Origin: Polytrichum commune
Taxonomy: Eukaryota > Streptophyta > Polytrichopsida > Polytrichales > Polytrichaceae
DNA length: 64,000 bases
Direction of reading: 5' to 3'
Assembly (NCBI GenBank): GCA_950295325.1
Contig: OX485805.1
Coordinates: forward strand, 28,073,501 to 28,137,500
Of the stretch, positions 1 through 64,000 are shown in pieces. Positions within the stretch are counted from its first letter, which is position 1, and every line of letters starts with the position of its first letter. The translations under genes and the position numbers were made by a program. The notes below the pieces were generated by a model. It saw only the letters and a program-made list of their open reading frames with translations. It was not told the origin of the DNA and ran no database searches.

Positions 1-688
1 AATTCCATTGCCCCATCGTCAACGTCGACAAGTTGTGGTCGCTGGTCCCCGAGGCCGTGAGGGCCAAGGTCGACGGAGACAAGTCCGCCCCACTTCTGGA
101 CGTGACACAGCATGGTTTCTTCAAGGTGAATTTCCCCGCTCAATGGCTAGACCTTTCGTTTGCACATTTCGTGTTGTGAATGTTTTCGAAGCTGTATGGG
201 ACCGAAGGCAAAATGCGCGATGAGATGAGAATTGGCAGGTTCACTTAAAAACAGAGCTTGGAAAGATGTTCTTCTTTGATAGTGTCTCAGGAATTGGAAC
301 AAAGAATTACAACATTGACCTGTCGTTAATTACCCCGAGCGTGCTGGCCGAGGTGATTAGTTAGGATATGCAGAGCAGTGATTGAATACCAGGGGGGTTC
401 CTGTTCGTGCAAGGATAATGTACAGAAGCCTAAATGGAGACTTTCTGCGGAGATTTGATATTAGGGTTTTATTTCGTTGCAATCGTCGTGTTTTGAAGGC
501 TGTTTAGGGTTCGAATCATTTGATATGGTTTCTGTAGAGGGGGAGTCTCCTTCTGACCGATGGTAATGCAGGTTCTTGGTAAGGGCGATCTGCCGACCCA
601 ACCAATGGTAGTGAAGGCGAAATTCTTCTCCAAGCTAGCAGAGAAGAAGATCAAGGAGGCGGGCGGTGCTGTGGTCCTGACCGCTTAG
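1..688 (+). CDS. RPL27A: 60S ribosomal protein L27a (uL15), C-terminal part
   Basis: Structural protein of the large cytosolic ribosomal subunit. The window opens inside an exon read in frame 3 (3-125), containing the family signature [15 protein letters not shown] and ending DVTQHGFFK. An intron (126-571, GT...AG) is followed by a last exon at 572-688 with [11 protein letters not shown], then [20 protein letters not shown] and a stop at 686-688. Both exons are phase 0 at the junction and together give 79 codons of the familiar C-terminal half; the N-terminal half lies left of the window. Two substitutions against the commonest plant form are visible ([10 protein letters not shown] where GKGVLPKQPV is usual). 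The intron carries no recognisable gene. The gene converges on the desiccation protein gene to its right. Confidence 0.95.
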
Positions 689-2623
689 AGCTGTCTGGAT
701 TTGTTCAGATACTGCAGGAGTGTGCAATGATAGAGGCCTTTTGACGTAGGTGAATTGGTGCACCGGGAAGGTTCTGGTGTGGAGATGTGGGATCTTTTTT
801 CTTCTGAAACAATCTCTAATTAACGATTCTTCATTCATCTGTTAGGATTTGTTGGAAGGCGGTTGACGTGTCTTGGTTTCCAATGTACTATACTCGATTT
901 GGTATTAGTCTGGTTGCCGTTGCCTTGCACTACAAGAATTCAGGGTTTTAATTCGTCGTAGAAGGAATGCTTCTTTGGAACCCGGTTCTTTGTCACACCT
1001 CATGGCAGTAGGTATTGCATGGTTAGCTTCTCGTTTCCTTCAGTAGTGTCCACGTATAGTTAAAATTGACACTCGTGGTCATTGAATATCTATACAGACA
1101 GGAATGTAATCCGAGGTTTCAATCAAGTGGATGTAGGCGGTCTGGCAGAGTGGTTAAACTATGTAGTCAGCATTTTACTCAACAACTTGGATGCAGGTGG
1201 CGTTTCCACATGTATGCTTGAGACTGTACAAGTGCAATGTCATCTCATGGTTGGTATGCCTTGAGAAAGAGCAACATGAGGAGTATGACACGATTGATTG
1301 CAAGTTCCTGTCAACAAATATGGAATCATATGAAATCCTGAATAAAGTCATCCTATTGACTGCACTTGCTGAGATAATTAACACATCAAGGACTGAGTTG
1401 CAACTCATTGGCCTGAAAGATTGGGTTCTAAAAAAAATTTGTTCAGACAATTAGAAATCAGAAACCGTTTCTGGTCTTTTACTTAATAATCTAGGGAGAT
1501 GTGTTAGCCTGACTTGAGTGGTAGTCCTAATGCTGTGGGCCACAGTAATTTTTCAGAGCCCATGCTATTTCTCACAATGAAACTAGTGTGGGCCACATTA
1601 AATTCGACCCTCACTAAATGTTTAGGAGAAAATAAGCGTGGGTCGCACTAATTTGTTTCCCTAGAAAACTAATGTGGAGGATTATTTAACTTTGTGCTAC
1701 TTTTGTGCATTAACTAAAAAATAAACGTGTTGGTCAAATGTCTTCATGAAGACTTAGGGAAAGACCCTGATCTTGGACTCACATTAATTCTGCCTAGATG
1801 TGAAAATTAGTGTAGGCAACGCTAATTAATTGTATGCTTATTTCACTCACACTAATAGGACTATTCAGTGTAGTTGTTTTATGGCCACAGGGAAGTTCAA
1901 AATCTTTTCAAAATTGTCTTTTTCAAGAATATTTCAGGGAGGATTCGGAGGAATAGCTGGGATGTTTTGTTTATGATTTATGTCTGAGGACTTATGACAA
2001 CACTGAATTCTAACCAATTTAAAACATTTGGTGTCAACCAGATGTATTCTTTACTACCATTCTGACAATATGTCAAAATTTTCATTCAAGGTTTAACATC
2101 AACAGTCAACTTCAAACATTCAGGTTTAACATTAGCAGTCACAGAGCAATTACATTGATAGACACCACTAGGAAGCCAAATCATTTTCAGAGTGCGCATC
2201 AGCAAGTTCACTTGTATGCTATGTTTGGCTGTTCTCTACTTACTAGCCTTTTCTGTCTCATCCCCGCTGCAAGTTCAATTGTAGGTTGTCAAAACCGCGT
2301 TGGAGGTAATTGTCCTCGTAGTTTTGTACAGCTTAAACTACACTTCAGTTTCTTACAATCATGTGGTCAGGAAAACTTTCAGACATTATATTTGTCACGG
2401 CAGGGTCAAGTAGCACAAGAAGCAAAATGGATTAAACGTATGTGAACTGATCGATGTCTGCGATCTTACAACATTATCTCTCAAGAGTCGTCAAAACTGT
2501 AGCTTTGAATGAGTTACAAGGGTGACTTACAATATCCAGGTTCATCAACGATTATATAATAACAACTACATACAAAATCAAAATCAAGATTTAAGTATGA
2601 TCATTCTTTGTGCTGCATTGCAT
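689..2623. other. Spacer between convergent L27a and PCC13-62 genes
   Basis: About 1.9 kb, AT-rich, holding the 3' flank of both convergent genes. No open frame here resembles a known protein. Around 1520-1720 short blocks with GTGGGCCACA/GTGGGTCGCACTAA cores recur a few times about 60-70 bases apart, like a decayed tandem or transposon remnant, but I cannot classify it. Confidence 0.5.
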
Positions 2624-4970
2624 CTAGTGATGGAGGTAGCTTTGAGCGATGACACCGTTTCCGCCCTTGGGGTAGAAGCCTCCGGGTATGCTCGGACTTC
2701 CGGACCCGTAAACAGTCTCCAGTACTTGCACACCCGTGCGAGCATACGAAATCGAGTCTTTGTCAGCAGACAAGATGTTGCCTGTCACTTTCATTTCAGC
2801 TCCAAGCTCCTTGGGCACGATGAGGCCCTCGTCCACAAACGCGTGGGACAAGTTGTTCCGCAAGCCCGAGATGGCGTCTGTGAATTCGGCCACCGTGTAT
2901 GGGTAAGGCCACACCTTCCAGTCCTTGTATTTGTAAAGCTCGGTGCGGATGACTGCGTCCTGCCCAGCTTCAACTCCCAGCAGCTTCGCCACCAACTGCA
3001 CAAACATAGCATGCTACCTCAGAAGAGGAAAAACACTTGATTTTTATAAAGTCTCATTGTTCATTGGTTGCATTCTTAATTAAGAGGTAGACTATTTCAA
3101 ACAGTTGTAATCAGGGCAAATTGGTAAACCTGGATACCTCAAACTGCGATCTTCATTCTTCCGTGCATCACTGTATCTATTACAAAATATCATAGTGCTT
3201 ATGCAACGCTCAGAAAGAATAAAGTCGATGGTTAACCTAATCGTCTCGCCGACATACTTTTTACCGGTGGAATCAGATGTGCTAGTAACAGACATGCGAT
3301 TAGAAAGTTACAAAGGATCTTAACATTTGTGTCAATACACAGTACAATGGTTTAAAAAAATCCAACAAATGTTTATAAGATACATATATAGTTATATCAG
3401 GCTCCCAATAACTTAACCTGCATAGATGGTGGCTCTCAATGTCCTCTTCCTTAACCACCTTGGGTCCGCCTGTTGGTTGTCTTTCAAGAGTCCACCTCCC
3501 GAAAGGAATGCATAATTTATACCTTACTATACATCATGATCAAAGTCAGGAGAAGGGACTCCCATTCACCGATGTTATTTTATGCTTTGTTCTACCAATC
3601 GATACGCGAATAGTGAGAGTTACACTATATTTATATTCAACTGCAAGTGCGCGCGCAGTGAGTTGTGGCATTGGTTAACTGCTTACCGACTTGGCTCCCA
3701 CACCCTCGAGGAGGGGGATGGTCCCCACGTATCCGGTCAGGCCTACATAAGGAATGGTGTAGATGGAGATCAAGTAGTTCAAGCTGTTGGCGTAAGGGTT
3801 GAAGGGGGGGTTCAGCTTTTTGCCGAACGCCTTGTCGATGGTGTTCGCCCAGTTCGTCGTGCTCAAATCCAGCTGGGGCCTTCCGAAAGCATACTTACCC
3901 AACTTGGACTTGATTGCTCTGTACACACATCAGCCCATGGCAATTGATTTTCAGAAATCCTCAATTGATCTAAATTCCCCCATTTGATACTTAGAAAACC
4001 TGTCTTACACTGCAATGGAGAAAAAGCATTCGAATACACTACTAGACTCGTATTCTGAGCACAAACGTACCTATTCGCTCATAGCAACAGAACAGAAACT
4101 AATTTGTGACGTTTTTTGAAAACACGTTTCAGGAATTTGAAGTATCCTCAAAAGAGGTCCAATGTTACAAACCCATCACAAAAGGCAACAACTCCTCAAA
4201 AACCATGTTGCCAACATCCACCCCCCCCCCTTGTAAGTTGCATGTATACATACTTCTTCGCTGCAATACTTATTATCCAACAGTTTGGAGGATTTTTTGG
4301 TTTCCTCAAAACCGGCGTATTTACAACTGTCAACAACCATCTCGTACTCCCAACCACAAACCCATCAATTAAACAAAGGCTCAAAACGATCGTAAATTCT
4401 GTTGCAAACACCCCCTTTGTGGTAATTACGTCCACTTCCATGCCAGCATAGCCCTGCGTACAGTACGTTGTTGCAATGCAACTCCAATGTATTACAACTT
4501 CTTGCGACAAACATTTATGCAACAATACCAGTCGAGTCTCTCTCGTTTCGGCCTTGCAATGATGCCCTTGGATTACGCCATTCAAAAATGACATAATGCA
4601 CACAAGAATGTGACGCATGATATCAAGGTGTAGGAATCACTGAGTAGTACCGAAGGTGGCCGACCTCCTGAAGGCCCAGCTGCTGCACGACATCGTTGTA
4701 GTAAGGGGATAAGTTGGCCTTCTTGGGGCCAGTGGGCGGCGGGCCTCCCCCAACAAGGTAAGGCGCAAGCTTGTCCAGCCCATACCCGTAGGCGGCCCAC
4801 AAGAAGTACTCAGCCTCGAAGTACTCCAGGTTCAAGGCTACTTGAATGTTCTCGAAGTCCGACACGGTGAAGTTCGGAGTGGTAGCCGCACAACTGTAAT
4901 CAGGCACCTGCAGCAATCCCAGCAGAATCAAAACAGCTGCTAAAGCAGCTCCTGCAGAGGAATTCACCAT
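2624..4970 (-). CDS. Desiccation-related protein PCC13-62-like (ferritin-like domain)
   Basis: Secreted or cell-wall protein of the PCC13-62 family, known from resurrection plants to accumulate on drying; the molecular activity is not established. Three exons on the minus strand: 4970-4651, 3918-3687 and 2995-2624, giving 307 residues against about 313 in the founding member. Residues 1-30 are a signal peptide (MVNSS, then a run of Ala/Leu/Ile/Val ending near SCAAT). The mature part starts with DFENIQVALNLEYFEAEYFL, the first helix of the ferritin-like fold, followed by QEVGHLRAIKSKLGK across the exon 1-2 junction and a C-terminal SIPGGFYPKGGNGVI segment typical of the family. Junction phases (2, 0) fit exactly. 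The ATG at 4970 is chosen because the upstream in-frame extension has only a GTG. A TATA-like box lies about 95 bases upstream. Confidence 0.95.
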
Positions 4971-5060
4971 CTTTCTTGTTCTCAACACTGCTGCAACAAC
5001 TACTGGATTCGGGTATCGACAGAGATACGTAGCTGTGAGTCGACAGAGAGCAGATAAGTC

Positions 5061-5070
5061 GTTATATATA
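5061..5070 (-). promoter_or_regulatory. TATA box of the PCC13-62-like gene
   Basis: On the minus strand the sequence reads TATATATAAC, 91-100 bases before the ATG at 4970. Position and composition fit a core promoter with a short 5' leader. No transcript start can be seen directly. Confidence 0.6.
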
Positions 5071-5099
5071 GGTTGGATGGATCACTTGTCTCAAACAAA

Positions 5100-8000
5100 A
5101 ACAACATCGGAAAAACAATAAAAACCAAAAAGGGGATATGCTAAAGGGTGTCTGGAATGATGTTGTGAATGGCATGCGTGAAGGATTATAAAGGCGGCGG
5201 AGTATGACTAGTCGTGGGTGCAGGCATGGTGTCCGGGTGTCGTGGCCAGCCGATGCGTGACGATGAAGAATTGGGGCTTTTTAAGTTTGCAGAAAGTTGC
5301 ACTTCTCAAGTGCTGTGGACTGCCGCTTCGGAATTGGAAACCTAGCTATTCATTGCCGCTGAGTTGCTGGCCATGATTTGATCATGAGCAAGAGAGATTA
5401 AATCAGCGATTTGGAAGAATTAGCTTAGCGAGGAGCCATGGTGCGCAGGTGTACTCCATGCATGTGTTCGAGCATGTGCAAGATGGCGGTGATGGTGATG
5501 ATGAGGGTGGTGGTGCAGGGTTCAGACCTTTTATAAATTTCTTGGTGCGCCATGAGCTGGCCGCCCCGCGGGTAGTATTACGCAGTAATGTGCAGTTATC
5601 AGGATTTCTGGTGGGTTGATTGATCGGGCGGGATAGCAATGAATGCAGGAATTGTTGAATGTCAATCAAGTGGGTGATTGCAGGAGTGAAAATGTAGGGC
5701 CCCACAGCCTGTGGGGGCTTAGATTTCTGCATGCCCCGCGGAAAATGGCCACCGTGTGCCGGCCGGATGTTCCATGTTTGTTGTCACTTGATTATCTGGC
5801 AATCTGTATACGATCGGCGGAGAAAAGCTTCCCTCGCTTTTGGTTTGGGTTGATGCACTAAGTTAAGTGCTGGAGTGATCTGGAGATGCATTTTAGTAAT
5901 CTGCAGGCTGCTCAATATGCCCACCACGTAACCAAAGACCACACTCACAACGCCGCAACTCTTGCCCAAAAACAACTCCAGGAACTGGTTCTGAACCACT
6001 GAGCGAATGAATGTAAGCGCATGTTTTGCACTAAAGGCATTAGGCCATGTCTCTTAACCCCTAGCTTACCTGCCCAAGAAGCCAAAAAGTGTTTGCTTTC
6101 AAACATATATTATTTCTCAAGGCAAACCTTTTTCCTTCTCTTGGTTTCTTTCTTGCACCACGATATATTAAAGTTCTACACCATCTAGAGCAAACCGATT
6201 GAAATTATGTATCAATGAGTCTAAGATATGGACCTTGGAGTGGTTGGAACCCTTAATTTCTCTTTGTTACAATATTGGCTATTTTGGGAAAGTAACAATA
6301 TTAGTGACATGAGTATTTTTGGTTTTTTTCCATCAAATTATGCAACTCATGGTTTTAGCCAAACGTATCAAAGATCAAATGCTTTTCACACGTCTTGGGA
6401 AAATGCTTGTAAAAATGAATTGGTGGAGACCAAGGTCCATAACATTAAGTACGTAGCAAGCCTAGATTGACCTTCTCAAAAGAGCATCAACTCGGCACTT
6501 GCCGATTTGATGCTCTTTCAAGAGCAAAGGCAACACTAAGTTTGAGTTTTACTTAAGCTATTTTTAATTTGTTTGAGTAGTTACTTTCAATGCTTAGAAT
6601 TAATTATGTCGGTTTCTAGGACAAAACTAAAGCCAAGTGGTGGTAAAGGTTCTAATCTAGGCTAAATTACAATCTAAACAAATCTAAATAGCTATAAAGC
6701 AACGAGTAAGTTGGTGAGATCAAAAAGGTAGTTGCACTTTTTGGAAAAGTCTTCTGACACCCGCATTGGAAACCTCTTTGATACCTTTTTAAAGCTTCTA
6801 TATTTGATTAATTATTCATTCATTCACCCTTGCTTTGCAATCTTTTCCCTTCTTGTTGAGGTAAATTGGTGAGTACTCAAAAGGTACCCTCCTAGCATTG
6901 CTACTTAATGTTATGTCAAAGATCCATATTCCATTGGATGGATGTGATTTAAAATTAACTCTCTAAAACTTTCTCTTGTATGCCAACACAAAATAAAGTT
7001 TCTATTTCATACTTTATAGTTCATCTTTGATTCAAGCTAAAACCCCAGGCTTTTAGGATGACCATGTTCCTTTTTTTTTCCTATTTTGGACGAGAGCATA
7101 GAGAAGTCTATGAGTTCTTATGGAGGTGCAAGCCCTTAGTGTATATCCAAATTTCACCACACATTCTGTCAAGACTAGTACCTTCAAGAGTTGTTCCCAA
7201 AAACCCCCTTACAATTGTGGCCAACATTATCTAGACTTGCCATGTGGGATTCCATGCAGATTTTTCATCCATTGAGAATGTTATGGGTTGTAATCCAAAA
7301 CTGCCCTCATGTAAACCTAAAGCAAGGGTCCGTGACATTCTCAACCAGTGAGAATTTCAAGGATTCTCAACAACCATGGCCTAATGATTTTTTGTGTGTA
7401 AACATGCCCTAAGGTAGACATCTCTTCAATGGTTGTGTTTTTCCTTCTTGGCTATGAAAATACGGCCTTGATTTGTGAATTCAAAATTTTGGTTGATCCG
7501 CAAAGGTGGTTGGAGAAGCCATGTTCAATTGCGAAGGAATTTGGAGCTTGACTAGAATTGATGTTAGTTTTCACACGTGATAGCAAGGGAGCCACAGCTC
7601 CGTCACATAGCCCCCCATTGCCCCCCCCCCCCCTCACCTTCCAAATTATATGGAAGATTGAGTCTAGAATGGTTTAATTTGTTTTTTAACACGTAGTCCA
7701 TTCTCTTTTAACACGTACTGTCTTTTTGGTGTTTGTTTTTAGGAATTAGATCCACACCCAACACACATTGGTCACTTACATACAAGTGTCTATGTAAAAG
7801 AGTAAGAGATGGAATTGGGCATGCTAACCTAAATATTAAATTTAATAAATTGATGACTTGGTATGATTTCACAAAGAGGAGCAACATGCTTGGAAAGAGA
7901 GGTCCACTTAGAGGAGTCCATTGATAGCATTTGATGAATCTATCATTGTGTTTGATTTATAGAAAGGATTTACACTTTCAGATGTTGTTTTTAAGACTTA

Positions 8001-11000
8001 CTATAGAAATGAGGCTAGTTCATCATTGGAATGATGAAACATTTATTTCTTTGGATTAAACATCCTTGGATTACATTACAAGTCCAATAGTGTATTGAAA
8101 ATAGGCAATCTCATGTTGAAAAAACTTAGAAATAACATGACATTTCATGTCGATTATTGCTCCTATCTCAAAGATTTAAATATATCAAAAATCCCATTTT
8201 TTATGTTTCCAAGATTTTACATATTCACATATTATTAGTTATTGGCAAACAAAGGACGTTTTTGTGGTTACATGCAATTTGTCTAGAAATCAGGTGTCAA
8301 CATCTAGACCCCCTATATTTATATAACTTGTTTAGTGCACCTTAAATTTGTGGAAAAACTTACGTGTTATGATCGCAACCACTGTGAAGACATGTGGCCA
8401 TCTCATTGGACAAGTTAGGACATTTTGGGAGCAACATTCATAAGCCATTGCATTATGTTTGTGCAACTTTTGTCAATATACTATTTAGTAGCCAAGAGCA
8501 AGTGGTGGCAATTGCCTACAAATCCAAAAGAAATTAAACTTGATTTTTTTTTGGCACCTCATGTGAGGAATAGGAACGGTTGTTGACTCAAATGTGCTAT
8601 CTTATTACCTATTGAAGTAGCTCAATGTAGCATCCTCACCGGATCTATGACCACAATCTATGAGCACTCAAACAAAGGAGGGAGGAGGGGACGGAAGATG
8701 GTGTCATATTCTAGAGGGCATATCTAGGACCTCCAAGGATCTCTTTATTTATGTGGTCATAAGTTCATTGTTGGTGTTCGGTTGACCACCTTGTGAAACA
8801 TGAAAATCTTTGGTTAGGTTGGATGTCACACTCGAAGCCATTGGCTTAGACCAACTATTACATGTGTGCAACTTGGTGACATAATAAATTCCTCAAAAAA
8901 ATGAGCTACACAATAGCACAATTTTGACCTATAATAATGCAAAGCTTTTGAAATAACATAACACCCTTAAAGATTGGTACAAAGTTCACCTTCTTATTTG
9001 GTACATATCAATGCCTAGTACATGCTAGAGAGGAGGTAGCTATGTCGCGTTCCTCTTTTGCACAAAATGAGTACAATCATGTATGCACATGAGTCAATCA
9101 CTTGCATTGTGAGCTTCCAACTTTATACATTACAAAATCTTTACAACTTAACATCAACAACAATATTGTGATTGCCTATGAGCTTGAACCACCCAACCAC
9201 AGGAGAGAGACTAAAAGATCCTCTCTTTGTCCCCAAACTTCCTTCTATGGCAAAGGCACTACTTTTACTTTCTATTTCTCATATAGTAAATTTCTTCTAT
9301 CCATAGTTCTATTCTTGGTTCTTTTATGAATCTTCTATTTTTGGTTCAATCACAATCATCTAGTTGAAAATATCTAATTCCAACTTGATTCATTCATCCA
9401 TTTGTCTACTTGGAACTATCTAATTTTAGATATCTATATTCATTTATTCATTGAGAGTTGTCTAGGTCCGATGAATAACATCCATCTGTTGGGAGTTGTG
9501 TGGTTTTGATTCATATCTTCTAGTTGGGGTTCTCTAACTCCAACACTAATTAAGATCTTCCAAAACGAGGTGTCTAACTCCCATACACAATTCCTTCATG
9601 GGTTGTCTAGTCCTTGTGCATCATTCTTTCTTGGGTAGTTTGACATATTTCTTCCTTTGGAGTTGTCTGACTTTAAACACCATATGCTCACATCCTAAGT
9701 ACAATAGAATATGGTTAGCCTCTCTTTCTTGCATGATCAACCAATAAACCTCTTAATCAAGGTATATCACAATCTGGTAATAAACAACATGTAATTCACT
9801 AAACCTATGTGTCTCATCTACATTTGTGAACACCCTACTTTTAAAAGGGCTGAGACTTGGTTGGTTGGTGAACATCTCCCATCTATCAAGTTAGAATGAA
9901 CTTGAAAATTTACACAGATGCACCCATTTGACAATCGATCCCATAATCTTCGCAAAGGGAAGTTTAGGTCAATTGGAGAATGTTACAAGTTTGGCGATCA
10001 TCTTGGGTCCTGCATAGTAACATCAAAGAAGAAGAAACTTGAAAATAAAGTTAACACAAGAAGTCTTGAAAATCCCTTGGTAAGCGTGGCTGAGTTAACA
10101 GACCTACAATGAAAAATGCATTGAAATTCGACATTTACGAGTTGGGAACAAGAAAGAATGAAAATCTTTGCACATGAAAGGGAATTGCCTTTGCACTTGC
10201 ATTGCCCAAAGTGGTATATAAGCTTACATGAAATACACTGCGACTGACACTTGGAATAACCACCATTATGTTTTGACGCCACTTACATGGCACACGCCAC
10301 AGCCTCAGTACAAGCTTGTCGCCATGAAATAATTTTGGTAATAATAAGTAGTGTACGAGGCTCCGAAGTCCCCAATTTCCACACTGATGGGGCCTGGCAG
10401 TGGCATTCATGTCTCCTGCTTTCCTAGTAGTGTCCTATTTTCATGTCTTCCGAGTGTAGGGAATTGGGAAGGCAAGGACCGTATAGTAAGAGGTGGGTAA
10501 ACGATTGCAATGATTCATAGTACATTGATGATCTCAACTAGGGCGTGTTCCTATTTGGAGTTACACATTGCTATAACTATTTAATGAGGATGCATTATAT
10601 ACCAAGCAAAGTCACTTATGTTCTACAATGTCCTGAATAACCTGTTGAACTTTTATTGGTAAAAGTTGAACTCCTGAGTGAGACGTCATTGCACTGTGAA
10701 ACTCGGAATAGGAACATGCACTATTCGGGATAATCAATGTAGCTGGTCTAAAGGGATTATCTTCACTTTAGATTAAAATAGTTTATACAATGACCATAAT
10801 ATTACCGAGTTAGCACTAGGCCGTTGCACCATGAGGTCAAGAGTTTTCCGGGTATAATGTTCCTTTTATGTTTGGGGTTCCCTTGCAAAGAAATAGTAGT
10901 CGGTATGAGTGTTGTTCATTTTGCCACAATAAATTGACATCTAGTATATATCCAACTTGCTTCATTGGTCTAGGAATTTTGGGGTGTCAACCTTTCTCAT

Positions 11001-11021
11001 ATACAAGATGTGAGTATATTT
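5100..11021. other. Gene-poor spacer
   Basis: About 5.9 kb of AT-rich DNA with only short unconvincing open frames. I see no recognisable reverse transcriptase, integrase, transposase or plant gene. A 12-base C run sits at 7621-7632. A stretch of about 60 bases at 7867-7930 recurs in diverged form at 28803-28870 (shared core GAGGAGCAACATGCTT), so part of this spacer is dispersed repeat. Confidence 0.5.
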
Positions 11022-11841
11022 GGACTTATGCATGACTCTTCGACAAATCCAACCGCCAAAATGACGTACACTAGATTGCAAACTACACAAATATGATGGT
11101 TGGCAAACATGGAATACAAACATTCGAAGTTGTGGTTGTTATGTTGTTGCTTTTGCTATTGATGTTTGATGGTTTTGTCCCCACAAGCGCACGTCCCTTA
11201 TTATTTTTGGACAAGTGGTTTGTCCAAATATACTTAAATGTCAGCTAAAACATGGATCACCATATTCGGTAATCGGAGATTTTTTCATGATTTTGAGACT
11301 ATTTAAGGACATAGTTTTTTCAAATAAAGAACAAGAAAAACGCAAAAATATATTCAATGTGACTTAATAAAGTGATTTGCATGGGCAACACTAACCAATT
11401 TGGCACAAATTCATGTCATCACAATAAGAGATTGAATTAGATATTAAACCATTTGCATTTATTTTGAGACTTTCCAAAGTCTCTAATTAACGAATATAGT
11501 GATATGGCATTGCTAGAGAACGTTGCCGGGGGCCCACATGGTAAACCGCACTAGGACAACAAACTGTGGGCAAACATGTGGTTGACCTTATCCTTTAAAT
11601 TCCCTCGATATTGTGATAACTGACATGTAAGTATATTTGGACAAATCATTTGTTTAAAAATAATAAGGGATGTGCATTTGTGGGGACAAAACTACTAAGC
11701 GACAATAGCAAAAGCAACAACACAACAACTGCAACTTTGGATATTTGTATTCCATTTTTGCCAACCACCATATGTGTAGTTTTGTGACCTAGTGTACGTC
11801 ATATTGGCGGTTGGAGTTGTCCAAGAGTCATGCATAAGTCC
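11022..11841. repeat. Long inverted repeat (two arms of about 224 bp)
   Basis: The left arm 11022-11245 reads, as reverse complement, into the right arm 11617-11841. Both outer ends start GGACTTATGCATGACTC, and landmarks such as GACGTACACTAG, TGGTTGGCAAA and CCCTTATTATTTTT occur in the same order in each arm. The 371-bp spacer has no open frame of note. This is the shape of a non-autonomous DNA transposon with long terminal inverted repeats (MULE or fold-back type). No convincing target-site duplication was found. A transcript across it would fold into a hairpin of more than 200 bp. Confidence 0.8.
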
Positions 11842-12643
11842 GCATGTATTGAAATCCTAGTTCGACTTCTTCCAAGAACTTTGTTGTTGTGCCTCATATG
11901 TGGCTTCTATTGGTTTTCTTTCACCATGCATTTGTGACAATATAGTTATATGTTTGCATTATGTTTTTGTTTGTTATCACACAACGTGTGCATGATTCTG
12001 GACTATCTAAAACTTTATGATTACCTAAATACCAGTTATAATATGTGTCTGCCCATGCAAATGAACTGACCAAATGCTTGGAAAATGTTAAGTTAAGTTC
12101 CATTTATTGATGTTAATGGAGTGCATCTTAAAGATATGTTGTTGCCATGTGTGACATGCCACTGTCCTAGTCCTAACAAAATACTCACTTCACGTCCTCT
12201 GGGTCCACTCTCGCTAGAGATGGGGTCTACAACAACATGTCTAGTGTGTTTTGTAAATACTAAACCTTGAGATGTTTGTATATCAAAACTACCTATATGG
12301 TTGAAATAAAATAAATATTAGATTTTTAATGTAGTCAGATGTTATTATCACATTCATTCAGACCTTTTTGAAAAGAAAAGAAAACCCATCAATATATTTT
12401 TACATTGACATGCGATGTCCATTCGCCATCTCCTATCCATGGTTGCATGGACTTGGGACATGGACGGTTTAATGCCTACAACCAACAAGTGGACCAACTA
12501 TTAGTAGGTTAATATTTATTTGACGTTATTCTACTTTATTCTCAAGCTCTTGAGCTTCCCACTCGGAAATTAAGTTTTGACACTCACAACGTTCAACTAG
12601 AAAGCCCTCTATGATTTCCTTGTTCGTTTGGGAAGGTCACAAA
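11842..12643. other. Spacer, no gene seen
   Basis: AT-rich sequence with no convincing coding potential or structured repeat that I can recognise. Confidence 0.4.
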
Positions 12644-12791
12644 CATAACATTATTTAGATCCATAACATTATTTTGTGGGACTGAAAATATTATGTGAAA
12701 TATTCCCCATATTCATACTGAATGAGGAAGAATATTCTGCAAAATATTGTCAGTCCTACAAATCATTGTTATGGATCTGAATAATGTCATG
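12644..12791. mobile_element. Hairpin MITE, about 148 bp
   Basis: Near-perfect inverted halves: the left end CATAACATTATTTAGATCCA and the right end, reverse-complemented, CATGACATTATTCAGATCCA, continue inward through matching GTGGGACTGA...AATATT blocks. It encodes nothing. A shortened relative lies at 56173-56226. The target-site duplication is not clear. Confidence 0.7.
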
Positions 12792-15700
12792 AATCTGGTA
12801 GTCTCAGTGTGTATCATTTAATAAAAAACTGAGTCGATTTGATACATCATACATTGCCGACCTTGTAAGCTTGCTAAGCCATGGCAAGGTGCAGAGGAGG
12901 CCACGTCCAAGCTCAAATGCTTTAGCTTTCCGGTTTGACTTACTTTTACCAGTTCCACGTAAGATAGCTTAACCCTTTCCATGTGAGAGGCTAGGTGGCG
13001 CTCTTAAAACATGCTATGTAAGTGCGCCCAATTTCATCAACTTTCATGTCATTGAAGTCTAGGTTCATTGCATCTGTTGTGAATTCACGGCCTCTAGTAT
13101 AGAGTCAAGACATCACTATAAAGCTTATGAGATCCTGGGTGATTGTCTTACGTCACTGGAAACTTGTCCTCTGTCATTGGGAAATCTGCAAACCTATTAC
13201 AGTGGTAGATTTGCAATGCTCTTTCACTCACGCATGGCGATTGCCTAGGATTCATATTTTGGTAGTGCTTGTCCTCTACAATTAATAATGCATGTTGAAG
13301 AGTTGTGACTGTGTTATCCCTCCAAAGAAACTATCCATATTATAGGGCCTTGTGAGTTCTGGCACAAAATAATTATTTTCTTGAGCGAAGGTGTCACATT
13401 TCATGTAAAAAGTTGGTTGGAACATGTGTAGACAAATAAAATAAAAGATATGACATGAAAATAAACTCAATTTCAGCAAGCAAAGTGCCTTAAAAAAGAA
13501 GGTACTATGGTACTCCACTTACTTTCTTTGGCACATTTAATAACATAATATCTTTACCAATATATATTGTTGGGAAAAATTCATAACATTGAAGTAATTA
13601 GTGTGTCTACAATCCTTACTCACTTAGAAGCCACAGTGTCTGTCTTGTGTGCATTCATACAATGTGCTTAGCACCTGAAATCCGCTTTGTGCATTAGAGT
13701 GAAAGATAGTTGAGGAACAACGACCTAACATTTAGGAGCTTGAGATCATAAGAGAGCTCATGACTTGGTGTTTACTCACTACCTAAAACACACCCTTATA
13801 TCCTACTTTCTAAGGATACTCTACTTTTTGGAACCATTTGATAGCTACGGTTACAAACTATTGGTTACTAGATACTAAGGTAGTGTTTGCTTCCTGTAAA
13901 GGGTGAAGTAGTTTTGCATCTAACATCATTGTGCTTTAGGGTGTGGCCAAGAATGTTTTACGAAGATACACTTTATTGACTGTAGCTTTCCTTCAAAGAC
14001 TACAATTCTTTTCTTCTTCATCTTCGGAGCTTGAGAACTCAAAGAAACGATCATTCTCATAATTGACCGAGAATCTTTGGGGAGCCTCTTATTCAAGCTT
14101 AACATTCACTTAAGGTAGACATCCTAAATCGGTTAGTTCTCTTATTATGACACCTATGCTTTAAGTAGTATGTGGTTTGGTGTGGCTCCAAGAATGGGTA
14201 CCAAATTAAAAGACACATGTTTAAAAGCTATTGGCAAGCGTGCTCAAAACATGATAACTAATCTAAGTTTAATAGTCAACATAAAACGGGGGGATGTATA
14301 TTACCATTTAATGTGCACGATAATGGTTACTCTGAAAAGATATCAAATAATCATACAAGCTTTGAAAATTATGAGGAAAGTGGCTATGACCTCGATTTGG
14401 AATCCTAAATTTGATAATCATCTCGTTCTCATCGCATGTTTCATATCCTTGGAGGAGTGAACTAGTTGGAAAAAGTAACCATTTGAAGACCCATCTACCT
14501 TTTTGATTCGACTTCAACATTTGGATTGATAGCTCAAGTTTAGTGAAGGGTTTCACGAAGCGCCTTGATGGATCTCATGTGTCCTCTTCATGACAAGTTG
14601 TCAAATTTTGTAACCCCTTGACAATCCAATCATTTTGTAACCCCTTGTCAAATTTTGTAACCCCGTTGGCATTTTTTCTTCAAGTAATGGGCAGACATTC
14701 CTATATACACAAACATGTGCCAAGTTGGACTATCATATAAGCTATATTTAAGAATTTGGGAATGAATGAATAACATATGACACAAAGATAAACAAATATG
14801 CACCTCAACTTATTCCTCTTGAGTAATGTTTTAAGCAATTGAAAAATGGAAAATTTCTCCAATGCAAAATATATAGATATCATAGTAATTAGTTTCAATA
14901 TCTATTTAATCAATTCAATTTTTTTTCTATAAATATAAATAAGATTCTCTAGAACTTATTGCTTTTAACATGGGCAATACCTCTAGAAATTTAAATGGTT
15001 TGTTTTGTCAAAGCCTTGTCAAAATATAAGAATATTTTCTAAATCCAATTCATATTGGACATATGTTTATGGATTGCCCAATAATATGGTAAGTGACATT
15101 CTTAAGTTGGTGATAATAAGTAGCACAAACAATTTTTTCTTGGAGGCTTCCTCTAGAACTCATTAGGCCTTTGTTAGGTTATTGTTAGATTAGCAAATGA
15201 TTTTCAATTCCAACTAGCATTCCAATCAAGGACATGTTGCTTTCTAACTACAAACAATTTTTTCATACTTCTAGATTCTTAATGCCTCCTAGCTGGTCGG
15301 GCATAGTTTAATTCGGTTGATACAATAGCCCAAGTTGAGCATAAAAAACAAGATTTGGCCTTAAACATGAATGCTTGGTCCATACTTTCTTTACTCCTCA
15401 TTACAAATTTATATTGCAAGGCCAAATGAGGTCATATGTAATCGATCCCAACACTCTATATCAAGTGGCTATAAATGAGCATAGCTTTTCAACATATAAA
15501 ATACATCAATTTGTTCACCAAATTGCTACAAATATGTTCCTACTATCATAGAAAAGGAAGATAAGAAACAACATGAAAGATTAAAAAAAAATACACTATA
15601 AGGAAAAATAAGTGAGTTTTGGCCTCCTATTTATCTTAAGTGTTGGTCAACCTATTCAATTGCAACCACCCAAAATTAAACTCGTATTGTGCTGACTAGA

Positions 15701-16854
15701 CCAATTGGTTGTTAGTTGATCAAAACTTGTTGTAGGCTATCAATTGTTCAATAAATTATATATATCCCTTAACAAGGTGAAAGAAAAGTGGAAGGTGCTT
15801 GGACACCATTGTATATTTCTTCTACTTTTTTCTACTTGTGTTGTTGTTAGGGCACCAAGACAACTCAACCGCACCTCACTACGCCATGGAGTATAGATTA
15901 CATTTGTCTCATTACCTTTCTTGTTCGGGAAAGTGTGGAAAGGTGAGAGACTTATGGTGCGGAACCAAGGAAATGAAGGGATATTGGCAAGAGTGACAAA
16001 AAGCAAGATTTTGTTGGCTCTTTTTGGATGTGAGTGGCAACTCCCCTTTTGAGCTCCCCCACCAAACTCATGATTCATTAGCCCAAAGTTCAAATCTGAC
16101 GTGGCCTTTTAGTGGTGCCTTGGGTGAAATGAAGCCTTCACTGGACCCCTTCATTTGAACCTAGCATGCCGCATATTAAAGCTAAGCTTGGTTTCTCATC
16201 CCAATTTCATCCATCACCTTGGTCTACCCCTAGTCCACCACCTACCACTTAGATGAAAGACAAACCTCCTTAAGGTTGGTTGGGAGGGGGGTAGGAGGTT
16301 TTTTCTTTTTCTTTTTCTTTTCTTTAGTTGGTTGGAACTTGGCATGAAGGAGGATAAGGGGTAAATTGCTAGAACATTCATTATAGCTTTGGTTTGAGGA
16401 AATCTTAGGTTCAATTCTACCTCCTTCACACCCCCCCTCTAATAAGCATTCTTCAATCCCAATTCCTTACCTCACACACCATAATCATCGTGTCCTCCTA
16501 CCTTACATAACCCTAAAGGTTTCGTGCTACCATTGCATGCTCTACATGATAGCTTGCACAAACCCTCAACAAGTTGTTCACATGGTATATGAAATTGAAA
16601 CCATATGAAACACAACTTATTACAAAGACAAAGTGAAAATATGCTTATGTGCAACAATGGTGTTAAAGAGTACATGATATGTAATTAGATTTAGGTCATT
16701 TGGTGATGAGCCCAAATCTCTCTATAATTTCTCTATTGATCCAATTGGATGAGTGCAATTGGTACCATAATAAAATTTGAATGATGTAGCTTTTGACATC
16801 ATCAACAAATAAAAGAAGGTAGCCTTACACACCTCCATGCAATGTATGTAGGCC
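12792..16854. other. Spacer, no gene seen
   Basis: About 4 kb of AT-rich DNA. Features visible are minor: three copies of a TTTGTAACCCC(T/G)TTG motif at 14605-14670 and a T/C-rich tract at 16299-16325. Short open frames in it resemble nothing I know. Confidence 0.45.
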
Positions 16855-17487
16855 CAAGTGCAATGTGCATGCCCTCTCTTTGCACATTTTCCTCATAATC
16901 CGGGTCGATGATGTCCAAGCACAAGATGTCCTCTTGTTGCAAGTTGTCACATGGCATGTTCATAAATTTATGTCACTTGTATTTACAAAATTAAATATTT
17001 CTATATTTATCTTTCATACATGTATTTGTCGATTGGGAGAATGCAAATATGATGCCTCGAGGCCCAAAATAAACGTTCTCGAGATGAAGACTTCTTCTTA
17101 CCTACAAATGTTTGGTGGTTAACAACAAGCTATTGGGCAACGATTTTTAGGTGCCCTCCTTGTGCTCCATGATCAAGCCAGTGGGGAAATGGAGGCGAAG
17201 GTTGCTCTTCTTGCTAGGGTCATGCCCTCTCATTGCACAATTTTCTTGTACCCAAGTGGATGATGACTGAGCTCATGATGCTTAGAAACCTTTTGTCGCA
17301 TGCCGTCACATGGTATAAAATTAGATCTACTTCATTTGTATGTACTTAAATCTAGGTTCCTTGTATTTACAACATGGAATCATCCTATGTTTCCCTTTCA
17401 TACATGTATTGGTCCAAATGTGGAAGAAAGCAATATGACACATTGAGGCCCAAAACGATCATACTTAAGATGAATGCTTCATATCAC
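16855..17487 (-). pseudogene. Two decayed tandem copies of the DnaJ last exon and 3' flank
   Basis: Directly 3' of the DnaJ gene, 17121-17487 repeats the terminal exon plus 3' flank (17488-17720) in diverged form: CAAGCTATTGGGCAACGATTTTT, CTTCTTGCTAGGGTC and CATGCCCTCTC recur in order about 385-405 bases from the real exon. A second, shorter and more diverged copy lies at 16855-17120 (GCATGCCCTCTC, GATGATGTCCAAGCAC, then TTTCATACATGTATT and GAGGCCCAAAA shared with the first copy). Both carry indels that break the DnaJ frame, so they are remnants of tandem duplication and not exons. Confidence 0.8.
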
Positions 17488-18349
17488 CTATGAATGTTTG
17501 GCCGTTGGAAACAAGCTATCGGGCAACGATTTTTGAATGCCCTCCTTTTGCTCCATGGTCAAGTGAGTGGGGAAGATGAGTTGGAAGCGGAGGCGGAGGT
17601 TGCCCTTCTTGCTAGGGTCCCGGGTGAAGGGCATGCCCTCTCGATGCACGATTTTTTCGTAGCCTGGGTATATGATGTCCGAACACGGGATGCTTAGAAT
17701 CCTTTTGTCACAAGTCGTCAACACAGCCGTGTAGCCCACGAGTGCTTCACACACGGTGATCTTTTGCACTGCCACGAGGTCGTCTCCATCCCGTTTAAAT
17801 GTATCGTGTGGCCGCTCGTCCACTATGAACACAAGGTCTGCGGGAATCATGTTAGGTTGATGATTGCCCTTCTCAGGGAATGTGATTTTGGTCCCTTTCT
17901 TCCACCCCGGTTTCACTTCTATTGTGAGCACCTCCTCTGCGGGTATTGGATTCCTGCAATGACATGCAAGATATTTCTTATTCAAACACCTACTTTTGGA
18001 TGTCGAATTGTCCAGTATTCTCTCAAACCAAATGCTCCCAATATAAATAAAAAATCAGTGACAAATTTATCGATTGAGATAGCCAAAAAGTTCATACTCA
18101 AGACTTATTACACACTTATCACTTTGTACACAACCTGTACACACACCTATGTAACGACTCAACAAGATCACGGTTCTACTCTTTAAACTTTATTCACATT
18201 GATCTCATCCTAAGGGCATTAGATTTAGACAAGTTTTGCTAATCAATTGAATTTTTTCCTACAAAATCAATTGCACAACAGAAGAGGGCAATCCTCTTGT
18301 AGGTAGTTATTGTAGGAGGCTTGTCAACCTGATGCACTCTCAAATTTGG

Positions 18350-18386
<37 letters not shown>

Positions 18387-21300
18387 CCAACTAGACATAC
18401 ATAAGAAAGAACCATTAGCCATAATAACATTAGTTCACACCACATGAAAATTTGCACAATTTACCACATGGGGAAACATGTGGTAAAGTGGACAAAACTT
18501 GGGGATTGGAATGACGCATGTAGAGTAATTGTGTGCATTCTAGAAACTTCCATGGAACTGGCACCCACCCTAAAGGATTCATGTATCACATACCCATCCC
18601 TATTAAGTATGATTAGAAAGGCTTCCATCTTCCGGATGCACCCATCTGAGGGCTCTTCAAGTCATAATTTGTATGGAAATGTAGGACCTAGAGAATGGAC
18701 CACATGTATTACTTAGAGTGAGGCCACCCAACCTCAACCCTGATCTGAACACCCTAATATCTCAATATTGGATGACAATGGAGTTATCTATAAAGTAAAG
18801 TGGATGAGACCATGGGTTTAGTTCCAAACCCCAAGTTTATGAGAATTAACACAAAGTCAACTAGGTTTTCTTAATGCTTAGATTATCATACACAAATAGG
18901 GGTGTTGGGCTTTTTAAAACCAACTTCCTAACTTGTCCTACCAAAACAGGTGGGCCAAGTTAGCCTTGCATAGGCCGGCTTGTTGATTTAGGACAGTGGG
19001 TCATATGCGCATGCCCTATTTTAGGTCTTAAAATTTTCTCAAACTTTGAGAGGTGGAAAGAGGAGGTCCCAAATGTTTCACTTAAATTTCAAAACAAGTT
19101 CCTAATTTACACGACAAGCGAACATGCTCTTAATAAAAAAATATTCTCAAAGAAGGATCAAGTCCACAATTTCGTCCCTCTTTGAGAGACTTTAAGGATA
19201 ACTCTAGTGTCTAGGAGAATTGCAAACTTGAAATTCAACCAATTATTTCTCAAACTCAACCAATAAACTGTAACAAGTGGCTGGTTCTCCCCATTCATGG
19301 TTTTTAGAATGCCTTCTGTTGAGGTTGGGGAGGGCTATTGAGGTTCTGGGTTGGGGTGGGAATATTATTAACTTCAACGTATATTAGAGCTATCCTTAAA
19401 GTCCCTCAAGGAGGCACAAAACCGTGGGTGTGATCCTTCTTTGAGAAAACTTTCTTTTAAGAGGTTGTTAGCTCGTTGTGCAATGGAGCCTATTTTGAAA
19501 GTTGGGTGAGATTTTCGGGACCTCCTCTTTTCACCTCTCAAACTTTGAGAGGGTTTTAGACTCTAAACTAGGGCATGCACACGGGACCCACTATCCTAAC
19601 TCCCGAATCGACTTATGCAAGGTTAGCTTGGCCCACCCATCCTAGTAAGTCAAGCTAAAATACCAGTTTAAAATAACCTCACACTACTATTTGTGTATGG
19701 TAGTTTAAGCATTGAAAAAACTTGAGTGACTTTGTGTTAATGCTCATAAACTCAACGTTTGGGTCTAAACCCACGGTTTCATCTGCTTTACTTTATGAAT
19801 AACTCTACCGTTCTAATTTATTTTGCAGAACTACTATTTGAGTGAAAACATGCATCACATAGAGACCCGAATAGATAGATAGAAACGTCGGCTCCTAGGA
19901 AACAAGCACGAGTATGGAGCCTTATTGCCCACGTGGATACATACCCATCCTTATTGAGCACGATTCGAGAGATTTTCATCTTCCGGATGCACCCGTTGAA
20001 GAGCTCTTCGAGCGTGCACGGGAACTTTGTGCGGACAGGGGTGGCCTTCTGAGGGGCCTGCTTGATTTTGGGCTGTGGGACACAACTCATGCATTTTTGC
20101 GGTGATTTGGGGGCGGTCATCGCGAGCATATCATCATCGTTGGTGCACTTGTGATTCCGGATATTGAGGTCGCCTCCCAGCCCCGCAAATGGGCTTGTTC
20201 CACCAAAAAACCGCACAAAAACCTCCTCCGCGTTTTGGGGGTGGAAGCGAAACATGCCCGTGTCTCCCCCATTGGAGAAGCCTTGCGTTCCACTCCCGGG
20301 TTTAGGGCATGGCCCCTTCAGCCCTTCCTCACCGTGCTTGTTGTAGATGGCGCGCTTGTGGGGGTCGCTCAAAACCTGCACATGTAATGATCGCCGGAAA
20401 TCAGTTTCGGGTAGAGGAAGAGCAAAGCAAAACCTACATAGATAATGATCGTCGGAAATCAGTTTCGGGTAGAGGAGGAAGAGCAAAGCAAAACCTACAT
20501 AGATAACGATCGCCAGAAATGAGTTTCGGGTAGAGGAGGAAGAGCAAAGCAAAACCTAGAAATTTGTAATTACAACACATTGGTTTCACATTGACTTGAT
20601 CAAATTGATTGATGAATAGATAGATATAAACACCGATTTCCTGTGGAGGTGTGCATAAGTGGAGGATCTTTTTGTCCACTTGCTAGTGTCACCCAATGGC
20701 GGGTGGCTCCATGACTTGACTTCATCACAACGTTGAATTAATGGCTACCAAACCTTGAAGTGCATAATTAGTTTTTTCCTCTTTCTAAATTCACTACAAG
20801 ACTTTGAAGATTGATGAATGAATAACTTGCTAAATGTTGAGATAACACTAAAAAAAGAATGAAACTTATAGGTTTAATCTTGTGTTTCTATATTAATATA
20901 TCGGTGATGCCTGAAATAAATTAAAATATGGGTTGCATTGATGTTGAATGAATCATTAACAAAGTGTTGAGGCAACATTACTAGGATAATAAACCCTAAA
21001 GGGTATGCATCAACATTGACTCAACAGTAAACCTTGGTCACTTGCATAAATTTGGACGTATAAATACATTCGTTTCACATTGATTCAATCACGTCAAACT
21101 ACAACAAGGAACCAACGTCTACCAATCATGGGGTTAAACTTTCAATTCTTTCAATCCTATGTTTCATAGCTGCAAGACCTAAAAGGTTGGAATGTCGGAC
21201 TTGAATCAATGTTGGATGAATCAATAGCTAAACGAGTGCATTGGAAGATGAATATACAACCTTTGGAAAACAGATTGCAGCCAGGTGAATGAATTGCACA

Positions 21301-21480
21301 AAAGAATTTTTTTACCTCGTATGCCTCGGTGATCTCTTTGAATCTCGATTCTGCTTTCTTCCTATCCAAGGGATTCTTATCAGGATGCCATCGCATCGAC
21401 AATTTGTAGTACGATCTCTTGAGGTCATCGGGAGTAAATCCCTCGCCCAACTTAAGGACCTTGTAGTAATCTATCCCCAT
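17488..21480 (-). CDS. Class II (DNAJB/Sis1-type) DnaJ co-chaperone
   Basis: Hsp40 co-chaperone that delivers substrates to Hsp70 and stimulates its ATPase. Three exons: 21480-21316, 20375-19945 and 17953-17488, giving 353 residues, the usual size for this class. The J domain (about 4-70) has the HPD triad at 32-34. It is followed by a short Gly/Phe region (FRFHPQNAEEVFVRFFGG), no Cys-rich zinc finger, and two C-terminal substrate-binding subdomains starting at PCTLEELFNGC and VLTIEVKPGWKKGTKITFPE. Splice phases (0, 2) join to AYE|VLSDPHKRA and NKDG|NPIPAEEVL, exactly as in homologues. The C-terminus is not prenylated (ends AKHS). Intron 1 holds a three-copy 60-bp repeat; intron 2 holds a 34-base T run, an exon 2 fragment and a 1-kb inverted repeat. 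The C-terminal exon is duplicated downstream. Confidence 0.94.
18353..18386. repeat. 34-base poly(T) run in DnaJ intron 2
   Basis: Uninterrupted T run on the plus strand, poly(A) on the gene's sense strand. It could be the tail of an old retroposed sequence or simple slippage; no adjacent coding retrocopy was found. Confidence 0.9.
18583..18665 (-). pseudogene. Decayed copy of the DnaJ exon 2 end
   Basis: The blocks CATACCCATCC, ATTA(A/G)..(T/C)GATT, CATCTTCCGGATGCACCC and GGCTCTTCAAG repeat, in order, the 3' end of DnaJ exon 2 at about 19937-20010. The frame is lost. It sits inside intron 2 of the same gene, so it is a partial internal duplication. Confidence 0.75.
18777..19812. repeat. Large inverted repeat (arms about 430 bp) in DnaJ intron 2
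   Basis: The left arm 18777-19207 and right arm 19384-19812 are reverse complements at moderate identity; the spacer is about 176 bp. Shared landmarks in mirrored order include ATAAAGTAAAG at the outer ends, the TTAACACAAAGTCA block, TTGCATAGG/TTGCATAAG, CTCAAACTTTGAGAG and, at the inner ends, ACTTTAAGGATA. No open frame of interest. It looks like a fold-back or long-TIR non-autonomous transposon, and would make the intron transcript strongly hairpin-forming. Confidence 0.8.
20386..20558. repeat. Three tandem copies of a 58-61 bp unit in DnaJ intron 1
   Basis: Copies begin at 20386, 20444 and 20505; each runs AA(T/C)GATCG(C/T)C(G/A)GAAAT(C/G)AG, then TTTCGGGTAGAGGA and AGCAAAGCAAAACCTA. It lies just upstream, on the gene strand, of the exon 2 acceptor at 20375. 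Only the last few bases differ among units. Confidence 0.9.
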
Positions 21481-22151
21481 CCCTTCAAACCCTAGTGGTA
21501 GGTCTCACACATGTTTAATCAATATTCTCCACCTCTGCATCAACAGCAGTTGCTCGAGATTCACTGCAACCACTTTGTATGATTTGGAGGCGAATCTTCA
21601 CTCGACTGTGCATAAAACACACAAGAATCTTCACATGTCAAATTCAGGAGCACAATTGCAATTTGCTCGAGTTGTTTTTCGATACTCATGAAAGATCAAT
21701 CTTGGGTTTCCGGTTGACATACTCAACTGGGAGTATATAACACAAAATTATCATCAATCAGGGTATCTCCAAGTCATGAAACCAATCTTCTTTGATGTGA
21801 TAAAACAGTTCATTTGAAAATTTGGAAGTGTGGCAATGAGAGCAGTTCCCATTCCAAGCCATTGCCCAACCTCAACAATGCTTGATTCACTATTGTCTTT
21901 TCAAATTTTGGCTTCACAGGCAAGTGGTCTATCCATTCCTGATTGTTTGCAAGGTACATGAGCTTCCTAAGGTCTCCCGGAATAATCTACATCTCAAGCA
22001 TTTCAAAGATGAGTATTGTTATCACTTTCATTTAGCATACACAATTTACCCAATCGACAAACTTTTCCACAACGTATAGAACTGACATGGTGCGCAATCA
22101 AACAATATCCACACATGCAAAAGACTATGGCTTCTATATTGGGTACAAACG
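21481..22151. other. 5' flank of the DnaJ gene
   Basis: Intergenic, about 670 bases. No coding potential recognised. It should contain the DnaJ promoter, but no clear TATA element was picked out. The block 21075-21185, inside DnaJ intron 1, belongs to a dispersed repeat also seen at 63.5-63.9 kb. Confidence 0.4.
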
Positions 22152-22519
22152 AATGTTGGATTGGTATCGTCTTTTTTTTCTTATACCATTTGGGTATCTA
22201 TAATGAGGATCTCATATTTTTTGACGGATATGGGTATGGGTGTTTGACGATATTATTGTTTACGATATCATTCGGGTCTATATACTATGCCAAAATTTTC
22301 ATACCTAGGTAAAATAACCCTAGTATAGATATGGATTGAAATGGTATTGACGCAAATAATAAGCTCGAGTATACAAAGATTCTCTCACTTTGTCATACCC
22401 ATCAATTATCATTATTCGATTGGTATTACAATTTTGATACCCTTGGGTAGGTTCTTTGATGACATTATTGATGTTGATTATTGAATCCATGCATTCACCT
22501 ATGTACCAGTCCAACATTG
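22152..22519. mobile_element. MITE family M, copy 1 (about 368 bp)
   Basis: Ends in inverted repeats (left ATGTTGGATTGGTAT, right ATGTACCAGTCCAACATTG). It is alignable end to end with the element at 62116-62476 through CTATAATGAGGAT, TTTCATACCTAGG, TTGATGTTGATTA and other blocks. Flanks GTACAAACG (22143-22151) and GTGGAAACC (22520-22528) match at 6 of 9 positions, a decayed 9-bp target duplication as expected for a Mutator-type MITE. Confidence 0.8.
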
Positions 22520-23483
22520 GTGGAAACCTTGTGAACCACAGACCTTTAATGAAGAGAAAGCACCAACCCTAAAATTCAATCAAATGAAAGAATGTGTATG
22601 AATCATTAGTTAGGTTGAAACTTGACAAGAATGAAGGAGGTTGATTCTTGAATGACATGAACCCACAATCCCAAATTTGTCATTGTTACAAGAAAGTGGA
22701 ATCCATCTCTATTGAACAAAACCAAAATAGTGATCAGGACTGTGTGTCCTAGAATCCAAGACATGTATCAACCTACTGCAGTCAAGCAAATACTGTACAA
22801 TGGTGCGTCTTGCCACCTGTAATGACTAAACTGGTGGGCAAAGAGGTTTGAAAGTATGAACGCAAAACTACAAAAACACCGCAAGGTAGCTATGGTTGAG
22901 CCAACTATGTACACTAACATGTTCTTCATCTTTGGAGAGTATTGACAACACTGGTATACATAAACACCAAGGTTTATGGAATAAGATGGCCTTCAAATTC
23001 AAACAGTGTAGCACAAGTAATAGATTTCTGTATGACTAAGAAATTAGGAGTCCCCAAAGTATGGAAGAGTAGAATGCCAACATGTACATGTCAATACACT
23101 CCAAGCAAACATGGGTGGTGAACCTTTCCAGTAACAATTTGTACAAAATTAAGGATGGTCAGTGGAGAAACTTATAAAGAACATTTCCTTAGCCTGAAAG
23201 TTGCAATAATTATAGGGCAGTTTCTATGACCCTGGAACCAGAATCTCGAGCTTTTCTACCTATTGCTGAAGATGCAACCCCTTCTCGGATGCATGGGTAA
23301 CTTTAAACGAAGGAATACCTGAACAAGCGTGCTAAAGAAATATATAATATACAATAGTTACACATTATCACACAATCAATAGCTCTTTTCATTCGAACCC
23401 CTTCACTTCACTAGAGAATTCCTGCATCGCACACCACTTCACTAGTGTACACGTAAAAATTCGAGTTTGCTTGCAGTGGAAAA
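22520..23483. other. 3' flank of the LAF3-like gene
   Basis: About 960 bases with no open frame or repeat that I recognise. Confidence 0.4.
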
Positions 23484-26400
23484 TCAGCCGACAGGATGGG
23501 CAAGTACTCCTGCCACGTAGGTCGCCAGCACGGATGGACTGGCTGATTCTTGGTTCAAAAAAGGATCATGGGAGAGCACCACAAAGTCTGCGAATTTTGT
23601 GGGTAACAAGGAACCAATTTGATCGTCCCAGAAACTCGCGTAAGCACTGCCCCTTGTGTACCTGTGAACCATTTTGCACAATAAACCATTAAACCACCTT
23701 GCAATCTCAGAGTTATAGGTAAACATTTATGTCTGTTTGAATAATTTCTGCCACCTGCATACTAAGACACTTTCAAATTAAAAAAACCATCAGCCCAGGA
23801 AGTCCTCATAAGAGGTCCTCATAAGAAGTCCTCATAAGAAGTCCTCATAAGAGGTCAATATGTTGAACATCATAATCAGCAAGAAGCCTGCAAAATGCAA
23901 CCTGCAACACTTAGGAAGTCAGGCTGGAGCTTTCTTTCCGCTTCAGATAAGAATGAAGGGGCCTTAAAGTTTGACAATGCATTCTTAGTGTCTATAAGCA
24001 TATTTGCAAGAGTAATATGAGAAAGTGGAGAATCTTGGTCTCCAATCTTATTTCAAGGTTACCAGAAAGCAGCGATTATTATCTGTTAATACAGCAAAAT
24101 TATCTACTATACGCTTACCCTCTGAGAGAAGCTTCTAAGGATATGCTTTCCTCTGCAACCCATGCCGAGGTCTTGCCATGTGGAATTCTTTTTGTCGCTG
24201 CTTCTATTCCCAACAATGGGACAAGTGGAGATACCTGTCACACACAAGGCATTTGTGCCAAACAAAAGTTCCACGATTTCATGTTCACATTCTTCAATGG
24301 AGAACGGTCAATCAAGTAAGAACCTGTCAAACCATACCAACAATCTTGCAGGGAGAAACCATGTCCACTACTTCAAGCTCTTGATATTCTTTGAAGCCCA
24401 TTATTCATTAGTCATCCTTAAAACCACAAGTATTGTATCCTTGACACCACAGATCGGGTTCTCCTCTATAGACATTCACTGCAAATTGTCACCAGAAGAG
24501 AATTGCAATAGACCAGCGATCACATCCAATGTCCACTTCTTCAAGCTCTTGATATTCTTTAAAGCCCATCAAACATTAGTCATCTAGTATAGTGTTCTTA
24601 AAAGCATAAAACAGATTTTCCTCTCTATAATTGGACATCCACTGCAAAGTATCACTGAAAGAGAATTGCAAATGACTGTCTAACACATCCAAGCACATTA
24701 TCAAAGACTTACTGGCCAGTCTGAACCCAGTGCAAGTTGCGTGCCATTTCCAAGGATTGATTTCAAAAGATAGGAGCTCTTTTCAGCTCTTTCCTGTCCC
24801 AATGTCCTCGCAGCATACAAGGCATCGTCCTGCATCATAGCAGGCTGCAGATAAAAGTCCAATCATACATTAGTGACCTTTGTTTCTGCTACAAAGCATA
24901 AAGAATCCTTAATAAGATTACCTGGCCATTGCTGAAGATAAGTCCTGATCACATAGTTCCGACTCATTGACATCATTTTCTCCCTTACCAGGTGTACTAC
25001 TGAAATCTATTGAATTACGAAACATTTTGCACATTAGTAAAAGAGGACTAACACAGAACATACTTGCATGGAAGCAATAACACCATTTTTCCCAAATCGT
25101 TTAGGTGCATCAGCTGACAGATGCTGAGCATGCTCCACCTGTCTCCAATTGACCCACACCAACGCACAGCAAAGTTTGTCAGCAGATTAATAGTTTAGCT
25201 GCAAAATGAATTAATCATGCAATGTGTTTCAAATGCCTCTGATCAACATGATTATGTAGAACCCTATTTGATTGACAGAGTTCAATTCAGATTAAACAAG
25301 ATGATGAAGGAGCAGGGTTCAATAATAAATAGTTTGCAAATTACCCTAAAGCGTCGATCCCGTGGGCCATTCTTAGATTCCACTGCCTCAAACATTGACA
25401 GGACTTGATCATTTGCAGCATCGCCAATAGCATGGATTGCAACCTGTAAAAAATGTGCATTGGATGCAGTGGAAACCCAACTTTGTGACAAACCTTCACT
25501 TGTTGCAAAAGACATCAAGAAGTCGGGATTAGGAAGTACTAAGAAATGAGACTGGAATATGGATCATGAACCAAAAGTAAAATACCTGCACCCCAGAATC
25601 CTATCCTGATTGAGAAATATTATTTAACTACAGCTTTGCAAAAAAAGTAAGGTGGGTCAGTCTTTCTAACTTTAAGAAAATGGTTGTTACTCGCACCTGA
25701 AGACCAGCTTTGTCAGCACCTAAGACACGTTCGAGTAACCAATTTGGTTTGGCTACGTGCAAACCAAAATTAGCACTATTATCTGCATAAGCCTGCCATT
25801 TGTCACCCAAATGTTATATGTTCTCTGATATAAAAACAGCTCCTCTCTCCTTAGAATACTAATTCAGCAACTGGATCTTCATACACTTTTGTTCAATAAA
25901 AAAGAAGATAATGAGTACCTTATGGAAGAGTGCAGTCCTAGAGCCCAAACTACCATCAGCAAATGCCTTCACACCACCGACACGTAACCACTGACTAACA
26001 CTACAACCACTCTGCCGCACATAAGACTGCATTCCAACATTTATCTTGTTAACTTGACTCTCTCATCGTGATATTGCATCAAAGTAAATTGCTGTGGAAC
26101 TGCATATTACGTCACTACCTTCTGAAAAAAATTATGGAATGGTGCACATGGAGGATAAGGCATGCGTAAGAATGAGACACAGAAGAAGGAAAAAAATTGC
26201 ATACCACAATATTAGGCCAAATCTCAATTGGGAAGAATGCAGAGACCCTGACCCGCATATTCCCAGTCGCATCAGCCCACACATAGACATCTGAGTATTG
26301 TAAAGCTGTCAGTAGTATGACACTGAGACATCCGCAGATGTGAGTTCTAATGTTCAGTGAAATTGACAGAAAGAGAATCAGCTGATAATTATAAAAGTAA

Positions 26401-29400
26401 TTTTGAAGTGAGCCTTTGTGGAAGGTCAACCAGAGCCACAGGAAACACACATATTGAAATAGGTTTGAGGTATGTGGGCCTTCTGTAGTCACTCTTCTTA
26501 ATTGCACACCTATATTTGAACAGTACATGGCAAGGTTTGTAGTTAAGAATGGACACCAAAAAGACACGTGTTACAATGAGATTGCACTGTGTGCTCAAAA
26601 TTTAGAGGCTGTTCTAGGTTCAATATTTAACACAATTTGGAGGAATTATGTGATCACTAAGAGAAAATGGGTTTCATTTTGACCTCTTACAACTTTTGCA
26701 TCACAATTCTTTTTTTTGAACTTTGTGTGATTCACAATTGCGAACTGGATGAGACAATTACTGATTCGATCCAAAAGTCAATATTGCCTGTGGATGTGCC
26801 CACAATAGGGCCACAAACCTTAATTGAATGGGAAGAAAATTCAAAATGAAGGACGTCTCATATACTGTACATGCAGAAGTGCAGCCTATAAATTCTGTAG
26901 AAAGAATCTAAACAGGGTCTGCTCTATTGAAACAAAATAAAAATTCCTGGAATTGCAAAGTACCCTTGAAGTCATCCCAAGGTTGTTCTGGTGGTCCCTG
27001 AGGGGTGGTTCTTCCAAAGTCGACCACTGAAGTTATTCCATTCCTCAGTGCCAATTTGCTGGCTTTAATCAATGCTGCCCTTCTCTCCTCAATCGATGGT
27101 TCAGGAATGATCCGCTGGATGATTGAAAGTGCCGTGTCAACCAGCAGCCCTGTTGCATCTTCAAACATTTAAACAAACAAAAAACAATGTCATGTACATG
27201 TTCATGACCAAGACTTGTGAACTCACTTTGCAGTGATACCTCGAGGGACAATAAAGTGCAAAACTAACAATGCGCTCATGAAAAGATTTCTAAAGTCAAG
27301 GTGGATTGAGTAGTCACAAATGATCATAACAATACTTGCCAGAGGAGATGATGAGGATGTACCCCCTTGACCATCCCTCAAAATTATGCCTCCTTCAGGA
27401 TCTGGTGTATCACGATGAATGTCTGCTAAAGCCAATGCTACTGAGTTCACCAAGCATTTGTGAAAATCTATTCGACATGCAACAACCTGCAAATCATGTC
27501 TCCAAATGATTCATCAACTCCATTTTAGCTTTCTTTCCCATAACATTTTACAGCCTTTATTACTGTTGTCTGCATTCTTCTTTTGCTAATAAAACAAATA
27601 TGACATAAGCCATAATGAATTCAGGATACATGAAGCATAGTAAATTCACATACAGGGTGGTCTGGAGCTTCAATCCAAGAAGAGTCTGGCATTTCTCCAC
27701 CCCAATTCTCTTCGTTCCAATTGACTCCAATTATCCATTTTCCTTTCTCCACCTCTGTCGGCTCAGTATTGAAGTCTGAATGTCAGATGCCTGAAGGAAA
27801 CGGAGGCCCTGTCTAAAAAACCAGTGGCCAGTCATCTATGATTCTAACAAGAGTGACAACCATAATCCTGATTTAACATGTCAATTTACTTCAAAAGAGT
27901 CTCCTTGTACATCCCTTGGGAGTAAAAACCAATAAATAGTTGGTGCCAATTGTGAGAACCTCTCAATTTCTTTTTGTACTTCAGTCACTTGAACAATCAC
28001 AACATAATAGATGTCAAAAGAGAGTATCGTCGAGACCAGATACAAATGATTTTCTCTTCACACATGCACATCAGAGCTAAGCCAAGAAATTTGCGGTGAC
28101 TACCTCGAGAGGCACGCTTGAATGTGCTCCAAAAATCCACGTGGCTGCGCACATTTCCCAGTTGCACATACATCATCTTTCCTTGCATCCACACAAAAAA
28201 GAACATCATAAGGCATCATAACCTCTGAAGCCAAATAACCCCTCCAATCCACGTGTTCATTCAGTAGACAACAAAAAGAACAACATTTGCAAGTTGGCAG
28301 TGCAAGGTGGTCTGTACAGTGACGTCTAGAAGTGCATAAACAAGTGCAAAATGGTAAGTTGCCTTCCAATTATTCAACATCCTTCAAATGCAAACTGCAT
28401 GTAGCCAACTTCATTTATTACACTGCATAGTGACATAAGATGAACCATTTACCAGACAAGTCTGTTAACCAGCAAGAATATTACATACTCAAACCCATCA
28501 GGATCTTACTCAAAATCATCAACGATTGAGATTCCTATTGAATTTCTGTTAAAACTAGGAACTGAGAATTGAGATGACAATCAGCCACTACGTACCTGGA
28601 GGCCGCCGCTAATAAAATGCACATGGGAATCTATAAACCCAGGAACTACAAATTTTTCCTCCAAATCCACAATCCTTGTCTTTGGACCAACCCCTGCAAA
28701 CTGTGCAGCAACACGTTGTCAACACAACACCGAGGTGGCAATTCTCCCCTTTGCCAACACTTGTTTCTATTTCAATTCTAATGCTTCTAATGAATTAACG
28801 ATTTGATGTTTCACAACGAGGAGCAACATGCTTAGAAAGAGGGGGAGCATTGAGAGGAATGCATCGATACAATTTGCAAAATGAATGTGAGCGAAGGGAG
28901 TCTCAGATTCTCGAAATCGACATATCTACCTGAGTTATGTTGCGATGACCGATGGCCAAATAGCGGCCATGGCCATCAACTGCAATGACTCATCAAAAGA
29001 ATTTTTACTAAATCATCCAGGACCCCTCTGTACTTTTTCCATTTCTACGAATGTGTATAAAATGACTTAGAATCTAGAGGCTCTGCATGTTTTTAAGAAG
29101 CATTATTCAAAATCTTTAAAATGTTTTAGCAGGTCCAAACCATGTTCTAAAGACGCTGAAAATGTGGGCAACGGGAGTCTCGAATTCTCGACATCGACAT
29201 TCTTACCTGAGTTTGGTTGCGATGGCCAATGGCCAAAATGCGGCCATGGCTATCAACTGCCATGAATTGCGCCCACGGCTGACCAGATTCTCCCGTCCAA
29301 ATGGTGGCATTCACGAACATCACATCGGCAGCAGAAATGTTGCGGTTCGCTCCTAATACTTTCGTCAAAGCTCTCGCAATGGCGAGATAAGTTTCTGCAT

Positions 29401-29686
29401 CCATGCAAGCAAACTTGAAGGCCTTACTCAAGCAAGCAAGAAATAAACCATCGGTTGCGAGCAAGGCAGGTGCAGAAGAAATAAAGACTGGAAGAAAGAA
29501 AGACAGAACATAAGAAAGGACTAAGAAATATTTACTTCACGACAAGCAAGAAATGAACCAAACCTTCTGTGAGTAAGACATGTGCAGAAGAAAGAAAATA
29601 AGAAAGGCTTAAGGATATTTACCTGGAAGGAACAAGGAGGCGGGCGCCAAGACGATGAGCACGGGCAAGAGCGCCATGAGCTTCAT
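23484..29686 (-). CDS. LAF3-like amidohydrolase (amidohydrolase 3 / YtcJ family)
   Basis: Predicted metal-dependent hydrolase. Arabidopsis LAF3 acts in phytochrome A far-red signalling; the substrate is unknown. Fifteen exons (minus): 29686-29623, 29394-29207, 28700-28596, 28176-28104, 27775-27654, 27486-27363, 27158-26964, 26290-26205, 26026-25919, 25792-25697, 25443-25345, 25138-25064, 24844-24713, 24234-24119, 23661-23484. They join in frame to 586 residues (LAF3 about 583). Residues 1-21 are a hydrophobic signal or anchor. Metal-site motifs: FIDSHVHF (His110, His112), GGVKAFADGSLGS (Lys339), VAIHAIGD (His391), VEHAQH (His423) and GSDWP (Asp487). All expected ligands are present, so it looks active. 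The first ATG at 29686 and one four residues later (29677) are both possible. It is head-to-head with the HERC gene; intron 13 carries a duplication and intron 14 a 13-bp tandem repeat. Confidence 0.94.
23801..23856. repeat. 13-bp tandem repeat, 4.3 copies, LAF3 intron 14
   Basis: Unit (A/G)GTCCTCATAAGA repeated four times and a partial. Purely intronic. Confidence 0.95.
24355..24690. repeat. Direct duplication of about 168 bp in LAF3 intron 13
   Basis: The blocks CTTCAAGCTCTTGATATTCTTT, AAGCCCAT, ATTAGTCATC, CACTGCAAA and GAGAATTGCAA occur twice in the same order, about 168 bases apart. It is non-coding and lies wholly between exons 14 and 13. Confidence 0.85.
28885..28990 (-). pseudogene. 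Duplicated remnant of LAF3 exon 2
   Basis: This intron 2 segment repeats the 3' half of exon 2 plus its donor (29160-29270). On the minus strand it still reads VDGHGRYLAIGHRN, compared with VDSHGRILAIGHRN in the real exon, and is followed by a GT at the same junction position. The upstream half of the exon is absent, so it is probably not used, but its frame is intact over about 20 codons and an AG lies a few bases upstream. Confidence 0.8.
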
Positions 29687-30955
29687 ACTGCAGCAGAGCC
29701 GGTCTCGCTGCTTCCGCCCCATAGCACTTCAATTCTCCCTCCCTTGATTCTCGCTTCTCAATTCTCAATTCTCGACCTAGAGAATGTCGACGTAAATCCC
29801 TCACTGCTTCCTTCCTCCCTCAACCCGTTGCTGAGTTCGTCAGTCTCCTGCTCATCCTGCACTCTTAACGAGAGACGATTGGAAGCAGTGAGTGGCGGAG
29901 TGGCGGAGTCCTTAGACATCCATCCATCCATCCATCCATCCACCCATCCACCCATCCATCCACCCATCCACCCATCCATCCACCCATCCACCCATCCATC
30001 CATCCACGTCAGGTGGGACCCACCTCGCACTCGTGTGCACAACGCTAAAGAGGACTCGCTCCCGGCATCGATTGACGTTGGATCTCCTTCCTTAGACTTG
30101 AGTGAGTCTTCCTGGCGTCGCAGGTCCATTGTTGAAACTTATTTCGGAAGAAGCCATCGCCCCTTCTTCCATTCTCTTGCTCTCGCTCTCTTGCGTCCCT
30201 CCTAACTTAACCTCCATCTTCTATTTCTGCTGGATTCAAGACGGCTCTCTAACCACGCTTGCACCGCCTCCAATTCTCTAACATTTCTTCCATTCTCTTT
30301 CTTTCTCTCACACTCTCTCTCTCTCTTTCTCTTTCTGGAATCCGCTTCTAGGTTTCATCGTCTCTTGCCTCTGTCGAACTTGCTGCTGGATTGGCACTCC
30401 AACTGAATCTCGCTTGTACCGACTCCAATTCTCTAGCAACAATCCACATGGACGACCCTCCCCTCCCTTCGCCAATTTCCTTTTGCTGATCTCCTGAACA
30501 CTGACGCCGTCCTAACCCCCCCGATTTTCAGATTGTCTACGCCGGCCGTTCGCATGGCAGCCTCCATCGTCCACTCCTCCGTCATCGGTACCTTAACTTT
30601 ATCACTGTTCTCTCTTGAGACCTAAAATTCGCTTTCAATCCGCGCGACCTGACCTCCCGGCTGTTTCCGCAAGTTCATTCGGCACTAGATAGATTGTTGA
30701 GGGCTACTTTTGCCGGTGTTTTGATTTTTGATTTTTTTTATGTTTTCTTGCCGGAGTTTGAGTGAGATCGGTCGGCAGATGAAGAGGTGGAGACTGTGCA
30801 ATTTGCCGTGGCATTGAGTTCCATAGAGTTCCAGAGAATTCCAGAGAATTCCAGAGAGAGGTAGATGCAGAGGTAGTAATTAGGACGTGCAATTCAAAGA
30901 GTAATTGTTTAATTCCAGGATAATCTTAAATCTCATCGAATTCGCATACAGTGGA
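29687..30955. promoter_or_regulatory. Shared 5' region of LAF3-like and HERC genes
   Basis: About 1.27 kb between divergent start codons. It holds a CATC/CACC tandem tract (29917-30006), a CT-rich stretch (30297-30340), and GC-richer sequence than the surroundings. A short open segment starting at the ATG at 30557 cannot be spliced in frame to HERC exon 1, since the nearest acceptor leads to a stop. Transcript starts are not visible. Confidence 0.55.
29917..30006. repeat. Tetranucleotide tract (CATC/CACC)
   Basis: Ninety bases of CATC units, with CACC substitutions at regular intervals giving a higher-order period of 12-20 bases. It lies 230-320 bases upstream of the LAF3 start codon, so it may be in its promoter or 5' leader. 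Confidence 0.97.
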
Positions 30956-33900
30956 ATGGATGGATCCAACCAAATTAAGAGAGCTCGGGAAATTATAGAT
31001 GGTGATGGCGGTGATGGTGGCGGTGCAGTGTATGCATGGGGCAGAGGGGAATTAGGTCAGTTAGGCGTGGGAGACGACATCGATCATCTGAAACCAACGC
31101 CGTTAGCCAGCTTAGCGAACAAGGACATAGTACACATTGCAGTCGGCGATTACCATACAGCTTTTTTGAATGGTACGCTTCCTTTACAAATCAAGTTCTA
31201 TTCGTTTTTAGGGCTCAGATTGCAGGAAGTTGTTCCCGTTGCACCACTTCCATGGGTGTTTGTTCCAGGAGGGGAGGTTGTCGAATTGCTCAACTGGTGT
31301 TTGAAATGATATGGGGAATTGGTTCAGATGAGGGAGAAATTTACACCACGGGGAGCAATGATTTTGGCCAACTGGGAGCTAAAGGGCGGGAAGCTCAGTT
31401 GATCCCTGTGCGGGTTGCCGCCCTGGATACGCACATTGTAACTCATATAGCTTGTGGACCTACACATACAGTCGCCGTCACAGGTGCGTCCTCCTAAACT
31501 GTAAATTCATTCTAGACCATGAGGTTGTAGGATTGTATTGAGTGATTGCAACATTTTTTTGCACTGGGAATTGCTCCCTACCGTTTGCGTCAATTGGTAG
31601 TCTGAGCTTGTCATTCTGGAGCTCCACAAGCTGTTGTAAGTATTCTTGGGAGGTGCATTTGATTACTTTTCATGCTTGCAGGGATTACAGCAGTCCTAGG
31701 TTGACCTAGTACCTGAGTGGATGCAAAGGGCATCTGACAAAGAGTGTTCCCTAAGATGCCTACTTAGATAGGCACGTCTTTGACTACTTCTGATGGACAC
31801 TCTAGAACAGCATTCTTTAAATTTGAGGCACCAAGAGTGCAACCTATATTTCTCGTGCAAGCCCCAAGGCCATTGTTCCCAAGGCCTTGCCTGATCTTTT
31901 CGTAGTACTCGCTTTTCCCGCCATGTGTGAAAATTTTGGACGTTCTTAATTGTACATGCTGTTCATTTGAGGAGGAAAGGATGGTTATAATGAAATACTT
32001 AATTTTTCCTCAATGTGCACATTTATGGCGAATCTTTCCCAGAATCGAATGACTTGATAGATTGTGAGAGGAAAATGTCAACGTCTTGGTGTTGTTGATG
32101 TCAACGACACAAGGCATGTGAAATGAGTTCAATAACAAATACGAAAACTGATGGATTGTTCTCTAGGTAACATTATCTATGAAACTCAACACTACATGTG
32201 GTATAGTACTTCGGTTTCCCACAATCTACTTAGATTTGATGCATGGTAAGTGTTGTCAAAGGAGATTAGATCTTGAGCCTCTTTTGGGGAACTGATGCCT
32301 GTCGGAAGTGATTGACTTGATTACTAACGAGCATGATAGACCTTGAACCGGGATAGCTGAGGAGTTTTAGTCGGCTTGCTCAAGTCTAGAGTTGAACATC
32401 ATCTGATACAATCAGTACCTTGAATAAATGCTACCTCTTCAGTAAAGTGTTTTGTTTCTATTTATTTCACTAGGAGACTTCTCTTGCATTGTGTATTTTG
32501 AGCAAGTTAGCGTGCCTGATTGCTTTGGTCAGTTTTCAAGAGGTGTAATGAGCACATGCTTGACTTTTGTATGTTGTACAGAGGCGGGTGCATTGGCATC
32601 TTGGGGGGGAGCTGAGTTTGGACAATTAGGGTTCGAAGGAGGGGGTTTGGTAGACGGTGTGCAGCCTCGCATCATTAAAGGATCACGAGAACTTCACTTT
32701 GCACGTGTTGCAGCTGGTGCTGCACACACGCTAGCTCTTACAGGTGCAGTCCCTCTTCCCCCTGTATTTGGTATGCAGTTTTGGATAGCTTGGGTTTACT
32801 GAGCTTTATAGCACACAGGAAGCGGGGATGTCTACTCGTTCGGGCAGGGCGTTTTTGGTGCTTTGGGACATGGAAATCTGGACGGCTGCAGTACACCCAC
32901 TCTTGTGGAGGGCCTTTGGGGTCTAGGTGTCACTCAGGTACCTCTTTGTTCCTAAATCGACATCTGTTTTAGAGAATCTGAGCCTTTCACTGAGCGTTTA
33001 TTGTCATTCATCTCACCATGCTACTTTCTTCCTATGCTGGGTGTTTCTTCAAGGGCTGGATGTGCAACTTACATTCCCATGAATCTGCTGGGCATTTGGA
33101 TGATGCAGGTTGCATGTGGAGAGACCCATAGTGTTGCATTGACTGTAGATGGGCAGGTGAGAAGGAAAAGAGCCCTTGTTTTTGAACCTCATACTCAACT
33201 ACCCAATCTTCTTCGGGGAATGTCTTTGATCTGTCCTATGTTGAGAAGGACGTTCCTAATGTAACTGTGCTTTACACACGTGCAAATGGTTGCGATGATG
33301 TAATATTGTAGGTTTTTACATGGGGCCGAGGGAAGTATGGTCAGCTCGGACATGGAAGTACACAAAATTTGGACAAACCGGTTCGAGTGAGTGCATTATT
33401 AGATCAAAATGTAACTCAAGTGGCATGTGGTGGGGATCACTCTATGTCTATCAACAGTGATGGGCACCTTTTCACTGTAAGTTTTCTTTTTAGGCCCTTC
33501 AAGATATGCATTTGCAGCATGAACATGGGTACTCTATATTTAGGGATCCTAGAATGAAGGATTGATATTAATCACTTTGGTTGTTGCTAGTGGGGACGAG
33601 GTTTATGGGGACAAACAGGGCTTGGAATCACAGAAGACACTTTGAGCCCAAGGCAGGTTCATGGGTTGGAAGGGAAATTTGTGATCCAGGCATCGGCAGG
33701 TGCTCGGCATACTGTTGTATTGGCAGACCGGGGAGATGTGTACGGTTGGGGTGATTGTGGACAAGGTCAGCTTGGGGCATCTGAAAGGTGTGATTCTGTC
33801 TTCATGCTAAGTCGTCAATCTCTCTCTGGTTGATACTTAGATCCCTCTTGAATTTTGGATGTGGTCTCTTCTCGTTAGATTCTGCTGTAACTTAATGAGG

Positions 33901-36900
33901 ATTATGGGAAATCTCTTTTGCAGTGACATTCAACTGTCTCCAAAGTTTCTCTTGGGCTTCAAAGATGGCAAAAGACCTCTCTTTGTGGTGGCAGGTGGGG
34001 AGCACACAGTGGCAGTTTGTGGAATAGTCTCAGAAGCACAGGACTCACCTTTAGGAGATGGAAGGTTTGGCCCTCTCCCTTGCAATACAACCTTCAGTTT
34101 AATCCATTTTGCCTGTGGATGAGCACTGTTAAGTAACTCTTCAGCTGCTAATGTTGTAAGTGATAAGGTCGTTGTATTTCTCATTCCAGAGGTCAACCTG
34201 ATGCCATGCCTTCAAGTGAAGGATCTGGCAAAGAAGCAGCAAGGGTGAAGGTCGTGGACAACAGACATGGTGTTGGTCTTAAACCTCTCCAAATACCACT
34301 TCTCCTGAAACTAGTACAGGTTGGTTTCTAAATCTTGACATTTTGGGCTTCCCGACATAGTAATATTTTGGTCACAGGGCTGGTGGTCCCACTCTAGAAA
34401 GCCCTCGATGAGTACAGGGATGGCGTGAATTTGGTCTTTATTTTGATTGGATGGGAGGAAGTTATTGAAAGTCACTCTAAATTTTTTGGAAACAAGAGAA
34501 TTGGTCTCTTGAGTTGTTGGGTGTGTTTCTCCTTCTATGATTATATGGGCATAAAACCCTAAAATAAGTAGGCCATATAAAATTTGTTGAACTGCCATGA
34601 TGTGCAAAGCATGAATCTCTCTTGTGGCAAACCATGACAATGGGGCAATATTCTTGGCCTAATGTGGAGTCTCAATTTAGAAGTTGCTATGTCTAACAAG
34701 GTTGTTGGACCCACGGATTCCTGCAATGTGTTTGATGGTACAAAGCACCAGTGTGAGTATGTTCGATGGTACAAGGCACTAGCCCCCCAGAAGGTCCATG
34801 TTATACTCTAGTATGGTTTCCATGGACATTTGGAACCATCTGTGTAAAACTCAGATTATTTGATGACCCGATTAGATTGCTTGTAACTTCTTTTGGAGAT
34901 GTAATATTCTAAGGTTATTGTAATACTTCTTGATTATGACATATTAGGGTTGAGAATTAGAAATTAAAGTCTCAGTGAAAGCTACACAATTTAAGTCTGT
35001 TGATCTATCTGTTTGTTGTATATAAAAGTGCCTTCGTTTTGGTTACAATGCGACTTGTTTGAAGTATATAATTTTGAAAATCTATTCAGCAAAGTATATC
35101 AATTGCTGAACTTGATGTTATCAGAAAAGGGTAATAGTTGCAACCGAAGTGCTGCTGTGCATGTCATCATGATAGTAGCCTTCTATAAGCCGCTTCTGAG
35201 ATTTTTTGAAATATAAGTCGTAGAACGGTTGTTTATGAGTTTGCACTTGGACGTTGTATTAACGTGGTAAAAAATCTTCAAGTAGGTTGTCTTGAGCTAC
35301 ATTTTGTGGTTGAAATGAATAATGCTCATGAACCAAATTACTTGGCCATCAATCTAGCATGGAACTTTAGAGGTAAAGATGGGCTGAATATGGAGTGGTG
35401 GCAGTTAAGAACAAGATTGGGGATTGGGGATTGGGGGTTAAGAACAAGAACAAGGACCTGTTTTTCACTCACAGGATGTGTGGAGATAGTGAGAATCATT
35501 GTTTTTCGTTCTCATTCACCGATGGGTTTGACTGTCTCATTTGTGTCTTGTTTCAATGAACGAGGGAATGGAGTACCTTATATAACATCTCTGGGTTGCT
35601 ATTTGTAGGATGCTGCAGCCTCCTCACGTGGGCTCCCTGTCCTGATCCATGCAGTAGAGGATATATTTTCATCTGTCAGATTTCTTACCCTTGCATTTAT
35701 GCAACAACCATCATGGCTGACACATGAAGAAGGCATTCACAGTGGTTCACAACATTCTTCTGGAGGTTCATCTGAATCCTATGTGACCTTGAACGTAAAG
35801 CCAACTAATGTTTCTGCATTCAATAAAGAAATTGAATCCAGGTTGTGAGTGTTGTCATTGATATCTTTGCAAAATTGTAGCAGAATTTGATGATGTTTTT
35901 GAATGTGCTTGAGTGATGTAATCAGAATTCCATGTTGATGGGCATAGGTCAACAAGTGGAGAGATCAGGTCTGGACATTGCACTAATTCGAGACACATAT
36001 CATGGTGTTTTACAGCTCTACAAACCTGAGGTGCTCCTTATATTCTAAAATACTAAGCCATTCATTTTCTTTTTGAGAATGCAAAATATGGACTTGTTTA
36101 ATTCACGCTCTTTCATCTGCCTGGCAACTTCGCATGTTGTTGCATCTGAAGATATTTGTATGGTTCACCTTCATATTGAAACGACTTTCCTCAGTTGACC
36201 TATTTATGTGCTTCTTTGAGAATGATTCATTTGTCTATTGTGCAGGTAGTGAAAAAGCTAAGGGAGGCCATGATTCGCTTGTTTGAGAGCATACTCAAGC
36301 ACATGGGCAGGGTTTCGGAATCACTGTGGATAAGGGTAAAACTGATGGATTTGTTGTATCATATTTTAATGTCTTGGATAGCCAGTGGCAGTACATTGCT
36401 TCACATGACAATCAGAAACCTCTCGTTAGCTTATGTCTGCTTTTATATGCACTCGCCTTGATGTAAATGGATACAATTCATTGCAGAATGTATTTCTCCA
36501 AGTAGCATTAACACTAGAAAAATATGTCATTCTGTGCTCTTTTTCTTATCCAATGGTAGCAGATGGTAAATTCCTTACTGCATTGTGGTATTGGCTGCAG
36601 GTACTTCTTATTGGTCTGCAGAGCCCTCTTATTGGAGAGGATTCGTAAGTATCCTACCCATTACATGATCTGATTAAATTGGAAGTCTCTTTATGTGGAC
36701 GGCTTGTTGTCAGAACATGGAGTATTAAAAGAGAAACTGTGCAAACTTGTCATACTATACAAGGTGGAGTGATGGTCTAGTTATCTGGGTTGCACTTCAT
36801 TCCATTTGAAGATCCTTGAATAGTTTGGATCTGATAAATTGTCGCTTTAAAGTGTCCCTGCTTATTCTGATTACGAAAATTATCCTGCTACCAATCAGTA

Positions 36901-39900
36901 TCACTGTTATGAGACACTCTTTAATGTAGACGTTCCAACAATCCTGATTACCCTCTTCAAAATATTCAATTACACTGTATTAGAGAAGGTTAAGGAGTCC
37001 AAATGTTAACCTTAGACACCAATGAGGAAGACTTTGATTTCTTTACTGGCAAAGCTTTCTGTGCAGTTGGCGTCATTTCATCAACTTATCATGTTGCTTC
37101 CTGAGTTGTGGCAGAGGATGTCCATTTACATCTTATTTTTAGAGTGCATTGTTCAAGGCTAGAAAGATGATATGTTCAAGTGTACTTTCTACTGTTAGGA
37201 AGTGACAAAACACAGTGACTAGTGGTGTGGACTTGTGACTGCTATACATGATGGAGATGTAAGTTTGAGAGTCTAAGAACAGCATCTACAGAGATAGGGT
37301 ACCACTCGTAGGCTTGGAGAGTCTCGACTCATCTGAATTCATATCTCTTTCATCATATTTATGTTGTATTGCTGTTGGTATGGTCTTTACTTACAGACAT
37401 GGAAAGTGAAAAGTCTAATTTTATTTTAACATTGGTCATTGGCAGTGGGGATTTGATATCCATTCGTCTCTTTGCTGTTTTCCGCCGCATCTCTTCTTCT
37501 GCTAAAAGGGTAAGGTTGGCTTCGTCCTTATGAAGCTGAAATCCTGTCATCAGAAAGTTTTATATCAATTGGCTACCAATGATGCTTAAATTGATATGCT
37601 CTAGCACTTACTTTCTGTGTGGTGTTGCAAGAGGATTTTGTACTGAAATTTTAGCTACTAACTTGGTGACAGGAAATCAGCCACTGGCTAAGAAGTTATC
37701 CCAAGGATGTGTTTGGTGGTCGTTTTGTGCGAGGAATACAAAATTTCATTTCTAACAGGTGAGACAATCAATTTGTTGGAGATGTTCTATGTTGTCTCTC
37801 CCATTCTTACTTGGAAGTCGTGACCAATGTGGAACTACACTAAATAGTCCTATTAGAGTGGGTTACCATCTGGAGTAACATGTTGCCATTACTGTTTATT
37901 GAGATTATCAGTTTTTTGCCAAGTAAGTAATTTCGTGTTCTTTGAAGTGCGTGTTATTTGTTTGTCTTATCTGAGTAGAAAATGAAAACCTTATAAAAAT
38001 GTTATAGCAACATGTAACTCCAAACGTTAACCTGACAGAAGTCTAGTGGCAAACTTAACACCAGCTGTTTTATTCGATTTTATTCAGAGGAGCACAGCTA
38101 TCGAGTGAACACGATGGCATTTCAGTGGATATTTTAAATGCACTTGAGGTAATCACTAGCAGCAGTTGACCAATATTTTAGGCCTTATGTGTTATTTCTG
38201 TTCTTCTCTTTAGGTAGAGTATTTCAATCTTAATGTTTGACATAGAAAGTAAAAATTTGCATTCAAATTTTTGGGTATCATGTATGTTCCAGGTATTACA
38301 GTTGCTGTTCAGAGCTGACCATAATGAAGAAGTAATTCCTTATTCAGATTTCTACAGTGTTGCTGTCAGTGAGCATGCGAGTCTTGAGGTGAGTTGGTCA
38401 ATAAATGATCTTTGAGATTTTTATTGGTACTTCTTACTGATTTCTCGCAGTTTTACACTTGTAGGTGCAATAGCTTCATTGCGAAGGGGTACATGGCATA
38501 CTCTTTTGATTTATCCTGGATTCTTTCTACAGTTGGAGTCCTGACATGTAGAAAGATTTTAGTGATTATCCAGTTAAGGTTTAGTTTTTGGGAGTGGATT
38601 CTGCAATACTAGTCACCAAGAGTGGAAATTATTATGACTAGAAATATGGAAAGCGATCACTTGACTACCTAGAAAGTATTGTAAGCTTTCCAGCAATACA
38701 TTTAAATTTTGAGCCCAAACTTGTCTTCTCACAGTTTTGTTTTCCAGGATGACTACTTGCGCTGGAATGATGTTTTTGGAAGAGAGGAGGCACATATTAT
38801 TTCTTTCTGCCAGGTAAATGCAACCCTGAAGTTTATATACCATACAATTGTCTTGTAAAGATTGTTGTGGATAGTCAAATGGCTTGCCATCATTTGGCTA
38901 TAGCTGCATGTCTGTTTGTTTTCTGCTTGATTCTCGTTCTTGGTTGGTCCATTTCTTTGCTGTAGGTTGAGTATGTAACTCTAAGATATCTGGATTAGCT
39001 ATCTCTCTTGATTCTTAGTTTGTTGCGTACTGAAATCTGGAATTGTTGTCTAAAACAAGATCCTGACAAGGACAAATATTGTGAATTTACACTTGGCCAT
39101 ACACAATGTTATGAGTGCCATTGGAGCAGATTTCGTAAATTCAGAAATAATTGATTCGGTATATGGGAAGCAAACACTCCTCATAAGAGGACTTGAAAAT
39201 ATTGCTGCAAAACAGAGTTAAGCCTCTGATGTTTCCCTTTAACGACTGCATCCCAAGCAGTGCTGTCCACGTTGTTACTTATTTGTCCTGCTCTAGTTTA
39301 TGACGAAAAAGTGGTCCAGTAAAAATGTTGTTTGTCACAATCAAGTGGATAGGACCTCACAAGGTCCAAGCCTCAGATTCCCAATGTGGCTCTCATAGTT
39401 GAGGATCAAAAATGTTGTAATTTATTTTCTAATTGTGTGCAAGATATTTGTTTGCTTTGCAGGTCCCATGTGTATTGACTCCTGATGCCAAAAGCCAAAT
39501 TTTACAGGTAAGGGCCAATGGGATTTGACTGGACCTGTAAACAGTTTGAGTCATTATGTTAAGGAAATCCGGGCACCCTAATTTGTGGATTTGGTTTGGG
39601 TTTTTATGCTCAGATTGAGGCTCACATACGGAAGACTAAGGAGGTGCAAGTTTCCTTCATGGCACAGTTGTTTGGCAACGTGCTGGAGAGCCCATTCTTG
39701 ATACTCAGTGTATGCACTTCTCATCATTCTTATGTGGCATTTATGTAACGCACTTATTATATTTTGGAGGTGCACATGTATTGGTAATTGATTTGTCACT
39801 TCTTTTGCAGGTTCGGCGCAGCTCTCTGTTCAGTGACAGTTTGCGACAGCTAGTAGAGCATGAGTGTGACTTCAAGAAACCATTGAAGGTGCTGGTGTTG

Positions 39901-42546
39901 TTTTGTTGTCATTCCTGTTGTTCATGAACAGAGAAATAGCTAAGTTGTATATTGGTGGAAGAGGTTTTGCAGCAGTCTCGCTATGTGTGGCTAGAGGTTT
40001 AGGCATGACAAGTGCTGATTAATCTAGCAGGTTATTTTCGAGGGAGAGGCTGGTGTGGATGAGGGGGGTGTCACCAAGGAATTCTTTCAGTTGCTGACTC
40101 GGGAACTTTTCAATGTTAGTTATGGTGAGCATCCTGACAGTTTCGTTTTGGAGCTTCTAAATTGGCTCTAGTATTTAGGTAATTGTGATGTGGAAATGTT
40201 TTGATGCCTTTTCCAGATTGTAGATTATTAGGTGCTGGTTATTCAAATTAAGTCTTATCCAGGATAGTGTTTGGCAGGAATGTTTGTGTACAATGACGAG
40301 ACCCGTAATTTTTGGTTTAACCGCGATTCTATGGAGACTGAGCATGAATTCCGGCTTGTAAGTCTTTTCCATCTGTGTAGCTTCATCTATTACCATCGTT
40401 GTTCATCTTGTGCACCACAAGCAGCAGTATTTTTTGGACCTAAGATTAGCGCAGACTGATGCAGTTGTGATTTGGCAGGTGGGTAGCATACTGGGTCTAG
40501 CTATATATAATGGAGTCATTCTTGATATCCACTTTCCTCAGGTACAAACAATGCTAGCCTATCCCTACCCCTGATTCTTTCAATATTAAAATATAAATTT
40601 GAAATCGTACATAGATTAATTTGACTATGCAGTTGAAACCTAGACTTTACCAGATGCTGAGACTATTTGGAAAATCCTCTCTCAGGGTTTTGTCATTTGT
40701 TTTGGTTTCTCAGTGTATTTAAAAGGGCATTCAATGGTGTGGACGAGCTACAAGGATGGTTTCATTGAATCTGTATGACTGAACCTGTTTTTTATTTGTG
40801 ATGGGATTGCAGGCAGTGTACAAGAAGCTAATGAAGGAAGATCTGTCTCTCAAAGATCTCCAAGACTTGCAGCCACAGTTGGCCCGTGGCTTTGAACAAC
40901 TTCTTGAATTTGAAGGCGATGTTGCAGACACTTTTTGCCAGACTTTCCAGGTAACTCATGGGAGCAACTGTCAAATAGGGATGTTGTTAGGTACGTGTTA
41001 CTGAGTCATTTTTTTCCAAATCGGACAGGTTGTTCTGTGGTTTTTTTTCTTACCTCAGTTAGATTTTAAAATTCCAGGTAGAGTTGGAGCTGAACCATTT
41101 CTCCTGCATTTTGAACTGCAGGTTACATATGAGTATTTTGGTGAGATGAAGACGTACGATCTCATTGAAGGTGGAGGTGATGTAGTTGTTACTAATGAAA
41201 ATAGAGAAAGGTACTGCAGCGACATGGACCTACTCTACTTCATAGAGAATATTTTCACCTTCCTTTCCATTTTAGCTGGAGTTAGAGAAGAGAACTACAA
41301 AGTTTCTTGCTACCCTAATTAGAATTCACAATGTTCGGTAATGTGTCTCAGGTACGTTGACCTTTATGTGAAATATATCCTGGAGGATTCCATCAATGAA
41401 CAATATAATGCATTTCACACAGGCTTTTATCAGGTCCGCTCCCACCACTTCTTAATATATTTGGAAGATTATGAGTCACTCTGCTTATGTATTATATTTC
41501 TAGCTTGTGCACAGTTTGACAAAGTGCAGTGAAACAGGTATGTGGTGGGCCAGCCTTGACTCTTTTCCGGCATGAAGAACTGGAGCTACTCATTTGTGGA
41601 CTACCACACTTCGACTTTGATGTATGTGATTCCCTGTTAAAAACTTTTGAATGATATGCTTCTTGTGCCTTTTTTTTTTTATTCAAAGATGTCAGTGTAG
41701 CTCAGAATTTATGGGTCAGAATTTATGACACCCAGTTGGTTTGGCATTTCCAGGCGTTGGAGCGTGTGACAGTATATCAGAATGGATTCTCAAAGGATAG
41801 TCAAGTCATAAAATGGTTTTGGGAGCTTGTAAGTGTTCACAAGCCATCACTCTAAATTGTTTCACTTCTCCAGCTGTTTTTTGAATGGTTGAACAGGAAT
41901 CTTCTCTTGTAGGACTAAGGAAAATCACAGTTGTGTTGTGGCACTTTAACTAGGTTGGTGTAAACTCTCTCCATCAATAATTGTGCAAATACAGTTCTTT
42001 TTGTTACAATCCCTGAAACCCAGTCTATTGGCGTTTTCAGTTCATGTTACTTCATGTGAGCGAGGTTTAATTTTTACTAACCACTTGCAAAGTAGTTTTG
42101 AGAAGAAATAAATGAAAAGCGAAAAGATTGACAGATTTGAGAGGTCCCGACTTGCAGGTGAAAAGCATGTCCCTGGAGGAGAAAAAGCAGTTACTCTTTT
42201 TCACAACAGGAAATGATCGGGCACCAGTGGGGGGCTTGGGTACCCTCAAATTTATAATTCAACGCAATGGTGATGATACAGACAGGTATGTGAATATCAC
42301 TTCTATTTGTAGTATGAAAATGATCTGCTTTGCTTCTGCAAATGCTTACGCAAACTGTTATTTTACTTATAAATCGACCCTATCCGAAGTTGGTGATGGC
42401 TTGGTGCTCCTTGTACAATGTGTAGGTTACCAACTGCTCATACATGCTTCAATGTACTTATGATTCCAAATTATAGCTCCAAGCCCAAATTTGAAAACCG
42501 GCTGAAGGTTGCTATTGCAAACTCAACTGGGTTTGGGCTGCAGTAG
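30956..42546 (+). CDS. Small HERC-type E3 ubiquitin ligase (RCC1 propeller + HECT)
   Basis: Predicted E3 that takes ubiquitin from an E2 onto its own cysteine and passes it to substrates. Thirty-one exons: 30956-31172, 31328-31483, 32582-32743, 32819-32937, 33109-33156, 33312-33476, 33591-33787, 33924-34064, 34190-34319, 35609-35794, 35926-36030, 36246-36335, 36601-36644, 37446-37509, 37673-37758, 38088-38148, 38293-38388, 38748-38813, 39463-39507, 39614-39709, 39811-39888, 40031-40124, 40278-40357, 40479-40541, 40813-40950, 41122-41210, 41352-41433, 41538-41621, 41754-41828, 42158-42285, 42426-42546. The frame joins to 1,101 residues (human HERC4 about 1,057). Seven RCC1 blades with cores such as [13 protein letters not shown] fill about 20-395; the HECT domain is about 745-1101, with [12 protein letters not shown] and catalytic Cys1069 in LPTAHTCFN. 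One junction is uncertain: the exon 10 donor at 35795 was chosen because later donors (35842, 35844) do not keep frame. Confidence 0.93.
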
Positions 42547-44247
42547 ATTTTAGAAATTCTGAAAATGGAGGGATTTGAAGTCAAACCACTTCTGTTGTTA
42601 AGTTAGCAATTTCTTCTATGATTCTTTAAGGTAGCTGTGAAGGTTATATTGTATTTAATAGTGTCTGACACATGTTTGGATTTGTCATTGGTCTCAAGCA
42701 AGCTCTTGTGTCCATCGCAATCATTCAAATGTTATTTTCAATCACCAATCCAAATTGAGCACCCTAGCAGTTGAGATGACTGATTTGTGCTCTTAGGAAG
42801 AAGCTTTTCTTGGAGAGTAGAACACTGAACACTGGAATATAGAGGACTCAATAATATATGTTGCTTTACACGGGACACCCCTATGATGAGCTAAGAAACA
42901 TGCTTCGTAAACATTCTCAATCTATTTCCTGGAGTCTTGGGGTACTCACAGTATTTTGTCCACCTCCTCTGATCTTCCTAATAGAGGCAGAAGTCTTTCT
43001 AGGTTTCTCCAGTGTTGGATGCCTAGGAATGGTCTGGTTCAATCTTTGCCTGGTTGTAATATAATATCGTTTCCCTTTGTATAGGTTGTTAACATTATTT
43101 TAAAAGTAATATTTTGAAAACATGTGCACTTTTCTAATAATAAAATGTTCAATTTATGGATGCATTATAAGTGTCTCTAAGACTATGTACTACTGCCTTT
43201 TGCACAGGAATTGAAAGGTCATTTCATTAAGATCTACAGTATCTGTATTTCGATTATCAACAAGTTAATTTCACAAAAAAGCTTGGTGACTGCACTTCAC
43301 TTTATAGTGAATATGGAGTATACCCCATCAACTAGGGCTTAATTTACTTGGAGCAGAGCTGCTCTCTGCATTTGCAGGGTATCTCATCTTTAATCTACTG
43401 CTGATAGCATTAGTTGACCCCAGGATTTATGACAAATTCAGGAACAAATCATCCAATTACATTTTTGGCAAAGTTTGGAAAAGTCATTATCAACACCACA
43501 CTGAAAGCTAATAACTTCACAAAATATGAGAACTACACTAAATAGTGCTAATAGTGTGGAAATAAACACTGTACACAACTCTAATTTTCTAGTCAAAGAC
43601 TGCTGGTCTTATCCCAAGTCCTCGTGAAAACTTCCAGCCTCCTTGTTGCACATTAGTTTTTGAACAAAAGTAGCACATAATCAAATAATCACCTGCATTA
43701 AATTTCTTGAAAAACAAAAAATGTGGCTCATGCTAATTTTCTACAGAACAGATCTACTAATAATTTAGGGTGGATTGGATTCTTACAGTGAACATTATAG
43801 TGGATTCTAGAAAATTACTGTGGCCTACAATAATAATATTGTTTAGTGTACCTAAACAAACACTCCTTAGTTGCTTGTTTATTGAGATTGTTGATTAGTG
43901 ACCATCAGTAATTCCTGATGTCTTCTTTGTAAGACATGTAATGCACAAAGAGGATGTGCAATGCAGTGGTTACTACTGTGCATCAGAATGGAATAATCTG
44001 GCTCCGCTTTTGTAATGAATACTCCAGATATTAATAACCAGGGTTAAAGTTAAGCTTATTTGAAGTAGTCCAACTTCCATACCAAATGCGAAACACTAAT
44101 CTTCTTCTACAAAGACACCTACAGATGTCATCTTCACTCCCCTTGGAGTGATGTAGTTGAATGGGAACTATGATATGTCCTATTCTATATCCTAGAATAC
44201 TATTGATTATGGACATCATGATTTTTATTCCAGATGTTGGAAGAATA
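42547..44247. other. Spacer between convergent HERC and SDHAF2 genes
   Basis: About 1.7 kb, AT-rich, comprising the two 3' flanks. No credible open frame or structured repeat seen. Confidence 0.5.
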
Positions 44248-47200
44248 TCACTGATTTCCAGCTTGAGGACCACCAACCTTCCGGTTATCATCCCACCCTC
44301 GAACCCAGGGTTGGCCTGGAGTTGCCCTTGTATTGGGAGAAGAAAATGTGGTCAAATTTACTGAGATTTGGTCCCGTATGGCTGTGAATACCTACAGTAC
44401 ACCAACCAATATAAGAATGAGCAAACCCTGTCAATCACATATTGAGGCTAAAGCTAACTAAAGTCTCCTTTACCATCTATGATATGAAATGTCACCTGAC
44501 TAGTAGAGCCACTTCCCCAATTATGAGGCCTTTCTAGGTTACACTAATGGCCATAAATGGGGTAAGCACATGACACCTGCCATTTGTTTGCTCAATAATA
44601 TCTTCATGTTATGCAAAAACTATCATGTAAAGCACGCCAATTTGATACACTAAAAATTTTGCACTTCAAGGAGTTCCTTATCTTGACAAATAGTGTTATG
44701 TTGACAATTAGCAGACTTGACACTACTAGACTTCTATGCATCTAGTTTACTCACTTTGCAAATAATGTATGTGACACTAAATACCATAAACGGTGTGGAG
44801 AGATAGAGAGCTCAAAGAAAGTAGCCTTCTCAATGATTGGGACCCTCTTACGCATGCTTGTTCACTCAAATCCACTTTATACATGAGCTTTCAACTTGAG
44901 AGCTTAAACTTTCTAACAGGCTTATAATGCTGATATGGTGCCTTGATGGATCCCATGTGCCTTAAAGATATATCAAGCTCACAATAGTTTGAGCTTTGGA
45001 TGAAAGCTTGTCAACTTCTCATATCAAACTCCTGACTAATGCATGGTATAACAACATACATCAGATACTTACAGTGTTGGTAGCCAATTCAGGAGGTACT
45101 TCTGCCTGTCCAGTAAGCCAGTTCCACAAATCTGGATTCTCCTAATACACCCCAACATGATGGGTGAGCACAATGAAGTGGAAAACAGGCTTTGAATAGA
45201 ATAGAAAATGAAGCCGACCAATCATGACTGCAATTAATTTACAAGACAAACATGATATTTGATTCTAAACCCAATGTGAAGTATTGTGAATAACCATAGT
45301 GGCCAGTGACAATACATCGAGTTCTATCACGCTTTGGATGGTGGCAAATGAAAATGATGGCGTCTTTCAGTAACCTGATGGGAGATCAATCAAATACTTC
45401 ATGGGTACAGGAAAGAGCTTCCAAAAGGGGCCACCGGAGACATGAGAATTATAATTTCAGTGACAACAAAGAACAAAAAGATGTTCTTACCTCCTCAAGC
45501 AGGTCAACAAGGTCCTTCAACCTATTCTGATCTAAGTGTGCAATATTCTCTTCCGCCCACTTCCCAAGTAACAAGTCAAGCTCCAAATACCCACGCTGCC
45601 GACTCCTGTAAAGAATTCTGCAAGGCATTCCTCAAGTAAAATGTTAACATAATCTGCACAAGAAACACAAGCTGAACACCACATGAGGAGGGGCAGTCAA
45701 ACAATGCAACACCAAATCACCTTAATGTGGTTCAACTCAGCACCATCAAGCATGTCACTGCTACAGATTGAAGAGAGGTTTGATTGCCTAACACATATCA
45801 GGTATTTTTGAAAGCAGCATTGCAACTTCTTGATTCATCCCCACAAATCCACACAGATTTTCAAGATTACAACACCCTCACACTTCCACAAATTGTATCA
45901 AGAACGCCTACACAAACAGAAGAGGTTGCACAAACACCCCACAAAATTGAAAATAACAATCCTCATTCACAAGCATATATGATACTGCAAGCTTGATTAG
46001 ACATAAGGAAATTTCACTCCTTGCTGATGAGGGAAAAACTATGCAATAACCTAGGGGGTGCAAATACTATACGTAGAGCTTAAGCCTAGGATGACCAAGA
46101 TCACAAGCAGCATGGGTAGCTCAAAATGAAGATGAGGACTAAAGAGAAAACGCAGCAGCACCAAAACAGTTAGCAGGTGGAGAATTTCAGGACAGAAGTA
46201 CTTTGTACAATCAAGCACACCTACATCAACATAAGAGGTTGCACAGACAACCACAAAAGCATGATTCATAAGCGCAAATTATTTCCCAAGCTTAATCTGA
46301 CAGAGAAAAGTTTACAGTCCTTGCTAAAGGGAAAACTATGCAATGACCTGTGGAATGTTCAAGTGCACACACAATACTGTAAAAAGAAGTTGGGACTGGT
46401 AGAGCTTAAACCCTAGAATAATCAGGATCCCAAGCAGCATTGGTATTTGAAAATGGAGTATTTGAAAATGGAGATGAACACTGAAAAGAAATAGCAGCAG
46501 TAAAAAAAAGAGGTTGCAAGTGGTGGTTTCAGGACAGGAGTGATTCATGAAATCAAACACACCTACACAAACAGAAGGGAAGAGGTTGCGCAGACCACCA
46601 GAAAAGTATCATTGACAATCCACAAGCGCATATAATTCTGCAAGCTTAATTTGTCATAGGAATAGTTTACAGTCCTTGCTAAAGAAGGGAAAAGTGTTCA
46701 ATAGCCTAAGAGAGTGCACATTAAAACCATAGGGCTTAAACCCTAGGATAACCAGGACCACAAGCAGCATCGGTAGCTAAAAATGGACATGAAAGATCGA
46801 AGGGAAATAGCAGCAGTACCATAATACTTAGCAAGTGGAGAATTCAGGAAAGAAAAGAATTTTTACTTTTTTTGACTTCCCATACCTGTTGAAAAGACTG
46901 CGCTTTCCATCATCATCTTCATCACTCTGCTTCTTGGTGGCTACCGCCTCATCACCAACAGCACTGGTAGCGAACGTTGCTATCCTTGGAATAAATACTG
47001 CACCGCTTGCTTGTACACTGCCACCGTTTCAAATCAAACGTCTCAGAAAAACTCTCTTAGCCATCACCAAAAAAACCTACCTCCTAACCATCGCAACTCT
47101 GAATTGTCATCCAAAACCATCATACTCATCTCCAAAGCATCATAGTCGAATTAGGGTTTCATGTATCTTGAAAGATCAAAGTGTCTTCACGCCTAATGCT

Positions 47201-47562
47201 CAGAGGAAGAGCTGAGATTATAGTGAAGAGCAGGTCTACAGATGATGTGCAATTGTGCTCTCCCACTCTCCCAAATCCATCGATAGGGCAGGCCGGTGCA
47301 GCTATCAATCCTGTCAACAATTGCCTACACTGAAAATCACCCAAATTCGGGTTTCCAAATCCACCACACAGCCATCCAAAACCGCTCAATTTTGATGAAA
47401 TGAGAAATGGAGAAGTAGGGCTTACTGCCAATTTTGCTCTGCCAAACCCTGAAGGCTGTAGCGGCTGTAAAACGAAGTATCGATCGCACGCTTTGAGGAC
47501 AAAGCAGGGGAGGCTATCCGACGCAACGCGGCTAATCTGGCGACCGCCACTCTCGATGCCAT
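44248..47562 (-). CDS. SDHAF2: Succinate dehydrogenase assembly factor 2 (SDHAF2/Sdh5)
   Basis: Mitochondrial factor needed for covalent FAD attachment to the SDH1 subunit of complex II. Five exons on the minus strand: 47562-47426, 47017-46886, 45617-45491, 45141-45073 and 44391-44248, phases consistent, 202 residues (Arabidopsis protein about 188). Residues 1-45 form a classic mitochondrial presequence rich in Arg, Ala, Ser and Leu with no acids for about 30 residues (MASRVAVARLAALRRIASPA). The conserved domain begins RILYRSRQRGYLELDLLLG, continues with ENPDLWNWLTGQ, and ends with the plant-specific extension TRATPGQPWVRGWDDNRK. The acidic linker QSDEDDDGKRSLFNR precedes the domain. Intron 2 (1.27 kb) is largely a tandem repeat. 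It is divergent from the calmodulin methyltransferase gene. Confidence 0.94.
45885..46850. repeat. Three diverged tandem copies (about 300-355 bp) in SDHAF2 intron 2
   Basis: The blocks CACACCTACA(C/T)(A/C)AACA, AGAGGTTGCACAGAC, TTGCTAAAG..GGGAAAA, AGCTTAAACCCTAG(G/A)AT and CAAGCAGCAT recur three times in the same order. The TTGCT block is at about 46021, 46320 and 46675. Non-coding. Confidence 0.85.
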
Positions 47563-48346
47563 CCTTGAACCTGTATGTATGCTGACGTTCAAATCGCACC
47601 TCCAGGAGATGAGATGATGGCAACAAAATGCTTCGGTGGTGGGAGAATTGGTGAGGCTGCCTGATTTATTGTTGAGGGGAAGAAAAGAGAATGAGTGACG
47701 AGTGATGATAGAGTCCTGCGGTGGGGACTGAATGAGGAAGGCTGCTGGCTTCCTCTCCTCCTCCCACGACTCAAGGCCTTTCAGGGCAACAAACGTAGAG
47801 GAGGCCTAAAAAAAACCAACCACAAAAGCTGACGTCATCCCTGAACGAAAAAAGTCACTAAAATATGTACACCTATTTTTATATAATATCTGAATATGCA
47901 CATACATAGCTTTACACGGCACATGCCGAGTGGGTCGGGACTGCCATGGAGGACTTCGGAGGTGATGATGTGGCATCCAACCCTCCTTCTTCGCAAATGA
48001 TGAGAATGTCAGTGGTTGGTTAAGCAGAGTGACACTTGCACGCATTCTCAAAGTTGCAGTTAACCCCTCCTTCGTTCTTACAACTGTGATGAATTGGGGG
48101 AATGGGATATGAATTATTGAACAGTGACCCGATCTTTGCCACTTGCATCCATTTGCTGTACCGTGTTCCACGTTCTTTTCACCCATCAGCAGTAGCAATT
48201 TAGACTACAGACAATTTGGAGAGGAGTGGGCATTCTTGGGCTCATCGTAAGAAATGGAGGAGAGTCCGGAAGCAGAAGGAGCTGGAGAGACGGTGACGAT
48301 GCCCCATCCATCACCCCCGCCGATTGCCACCATAGATGGGAAGAAG
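47563..48346. promoter_or_regulatory. Bidirectional promoter region of SDHAF2 and CaM-KMT
   Basis: The start codons of the two divergent genes are 784 bases apart with no gene between them, so both promoters must lie here or overlap. No TATA box was convincing. Several open frames in it are chance. Confidence 0.55.
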
Positions 48347-51300
48347 ATGGCTGCTACGCCACCCTCTGCATCTTCCCTGAGATGGAGTTTACTGGGTCGC
48401 TTCATTTCGTCCAAAAGACCAGGTGCTCGTTGATCCACTGTGTGCTGGGCTATCTCCATTGCCTAACTCACGTGTTTGGAATATGTATTCAGCTCCGGCT
48501 CTCTGCTGGATACCCAAGCCTAAAGACTTTGTTTCAAATTTTTCATTGTAGGATTGGAAGGAGTATGTGGTGGGAGCTGGCGATAGTCTGTTCTTCAGTT
48601 TTGAACAGCAGCATGTGTCGAGGATTTGGATCCATGTCATTTAGGAGGTATTTGTGTGCTGCGGTCCTGGGTTTAGGGTTTTGGATGCTGATGGATTAGG
48701 TCCATTGCCTAACTCACATGGATGGAATGCGTATCCAGCTCCGGCTGTGAGTTTGGATACCCAAGCCTATAGACTTCGTTTCAAATTGTTCATGTATGGT
48801 TGGTTGCACTGCGTGGTGGGAGCTCACGGTAGTCTGTTCTTCAGTATTTCGATGATTTGGATCCAAGTCCTTTAGGAGGTATTTGCGTGCTATGATCCTG
48901 CGTTTAAGGTCTTAGATGCCTAACTCATCACATGTTTGGAATGCGTATTCAGCTCCGGCTGTCTGCTGGATATCCAAGCCTAAAGACTCCGTTGCAAGTT
49001 TTTCATTGTACGATCCGAAGGACTGTGGTGCGAGCTTGCGGCAGTCTGTTCTCCAGTATTGAACAGCAGCATGTGTTGAATTGGATCCATGTCTTTTAGG
49101 AGGTATTTGTGTGCTATGGTCCTGGGCTTAGGGTTTTAGATGCCGATGGATTAGGTCTATTGCCTAACACATGGTTGGATTGTGTATTCAGCGGCTGTGA
49201 GTCTGGACATCCATGCCTACAGACTTTGTTTTAGCATTTTTTTGGTATGGTTGGAAGTATTGTGTGGCGGAAGCTTGCTGTAGTCTGCTTTGCAGCATTG
49301 ACCAGCAGCATGTGTTGATTTGGATCTATGTCTTTTAAGAGGTATTTGTTTGCTATGGTCCTGATTTTAGGGTTTAAGATGCTGATGGTGGATTTGGGTG
49401 TCCTTGGTTGTTTTTGGCCCTTCTGAAAGCACTTGTGGTTGCGATGATTGGTCATGTGGTTACAGCAATGGATCTTACCAATACCCTCAGGTTGGAAGTC
49501 CAGGGTAGAAATAAGCAAGCAAGAGAGGGACTCAGGTGTTGGCTGTGTGCAGCGAACAGGGAAAGTAGCTGACAAAGACTTGGGTAGAATCTCAAGGCGA
49601 CCAGCAGGACGGTTCAATGTCATCCACTGCTCTCCAGTTCCTCCCCCTGAAGATGATGAATCCAGAGGCTCTGCAGGCTCCAAGCACAGTACCAATAGCA
49701 ACAACGAGGAGGTTGTGATGCAGTATGCTGTTTCCTCCAATCCGGATGTTGTGCTCACCCTGCGGTAAGAGAGGAATGCAAATTTCACATGGCTGCACCA
49801 TTAAAATTCTCATTTGTATACCTAACTTAGGTCATGGAAGCTTTGGAGTTCTTGAGGAATTTCTACTGGAAGTATTGGTTTTGGGACTGCAATTGACTAG
49901 ATGTACAACAATGTCAGATTGTAGTATGACTACTTTGTTGTAATTGGAAGGACAGAGACACAACCTTGTCATGCACATGTCACTATTGCCTGTTATCATA
50001 TTCCTCAACATCGTCATTGACATCCTTTGGTCAACAAACTTAGCTGAAATCGGTCACATGTTATGTGCATCATTTTGCATTGTTGTACAAAAATTGTATA
50101 GTGTGTGAAGATTTGTAGATCTGGTTGTTGACAAGCAGGGCGCATGTGGAAGTCATGTGCATGTTGTTGCTATGCAGGCAGCGCAAGGATGCTGATGTCA
50201 GGCTGAATGACTTCATTGTCTCCCAAAAGCACAACATTGATAGCACAGGTCTTGTATGTGAGTAGCTCCAACCTGCTTTCAATACCCTCATGCTCCTTAT
50301 CTGTGCTTTTGATTTATCTGCTGATTATGAATTGGCCAACATATTCTGAAGTTTTTATGAGCTTTCTTAAGAGCGCTAGTAAGGCCCCGGTTGTTTGTAA
50401 TATGGTTGAACTGATAACAATAGAATTCATGAACCATGTGGCGGTCAACAATTGACTTCATGAATACTTACTAATCACCAGATTTATCTGGATAAGTCAA
50501 TCTGGTGAATCCTTATGGGGTTTGCTCTGGAAAACCCTAAAGTTTACTGTTGGGGAAAACAAAACTAGCTTTCCACTTCAGGTGAAATTCTGGAAGACAT
50601 GTTTTTCAATTTGCCTAAAGAAGTATTAAGGTGTGCTGACAGTGTTGACTAAGGACATTGTGGGCAGTGTGTATCAAGACTACATTCAAAACCATAGTAA
50701 GCAAGCAATGTGAAAATGATGATTTGCATGAAGTGTTGGACAAGAACCAAGATTTTGCCATTCCATACTTTGCAAAAATTATGAGCTCTCTCCAAGTTAA
50801 CCATTATGAGAAATTGGTGACCAACTTAACTGAAATCCTCTGAAGCTTATATTGGATAGTTACAACCCCAAAGATGTGGGTTGGATGGTTCAAATCAATA
50901 ATGACCTATTTTATTTGGAGATCCAAAAGAATGGCATTTTAAGTGTCCTTCTAAGGACGCATTCATACTAGACCTAATACAGGCTTTCAAGGGTTAGAGT
51001 TCTCAATTGAGCTTTGGAGGCTAGTAAGTTAAAACTGGCTTACCGATTGGTAATTCTGGTTTGGACAGGCTTGTGGCCTGCAGAGGAGATTCTTACCTAC
51101 TACTGCATTTCCCGACCAGAGCTTTTCAGGTGAAAACCTTGGGACTGGTTTTTAGTGCTCAATTTATAGATACACTCCTGGCTTTTTAGTGTTCCGATCA
51201 ATCTACTCAATTTAACATTAATCTGTGGTGCAGAAATAAGCGAGTGGTCGAACTCGGGGCCGGATACGGATTGGCTGGTTTGGCAATTGCTGCTTGTACT

Positions 51301-52852
51301 GATGCAGCAGAGGTCCTTCTCACTGACGGGAATCCTCAAGTTGTTGAATGTATGTCCCAGGAATTGATATGACACTGTTGTGTAGTCTTATTGCATTCAC
51401 ATAAAAGTTATCTTTAAAGTGACAAAAAGGAGGGTTGAAGGAATTGAAGTCCTTTATGACAAGAGTCAAAGGTCACTTGTACTCGTTTTTGCAAGAAGGT
51501 AACTTAAACCCAAGGCCTAAACCCAGATCCCATGGGATCAGCTGCCTAAGGTCAGAGTAGTACTCCAATGGGCGACCTTCCTAACACTAGAGTTCTGGTG
51601 GACCCTACCACATATGCAAGTGAACCAGATATTTTCAACGAACCATGTGAGAACCTAGAGGCTTGTCCATAAGGGAGATAGGTGCCAACCAGCTTGTCTG
51701 CATCCCTTCAAGGTGTTCACCTTCAAAAGGAGGCAGTAGTCTTCGGGGGCCCTCTAATTCTTGTAATGCCCATTTCAGGAATACATTTAGACTTGGACCA
51801 ACTTGACCATAATCCATGCTAGTGGCCACATCAGAGTTGTCTTTCGTTATTGCCTTGTCTTTGCATGACAAGAATGGCAGATAATTCTGAAGCTAATGTG
51901 GTATAATTGTGTTATGGTACAGATATCAAAAAGAATATTACTGCGAATTGTGGATTATTTGGCGGCACTAAAGTGCGCACGTGTGCATTGCACTGGAGCC
52001 GACATCAGGCCGCCATGCCTGGATTGAAGTTTGACCTGGTTGTAGCTGCAGACTGGTATTTACTAACTAATCATGGTTATAAATTCTTTGAAGTCAAACC
52101 ATTTCAGGTTATGAATTTCATTTGACAAACAACCATTTCAAACTGGGGTCATGAACATAGTTATTTGTCAAACAAACTTCATAACCCCAAATGGTTGACC
52201 AATAGTCAGTAGTTCCCCATCTTGGTTACTAATCTCAAATTAATATTTTCTTTTGTTGGTATTTTCAATTTTGAGTCAGGAATTCAAATTTATCCTCCTA
52301 TTATAGGTTGCAATTAATAATATCATGCTACACACTATTTTGACTCTTGAGAATAGAGTATCTACTGCTAACACTTGTGTCGTCACAACAAGAAGGTTAT
52401 CAATTACAACATTTTATTATAAAACTTCTATGTGGCTGTATCAATGAAGGTTAGTTATTTGCTTTCTGGAGGCCAGTGGATCACTATGTATCTACTAACA
52501 TTACTTGCTTGGATGTTGCAGTACATTTTTTAAGGATTTTCATTTAGACCTGGCACACACAATCAAGGGCCTTCTTGGAACAGCTGATGATTGTCAAGCT
52601 ATTCTTTTCAACCCACAGCGAGGCGACTCCCTGGATCGCTTCATCAAGGCTTCTCAAAGTGCAAAACTTCAGGTCGACATTCACGAGCACTATGATGCCA
52701 AAATATGGGAACTTCATAAGGCCTTTGTGAAGAACGATGCAGGTTCCCAATGGCCAAACTATGATGAAGATCATTGTTACCCTCTTCTCCTCTCTATTAG
52801 GCATCTCAAAGATGGAGAGTCATCCACTGGTTGTTTTCAAGATCTCAACTAG
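48347..52852 (+). CDS. CaMKMT: Calmodulin-lysine N-methyltransferase
   Basis: Class I SAM-dependent methyltransferase expected to trimethylate a calmodulin lysine (Lys115 in known systems). Seven exons: 48347-48422, 49491-49764, 50178-50257, 51069-51129, 51234-51349, 51923-52055 and 52522-52852, every phase matching, 356 residues (human about 323). The start ATG at 48347 opens MAATPPSASSLRWSLLGR, matching the family's N-terminal LRWSLLR helix; an earlier ATG at 48335 is out of frame. Motif I is VVELGAGYGLAGL (about 168-180), followed by LLTDGN (acidic SAM ligand), ADCTFFKDFH and a C-terminal RGDSLDRF...YDAKIW and CYPLLLSI. Exon 2 encodes an unusually long Ser/Asn/Glu-rich insert. Intron 1 has four tandem repeats, intron 5 a 5S-derived element and intron 6 a small hairpin MITE. 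Confidence 0.93.
48440..49400. repeat. Four tandem copies of a 220-243 bp unit, CaM-KMT intron 1
   Basis: Each copy contains TTGCCTAAC..CA(C/T)(G/A)T followed by TTCAGCTCCGGCT, CCAAGCCTA(A/T)AGACT, GTCTGTTCTTCAGT, TTGGATCCATGTC and AGGAGGTATTTGTGTGCT. The last block is at about 48639, 48871, 49097 and 49337. It fills nearly all of the 1.07-kb intron. Confidence 0.88.
51498..51848 (+). mobile_element. 5S rRNA-derived SINE-like element, copy C
   Basis: In CaM-KMT intron 5. The head aligns to the sense strand of plant 5S rRNA: AGATCCCATGGGATCAGC, GAGTAGTACTCCAATGGGCG and ACCTTCCTAACAC correspond to 5S box A through the intermediate element and box C. The tail ACTTGGACCAACTTG ... TCAGAGTTGTCTTTCGTT is shared with the copies at 60.9 and 63.0 kb. 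The middle about 130 bases is private to this copy. The flanking duplication is not clear. Confidence 0.75.
52099..52194. mobile_element. Small hairpin MITE in CaM-KMT intron 6
   Basis: The left arm from CCATTTCAGGTTATGAATTTC and the right arm, reverse-complemented CCATTTGGGGTTATGAAGTTT, match over about 48 bases with few changes and meet near 52147. It encodes nothing. I could not fix a target duplication. Confidence 0.65.
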
Positions 52853-53687
52853 ATGATTTTGTTCTTTGTAATATAAAATGATCTAAGCTATTTCTTAAGG
52901 CCAACATTTGCATACACCTCAATTGTTTGAACAGTGAAGAGTAATTGTGCACTTCTGGCATTCCTTTGTCTCTAAAGGAACTCTGAACTCAAACAATCCC
53001 AATGATCTAAGTTGAGCTGGTGATTGCTCCCAAGGTTTCATTCTCTCTTACTCTGTCGACTTGAGAACCAACTTCCCAAGCTAGGAGACTGAAACAGAGT
53101 CTTTGAATTTATGCACATGTTAATATGCAGATGGTATTTCAAATGTTAGCATGTAATAAATTTGGTAAGAGCCCAGACTATACCTTTGTCTGAAGACCAT
53201 TTCAAATTGCTTGGACCATTAACTTCAAATGTAAAACACTTGCAATTATGTATGGAAATGGTGGCTAACAATTTCTAGAGATTGTATAGGATTGTATGTT
53301 GGATGTCTTCATGTACATGATCGTACTTGCACTCTAATTTCAGCTTATTTATCCACTTGGAGTATCAATAAGTTAAAAATTCAGCTTATTTCAATTTTCT
53401 AGACTCCAAAGCCTTGTCATCATTGTTAGAAATTTCAAATTGATAAAAACGGAAAATCTAATTTTCCTTATTATTCTTCCTCTGCATGTGTCCTCTCCAA
53501 TGAATGGGGGAGAACCGACCTGTAGTTACTGGTTCTCTCTTCAACCTCTATGGGATAAAGGTAGGACAAAACAACTTACATGCATTGAATGCATGGAAGT
53601 AAGAAAATCTGTCATTCAAGAAATCTACTGATCTTTGCACATGCTATGTTCCAATTGTCCTTTTTGAGGGCAAATGCTTAAATCTTA
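52853..53687. other. 3' flank of CaM-KMT
   Basis: About 830 bases of AT-rich sequence up to the Tc1-type element; no gene or repeat recognised. Confidence 0.45.
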
Positions 53688-55278
53688 CAAGTGACTTCAA
53701 AAACCGAGTCTATGGAAGAAACTTGAAACTTCAAATGACAATGCCAGAAACAAGAGTGATCGAAATCAAAAGTTATAAAAACAAAAATTATAGAGTATAA
53801 AGTTCTACACACCATTGTAAAGATAAAATCATGATTTCAATTACAACAAAGTAGATAAAGATGTTGAAGAAAAGTATGTACATAGACTCCGTTTTTGCAC
53901 TACAGTATAGAAGACACTTAAATATATATCTATTCAGTGCCCTTTTGCAGCTAAAACAGTTGTAATTCGATCAGACATGCTAGGATACAATCCTCTACAC
54001 TTCTCTAGACTAATAGAGTCACAAACTTCTTGCACTTGAACCCATAATTGCATAATGCCATTGGGAGGACTATAGGATGAGTTCAATTGCCATTTCGGTA
54101 AAGCCCATATGTGCTAAATAGGATTTAAGTTAGGGGATTGTGCATGCCACTCTAAAACACAAAATGGTTGCTTCCCAAACCATTCTTGAACAATCTTGGT
54201 TGTATGCACGGCAACATTGTCTTGTTGAGAAATGATTTCTGCAAGATTGAAACCAAATGCAAGCAATATATTACACAAATCTTGCTCTAAAATTGCAATG
54301 TAGCCTCTAGCATTCACATGCCCTTGTATATTATGCAATGACCCCAATCCTCTACAAGTCAAACAACCCCAAAGCATTATAGAGCCTCCACCATGCTTCA
54401 CAATTTGGTTCACAGCACGCACAAGGATGTTTTCTTTGTCCTCTATCCAACACCAAGTCCTCCCATATGAATTGAAATGACATATTTTAGTTTCATCACT
54501 AAACACCACCCGCTCCCAATCACTCACAATCCAATCTTTATGCATTTGAGCAAAGCAAAATTTGTCTTTGATGTTCTTCCAACTCAAAGTAGGCTTCTTA
54601 ACCTTTGTAAAAGAAGACAATCCTTGTTCTTTGAACACATTCCTCAAGGTATTGTCACACATCTTTACACCCATCTCTCTTCGAAGCACTTTTGATGCCT
54701 ATGTTGCAGTTTCTAAACCGCCAACAGTAACTAGCCGTGAAGCATAACGCTTCTCCCACTCTGTTAGGACCTTAGGACGACCTCCTTTAGACAATGCTAT
54801 ACTCGTAGAAAGCCTCTTTCTCACTCTATTAACTGTAGATTGTGCCAAACCCACACTCTTTGCAATCTCTCTACTATTCCTACCCTTCTCTATCAAGGCT
54901 ATGATATTTTGCTCTTTCTCTCATGAAATAGGTCTCGTCTTTCTATACAACCTCCACAAAGCCACAAGAAGTATTCAACACAATACACACGAAACCCTCA
55001 AATTTTTTGACTCAAAACAATGAAGAAACAAGAAATTGAGAGCTCTCAAAGAAGGTAGCAAGCGGCGCCTCAAAAATTGAGTCTATGTGACGTCGACATC
55101 TCTCTTCCTCTCACCGAAACCCCAATGAAGTTGATGACATCACCATGACATCATCTAAAAGTCAACTTCTAGTTCTTTTACAATTACATTTTACATTTCC
55201 TAAATATATCATTATCATTTTGTGAAATGCCCATGAAAGTCCTTGTTTCTTGCATAGACTCGGTTTTTGGAGTCATTG
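53688..55278 (-). mobile_element. Tc1-type (DD34E) DNA transposon, complete but inactive
   Basis: A 1,591-bp element flanked on both sides by TA (53686-53687 and 55279-55280), the target duplication of Tc1/mariner elements. Terminal inverted repeats of about 35 bp: the left begins CAAGTGACTTCAAAAACCGA and the right, reverse-complemented, CAATGACTCCAAAAACCGAG, so they differ by one indel and a few bases. The only gene is a transposase on the minus strand (separate entry), with three in-frame stops. A second, inner copy of the terminal motif lies about 190 bases inside each end, in opposite orientation to the outer one (53881-53905 and 55069-55087). Confidence 0.9.
53934..54968 (-). pseudogene. 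Tc1-like transposase with three nonsense codons
   Basis: The catalytic domain shows VVFSDETKICHF (first Asp), SQQDNVAVHTTK (second Asp) and SPNLNPI followed by TAG where the catalytic Glu belongs. There are exactly 34 residues between the second Asp and the stop, which is the DD34E spacing. The frame then continues (WALPKWQLN...) to a TGA at 53934-53936. Two further in-frame stops: TAG at 54699-54701, between the DNA-binding region and catalytic domain, and TGA at 54921-54923 near the N-terminus. The N-terminal helix-turn-helix pair is recognisable (REIAKSVGLAQSTVNRVRKR, then GGRPKVLTEWEKR). No frameshift is needed to follow the protein, so decay is by point mutation only; the exact start is uncertain. 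Confidence 0.88.
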
Positions 55279-55280
55279 TA

Positions 55281-58200
55281 GTGTCACCAACACTAAGTGT
55301 TAACCCAACATTATTTGTCATTCCTTTTAAAAAATTTGGGGGATTATAGATTTACAGTGTTGCAATAATTGTCACTTACCAAGTTAATTTTCATCCAAAT
55401 TTCAATCATCCATGACAATATTTCATCACAAGTTGTTGAAAAGAGAAGGTAGGGTTTTGGCCAATGGATGAACTCATCCATCATCCATGACAAATATTTG
55501 TTCACTTATTGTGTCATCCAAAAAGTTAATATAGTGACATTAAATACCATATGACATCAAATATCATATTTAGTGTACCTTGTCCATACGTGTTGGGGTC
55601 TGCATTTTGGTTTTAGGTTTTTATAAACTAGGGGTTCATTGAGCACTCATGGGCTCCCTTGAGTTTGCTCTTTGGATTGTGGCTAAGTTATTATGATCTT
55701 GTCTTTGTTTGCATGAGTTACATGCTTTGAATGAAAAATGTTGAATGGCTTTCTTATTGGAAAGTGAAAGTGGATTTTATATGTAAAAGGTGCTTGTTTA
55801 ATTGGAGATTTATATTTTGTAAATGTAGTGGAGGCAAATATGACATTACATTAAAAAGCTTGGTATAAATACACAAGTCCATTTTCTAACCTGTTGTTAG
55901 TATGTATACATTTGTTGTTCTCTATAAACTTCTTGTATATAGGATATATAATTTCATAGCAACCCACACACGTCATTTGGATTTTCAATGAAGAGTCCAC
56001 CCCCTGGGTGGAGTGTATTGTTGTGATATTCTTTGCATTGTCACATTTTGACCCTCGGTTTGCAACAACTTGGATATTCTTGATACGTTCATCGGCCATG
56101 CATGACTAAAACATATCCCAATCTTTCCAGCATTTATTGGCCACAAGCTCAAATCGCCTCAAAACAATATACTGTGGGACTGACAATATTCCACACAACA
56201 CTATTATGGATCTGAATAATGTTATGAAGCCTCCTCCAACAACCTTCTCAAAAGACTTGAAGGCATGCCATACAAACTTTGAGACTTCATCATCGCTTGA
56301 ATCATGTAGACTAAAACAGAATGTCCTCTTTTGATCTTCAAGAGCATTGATCCGCATAGTGTTATGTAATGCATTGACAACAAAATATCATAGCTTTCAC
56401 ATTCATGGGTTGTCTTTAATTTTATATATAAACATCACTACAAGAAAAAAAAAATGGGGTTTTCAAATTTTTTTTTTAAGAATATTTGGCCAAAACATAG
56501 TCCAAATAAAATTATGGGGAAATATATTAAGAAAAAAAGGGGGCCACGTTTCCATATATGACAGGCTAATTGGTCCATGAACTACTATATGGACATTTTG
56601 GCCATCTCAATATCAAACTTAATTATTTTACTTGAGACTCGAGGGAGTCATTACTATGGAATAAAATATATTGATGATCTATTCTTTTTCGAATTCGTAG
56701 AGGTCTCAAGTTAAAGGGGAGAGAGGAATTCTAGCCCTCAAGAACAAATAACTTGTACAATGGATTTGCAATCCGCCCCTTTAATTTACTCGGCCATTTT
56801 TCAAATCAAAAAATTATTTCTACTTCAACATGGTGTTACAGTAGAAGTCTACACTACGTGAATAATAATAATAATATATTTTGCATTAATTATAATATTG
56901 AAATATTGAAATGAGAAATTTTATACAAAGTGTATTTTCAATTATATTAGTCTTGTATTTTGTTTTAGCTTAGCTAGATACTGGCCAGGGCGCTTCATTA
57001 GTGAATTTTAAGAACAAATAGAAAGATAAATTTTTCATATAAATCTTCACCTAATCTCAAACCTAGAATACATGTTATAAAAGCATTTACATGAGCCATC
57101 GTCTGAAAACAATGCCCTTTTTTTTTGCCCTCTAATAATAATTCTAATATGAACCATAAATTAATGCAAAAATTTGACTAGGTAGTATTCTTGGATGTAA
57201 AATGTTATTGTTTAGTGACTAGGTACAAACTATTGTACTTATCCTAATTCTTCATGTCCATAGATCTTTTGAGTGTAATTGGTTAATTTTTTAAATACTT
57301 CAATTAATGCCAAAGTGATGGAGGTGCTACAGTAGTGCCATGACACATGACTTGATTTTGAGTGCTAAAGTGAGAAGGAATGAGCAGTTAAAATGAGCAG
57401 TTATGATAGACTTTAGACTTTGGTAATATGTTTGAGCCAACTTTTGCCTTCAAAAATTCAGAGTAATTTTAATTCAAGAAATAAAATTACCAAAAAAATT
57501 GTAGTCCTCCTGATTGCTATCTTCCTATACAAGAAACATTTGCACCACCATATGCTTCTCCAGGTGTTGGGGAGATCCTCTTACGTGATCAGTATGGACA
57601 CCTCTACCCTAATAGAAGATCCTCACCCACAATGTGGTGATTCGCACTTAACAATCCAACATCAATAGACACCCCTGGTGGAGAGTACAAGGCACGACTG
57701 TAGCACCTTAAGACAACTTTGCAAGATTCTGTAGGTTGCATATGAGTTTTAAAAAAATTAAGTTTGTTTTTGTAGAATCTGTATGGACTTGCCAATCTAT
57801 GGAATTTTTTTGACAATTTTTCAAGGTATCTAGCTTGCTTGAAATAGCAAAAGTTTCTTGAAGCGACGCTTTGAAGCCTCAGTAGCTTTAAGAGCCGTGT
57901 GAATCTAGCGTCAGTTGTATGAGGACTGAAATTCTCTTGGATCAAAAACATGGACACACATTGAAAGCAACTTAGATGTCTAGAAATGGCAAGACTGGAT
58001 TGTCTTATCGCATACATCTGATTAAGGCTGGTTCACACTATCCATCATCAACCCTCGCAATCACTGGGTGGCAACCAGAGAAATTTGGCAGACGACACTT
58101 GCTGCTACAGGTGAAGTAATGCTGGGGACCATGGTGAAAGTCCACAAATAAATAGTATTGTTGTGACTCATGTCTCCCTTCTTGCATTACTTCGAGGTAG

Positions 58201-58289
58201 GCCACACTCTCTCGGTTCTTCCGATTCTAATGCAATCCCGAAACAAAGAAATCTCAAAAAAATTCTTAGGGCATATCTAAAGTGACTGT
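55281..58289. other. Spacer with one MITE remnant
   Basis: About 3 kb, AT-rich. A deleted relative of the 12.6-kb MITE lies at 56173-56226. A 137-codon open frame on the minus strand (58017-57604) resembles nothing I know and has no supporting splice or motif evidence, so it is not called. The rest is featureless to me, including the 3' flank of the NPR1-like gene. Confidence 0.45.
56173..56226. mobile_element. Deleted MITE remnant (family of 12644-12791)
   Basis: GTGGGACTGACAATATT joins directly to the family's right end TTATGGATCTGAATAATG. The central part is missing relative to the 12.6-kb copy. Confidence 0.65.
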
Positions 58290-61200
58290 CTACAATCTCG
58301 TTATAAGACTGCTACTTGAAGATGTTGAGGATGATGAAGACGATAAAACAACTTCCTGCCTTCGCGGTTTCTTCTGTTTCTCAATCTGTTTCTCTACAAC
58401 GTATCCTTGCAATATGGCCTTTAGTTCCTGAAATTGCCGTTTCTTCATGATCTGGTCCTCTGTGATGCCTTTATCAAAGAGGTCAGTCCAATCATCATCT
58501 TCTAGGACGTACTTGTCTACAACTGCAGAGTACTTTGGAAAAACTCTGCGTCCTGCTTCAACTGCACACCACAATTTGCAACATTTAAGCACCTTCAAGA
58601 CGAGATTGCATTTATTCATTCTACAAAGCAAAAGGCCCAAGAGCATCCTCCCAGGGGCACACCAAACGGCCCTCTACCATCGGTTTCATGGAGTCAGACG
58701 GAATGTTTGTCTCACCAAATATATCCAAAATGTGCATTATGTCAAAATCAGTAGGCAATACACATTTTGGACATATTTGGCGAGACAAGCATTCCGTCTT
58801 ACCGCATTGAGCCTACAAACCCGATAGTCGAGGGCCATTTGGTGTATCTCATGCGGGGATGCTCTTAACACGACTCGAAGGTGACAACAAATATCGAATT
58901 CATTAGTCAAGGTCTTATGACCCGCCAATCCAAATCAAAAGTATATCCAGAACAAGTTTCCAGTGCCGCAGGACAATTGCCCAGGACTCATATACTTGTA
59001 GTGAGATCTGCACATGAACTACTTCCATAACTAGTGAGAAACAAAACAGGCTATTGTAGGATTTCTAAACGAGTTATTCCATTTGAGGAAATGCAAATCC
59101 AGGGAGACCTCGTACAGAGGGAGAACATAACCTAAGAAAGAAAAGAGTTGTACCAAAAATTGACTGATATAATGTTCATAGAGAACCTACCCGTGTTTCG
59201 CAAGGCTTCACACCTCTGCCTCAAAGACTCGAGCAGATCTTCTTTTGATTCATCACTAATAGTAACACCTACCAGACCTGCTAGTCTTTTTGTAGGTTCT
59301 TCGTTTAAATCTACCGAGGGTCTTCTCCTCCTTGCAATTTCTGACCCAGGAGAGCCACTTGTAACTCCTGAATACTCAGGACTGAAGGGTTCAAGTTGAG
59401 ACATACCCATCACAATGCTAGCCTCTTGTGGGAAAAGCAACTTCGCCAGAGACACTGTAAAACATTAGCCCCAAATGCGGGCACCCAAGGTCAGAGGCTA
59501 GCTGGAGGTACTCACATACATTTATCCCCATATTGCAGAATAAATGTAAATCAAAAACTTACCACGGTATGACCACATAAAGTGGTAAGGCAATGGTGAC
59601 ACAATGTTACAAAACAAAAAACATAAAATGTGTTCACACCTCATTTTGGAGTTCCTATCAAATCTTATGTGGCATATGGTGTGTCACTTGATGTTAGGCA
59701 AAGTGGTAAGATACCACCACTCAATGCTCGGTTATCATTAGCTCAAAATAAGGTGGTGGTGATATTTTATATGTCCAAGAAACAAGCAATTCGATCAATG
59801 TGGACATAGGATACTATGATAGTGATAGACCAGGTGGAACAATGATTGTATGTTGCCATGCGATATTCAATTGGTGTTAGGCCTTTAACATTATGGACAG
59901 CTAACACTTGACGTCGTCAAACCTCTAAAGGGTCCAACCACACCAAATGGTAAGTCAATGGTAGCTCAATGCTAATAAAATAAGAAACATACAACGCATC
60001 CACACCTAATGTTGCAGTTATCATCAAATCTTATGTGGCATATGATGTGTCACTTCATGTTAAGCAAAGTGGTCAGATATCACTTAGTGCTAAGTTACTG
60101 TCAGCTCATATACTGAAGTCCCAAGTTTTAGCTCAAATTGAGGTAGCATTTTATATGTCTAAAAAGGAAACAAATTAAGTCAATGTAAACTTTACCACTA
60201 GATGTGGACATTTGAATGTTATAATAACGGTGGAGTAGGTGCTAAGAATGATGATGTTAGCGTGGCACTTAACATTATGGACGACTAACATTTGGTGTGT
60301 CTAGACCTTTGATTATTGACACCAGGAATAAGAAGCCTGAATGCAAAGGCACCTACAAGAATGGAATCCTGCTGGTGACTTGAATAAATGCCAAGGGACT
60401 GACCTCGATTTTCAAGATATAGCAACATGCTCATGAGCTCCTCTTCAGTAGATGGTACATTCAACACCGCAGCACTTGGAATTGTGTGTCTCTTTTCGGC
60501 CTGTTCCAGCAAATCGATGCACAGGCGGTCCTTTTTGTTCTCCTCCTGCTCCGAGTCTAATATACTTGCCAGGCGTCTAGAGATGTCTATAGCTCTCTGA
60601 TTATTCATTGTCAATTCATCAAGACGAGCTCCCTTATCTAATAGACTTCCAATTATCTGCGGCTCCCTTCGCCAGGCGGCAACATGGAGAACCGTCAACC
60701 CCCTTCCATTTCGTAGATTTGTGTCTACAACAACAAATGGAGAAGTCGTTAGGAGATGAAACATAAATAGGACATTAGACCTGGAAACATAGTACCCTGA
60801 ACCCTCACAATTCACTTGGTTGCAACAAATGTGATTGAACACCTCCTGGTAAGGCAGTTGCCCAGTCAGATAAAACAAAAGACAGCTCTGATATTGCCAC
60901 CGGTGTGTATTATGATCTTGCTTCATTGTCGAGTTGGTATATGTCTATATGTAATCCCCGAAACAGGCATTACAAGGATTAAAGAACCCCTAACAACTAC
61001 TGATTTTCGAAGGTAAAACCATGACTGGGTACAACCAAACCAGCCGACACTTATTAATTTCAAGGACAAGCCCCTAAGTTCCACATGGTTGGTTGAAAAT
61101 ACCCACCCGGATAGCCCCACTCTTATTAGGTGGATCATAGGTGGTAGGGTGCACCAAAAATCAATTCCTACAAAAGTCACCCATCGAGTACTATTCCGGT

Positions 61201-62924
61201 CTTAGGCAGCTTAACCGTGGAGTTCCCATGGAATCAAGGTTAATGCCTTGGGTGTAAGCCATCCTTCCAGCCAGATAACAGATAGCACTTGCCAATACCT
61301 TCCTTCAATACAAATACCTAGCTAAAGTTCCACTGCTAGACAAATATGAGATGAGAAGCAAGATATCTGACAAGCAACATATGAAAATGGTCAGCAGTTC
61401 ACACTAGCGAGTAACATGATTACAAACACCTACTGCTACCGATTGTTCTTCTCTTCACTGTGACAAGATTGATGGTAGTAATCACATGATGTGAGCAATA
61501 TTAGTATAAATGACATGCCCATATTTGACTAGGAGATTGTAGTGAGTGTCATAGGATTATATTGAATTATATATCATTGTATGAATATTTATATTCTGAA
61601 TATTTTCAATCTCTTTTCTGTTCACGCAAAGCGAATTTACCTGCCGCCTTAAGGTCCAGCAACATAGCCATTGTTCTAGGATCACAGTGTGCTGCAGCAT
61701 AATGAAGTGCATGCGCCCCATCCAAGTTCAACTTCTTCTCCTCCAGCAGCAAACGCACCAATTCAATGTCATCCGAGTCAAGTGCTCTGCAAAAATAAAT
61801 ATCCAGATGCTGTTAGCACAAAACAATCACAAACTTTTGTATCCAGAGTGTTTGGTTCTGGTGATGTGATGGCAGTTCAATCCCAATGATCTGGACTGCT
61901 ATACACACTCCAGGGAAGAGTTTCCTGGAATCCAAACAAGAGGAACAGAATCAAAACAATTGACATCAAAGAGCACCGAACGAGGATCTCAAAGTGATAC
62001 AACAATAGACTTATTTTTCAGGGGCTCAAAAATCACCAAACTGCACAAGGAGGCTCGGTCTTTGTAGGAAATCCTAACCCCAGTCAATACAACACTACTA
62101 TGGAGGAACAGACCAGTGTTGGGTTGGTATCATATTTTTTTGATACCAATCAGGCATCCGTAATGAGGATTTCACATTTTTTGCTACCAGTAGGGTATAG
62201 GTGATTAACAATATTTATTTTTTTTGATATCATTTGAGTCTATATATTATGCAAAACCCTTCATACCTAGGCAAAATCGCACTAGTATCAATATGGTTTA
62301 GAATGTTATTGACCCAAATAAAACCTTGGGTAAACAAAGATTATCTCACCTTGATATACCCACCAAATAACAATTTTTGGTATGAAAAGTTTGATACACA
62401 CAAGTAGGTTCATTGATACCATTATTGATGTTGATTAATGATACATTGATTCACCTATATACCAGACCAACATTGTAACAGACCATGCAACTCAAAAAAC
62501 TACCATAGTTTCCCCCCCCCCCCAGTACTGATGTAGACTATTGCAATGCATAGAACTGCTAACCTAACCACAATTCTGTCCAGCAGGTCCCCAATGGTGG
62601 GAAGGGTGACCCATTTTCCAGGGACTCAGGTATTATCCACCAAAGATAAAAGCATTGCCTGTGTATTGCCCTGCATTGCTTCTCTTGAACTTGCTCCAGA
62701 TGACATCCTTCATGTCCAAGCTCGAGACGAAATCTCTTCACACTCTTGAGAGCTTCTCCTGGAATCTCCCTTTCTAGTGTAAAATTATCAATATCTGAGT
62801 TGGCTATCACCTTCAAGCAAAGACAGTGCAGGTCAGGAACCTCACGAGTACACGCAAGTTTCGATATATAAAGCACATCCTCCACTTGATAATTGTTGTT
62901 GTCCAAATTGTCCATAAGGTATTG
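58290..62924 (-). CDS. NPR1-like transcriptional co-activator, C-terminal part
   Basis: Salicylic-acid pathway regulator family (BTB, ankyrin, NPR1-like C domain) that works with TGA bZIP factors in the nucleus. Five exons on the minus strand: 62924-62659, 61786-61641, 60724-60404, 59454-59191 and 58561-58290, giving the last 422 residues. Visible: BTB-proximal helices (YQVEDVLYISKLACTREVPD) and ankyrin repeats with the family hallmarks ALDSDDIELVRLLLEE, LDGAHALHYAAAHCD and GLTVLHVAAWRREP. These are followed by KDRLCIDLLEQAEKR, LLYLENR|VSLAKLLFPQEA, RRRRPSVDLNEEP (basic, nuclear) and VEAGRRVFPKYSAVVDK. All phases agree if the first visible intron uses a GC donor at 62658-62657. The BTB exon(s) should lie beyond 64000. 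The C-terminus ends in a Ser-rich stretch. Confidence 0.93.
58641..58864. mobile_element. Hairpin MITE (224 bp) in the last NPR1 intron
   Basis: Bounded by GAGCATCC and GGATGCTC. Arms 58641-58741 and 58753-58864 match through CACCAAA(C/T)GGCCCTC, AGACGGAATG(T/C)TTGTCTC and CCAAATAT(A/G)TCCAAAATGTG. The loop is only about 11 bases, so the whole element is one long hairpin. The flanks do not give a clean target duplication. Confidence 0.8.
59589..60302. repeat. Direct duplication (about 355 bp unit) in an NPR1 intron
   Basis: The blocks TCAAATCTTATGTGGCATATG(G/A)TGTGTCACTT, AAGTGGT(A/C)AGATA, ATTTTATATGTC(C/T)A, CAATGT, and CATTATGGAC(A/G)(G/A)CTAACA occur twice in order, in 59589-59930 and 59946-60302. 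Non-coding. Confidence 0.85.
60874..61266 (-). mobile_element. 5S rRNA-derived SINE-like element, copy A
   Basis: On the minus strand the head reads AACTCCACGGTTAAGCTGCC, then GGAATAGTACTCGATGGGTGAC, which aligns to plant 5S rRNA (AACTCCGCAGTTAAGCGTGC ... GAGTAGTACTAGGATGGGTGAC). A body starting GTGCACCCTACCACCTATG and a tail ending CAGAGCTGTCTTTTGTT are shared with copy B. It is flanked by CCAGTCAGATAA (60862-60873) and CCAGCCAGATAA (61267-61278), an 11/12 target-site duplication. It carries an insert of about 140 bases that copy B lacks. It lies between NPR1 exons. Confidence 0.82.
62116..62476. mobile_element. MITE family M, copy 2 (361 bp, perfect 9-bp target duplication)
   Basis: Flanked by AACAGACCA on both sides (62107-62115 and 62477-62485). 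The ends are inverted repeats (GTGTTGGGTTGGTAT; TATACCAGACCAACATTGT). It is homologous over its whole length to 22152-22519. A 9-bp duplication and non-coding body fit a Mutator-type MITE. Inserted in an NPR1 intron. Confidence 0.87.
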
Positions 62925-62975
62925 CTGCAAATCAGCAGATCCATGTCAGTCTTTTCACAACATCAACATTCCATA

Positions 62976-63223
62976 TAAGGAAAGAAAGATGACTCAAATA
63001 TTGCCACCAGTGTGAAGTATGGTGTTGCTTCATTTCCAAGTTGGTCTAAGTCTATATGTAATATCCGATACCCCACTATGATTGGGTGGATCAAAGATGG
63101 TAGGGTGCACTGGAAATCAAGAGCTAGGAAGGTCACCCATCCAAGTACTATTCCAGTCTTAGGCGGCTGAACCTCGGAGTTCCCGTGAGATCTGGGTTTA
63201 GGCCTTGGGTTTAAGCCACCCCT
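62976..63223 (-). mobile_element. 5S rRNA-derived SINE-like element, copy B
   Basis: Minus-strand head GGAACTCCGAGGTTCAGCCG, then GAATAGTACTTGGATGGGTG and ACCTTCCTAGC, a clear match to 5S rRNA. The body GTGCACCCTACCATCTTTGA leads to the tail GGCAATATTTGAGTCATC. A possible 7-bp duplication TTCCATA lies at 62969-62975 and 63224-63230. This is the most compact of the three copies (248 bp) and probably closest to the family form. Confidence 0.8.
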
Positions 63224-63459
63224 TTCCATAGGGGCATTTACTAGTGGCATCCTCTACAGTGCAGAAGCTTTTAGACTTTCAATATCTCCATATTCACGAA
63301 GTGTTGAATGAACTCAGGTAGGGAACAACTTCACTTGACAATATAAAGGAGCTTAAAGTCAGTAATATGGAAGCGCTTTGTGATTATGAAAGATTTCAGG
63401 TAAACATCAAGTAGACTACATCCAAGTCGGTACAAGAAAATGTGTAACTAAACGAGTTC

Positions 63460-63990
63460 AATTATTCACCATGGGTTTCCTGGTTACCCAGACATTACAA
63501 ACTTCTAAATTTAGATACACCAATAATACTGCTTTCGCATTGATTCAATCACATCAAATTACAACATTAAAGCAATGCTCACCAAACATACGGTTGCAAT
63601 TAGTGTATTCTGTTTCTATAGATGCAAGACCTAAATTAATGGAATAAAATCCAGGGTGAGTGGTTGGCCACGAGGAGGAGGAGGAGGATGAGTTAGGACC
63701 TGAGCAAGATTCTTGGGCATTGGGGTCTCAATACTGAAGCGCATGTCAAATAATTCACAAACTTCTAAATTCATATACCATTAACATTGATTCGATCACA
63801 ACAAATTAAAGCATTGCAGTAATGTCCGCCAAACATAGGGTTTCAATTTTTACATTATCTTTCTATGTTTTATAGATGCAAGACCTAAACTATTAAAACA
63901 CACACTCCAGGGTGGAAATTCACATCAGTGATTGGCCATGAGGAGGAGGAAGAGTTGGGAGTTTGGACCTGAGCAAGGTTCTTAAGCTCT
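63460..63990. repeat. Tandem pair of a dispersed repeat (unit about 255 bp)
   Basis: CACAAACTTCTAAATT, TTGATTC(A/G)ATCACA, CCAAACATA, ATAGATGCAAGACCTAAA and GAGGAGGAGGA(A/G) appear twice, about 255 bases apart. A third, more diverged member is at 21075-21185 in DnaJ intron 1 (TTGATTCAATCACGTCAAACTACAAC ... GCTGCAAGACCTAAA). No open frame. At this end of the window the sequence should be intron of the NPR1-like gene; I see no BTB coding here. Confidence 0.75.
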
Positions 63991-64000
63991 GGGATGTCAA

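Follow-up and report, generated by a model that had tools for sequence, protein, structure and literature searches.

The genome of the land plant Polytrichum commune carries an old, dispersed family of ~398-bp elements that we interpret as a SINE, with a probability of about 0.88. The front end derives from the plant's own 5S rRNA gene, and the back end resembles the 3′ end of a resident LINE. This combination was not found described for land plants in the open-licence papers we searched (those consulted include PMC8825457 and PMC4640811). The window analysed is a 64,000-nucleotide stretch of contig OX485805.1 (assembly GCA_950295325.1), positions 28,073,501 to 28,137,500 of the forward strand. 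An earlier note, made from this sequence alone, had proposed that three elements in the window share a 5S-like head, a body and a tail, and that they are SINEs rather than Cassandra TRIMs. The observation is confirmed and the interpretation is supported, with the refinement that the likely partner LINE is Dualen/RandI-like.

The 5S-headed family and its copies

A profile of 398 columns, built from 21 copies, finds three copies in the window at E 0.001, and the head, body and tail described in the earlier note agree with it. The copy at 60874-61266 (−) is near full length, with model positions 1-397 at 61264-60878 (nhmmer E 5.5e-111), and lies between exon-like pieces of an NPR1-like gene. The copy at 51498-51848 (+) is matched at 51498-51845 and covers model positions 2-398 with small deletions (E 4.1e-96). 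The copy at 62976-63223 (−), matched at 62984-63221, has an internal deletion: it retains model positions 1-155 and 320-398 (E 7.8e-48 and 2.3e-19) and lacks 156-319. Beyond the window, 39 further loci, of 1404 candidates, were scored in the genome at 73-76% identity. One 30-mer of the family occurs at 358 places, whereas its reversed control occurs at none. As 8 of 23 copies not chosen by the 30-mer carry it within two mismatches, about 1000 copies is a floor.

The head comprises about the first 115 nt, i.e., 61150-61264 (−) in the copy at 60874-61266, the lower-coordinate limit being approximate. The column majority of 37 full-length copies aligns to the host 5S gene from +1, with 87 of 117 columns identical. 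The score of this alignment is 40, against 2.1 +/- 1.3 for 2000 shuffles and at most 4 for windows of the element's own body. The profile, in turn, hits the host 5S genes at E down to 5.4e-14, and 33 of the 37 copies score nearer the host 5S than a presumed angiosperm 5S. Single copies are too decayed for Rfam: there were no matches at the gathering score in the window and no 5S among the 10 matches in a relaxed scan of 51300-63500. Of two copies outside the window, L008 reached 22.2 bits (cut-off 38) and L013 was not matched at all (L numbers denote loci fetched from the genome). The 5S head would let RNA polymerase III start transcription from inside the element, although this is inferred. 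The columns of the three promoter boxes are no better conserved than the rest, at 0.867 against 0.899 for the rest of the head and 0.865 for the body, and selection on the boxes was not seen once copies chosen by the 30-mer were left out. In addition, 30 of 37 copies hold a run of four or more T in the first 370 nt, a possible Pol III stop.

The family has a sharp 5′ end and, in most of 23 aligned copies, a pyrimidine-rich, (TTTC)n-like tail, which is poor or lacking in L005, L010 and L019. The tail is followed by target duplications of variable length. Of the 37 full-length copies, 15 have a duplication with a score of 8 or more, against 0.5 expected, and the 17 with p below 0.03 have lengths of 8-15 bp, with a median of 12. 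The 12-bp flanking repeat with one mismatch reported in the earlier note is real and belongs to the copy at 60874-61266: the 5′ copy of the duplication, TTATCTGGCTGG at 61267-61278, and the 3′ copy, TTATCTGACTGG at 60862-60873, both read on the minus strand, match at 11 of 12 positions (p 0.0008 against mispaired flanks). The copy at 51498-51848 has a probable duplication, CTCGTTTTTGCAAGA at 51482-51496 versus CTTGTCTTTGCATGA at 51854-51868, matching at 12 of 15 (p 0.02). The copy at 62976-63223 has a flank match of only 7 bp (p 0.05). The remaining 20 of 37 full-length copies have no duplication at p below 0.03, which fits the age of the family (mean divergence of 14% from the column majority), although age has not been shown to be the cause.

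The LINE-like 3′ end and the probable partner

The last ~145 nt of the element resemble the 3′ end of a resident LINE and finish in the same stem-loop before a pyrimidine-rich microsatellite. In the copy at 60874-61266, this part extends over 60878-61020 (−), with approximate limits. The SINE profile matched none of 12 LINE loci even at E 10, so the link came from reading the 3′ ends. SINE positions 250-398 are collinear with the last ~145 nt of the LINE at L095, with 85 positions identical and 34 different, and a score of 39 against at most 37 in 300 shuffles. Against the LINEs L127 and L121, only a 31-nt piece aligns. The 12-mer ATTCACGCCGGT, chosen after seeing the ends, occurs with at most one mismatch in 20 of 23 LINE loci, whereas 0 of 50 one-kb window pieces contain it with 2 or fewer. 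It is found with 2 or fewer mismatches in the last 70 nt of 19 of 37 SINEs and in 0 of 715 window pieces of 70 nt. T-rich tracts follow in 17 of 23 LINE loci by a simple pattern. In the SINE stem, 184 of 219 cells are standard pairs, compared with 32-51% when one arm is slid, and the SINE and LINE share the same outer stem with the same unpaired G and A. The outer stem pattern ATTCACGCCGG..CCGGAGT has 892 exact places, and its reversed control has 0. The likeness is weaker for single LINE ends. In a 52-nt test, from which three of 23 loci were left out for lack of the motif, the LINE ends score 20-29 and only 12 of 20 reach p below 0.01. Among 962 window pieces, the 99th percentile is 22 and the maximum 26, so that only L095 (29) lies above all of them.

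The LINE has APE endonuclease and reverse transcriptase domains, PF14529 and PF00078 being over the cut-off in 2 of 2 frames scanned (L112 and L113), and an RNase H, PF00075, at 6.4e-15 in L082, the one frame scanned. In a PDB comparison, it is nearer R2 (4.6e-32) than L1 (1e-18). A restriction-endonuclease-like part, which would complete the Dualen/RandI layout, rests on short motifs in a few copies: a CCHC..RHN motif is present in L082-L084 (3 of 3), and (K/R)PDI follows it in L082 and L083 but not L084 and is found at the matching place in L096 and L108; most other 3′-end loci do not reach that far upstream. No domain match was obtained for this part. It is inferred that the LINE's enzyme recognises the 3′ end of the SINE RNA and inserts a copy by target-primed reverse transcription, leaving duplications of 8-15 bp.

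Interestingly, a younger SINE of the same genome has a tRNA-like head and the same LINE-derived tail, which suggests that heads were exchanged. The middle part of the 5S-headed SINE is perhaps shared with this second element, but the link is weaker: the full alignment scores 40, equal to the shuffle maximum of 40, and the middle part scores 34 against a maximum of 35.

Alternative explanations

A Cassandra-type TRIM, in which the copies would be solo LTRs, or an LTR plus primer site, of a 5S-bearing LTR retrotransposon, is very unlikely. It is suggested by the 5S promoter inside a short dispersed repeat and by the end of the copy at 60874-61266, which lies near TATCAGAGC, a string that appears to resemble the plant tRNA-Met primer site; Cassandras carry a methionine primer site (PMC10853983). 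However, TATCAGAGC occurs in 1 of 37 copies, i.e., in that copy alone. None of the 37 begins with TG; starts are set by the profile, but in 16 of the 17 best duplications the repeat ends within 2 nt of that start. The duplications are not the constant 5 bp that the earlier note named as the mark of an LTR element. Of 60 fetched loci, 55 have one head, 2 have none by this count, and 3 are flagged with two. By model coordinates, two of those are one interrupted copy, and the third pair is no more alike than unrelated copies; neighbouring copies are 69-74% alike. No LTR pairs were seen within the roughly 0.7-1.1 kb of flank read, which leaves aside pairs further apart, as in long LTR elements. 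The pyrimidine-rich tail and LINE-like stem-loop also count against Cassandra. Dispersed 5S retropseudogenes, or tandem 5S fragments carried along by other repeats, are contradicted: although decayed 5S-like pieces exist elsewhere in the genome, full-length copies share ~280 bp of non-5S sequence in a fixed arrangement.

It remains possible, though unlikely, that the SINE's partner is a different LINE and that the likeness of its 3′ end to the Dualen-like LINE is a relic or convergence. The SINE stem is slightly shorter than those of the LINEs, most sampled LINEs end in (TTTTC)n, (TTC)n or (TATC)n rather than in a (TTTC)n-like tail, and most single LINE ends do not score above the best window piece. 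Against this stand the collinear likeness to L095 and the shared outer stem. Moreover, a (TTTC)n-type tail occurs after the same hairpin in L124, and the poly(A) LINEs of the genome (L079-L081) have no similar end, scoring only 10-16.

Relation to known elements

In SINE3 elements, such as lepidopteran HaSE3 and relatives, and in 5S-related SINEs of Aspergillus, a SINE likewise has a Pol III promoter head from 5S rRNA (PMC10886601; PMC5063351). The present family differs in its land-plant host, its head nearest to that plant's own 5S, and its tail like that of a Dualen/RandI-like LINE; it belongs with SINE3 by head type only, not by descent. Chlamydomonas SINEX-2_CR is a SINE with a (CTTT)n tail paired with a RandI/Dualen LINE, RandI-2/3 (PMC3747384), but its promoter is listed as unknown and its host is a green alga. 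Cassandra is a plant non-autonomous retroelement with a 5S promoter module, but it has paired LTRs, a primer site and a polypurine tract (PMC10853983); neither LTR pairs, within the flanks read, nor a shared primer site were found here. Maize ZmSINE2/ZmSINE3 share a 3′ end with their LINE, LINE1-1 (PMC3747384; PMC2774510), but have tRNA heads and an L1-clade partner, and a search for 5S SINEs in maize was without success (PMC2774510).

A review states that plant SINEs are tRNA-derived and that plant LINEs are L1 or RTE (PMC9033089), and in the papers listed by our searches 5S-headed SINEs are described from animals and a fungus. A more far-reaching proposal, which we regard as improbable but not excluded, is that land plants have, or had, a lineage of 5S-headed SINEs driven by Dualen-like LINEs and made by exchange of tRNA and 5S heads on a common body, and that insertion of such a SINE into an LTR gave rise to the 5S module of Cassandra, as has been speculated without a plant donor in hand (PMC10886601). 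A 5S SINE in a land plant shows that a 5S promoter can be captured by non-LTR elements there too. It gives a concrete candidate of the kind proposed as Cassandra's ancestor and would add a Dualen/RandI-SINE pair in a land plant to the algal ones. The young tRNA-headed SINE with the same LINE-derived tail makes head exchange testable within one genome.

The 5S-headed family and its termini

The window lies at G000:C3:28073501-28137500, that is, on contig C3 of a 408-Mb assembly, the seven large contigs of which are 42-78 Mb. The host is a land plant outside the flowering plants. A profile built from 21 copies finds three copies of the family in the window. Genome searches with two of the copies, the one at 60874-61266 and the copy at locus L013, scored 40 loci each, the query's own place included, out of 1404 and 2298 rough candidates, respectively. 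The other 39 loci are 73-76% identical to the first query and 78-83% identical to the second. A 30-mer from the head matches 358 places with at most two mismatches, 189 on one strand and 169 on the other, whereas the reversed control matches 0. Of 23 copies not picked by that 30-mer, three in the window and 20 found by similarity, 8 carry it within two mismatches. Since those 20 are among the best preserved, about 1000 copies is a floor. Sixty family loci were collected, 20 by similarity and 40 by the 30-mer; in four of the copies, L020, L042, L063 and L076, there are internal or tandem partial repeats of the body. Over 37 full-length copies, 16 of them chosen by the 30-mer, mean divergence from the column majority is 14.0%, or 11.5% outside CpG-type columns, with a range of 6.7-18.9%. 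Thus, the family is old.

The first ~115 columns align with the host 5S gene from its first base. Of 117 columns, 87 are identical, of which 33 of 47, 39 of 48 and 15 of 22 fall in 5S positions 1-49, 50-97 and 98-119, the promoter limits used here being provisional. The alignment score is 40, against 2.1 +/- 1.3 for shuffles. Shared stretches include CCAAGGC, GGCCGGAATAGTACT and CTGGTGC. The copies are related, so they do not amount to 37 independent votes. Columns of the promoter boxes are not more conserved than the rest, as expected if copies decay neutrally; transcription by Pol III is an inference. Other 5S-like sequences occur in the genome. A separate 5S-like unit, above the Rfam cut-off, is found in tandem about 184 bp apart in loci L031, L034 and L037, which are 94-97% alike over 0.8-1.2 kb, and singly in locus L038, which shares only about 210 bp. 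In locus L023 (C2:45902599-45904316), two 5S genes lie in opposite orientation inside 429-bp inverted arms that are 98.6% alike.

The 5′ end of the element is sharp. At the 3′ end, most copies have pyrimidine-rich tracts resembling (TTTC)n, often followed by a repeat of the 5′ flank. For the 37 full-length copies, the best flank match was scored and compared with all mispaired flanks: 15 of 37 reach a score of 8 against 0.5 expected, and 6 of 37 reach 10 against 0.03 expected. The 17 copies with p below 0.03 have duplications of 8-15 bp, with a median of 12, and in 16 of them the repeat ends within 2 nt of the start set by the profile. The other 20 show no duplication at that level, in keeping with age.

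The possibility that these copies belong to an LTR element was considered. None of the 37 copies begins with TG, although the starts are set by the profile, and only 1 of 37 has the primer-site-like TATCAGAGC. Of the 60 loci, 55 have one head-bearing match, 3 have two and 2 have none by this count. Of the three, L051 and L064 look, by their model coordinates, like single copies that are interrupted, and in L065 the two copies are 73.7% alike, against 74-75% for unrelated ones. The close neighbours in loci L073 and L067 are 69% and 74% alike. Together, and within the flanks of about 0.7-1.1 kb that were read, this argues strongly against an LTR element.

The 3′ part and the candidate partner LINE

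Searches for PF14529 and PF00078 gave 150 scored matches each, of 401 and 2620 candidates, respectively. Stretches downstream of 12 reverse transcriptase matches were examined, together with the expected 3′ ends of 20 LINEs with the APE domain, chosen mainly for long open frames. LINEs of one class end in poly(A). The APE-bearing class ends in ATTCACGCCGGT, a loop and the returning stem arm, followed by (TTTTC)n, (TTC)n or (TATC)n. The 12-mer, which was chosen after the ends had been seen, is present with at most one mismatch in 20 of 23 loci, the exceptions being L084, L102 and L104, while 0 of 50 one-kb window pieces have it with two or fewer. T-rich tracts follow in 17 of 23 loci by a simple pattern. 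In the SINE majority, the same position reads ATTCACGCCGGTGGCAACATCGGAGTCGTC before (TTTC)n. Of the 37 copies, 19 have the 12-mer with two or fewer mismatches in their last 70 nt, as do 0 of 715 window pieces of that length.

A 52-nt comparison of SINE and LINE ends is weaker. Scores are 20-29, with p below 0.01 for 12 of 20 LINE ends (L084, L102 and L104 were left out); window pieces score up to 26, 1% of them reaching 22, and poly(A) LINE ends score 10-16. The longer comparison gives 85 identical and 34 different positions over the last ~145 nt of one LINE, L095, with a score of 39 against at most 37 in 300 shuffles. With two other LINEs, L127 and L121, only a 31-nt piece aligns, with scores of 34 and 30 against shuffle maxima of 31 and 28. 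In the SINE stem, 184 of 219 cells are standard pairs, against 32-51% when one arm is slid. LINE L095 and the SINE both fold into AC, an unpaired G and CCGG on one side, and CGG, an unpaired A and GT on the other. The pattern ATTCACGCCGG..CCGGAGT occurs at 892 places, with 0 for the reversed control. Use of this LINE's enzyme by the SINE is inferred from these likenesses.

The LINE has APE and RT, as seen in loci L112 and L113, and RNase H, as seen in L082 (LINE at 3-3701). Downstream, a CCHC..RHN motif is found in L082-L084 (3 of 3), with (K/R)PDI after it in L082 and L083 but not in L084, and at the matching place in L096 and L108. Dualen is the group that encodes both APE and a restriction-like endonuclease, and RNase H is reported for it (PMC4640811). 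The LINE appears to be Dualen/RandI, although no domain model confirms the restriction-like part. Its C-terminal frame also has a sub-cut-off match to PCIF1_WW (E 1.7e-6). By PDB comparison, its reverse transcriptase is nearer R2 (4.6e-32) than L1 (1e-18). In Chlamydomonas a SINE with a (CTTT)n tail is paired with a RandI LINE (PMC3747384).

Genomic placement and precedents

The copy at 60874-61266 lies between pieces matching NPR1_like_C (60285-60800) and ankyrin repeats (61606-61812). The copy at 62976-63223 lies beside a piece with a DUF3420 match just under its cut-off. Both copies are in the sense direction of that gene. Elsewhere in the window, a Tc1/mariner-type transposase fragment lies at 54114-54689 on the minus strand (HTH_Tnp_Tc3_2, 1.6e-7; DDE_3 below its cut-off). 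Fold-back sequences at 52091-52201 and 58702-58790 weakly match several microRNA families, all below their cut-offs, and look like small inverted-repeat elements.

A search for 5S SINEs in maize was without success (PMC2774510), and no plant 5S SINE was found in our literature searches, although one may be recorded in subscription papers or in Repbase entries. Cassandra has been speculated to come from a SINE3 inserted in an LTR (PMC10886601), while another paper on Cassandra cites SINEs in animals for such promoter capture and prefers capture near a 5S array (PMC10853983).

A second SINE with a tRNA-like head

Among 15 further loci with this LINE tail, L122 (oriented 387-753), L125 (384-753) and L128 (424-741) share a ~320-370-bp element. 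In L122 and L125 it starts with a tRNA-like head, most of which is lacking in L128. The boxes of this head were judged by eye, and ARAGORN finds no tRNA in any of the 15 loci. In L122 and L125 the element has flanking repeats, also identified by eye, TACTAGGCTACA and TCGGAGCAGCC. Its last ~150 nt are like those of the LINE, and its tail is (TATC)n-type or TC-rich. The tRNA-headed SINE is young: besides the query, 39 loci at 99% identity were scored.

Just behind the head, this element shares ACCACCT-T-GTCCACCCA...TGGTGGGG with the 5S SINE, 27 identical of 31 aligned. That piece alone scores 34 against a shuffle maximum of 35 (z 3.6), and body plus tail score 40 against a maximum of 40 (z 4.7), so the link is suggestive rather than certain. 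The 5S-SINE profile hits these three of the 15 loci at E 3.5e-6 to 6.5e-4. An exchange of heads, in whichever direction, is an inference; the simplest reading is one body and LINE tail with two different heads.
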